Shown here: piece by piece, positions 1 through 9,151 of the stretch
How the letters are laid out: each line of letters opens with the position of its first letter
How positions within the stretch are numbered: position 1 is the first letter of the stretch
NCBI GenBank assembly: GCA_016932615.1
Contig: JAFGCN010000015.1
Location: forward strand, 1 to 9,151
DNA from: Candidatus Aenigmatarchaeota archaeon
GTDB lineage: Archaea > Aenigmatarchaeota > Aenigmatarchaeia > QMZS01
Length of the DNA stretch: 9,151 nucleotides
Reading direction: 5' to 3'
The notes under the pieces: model-generated
What the model saw: only the letters and a program-made list of their open reading frames with translations
Databases searched by the model: none
Told to the model about the DNA's origin: nothing
Translations under genes and position numbers: made by a program

Positions 1-1628
1 TCCATTCCTCCCATACCGCCCATTCCTCCAGGAGGCATGGGTGGCGCTCTCGACTTGCCTGCGGTGATTATGTCGTCGACTCTCAGGATCATTTCTGCGA
101 CGTCTGTTGCCGAGGAAATCGCCTGAAGCTTGATTTTTGTTGGTTCGACCACTCCGAGCTTTTCCATATCGTCTACTTTTCCGTCCTGGACGTTTATCCC
201 GTATTTAGAGCCGCCGGCTTCGTGCTTGCTTTTTGCGTTTACAAGGAGTTCCACTGCATCGCGCCCTGCGCTTTCGGCCAGGGTTCTTGGGATTATCTCG
301 AGTGCATCGGCAAAGGAGTTTATCGAGACCTGCTCTTTTCCGCCTATGCCTTCTGCGTAGTCGCGAAGCTTTCTTGCAAGCTCTATTTCTATGGCCCCGC
401 CTCCGTAGACGTATGAGCCAACTTCAAGCGTTGATGCGATTCCAAGAACCGCGTCGTCCATAGCCCGCTTTACTTCGTCAACCACGTGCTCGCTTCCGCC
501 TCTTACGAGGATTGAAACGGCCCGAGGGTCCTTGCATTTTCTGACAAACACCATCTTGTCTTCTCCGATTTTCTTCTCTTCCACAAGCCCTGCAAAACCA
601 AGGTCATCTGCGGACACTTCTTCGAGCGTCGAAAGGATTTTGGCGCCTGTCGCCTTTGACAGTTTGTCCATATCGCTTTCCTTTACTCTTCTGACGGCAA
701 TTATTCCGCTTTTGGCAAGGTAGTACTGGACAAGGTCATCGACTCCCTTCTGAAGGAAGACAACCTTTGCCCCGCTTTCCTTTATCTGCTCTGCCATTCC
801 CTTGAGGATTTTATGTTCCTGGTCTGCGAATGCCCGAAGCTTCTCTGGGTCTGTCACTGAGATTTTAAGCTCGTTTTCGGTTGACTTTACTTCCAGGGCG
901 ATGTTTAGGAGCAGTATCTTTGCCTGCTCGATTTTCTTTGGCATCGATGGGTGTACGATTTCCTTGTCGATTACAAGCCCCTTTACAAGCTCCGTGTCTG
1001 CAGCTGAGCCGCCCTGCTTTTTCTCAATCTGTATGTCTTCAGGCCTGATGACAAGCTTGTCACCTTCCTGCCTCGAAACATACCCGATTGCGTCTATTGC
1101 AATTTTGGCGAGTTCGTCTTTTGACCCTTCGCTTCCCTTCCCTGTCATCGCTGTGAGGGCGACTTTTATGAGCTTTTCCTTGTCTTTGGCTTCCACCCTT
1201 TCGCCAAGCTCCTTTAGAAGCTCAAGTGCCCTCTTTTTGGAGAGCCGGTATCCGTTGATGATTGTGACCGGGTGGATTCCCTGGTCCATGAGCCCTTCCG
1301 CTTTCTTCAGAAGCTGGCCGGCAAGCACTACGGCTGTAGTGGTTCCGTCGCCTACCTCCTGTTCCTGTGTCTTTGCGACCTCTATCATCATCTTTGCTGC
1401 TGGATGCTGGACTTCCATTTCCTTGAGTATTGTCACTCCGTCGTTTGTTATCGTGATGTCTCCAACCGAGTCAACAAGCATCTTGTCCATTCCCCTTGGG
1501 CCAAGCGTGGTCCTGACTATCTCTGACACTGCGACTGCCGCTGTTATGTTGTTTCTCTGTGCATCTTTTCCTGTCTGCCTTAACGCGTCTTCTGACAATA
1601 TAAATATTGGCTGAGTCATTCCTGTCAT
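1..1628 (-). CDS. thsA: Thermosome subunit (group II chaperonin), 3' end cut by window edge
   Basis: ATP-driven cytosolic chaperonin that folds proteins inside a double-ring particle with a built-in lid. About 542 residues are visible, close to the usual 540-550, so only the last few codons are missing. In order: LGPRGMDKM (residues 42-50) and NDGVTI (62-67) in the N-terminal equatorial nucleotide site; GDGTTT (93-98, Asp94 as the expected catalytic-site acid); an apical domain around GDKLVIRPEDIQIEKKQGG; AMDDAV and then VYGGGAIEIELARKL in the C-terminal equatorial part; and a Gly/Met-rich tail (repeated GGM) at the edge. Two in-frame ATGs compete, at 1628 and 1619. The second begins MTQPIFIL, which resembles family N-termini. 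A TATA-like element about 23 bp upstream of 1628 fits a leaderless or very short-leader message with either start. The neighbouring phosphorylase is upstream on the same strand but 101 bp away, so separate transcription is likely. Family assignment is near certain; the paralogue letter is not. Confidence 0.97.
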   Translation of the reverse strand, partial: MTGMTQPIFILSEDALRQTGKDAQRNNITAAVAVSEIVRTTLGPRGMDKMLVDSVGDITITNDGVTILKEMEVQHPAAKMMIEVAKTQEQEVGDGTTTAVVLAGQLLKKAEGLMDQGIHPVTIINGYRLSKKRALELLKELGERVEAKDKEKLIKVALTAMTGKGSEGSKDELAKIAIDAIGYVSRQEGDKLVIRPEDIQIEKKQGGSAADTELVKGLVIDKEIVHPSMPKKIEQAKILLLNIALEVKSTENELKISVTDPEKLRAFADQEHKILKGMAEQIKESGAKVVFLQKGVDDLVQYYLAKSGIIAVRRVKESDMDKLSKATGAKILSTLEEVSADDLGFAGLVEEKKIGEDKMVFVRKCKDPRAVSILVRGGSEHVVDEVKRAMDDAVLGIASTLEVGSYVYGGGAIEIELARKLRDYAEGIGGKEQVSINSFADALEIIPRTLAESAGRDAVELLVNAKSKHEAGGSKYGINVQDGKVDDMEKLGVVEPTKIKLQAISSATDVAEMILRVDDIITAGKSRAPPMPPGGMGGMGGM

Positions 1629-1645
1629 ATACTAAGTCCGTACAA

Positions 1646-1662
1646 AAAAATAAAAGGTTTTA
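1646..1662 (-). promoter_or_regulatory. Probable thermosome promoter (BRE/TATA), also a T-rich tract after glgP
   Basis: On the minus strand this reads roughly AAAACC followed by TTTTATTTTTTT. That looks like an A-rich BRE and a T-rich TATA-like box centred about 23 bp before the ATG at 1628. The same T-run is the only long one downstream of the glucan phosphorylase stop, so it may also end that transcript, since archaeal terminators are often simple T-runs. The dual role is inference. Confidence 0.45.
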
Positions 1663-1684
1663 CTTTTTTAGGAGTAGGAAATAG
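1663..1684. repeat. Imperfect direct repeat, copy 1 (upstream of thermosome)
   Basis: On the plus strand this is CTTTTTTA, then GGAGT, then AGGAAATAG. Both outer blocks recur at 1712-1728 without the 5-nt GGAGT insert. This copy lies about 35-56 bp upstream of the ATG at 1628, just beyond the TATA-like element, where a regulator could bind. It is described from sequence only; no known archaeal heat-shock operator was recognised. Confidence 0.5.
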
Positions 1685-1711
1685 TTTAGGTAATATGTTT
1701 TGGAGTACAAT

Positions 1712-1728
1712 CTTTTTTAAGGAAATAG
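1712..1728. repeat. Imperfect direct repeat, copy 2 (just after glgP stop)
   Basis: On the plus strand CTTTTTTA runs directly into AGGAAATAG. It matches copy 1 at 1663-1684 except for that copy's 5-nt insert. A GGAGTA word also occurs beside each copy (1671-1676 and 1702-1707), as if the blocks had been duplicated and shuffled. This copy ends one base short of the phosphorylase stop codon, so it is strictly intergenic. Confidence 0.5.
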
Positions 1729-1729
1729 C

Positions 1730-3406
1730 TTACCTGAAATAAGCGTTCAGCACGTACTGCTGCGCCATCCGGTGTGTATTGAAAAAGGAGGCGTTTATGG
1801 CGATTGTGTGCCGCATGATGTTTATCCACTGCTCCAGCCCGTTGTAGTACATGGGCAGTATGATATACTCAAGCTTTACGTACAGGTCTTCCAGGTCGCA
1901 GGTGGAATTTGTCTCCTGGCCTTGGTTTGGGTGCGGCCCTATGCTCCAGCCGGTGACGTTTTCGATGTGACCCTCAATCCACCATCCGTCAAGGACAGAG
2001 AACTGGGGCACGCCGTTATGCGCCGCTTTCATGCCGGATGTTCCGCTTGCTTCCCTTGGCTTTTGGGGGGTGTTAAGCCACACGTCGACCCCTGCAACGA
2101 GCATTTTTGCGATTTCGATGTCGTAGTCCTCGAGATACACGCACTTTATTGCGCCATGGACTTCTTTCATCTGGTCGGTAATTCTCTTGATTATGCATTT
2201 TCCTTCAGTGTCCCGGGGATGCGCTTTTCCTCCATAGACAATCTGGATTTCCTGGCGGCTTGCAATATCCTTTAGCCGATTTATGTCCGAAAACAGCAGG
2301 TCTCCTCTCTTGTAGGCGGTAGCCCTTCTGGCAAAGCCGAGGGTGAAAACGCTGGGGTCGAAGTCAAGGCCGTACTTGCTGTTGATGTAATTGATAAGCG
2401 TCTTTTTGGCCTCCTTGTGGGCTTTCCAGAACTCCTCCCTTGGGATGCTGAGAGCGTACCTCAAGAGGAAGGGGTCTCTCTGCCAGCCCGGAATGTACTT
2501 GTTGTAGAGCCGCCTGAATGGCTCACTTGCCCAAAATCCGGGGTGGACACCATTTGTAATGGAGTCGATTGAGTAGCCCGGGAACATGTGGCGGCTTACC
2601 TCGCCGTGCTTTTTTGCAACGCCGTTTACGTACTTGCTGAACTTGAGCCCAAGGTAAGTCATATTGAGCTTGCCTTCGTAAAAAACCTCTTCCCGGAACT
2701 TGTCAGAAATCATTTCGCCAAGAGCTTTTTCTGCCACGTCTCTCGGGAACTGGTCGTGGCCTGCCGGGACCGGGGTGTGGGTCGTAAACACGCACCTTTT
2801 CCGGACATCTTTCATTACGTCCCTGGCAGTGCTTTTCCGGCACAATTCCAGCGTTAGAAGAGAAGAGTGGCCCTCGTTCATGTGGTACTTTCCTGGAGTC
2901 AGGCCAAGAGCTGCAATCATCCTTGCCCCGCCGATGCCAAGCACGATTTCCTGGCATAGCCGATAGTAATCATCATTAGCGTAAAGCTTGTCTGTTATTG
3001 CCCTGTCGTATTCCGAGTTTTCGGGAAGGTCTGTGCTAAGAAATATTATGGGCACTTCCCCGATTTCACCCTCTATCTTGTAAAACCACGCTTCAACTGC
3101 AACCTCCCGCCCGTCTATCTTAATCTTTATCCTCACAGGAAGCTGCTCCATGAACTCGGCAGGGTTCCAGTGGAACTCCTCCTCAACCTGGCTGCCGTCG
3201 ATAATTTTCTGCTTAAAGTACCCTTTTTTGTAAAGGAGAGTGATGCCCATCACGGGTACATTAAGGTCAGCGCAGCTTCTGAGCATGTCGCCTGCCAGAA
3301 CCCCAAGCCCGCCGGAGTAGGTAGGGATTTTGGGGTCGATTCCAATCTCCATACTGAAGTAAGCGACATAGGGCTTTCCAAACATTTCGGCAAAGTTCTG
3401 TTCCAT
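1730..3406 (-). CDS. glgP: Alpha-glucan (glycogen) phosphorylase, short archaeal/bacterial form, GT35
   Basis: PLP-dependent enzyme that releases glucose 1-phosphate from the ends of glycogen-like alpha-1,4-glucans by phosphorolysis. The 558-residue product matches the short class of glucan phosphorylases rather than the roughly 800-residue animal and E. coli type. Visible family marks: YFSMEIG at the N-terminus (16-22), the glycine-rich SGGLGVLAGD (31-40), HMNEGHSS, FTTHTPVPAGHDQF, TAYKRGDLLF, YGGKAHPRD and EASGTSGMKAAHNG. In the last, Lys460 is the expected PLP Schiff-base lysine. The frame is open up to a GTG at 3442. I chose the ATG at 3406 because it starts just before the conserved YFSMEIG region and because a TATA-like box at 3451-3459 would place the transcription start downstream of the GTG. 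The cofactor lysine is present, so activity is expected. No glycogen synthase is in this window. Confidence 0.95.
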   Translation of the reverse strand: MEQNFAEMFGKPYVAYFSMEIGIDPKIPTYSGGLGVLAGDMLRSCADLNVPVMGITLLYKKGYFKQKIIDGSQVEEEFHWNPAEFMEQLPVRIKIKIDGREVAVEAWFYKIEGEIGEVPIIFLSTDLPENSEYDRAITDKLYANDDYYRLCQEIVLGIGGARMIAALGLTPGKYHMNEGHSSLLTLELCRKSTARDVMKDVRKRCVFTTHTPVPAGHDQFPRDVAEKALGEMISDKFREEVFYEGKLNMTYLGLKFSKYVNGVAKKHGEVSRHMFPGYSIDSITNGVHPGFWASEPFRRLYNKYIPGWQRDPFLLRYALSIPREEFWKAHKEAKKTLINYINSKYGLDFDPSVFTLGFARRATAYKRGDLLFSDINRLKDIASRQEIQIVYGGKAHPRDTEGKCIIKRITDQMKEVHGAIKCVYLEDYDIEIAKMLVAGVDVWLNTPQKPREASGTSGMKAAHNGVPQFSVLDGWWIEGHIENVTGWSIGPHPNQGQETNSTCDLEDLYVKLEYIILPMYYNGLEQWINIMRHTIAINASFFNTHRMAQQYVLNAYFR

Positions 3407-3450
3407 CAGATATCTGCCCGCAGTGTTGCAGGCATAATACACGTAGATTC

Positions 3451-3459
3451 TAAATATAG
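3451..3459 (-). promoter_or_regulatory. TATA-like box for glgP
   Basis: Reads CTATATTTA on the minus strand, 45-53 bp upstream of the ATG at 3406. A start site about 25 bp downstream would leave a leader of about 20 nt and would lie inside any product begun at the GTG at 3442. This supports the ATG start. It lies in the 64-bp gap after the Nudix gene stop. Confidence 0.5.
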
Positions 3460-3469
3460 TTTAAGGAGG

Positions 3470-4030
3470 TTACCGGGGTGCTCCCATTTCATGCATCTTG
3501 CCTCTTATAGCTCCGATCATCTCCGTCCAGTAATCGCCTCTAGGAAGGTATTTTTCGGGGTGTTCTTTGAGGTTTTTTTCCAGATCTTCGAGTGTTATGA
3601 ACTGTATCTTCTGGATCTCCTCTTCCTGGAACTTCAGGTTTTCAAAGAGTCCGTCGTACTTCAGGAGGTAGACGTAGTGGTACTCGCTATCAATGTTTCC
3701 GTCTGGCGTTTTCTCGCTTTTCTTTTTTCCGTAAAATTCGAGGTCGCTTTCTTTTAGATTCAAACCCACTTCCTCAAAAACTTCCCTTTTTGCAGCATCA
3801 ATTATTGAGCTTCCTGCCGTAACATGCCCGCCTACAGACAGGTCCCAGACATTAGGGTACGTGTCCTTGTCTTTTTGGCGAAGCTGCAAAAGAACCTCTC
3901 CTCTGGAATTATATATCCAGACGTGGATTACTCTATGCCAAAGCCCGTCCCGGTGGGCAACGCTTCTTGGCTTTTGGATGCCTGTGGGAAGGTCATTTTC
4001 GTCAACTATGTCAAAAAATTCATTGGCCAT
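3470..4030 (-). CDS. Nudix hydrolase, Idi-like subgroup
   Basis: Predicted 186-residue cytosolic Nudix enzyme. Such enzymes hydrolyse nucleoside diphosphates linked to another moiety, or isomerise isopentenyl diphosphate in the related Idi group. The N-terminus (FFDIVDENDLPTG, then HRDGLWHRVIHVWIYN) and the phrase LLQLRQKDKDTYPNVWDLSVGGH resemble the Idi/YfcD-like Nudix set. The Nudix box spans residues 68-90 and keeps the metal-binding core REVFEEVGL (Arg82, Glu83, Glu86, Glu87). The Glu expected five residues after the leading Gly is Ser74. The frame is open upstream to 4096, but those 22 codons are the tRNA-Thr 3' half read as protein, so the ATG at 4030 is the real start. No Shine-Dalgarno-like motif precedes it. 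The gene begins 24 nt after the tRNA and may share its transcript. The substrate cannot be told from sequence. Confidence 0.9.
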   Translation of the reverse strand: MANEFFDIVDENDLPTGIQKPRSVAHRDGLWHRVIHVWIYNSRGEVLLQLRQKDKDTYPNVWDLSVGGHVTAGSSIIDAAKREVFEEVGLNLKESDLEFYGKKKSEKTPDGNIDSEYHYVYLLKYDGLFENLKFQEEEIQKIQFITLEDLEKNLKEHPEKYLPRGDYWTEMIGAIRGKMHEMGAPR

Positions 4031-4054
4031 AACTAAGGTTGGATTAAAGGATGA

Positions 4055-4198
4055 AGCCCCAGCCGGGGTTTGAACCCGGGACCTCGTGATTACCAATCAC
4101 GCACTCTTTGTCCGACCGTTCGTGCGGAAGCGTACTTTCCGTAGAGGCTTTTGTGCGTTTACAGCACAAAAGGGTCTACCAGACTGAGCTACTGAGGC
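4055..4198 (-). tRNA. tRNA-Thr (anticodon GGU) with a 70-nt D-loop intron
   Basis: The 144-nt gene folds into a normal 74-nt tRNA when 70 nt are removed from the D-loop. The acceptor stem pairs GCCTCAG (4198-4192) with CTGGGGC (4062-4056), with one G-U pair. The D stem is GCTC with GAGT around loop AGTCTGGTA. The anticodon stem CGTGA/TCACG encloses TTGGTAA, giving anticodon GGU, which reads ACC and ACU threonine codons. The variable loop is AGGTC. The T arm CCGGG-TTCAAAC-CCCGG is intact. The discriminator base is U73 (4055) and CCA is not encoded; the genomic 3' sequence continues TCA. Exon 1 is 4198-4178 and exon 2 is 4107-4055. The junction can slide over the shared AGA, so the ends are uncertain by up to three bases. 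The identity is secure; the splice site is predicted only. Confidence 0.93.
4108..4177 (-). other. Non-canonical tRNA intron (D-loop, about position 20/21)
   Basis: 70-nt insertion between U20 and A21 of tRNA-Thr. The flanks form a relaxed bulge-helix-bulge. The outer helix is the D stem GCTC/GAGT. The central 4-bp helix is exon GTCT (4184-4181) with intron GGAC (4113-4110), ending in a U-G pair. The inner helix is GACC (4176-4173) with GGTC (4117-4114). Strand 1 has a GGTA bulge and strand 2 has AAA opposite a single A. Cutting GGT/A and AA/A yields the standard D-arm. Inside are a perfect 9-bp hairpin with a 7-nt loop (4172-4148) and a 5-bp hairpin CGGAA/TTCCG. The intron has no room for an open reading frame or homing endonuclease. 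Confidence 0.8.
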
Positions 4199-4220
4199 AT
4201 TATTAACTTTGGAAAATAAG

Positions 4221-4230
4221 TTTTAAACCG
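4221..4230 (-). promoter_or_regulatory. TATA/BRE-like promoter for tRNA-Thr
   Basis: Minus strand reads CGGTTTAAAA, with the TTTAAAA centre about 26 bp upstream of the first tRNA base (4198). This is the usual archaeal TATA spacing. It would also drive the Nudix gene if the two are co-transcribed. Confidence 0.6.
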
Positions 4231-4272
4231 ATTCGAATGCAGATTTTAACCTTCAAAAAGACCGATTTGCGA

Positions 4273-4281
4273 AAATATATA
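4273..4281 (+). promoter_or_regulatory. TATA box for the cysteine-rich secreted protein gene
   Basis: AAATATATA, within a longer AT run (4272-4288), is centred 26 bp before the ATG at 4303. That spacing places the transcription start at or next to the start codon, so the message is probably leaderless. It also argues for 4303 over the in-frame ATG at 4237, which lies upstream of the TATA box. Confidence 0.65.
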
Positions 4282-4302
4282 ATATATACTAAAGCATATT
4301 TT

Positions 4303-4800
4303 ATGGGGCGTTATAAATTCAGCTCTTTTGAAACGGGGATTTTTGCTGTTCTGGCACTATTTGCCTTCATGGCTTTTTCAAGCCCTGCGATGGCTGAGAC
4401 CTGCCAGGAGGTATGCAAAGACTACCAGCACTGGTACTGCGGGGACTACTGCGCGCCATTCAATATCCATATGGGCGGCTATTTGGGCCAGGCGGACGGA
4501 TGGTGCCTTGAGAGCCGAGGGTTAGATACCTGCTGCTGCTGGAATGACGACAATTCCTATATGATTCCAATGGCTCCTCCACCAATGGATGGCTTCTGCT
4601 CGGAGGATGCCTATTGTGGCATACTGAATGGAGAGCGTGGCTTGTTTTACGGGGACGCTTTTAAGTGGAACGGAAACTGCTACCTTTCAAAATTCAGGTA
4701 CTGTGACTGCAAGGATTCTAAGTGTGTAAACCCCTTTGGTGAAACCTTCCAGGAGCTTACATTCAGCTTTTACTGGATACTGTCCGGCTATATTTTGTAA
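4303..4800 (+). CDS. Secreted cysteine-rich protein, unknown function
   Basis: 165 residues with a typical Sec signal peptide: a short basic N-terminus (MGRYK), a hydrophobic core (about 12-25) and a signal-peptidase-like AMA/ET site after residue 31. The mature part has 14 cysteines (34, 38, 46, 50, 68, 77-79, 99, 105, 126, 134, 136, 141), starting with spacing C-x3-C-x7-C-x3-C and including a CCC triplet. Aromatic residues are frequent, and a short proline run (APPPM) follows the CCC. This suggests an extracellular disulfide-stabilised fold, or possibly metal binding; neither can be shown here. The last 15 residues (LTFSFYWILSGYIL) are hydrophobic and might contact a membrane. I did not recognise a family. 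The in-frame ATG at 4237 was rejected because it lies upstream of the TATA box and would bury the signal peptide. The 3' end overlaps the Pop5 gene by 13 bp. Confidence 0.82.
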   Translation: MGRYKFSSFETGIFAVLALFAFMAFSSPAMAETCQEVCKDYQHWYCGDYCAPFNIHMGGYLGQADGWCLESRGLDTCCCWNDDNSYMIPMAPPPMDGFCSEDAYCGILNGERGLFYGDAFKWNGNCYLSKFRYCDCKDSKCVNPFGETFQELTFSFYWILSGYIL

Positions 4801-5177
4801 GTTGAAAGAAGGGTTTGCTTAAGGTGCTTTTTTTTGCTTGACCTCATTGTGCCCGATACTCCAACAGACACAATGCTGGCCGGCTTTTCGTTAATCTCGG
4901 TAATAAGGGCCATGCTCAGTCGCACGGCTTCGACGTCTTTAGGCATACACCTGACAACGAACTTCTTCTCGCTTTGCTCGTAGAGGTCCCTGAAGAAATG
5001 AAAGTTTGTCTTTGCAAGCCCGAACACGCCCATATTTCCTGCGACCGCCCTCCAAAGCGCTTTGGCAAGGTCCTCGGGCCTTATTTCCTCATCACTTATG
5101 ATTTTGAACGTGAGGTATCTCCTCTTTTCCCGGTATGACGACGGAAGCGTCTTAGGCCTGTCCTTCATAATCAACAT
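4788..5177 (-). CDS. rnp2: RNase P protein component 2 (Pop5)
   Basis: Protein subunit of archaeal RNase P, which trims the 5' leader from precursor tRNAs. In known archaeal enzymes Pop5 pairs with Rpp30 and stimulates cleavage by the RNA subunit. The 129-residue product fits the family length. It starts with LPSSYREKRRYLTFKI, like other archaeal Pop5 N-termini, continues with the helical EDLAKALWRAVAGNMGVFGLA and ends its fold with the conserved VSGTMR. A lysine-rich tail (SSKKKHLK) follows. Starts at 5177 or 5168 (MKDRP) are both possible. Either way the gene overlaps the end of the Rpp30 gene, by 26 or 17 nt, so coupled translation is likely. The stop also overlaps the oppositely oriented cysteine-rich gene by 13 bp. 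Confident call. Confidence 0.93.
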   Translation of the reverse strand: MLIMKDRPKTLPSSYREKRRYLTFKIISDEEIRPEDLAKALWRAVAGNMGVFGLAKTNFHFFRDLYEQSEKKFVVRCMPKDVEAVRLSMALITEINEKPASIVSVGVSGTMRSSKKKHLKQTLLSTYKI

Positions 5178-5868
5178 AAACGCCGCTAAGGGGCTGTACG
5201 GTCTTTTCCCGGTTCATCTTCACAAGCTGCTCCGGGAGGTCTGAGTTTGAAACAATTGAGGGGTAAATCTGGGCGCCAAGGACGCATGAGAGCGCGGAAA
5301 GCTCCCTTCCGCCCCGCATTCCCTGCACGGTTTTTGCGCCGGAGTTCACGACAAAAGGGCACTTTGACTTCAGGCAAAGCCGGACAATTTCCTTGAGCAG
5401 GTATATTTCCCTCACTCTCTTACCTCCGGATGAATTCAGAATCTGCCCAAAGTTGACTTCGATAACCGTATTGTGGTCGTGCGCTTCCCGGCAGCAGACA
5501 TGGTCAAGCCCGCAGTCCCGCCTCCCCCGCTCCGGGTGGCACAAGAGATCAATATAATCCGATGAGCAGGCAAGCCGGTTTATGTGATAGTTCCCCCCAT
5601 ATGCAAGTATGAGGTCGACTTTCCTTCTTAGCTTCTTTGCGATCGCTTCCATTCCTTCTCCGTTAAGCATGACGCCGGAGATTATCTCTAGTTTGGCATT
5701 GCTTCTCAGCTCCTCGATTTTTTTCAGGTACTCCTCAAGCTCGCTTTCGCCCTTGTAGCAGTGGGTAAGGCAAATCCCACCAAGCTCAAGCTCTTCCGCC
5801 CTTTTTATTGCCTGGACTCTATCTATTCCTGAAGCTATATTTAGGTCATAGAACTTTCTTTCTGCCAT
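5152..5868 (-). CDS. rnp3: RNase P protein component 3 (Rpp30)
   Basis: Archaeal RNase P subunit with a PHP-like TIM-barrel fold that forms a complex with Pop5 in tRNA 5'-end maturation. The product is 238 residues, near the usual 200-240. Family marks in order: KFYDLNI at the N-terminus, GGICLTHCYK, a central DLLCHPERGRRDCGLDHV, then NTVIEVNFGQIL, PFVVNSGAKTVQGMRGGRELSALSCVLG and a C-terminal region before VYVDYEGQA. The ATG at 5868 is chosen because it begins just before the first conserved strand. The upstream 42 bp to the lipoprotein stop is AT-rich. Its clearest TATA-like word (5870-5881) is too close to the ATG to serve a start there; a weaker one near 5890-5900 has better spacing. Read-through from the lipoprotein gene is therefore equally possible. 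The downstream Pop5 gene overlaps its 3' end. Five cysteines cluster in the middle third, unusual for the family as I know it. Confidence 0.93.
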   Translation of the reverse strand: MAERKFYDLNIASGIDRVQAIKRAEELELGGICLTHCYKGESELEEYLKKIEELRSNAKLEIISGVMLNGEGMEAIAKKLRRKVDLILAYGGNYHINRLACSSDYIDLLCHPERGRRDCGLDHVCCREAHDHNTVIEVNFGQILNSSGGKRVREIYLLKEIVRLCLKSKCPFVVNSGAKTVQGMRGGRELSALSCVLGAQIYPSIVSNSDLPEQLVKMNREKTVQPLSGVYVDYEGQA

Positions 5869-5910
5869 ATAATATATTTATGCTAAACTTTAGATATTAT
5901 TACCCTTTAG
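5869..5910 (-). promoter_or_regulatory. AT-rich gap before rnp3, possible weak promoter
   Basis: 42 bp between the lipoprotein stop and the Rpp30 ATG. On the minus strand TAATATCTA (about 5892-5900) lies 24-32 bp before the ATG and could serve as a TATA box for a leaderless message. AAATATATTA sits only a few bases before the ATG. No Shine-Dalgarno-like purine run is seen. The evidence is weak. Confidence 0.3.
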
Positions 5911-6930
5911 TTAGATTGGTGAGAGCTTTGAAACGGTCATTTCAACCTGCTTTTTAACCCGGTAGGTGTAGTCGGCGGTTGCAAACAGGCGAACAATCTC
6001 AAACTCCTTGTCTTCAAGGTCCAGGTCTGTCGGCTCAAAATAGAAATAATACCTCTGAGGGTTCTGGCTTAGGACCCTTATTGGCTGCTTGTTTAATGCC
6101 CATGAGCCCCAGTCCTTAATATCTCCGTCCCGGAATGTTTCCGAGCAGTCCACAATTTTGCCTTTATTGTCCTCAAATCCCACTCTTAAGTTGTCAGGAG
6201 CTATTTCGCTTATTTCTCCGCTTCCCTTGTTTATTACGGACAGCCACACAGCCCTCGAGCTTTTGCTGTCTTCTTCGCCGCTTCCGCCTTCCTCATAAAT
6301 CAGCGGCTGGTCGCTTATATAGGTCATATCAAAATTAAGCTCGACAGGCCCCTGGGAAGCAAGGTCCGATATCGTAACTGTGAGCTTTTTTCCGGAGTTA
6401 AGGTAGTCCAGGTAAGTCTCCTTCTTGACATAAGTAAGGGTGACGAGCCGAGTTGACCGGTAATCATACTTTACCGCTATTTCAGGCGTGACTGTTGCGG
6501 CCATGGCGTCTATTTCTGGGGTTTTAAGCTTGAATATGTATGCCCTTTCCTGCCCCGGAACCATCTCGAACGTTTCCTTTCCATTGAACTTGGCAGTGCA
6601 GTCGACGCAGGTAAGAAGGTGCGCATTCGAAACCGCAAAGGATGAGACTGTTACGCTTCCATCAGGGTCCTTGTTTACGTTTTTCAGGACAACCCGGATG
6701 TTGACTTCTGAGTTTGGGCTGACTCTCCCATTGGGCGCGGGCGAAACCTCCGCGCTTGTAATCTGGATGATGTCGGGCACTTCCACGTCTTTTTTGTCGG
6801 TCTTGCAGTTTCCTATCACAGAGCAGCTGCTGCCTCCAAAAGAGCTGTCGGTGCAGCCGGAAAGAAATGTCAGGGCAATCAAAAGTATGGCCGCAAGTGC
6901 TGCGGCTTTTTTCGCTTTAAACACGACCAT
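5911..6930 (-). CDS. Predicted lipoprotein with beta-rich extracellular domains, unknown function
   Basis: 339 residues. The N-terminus has lysines (5, 7, 8), a hydrophobic stretch (9-23) and a lipobox LSGC ending at Cys26, so the mature protein is probably lipid-anchored outside the cell membrane. A linker with CSVIGNC (Cys36, Cys42) follows. The region from about 54 to 160 (ITSAEVSPAPNGRVSPNSEVNIRVVLKN through a stretch ending FKLKTPEI) has the alternating pattern of an immunoglobulin-like or CARDB-like beta sandwich, and carries a CVDC pair at 108-111. A second beta-rich part follows, split by the acidic, low-complexity EEGGSGEEDSKSS. No catalytic motif is visible and no family was recognised. 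The ATG at 6930 gives a normal signal sequence. The gene precedes Rpp30 by 42 bp on the same strand and diverges from the DUF63 gene across 24 bp. A surface binding or structural role is a guess. Confidence 0.8.
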   Translation of the reverse strand: MVVFKAKKAAALAAILLIALTFLSGCTDSSFGGSSCSVIGNCKTDKKDVEVPDIIQITSAEVSPAPNGRVSPNSEVNIRVVLKNVNKDPDGSVTVSSFAVSNAHLLTCVDCTAKFNGKETFEMVPGQERAYIFKLKTPEIDAMAATVTPEIAVKYDYRSTRLVTLTYVKKETYLDYLNSGKKLTVTISDLASQGPVELNFDMTYISDQPLIYEEGGSGEEDSKSSRAVWLSVINKGSGEISEIAPDNLRVGFEDNKGKIVDCSETFRDGDIKDWGSWALNKQPIRVLSQNPQRYYFYFEPTDLDLEDKEFEIVRLFATADYTYRVKKQVEMTVSKLSPI

Positions 6931-6954
6931 AAAATTATCACCATATATAAAATA
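6931..6954. promoter_or_regulatory. 24-bp shared divergent start region
   Basis: The lipoprotein ATG (minus) and the DUF63 ATG (plus) are separated by 24 AT-rich bases with a near-palindromic CATATATAA core. That core is too close to either ATG for normal TATA spacing. The TATA boxes probably lie inside the opposite gene's first codons, for example CTTTAAAC near 6915-6922 or ATAAAATTA near 6929-6937 for DUF63. The exact boxes are uncertain. Confidence 0.35.
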
Positions 6955-7734
6955 ATGCTGGCAGAGGCGATTGAGGAGTATTTTATCGGGCCGATCCTGA
7001 CCGGAACCGGCTACAATCCCGTGAACACATTTGTCTATGCAGTTCTCCTTCTTGCCCTTGGCTATGTAGTATTTAGGGCGATAAGGGCGCTTGGAATAGA
7101 GGTTGATTCCCCCTTTGCGATGGCGCTTTTCCCCTATATTGCCCTTGGCTCGATACTCAGGTCGCTTAGAGACATCGGATACTTCAAGACCTGGCTTCTG
7201 GTCTCGCCCTTCCTTTATATTTATGTCTTTTCCGTCACTTTTCTTCTTCTGGTGATTTCCATTCTTGTCGCAAGGAAGACAAAACTCCCTTACCAGAGCT
7301 TTTTCTTCTCCTTTGGGTTTGTAATTTCCGGTATCCTTTTCACCCGCCTGTCTTTCCAGAATCTGGGCGCCGCCCTGCCGGTACTGGGGATTGGCCTGCT
7401 GTTTTTTGCCCTTATATTTGCCCCCTTGTGGAAAGCGCCACTCTGGAACAAGTTTGTTTTGATGTCCCAGCTTTTTGACGCTTCAGCAACTTACGTTGCC
7501 CTTACCTTTTACGGGTTTGGAGAGCAGCACGTCCTGCCAAACCTGATTTTTTCGCTTACCGGGACGGTTGCAAGCTTCTTTCTGGTAAAGGCAGCCGTGG
7601 CTCTTTTGATGCTCTGGGCGGTCGATACGGGAATAGAGGACAAAAACCTCGCAAATTTCCTGAAGCTGGTCGTAATCGTGCTCGGGTTTGCTCAAGGGCT
7701 TAGGGATTTGCTGATGATTGTGGCGTTTGCGTAA
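6955..7734 (+). CDS. DUF63 family multi-spanning membrane protein
   Basis: 259-residue integral membrane protein resembling the archaeal DUF63 family, whose function is unknown. The N-terminal amphipathic EEYFIGPI followed by GTGYNPVNT (17-25) is characteristic. About seven or eight hydrophobic segments follow, roughly at 26-43, 54-70, 82-105, 115-133, 139-157, 168-187, 195-220 and 236-258. Polar residues that recur inside or between segments include Arg69/Arg72/Asp73 in SLRDIG, Asp175 in FDASATYVAL, and Glu190/His192 in GFGEQH. Such buried charged residues suggest a catalytic or transport site, but none has been proven. The ATG at 6955 gives the full conserved N-terminus. The gene diverges from the lipoprotein and is 65 bp upstream of DP1 on the same strand. 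That gap has its own TATA-like word, so the two are probably transcribed separately. Confidence 0.88.
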   Translation: MLAEAIEEYFIGPILTGTGYNPVNTFVYAVLLLALGYVVFRAIRALGIEVDSPFAMALFPYIALGSILRSLRDIGYFKTWLLVSPFLYIYVFSVTFLLLVISILVARKTKLPYQSFFFSFGFVISGILFTRLSFQNLGAALPVLGIGLLFFALIFAPLWKAPLWNKFVLMSQLFDASATYVALTFYGFGEQHVLPNLIFSLTGTVASFFLVKAAVALLMLWAVDTGIEDKNLANFLKLVVIVLGFAQGLRDLLMIVAFA

Positions 7735-7744
7735 AGGCGGGGAT

Positions 7745-7757
7745 TCTGCCGGGCAGA
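7745..7757. repeat. 13-bp perfect palindrome after the DUF63 gene
   Basis: TCTGCC-G-GGCAGA, 11 bp after the DUF63 stop and 43 bp before the DP1 start. As RNA it could form only a very short GC hairpin, and no T-run follows, so it is not a convincing terminator. It could be a protein-binding site or chance. Confidence 0.3.
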
Positions 7758-7769
7758 GGTGGTGGGTGA

Positions 7770-7780
7770 CGCCTATTAAC
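7770..7780 (+). promoter_or_regulatory. TATA-like element for the DP1 gene
   Basis: CGCCTATTAAC contains TATTAA centred about 25 bp before the ATG at 7800. This matches leaderless archaeal promoter spacing. No Shine-Dalgarno-like sequence lies before the ATG, which agrees with leaderless initiation. Confidence 0.4.
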
Positions 7781-7799
7781 TTTCATATCCCCTAAACTT

Positions 7800-9151
7800 A
7801 TGAGAGAACTTGTCCAGAAGCTTTTCCAGGAAGGCAAAATGGTCACTCCCCCTGCTCTTGAGCTTATAAGGCAGCATGGCGTTTCTGTTGAGGATTTGCT
7901 GAAATGTGGGTCGGATGTAATAGGTCCTGAAACGGTGATGGGGCTTGTAAAAAAGCCGAAGGGCATTTCCGCCCCCAAAAGCCCTGCCCCAAGCCAGGTT
8001 GAAGTCCAGAGGGACAGGAAGAAGAAGATTGCGGAGGAGTATTCAGTTGATTTTAGCATTGAGAACAACAGGGTAAACCCAAGGGAAAGAAAGGCGGCTG
8101 ACTTTACGAACTACTTCAATTCAAGGTTTGCCCTCCTCCAGGGCCTTTTGGCTAAGCGGCTCAGCCCGGTTTCAATTGGAAACCTGCTTAAGCTTAATTC
8201 CGACAACATAAACGTAATCGGGATGGTTTCGGACATCAGGACGACCAACAACGGAAACAAGCTGATCTCCCTCGAAGACCCGACAGGGACAATTGCCTGC
8301 ATTGCCTCAAAAAATGTCAACGAGGCGGTTTTCGAGGAGTCGAACAACATTCTTATGGATGAGGTCATTGGCATGACCGGCTCCTGCAGGAACGGCCTCT
8401 TTTTGATAAAGGATATAGTCCGCCCTGATGTGCCGATTACGAACCTCACGCGAAAGCTTGATGTTCCCCTGAAGGCGGTTTTCATTTCGGACATTCACTT
8501 TGGAAGCAAGGATTTTCTTGAAGCGCCTTTTTTGAACTTCATAAAATGGCTGAATTCCCCGTCAGCCGAGGCAGTAAAGTACATTTTTGTCGCGGGGGAC
8601 CTTTGTGATGGCATAGGCATCTATCTTGCCCAGGAGCAGGAGCTCCTTATAAAGGAGGGGGAAAAGCAGTATGCCGCCCTTGCAGAGCACCTTGAAAAAA
8701 TCCCAAAGCACATAAAGCTTATCGTGGGCCCTGGCAATCACGACATCGTTGGAAATCACGAGCCGCAGCAGACGCTTGACTTCACAGCGCTTTCAAAACT
8801 GCCAAATGTGATTTTTGCAACCAATCCCTCGACGGCAGTGCTTGACAAGGCGTTTCGCATCCTGATGTACCACGGCTACTCTTACGATTCTGTCATCGCC
8901 GAGCTTCCGTGCATAAGGCATGACGGCTACGACAAGCCCCACCTGCCGATGCTTGAAGTATTGAAGCGCCGCCACCTCTCGCCTGCTTATGGCGGCTCAC
9001 TGGTCATCCCTGAGCAGAGAGATTCACTTGTTATTGATAAGGTCCCGGACGTTTTCCACTCAGGCCACCTTCACACTGTAGGGCTTGAAAATTACCGGGG
9101 GGTGACTTTAATCAACTCCGGAACTTTCCAGGGGCGAACCGGATTTCAGGA
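7800..9151 (+). CDS. polB: DNA polymerase D (Pol II) small subunit DP1, 3' end cut by window edge
   Basis: Small subunit of the archaeal replicative polymerase PolD. It carries the Mre11-like 3'-5' proofreading exonuclease and supports the catalytic subunit DP2. The visible 450 residues contain a short N-terminal helical domain (about 1-35), a charged Pro-rich linker (about 57-85), an OB-fold region (about 137-175, NVIGMVSDIR then LEDPTGTIACIAS) and the metallophosphoesterase domain. All expected metal-site motifs are present: DIHFGS (Asp231, His233), AGDL (Asp267), GNHD (Asn313, His314), YHG (His358) and GHLHT (His423, His425). The exonuclease is therefore predicted to be active. The final NSGTFQGRTGFQ lies close to the family C-terminus, so roughly 30-40 residues are probably missing. 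The linker is short, placing the protein at the compact end of the 480-620 residue range I know for DP1. The ATG at 7800 is preceded by a TATA-like element at leaderless spacing. Confidence 0.95.
   Translation, partial: MRELVQKLFQEGKMVTPPALELIRQHGVSVEDLLKCGSDVIGPETVMGLVKKPKGISAPKSPAPSQVEVQRDRKKKIAEEYSVDFSIENNRVNPRERKAADFTNYFNSRFALLQGLLAKRLSPVSIGNLLKLNSDNINVIGMVSDIRTTNNGNKLISLEDPTGTIACIASKNVNEAVFEESNNILMDEVIGMTGSCRNGLFLIKDIVRPDVPITNLTRKLDVPLKAVFISDIHFGSKDFLEAPFLNFIKWLNSPSAEAVKYIFVAGDLCDGIGIYLAQEQELLIKEGEKQYAALAEHLEKIPKHIKLIVGPGNHDIVGNHEPQQTLDFTALSKLPNVIFATNPSTAVLDKAFRILMYHGYSYDSVIAELPCIRHDGYDKPHLPMLEVLKRRHLSPAYGGSLVIPEQRDSLVIDKVPDVFHSGHLHTVGLENYRGVTLINSGTFQGRTGFQ

Follow-up and report, generated by a model that had tools for sequence, protein, structure and literature searches.

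A single-copy tRNA-Thr(GGU) gene of an Aenigmatarchaeota archaeon is split by a D-loop intron of a structured, widely spread family

A gene for tRNA-Thr(GGU) interrupted in its D-loop by an intron of 70 nt was found in the genome of Candidatus Aenigmatarchaeota archaeon, in a stretch of 9,151 nucleotides (positions 1 to 9,151 of contig JAFGCN010000015.1, assembly GCA_016932615.1) that is referred to below as the window. The intron is a member of a structured family which has spread among tRNA genes, in the D-loop, the anticodon loop and the T-arm, and into 23S rRNA. Taken together, the evidence points to a single tRNA-Thr(GGU) gene carrying an intron of a spreading family, which would be cut out by the tRNA-splicing endonuclease EndA before the exons are joined by RtcB, and we put the probability of this joint reading at about 0.92. 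Points that weigh against it are an EndA that looks like a single unit and appears to lack the loops linked to relaxed specificity, an unconstrained fold in which the D-stem is missing, a 5' splice site that is paired in the fold predicted with the D-stem, and a genome that is a draft in 29 contigs.

The gene lies at positions 4055-4198 of the window on the minus strand (Table 1), and its spliced reverse complement is a tRNA with the anticodon GGU and the discriminator U73. It reads GCCUCAG UA GCUC AGUCUGGU (70 nt) A GAGU G CGUGA UUGGUAA UCACG AGGUC CCGGG UUCAAAC CCCGG CUGGGGC U, with the acceptor stem GCCUCAG/CUGGGGC, the D-stem GCUC/GAGU, the anticodon arm CGUGA-UUGGUAA-UCACG and the T-arm CCGGG-UUCAAAC-CCCGG; all stems in the exons are paired and the conserved bases are kept. 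The cloverleaf closes only when the 70 nt between U20 and A21 are left out. ARAGORN called no tRNA in the window and the Rfam tRNA model matched the 3' exon only, at 23.5 bits against a cut-off of 29, in line with the initial annotation, which had warned that a finder built for canonical introns could miss or misname the gene. A purpose-written finder, in which introns were allowed at several places of a tRNA gene, gave it a score of 27.7, whereas no dinucleotide shuffle of the region, out of 2000, was comparable (maximum 18.2) and the highest score in a reversed-genome control was 21.0. The 70-nt D-loop intron at a non-canonical site, which had been proposed from the letters of the window, is thereby confirmed; the split gene is real and its tRNA-Thr identity is secure. 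A second, intact tRNA-Thr(GGU) had been named as one observation that would speak against it, and none was found in the host assembly, a draft 97% complete, with either RF00005 or the multi-intron finder. The gene is the only one in the host genome for the codons ACU and ACC, and since no intact copy was found elsewhere, the reader of both codons must come from it.

Table 1. Features of the interrupted tRNA-Thr(GGU) gene in the window
Feature	Position	Strand	Remarks
5' exon of tRNA-Thr(GGU)	4178..4198	-	acceptor 5' strand, U8, A9, D-stem 5' strand, D-loop to U20
Intron, 70 nt, in the D-loop at U20/A21	4108..4177	-	basis: cloverleaf closure and sister-genus orthologues
Core of the intron (77.7 bits with model R1): an extended hairpin, then ACGGAAAGUACGC	4121..4177	-	only R1 copy in the host genome
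Intron CGGAC, predicted partner of exon GUCUG (4180-4184); helix adjoins the splice sites	4110..4114	-	fold with the D-stem enforced
AAA bulge at the 3' splice site, predicted cut AA/A21	4107..4109	-	fold with the D-stem enforced; likeness to tRNA-Thr(CGU) and tRNA-Thr(UGU)
3' exon	4055..4107	-	A21, D-stem 3' strand, anticodon arm (GGU at 4092-4094), T-arm, acceptor 3' strand, U73

The window also encodes a thermosome subunit, a carbohydrate phosphorylase, a NUDIX protein, the RNase P proteins Pop5/Rpp14 and p30, a DUF63 protein and a DNA polymerase small-subunit-like protein, a gene content that fits an archaeon. Two further open reading frames gave no Pfam match: one adjoining the tRNA gene (4237-4800, plus strand) is Cys-rich and looks secreted, and the other (5911-6930, minus strand) is lipoprotein-like, with a Cys after a signal-like segment.

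AGA is present at both ends of the intron, so the exons could be joined anywhere from 20/21 to 23/24 without a change in the product. If the D-stem is held fixed in the prediction, the D-loop segment GUCUG forms a helix with CGGAC, close to the 3' end of the intron, and a 3-nt AAA bulge precedes G22; this helix and bulge favour 20/21 as the join, and together they would form the arrangement expected at the 3' site of an EndA substrate. D-loop introns occur in all three tRNA-Thr isoacceptors, each ending in AAA before GAGC or GAGU, and the AAA before GAGC in tRNA-Thr(CGU) and tRNA-Thr(UGU) of the host is identical. In the sister genus, the orthologues of tRNA-Thr(GGU) have a D-loop intron earlier in the loop and a T-arm intron, and as UCUGGUA-GAGU is unbroken in them, they support a D-loop of 9 nt and hence the removal of exactly 70 nt; an alternative shifted by one base, with 69 nt removed, is possible. 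The unconstrained minimum-energy fold of the precursor has no D-stem, and enforcing the D-stem costs 0.6 kcal/mol in stability. In the enforced fold, the predicted exon-intron helix comprises 5-6 bp with A14 unpaired and the 3-nt bulge is present at the 3' site, and the 5' site has no bulge but forms part of the intron hairpin, GUAGA pairing with UCUAC. A strict bulge-helix-bulge has a central helix of 4 bp with a 3-nt bulge on either side. This form was not seen in the predicted fold, where the 5' bulge is absent, so that the motif is relaxed at most. We infer that the gene, presumably essential, would be transcribed as a longer precursor, in which pairing of GUCUG with CGGAC would put the AAA bulge at the 3' site and the 5' site would lie between the exon-intron helix and the intron's own hairpin; EndA would then excise the 70-nt intron from this relaxed motif and RtcB would ligate the two exons.

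BLAST comparison of the gene with 60 relatives showed that the intron itself was matched and not only the tRNA, the intron body sharing 85-88% identity over 52-59 nt with introns that two other families carry in other tRNAs. A covariance model of the core of about 58 nt, named R1, had matches in 70 of 156 genomes of the class (48 of 104 genera), with up to 35 copies in one genome, and in 47 of 156 genomes at the stricter cut-off of a phylum search. The hairpin, with its lower part beside the 5' splice site counted in, is 95.8% paired among 65 distinct copies, changes on both sides of pairs number 121 against 28.6 in shuffles, and the covariation score is 0.443, compared with 0.129 in shuffles and no more than 0.051 when slid. 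Fitting the alignment to the model favours the structure, but the effect is large. No curated Rfam family was found for the intron core, matches in the window being limited to the 3' exon of the tRNA and, elsewhere, one below the threshold. R1 copies were found in introns of many tRNAs, at D-loop, anticodon and T-arm sites, including a D-loop intron in the tRNA-Thr(GGU) of a genome from another family, and twice in one 23S rRNA gene, confirmed as archaeal LSU by Rfam; rRNA introns therefore share the core of tRNA introns. This rRNA locus (L192, G026 C23:17100-18200) also contains a hairpin intermediate between R1 and a second core, R2, which is described below.

Other R1 copies stand in tandem inside introns or outside tRNA genes. 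Intron cores, of whichever type, that lie away from recognised tRNA genes were recorded at L191, L207, L210 and host C11:42449-42499, some of them in short arrays. Recognised tRNAs contain 32 copies, of which 29 are sense and three, in the D-loop introns of Gln(CUG), Gln(UUG) and Glu(CUC), are antisense. These antisense copies, like the copies outside tRNA genes and the tandem ones, would be natural products of a strand-blind, MITE-like mobile DNA whose junction pairing was selected later, in place of reverse splicing. Such a route would be compatible with splicing by EndA, but the great excess of sense copies and the covariation of the hairpin argue against it, and the three antisense copies belong to one genome and may represent one event; on balance we consider it rather unlikely.

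The host genome is a draft MAG of 1.26 Mb in 29 contigs with an estimated completeness of 97%. RF00005 gave 15 matches in the whole genome at E up to 1, of which 6 exceeded the cut-off, and none was an intact tRNA. The multi-intron finder was run on stretches of all contigs, and genes scoring above the best control were kept. As a result, a total of 36 tRNA genes were recovered and all 36 are interrupted, 16 by one intron, 16 by two and four by three. The 60 introns, whose individual boundaries are approximate, are located at 37/38 (21), in the T-arm (29) and in the D-loop (10). At least three more interrupted genes, two for tRNA-Leu and one initiator-Met-like, were recognised by eye. Splicing must therefore work throughout this genome. 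Across the class, RF00005 matches range from 2 to 63 per genome, by which the intron load appears to be variable and to be high in several lineages.

Several loci of the host deserve separate mention. Anticodons with A34 are unusual for archaea, and the two assigned by the finder, AAG (Leu) and AGG (Pro) at C10:41841-42073 and C9:24638-24892, are doubtful and may be mis-splits. At C7:138191-138478 (minus strand) the 3' exon of a tRNA-Ser(GCU) is repeated after the gene (TCGAATCCCGGCCCCAGCG occurs twice), as if two 3' exons might compete, and the tRNA-Ala(UGC) on C27 has an additional partial 3' exon. On C11 (L089, about 2515-2580), immediately upstream of tRNA-Val(CAC), a tRNA-Val 5' end cut short (GGGCTCGTAGTCCC) is fused to an R2-type core and is possibly a decayed tRNA gene.

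The tRNA-Thr(GGU) gene could likewise be imagined as a dead one, broken by an insertion, with a working copy in the missing part of the genome. A draft of this completeness and contig number leaves room for such a copy, and related elements do occur outside genes; but the exons are fully paired with their conserved bases intact, all other recovered host tRNA genes are interrupted so that intactness is not the norm, and the tRNA-Thr(GGU) genes of the sister genus are interrupted likewise. We regard a dead gene as very improbable.

The window intron is the sole R1 copy in the host genome. The idea that it represents the resident type of the host was rejected, R1 having no significant match to the other host introns. 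Most of these share the R2 core, in which a linker and an A-rich strand come after a pyrimidine/purine hairpin; it was detected in 59 of 155 genomes of the class. Judged by eye, R1 and R2 may be linked through the intermediate forms L189 and L192. The A-rich strand of R2 mirrors the 3' strand of the hairpin, with a value of 324 in the host copies against 277.7 +/- 5.2 in permutations and 298 against 273.6 +/- 2.5 in 40 copies from other genera. When each distinct stem is counted once, the values are 229 against 192.8 +/- 4.9 (host) and 178 against 162.3 +/- 2.2 (others), and in every set the observed value was reached by 0 of 2000 permutations. Moreover, GG follows the A-rich strand in 5 of 6 host copies with a CC loop and in 4 of 35 without (p = 0.0009), and elsewhere in 9 of 10 and 2 of 30, respectively (p = 2e-6). 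These R2 tests were devised after the pattern had been seen, and they control only partly for common descent of the copies. From geometry and register, R2 would form an H-type pseudoknot whose A-rich third loop runs along the stem; in the predicted detail, the hairpin loop pairs with the downstream tail and the A-rich strand lies along the stem in a triple-helix-like manner. A loop-tail pairing of this type was sought by eye in R1, and no covariation was found for it.

PF01974 and PF02778 each had one match in the host assembly, both in the same EndA gene. The protein has 286 aa, with a single catalytic unit and an acidic N-terminal extension, aligns best with the EndA of M. jannaschii and N. 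equitans, and keeps the catalytic Tyr, His and Lys (compared with 1a79). The initial annotation had predicted a broad-specificity endonuclease of the (alpha-beta)2 or epsilon2 type, and this point found no support in that form, although the annotation was right about the non-canonical intron, the missed gene and the lack of an intact copy. The search with the two domains revealed no separate gene for a beta subunit. The epsilon2 enzyme of the ARMAN type consists of three fused units of about 390 aa in all, and the host protein has one unit plus the extension. As no second match to either domain was present in the assembly, an alpha-only enzyme, perhaps of the alpha4 type, built from one catalytic alpha unit would be the simplest reading, and it is possible that a beta subunit was overlooked, being very divergent or located in an assembly gap. 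EndA types are mixed in the class, which includes single alpha forms, two adjacent genes and larger fused forms; G013, G026 and G037 each have a single-unit EndA together with a separate EndA in an open frame of 400-455 aa with two matches.

The ARMAN-specific loop (ASL) has 11 residues including Tyr160 and Lys161. At this place in the host EndA a Lys that is common in the class aligns with K161 of ARMAN-2, in a loop that is shorter by 4 residues and has no counterpart of the Tyr. The Crenarchaea-specific loop (CSL), of 15-18 residues with a conserved Lys (PMC12397907), is absent from the host EndA, a gap standing opposite it in the alignment with A. pernix. Relaxed specificity has been traced to CSL and ASL in other archaea (PMC6379350, PMC12397907), so that in the host it would have to come from another feature, for example the KRGPKS loop, or from a missed beta subunit. 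The KRGPKS loop is common to the class and resembles that of N. equitans, in whose EndA (PDB 3iey) the loop between the catalytic Tyr and His, PKKGKRSEREH, aligns with KLKRGPKSVKEH of the host; the N. equitans enzyme is heteromeric, alpha with beta, whereas no beta gene was found in the host. The identification of KLKRGPKSVKEH as the published broad-specificity loop was withdrawn, since CSL and ASL lie elsewhere (PMC12397907).

A gene for RtcB is present in the host genome as well. Removal of the intron by its own catalysis, as a self-cleaving or self-splicing RNA, would suit the highly structured R1 core conserved across the class and the pseudoknot-like constraints of its sister family, but it deserves very little credence, because the window has no match to an Rfam ribozyme family, the predicted exon-intron pairing beside the junctions fits EndA substrates, a sense ribozyme could not act in the three otherwise complete tRNA genes with antisense copies, and EndA and RtcB are both encoded. 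Beyond excision by EndA and joining by RtcB, a wider proposal can be made tentatively, at somewhat less than even odds: R1 and R2 would belong to an undescribed superfamily of structured spreading introns in Aenigmatarchaeota, with a pseudoknot of triple-helix-like build in the A-rich branch. In some members it would have entered practically all tRNA genes, and rRNA too, and its introns would be cut by an alpha-only EndA through a loop new to this role.

Position 20/21 is a listed site of archaeal tRNA introns (PMC4090602), and the D-loop intron alone is thus not new. Non-canonical introns have been described from Crenarchaeota, above all Thermoproteales, and from Nanoarchaeota (PMC4090602). 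The introns described here resemble them in the site 20/21 and in the occurrence of several introns per gene at 37/38, in the D-loop and in the T-arm (PMC4090602), and differ in lineage, the host belonging to Aenigmatarchaeota. Intron transposition has been proposed for Thermoproteales, with an unknown mechanism (PMC4090602). Compared with the Thermoproteales introns by their published description only (PMC4090602, PMC4033280), the present ones stand out by one core in 48 of 104 genera, a covarying hairpin, occurrence in 23S rRNA and a few antisense copies. All 36 recovered tRNA genes are interrupted here, against about 70% in Thermoproteales as cited in the parts of PMC11291895 used for this comparison. 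According to the same parts, Atabeyarchaeia and Freyarchaeia (Asgard) have introns in 92-95% of their tRNA genes, often non-canonical and several in over half, and are like the host in this near-total, multi-intron interruption; they are an unrelated lineage, those parts describe no shared structured core for them (PMC11291895), and in the host there is no intact gene among those recovered. Our limited literature search found no report on tRNA introns of Aenigmatarchaeota, and such reports may exist.

The interest of this host is raised by three unusual features, the saturation of its tRNA set, the structured core spreading through the class and the mismatch with the expected type of enzyme. 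Because most tRNA genes of genomes like this one escape tRNA finders, statements on the tRNA sets of such MAGs are affected. All recovered tRNA genes need splicing, apparently by a single-unit EndA without the Crenarchaea-type loop, and this puts to the test the accepted view that the diversity of introns goes with the type of endonuclease. The way in which archaea gain tRNA introns is unsettled, and since one core can be followed here across tRNA positions, tRNA species, rRNA, genera, sense and antisense orientation and partial steps, the question becomes testable by comparison.
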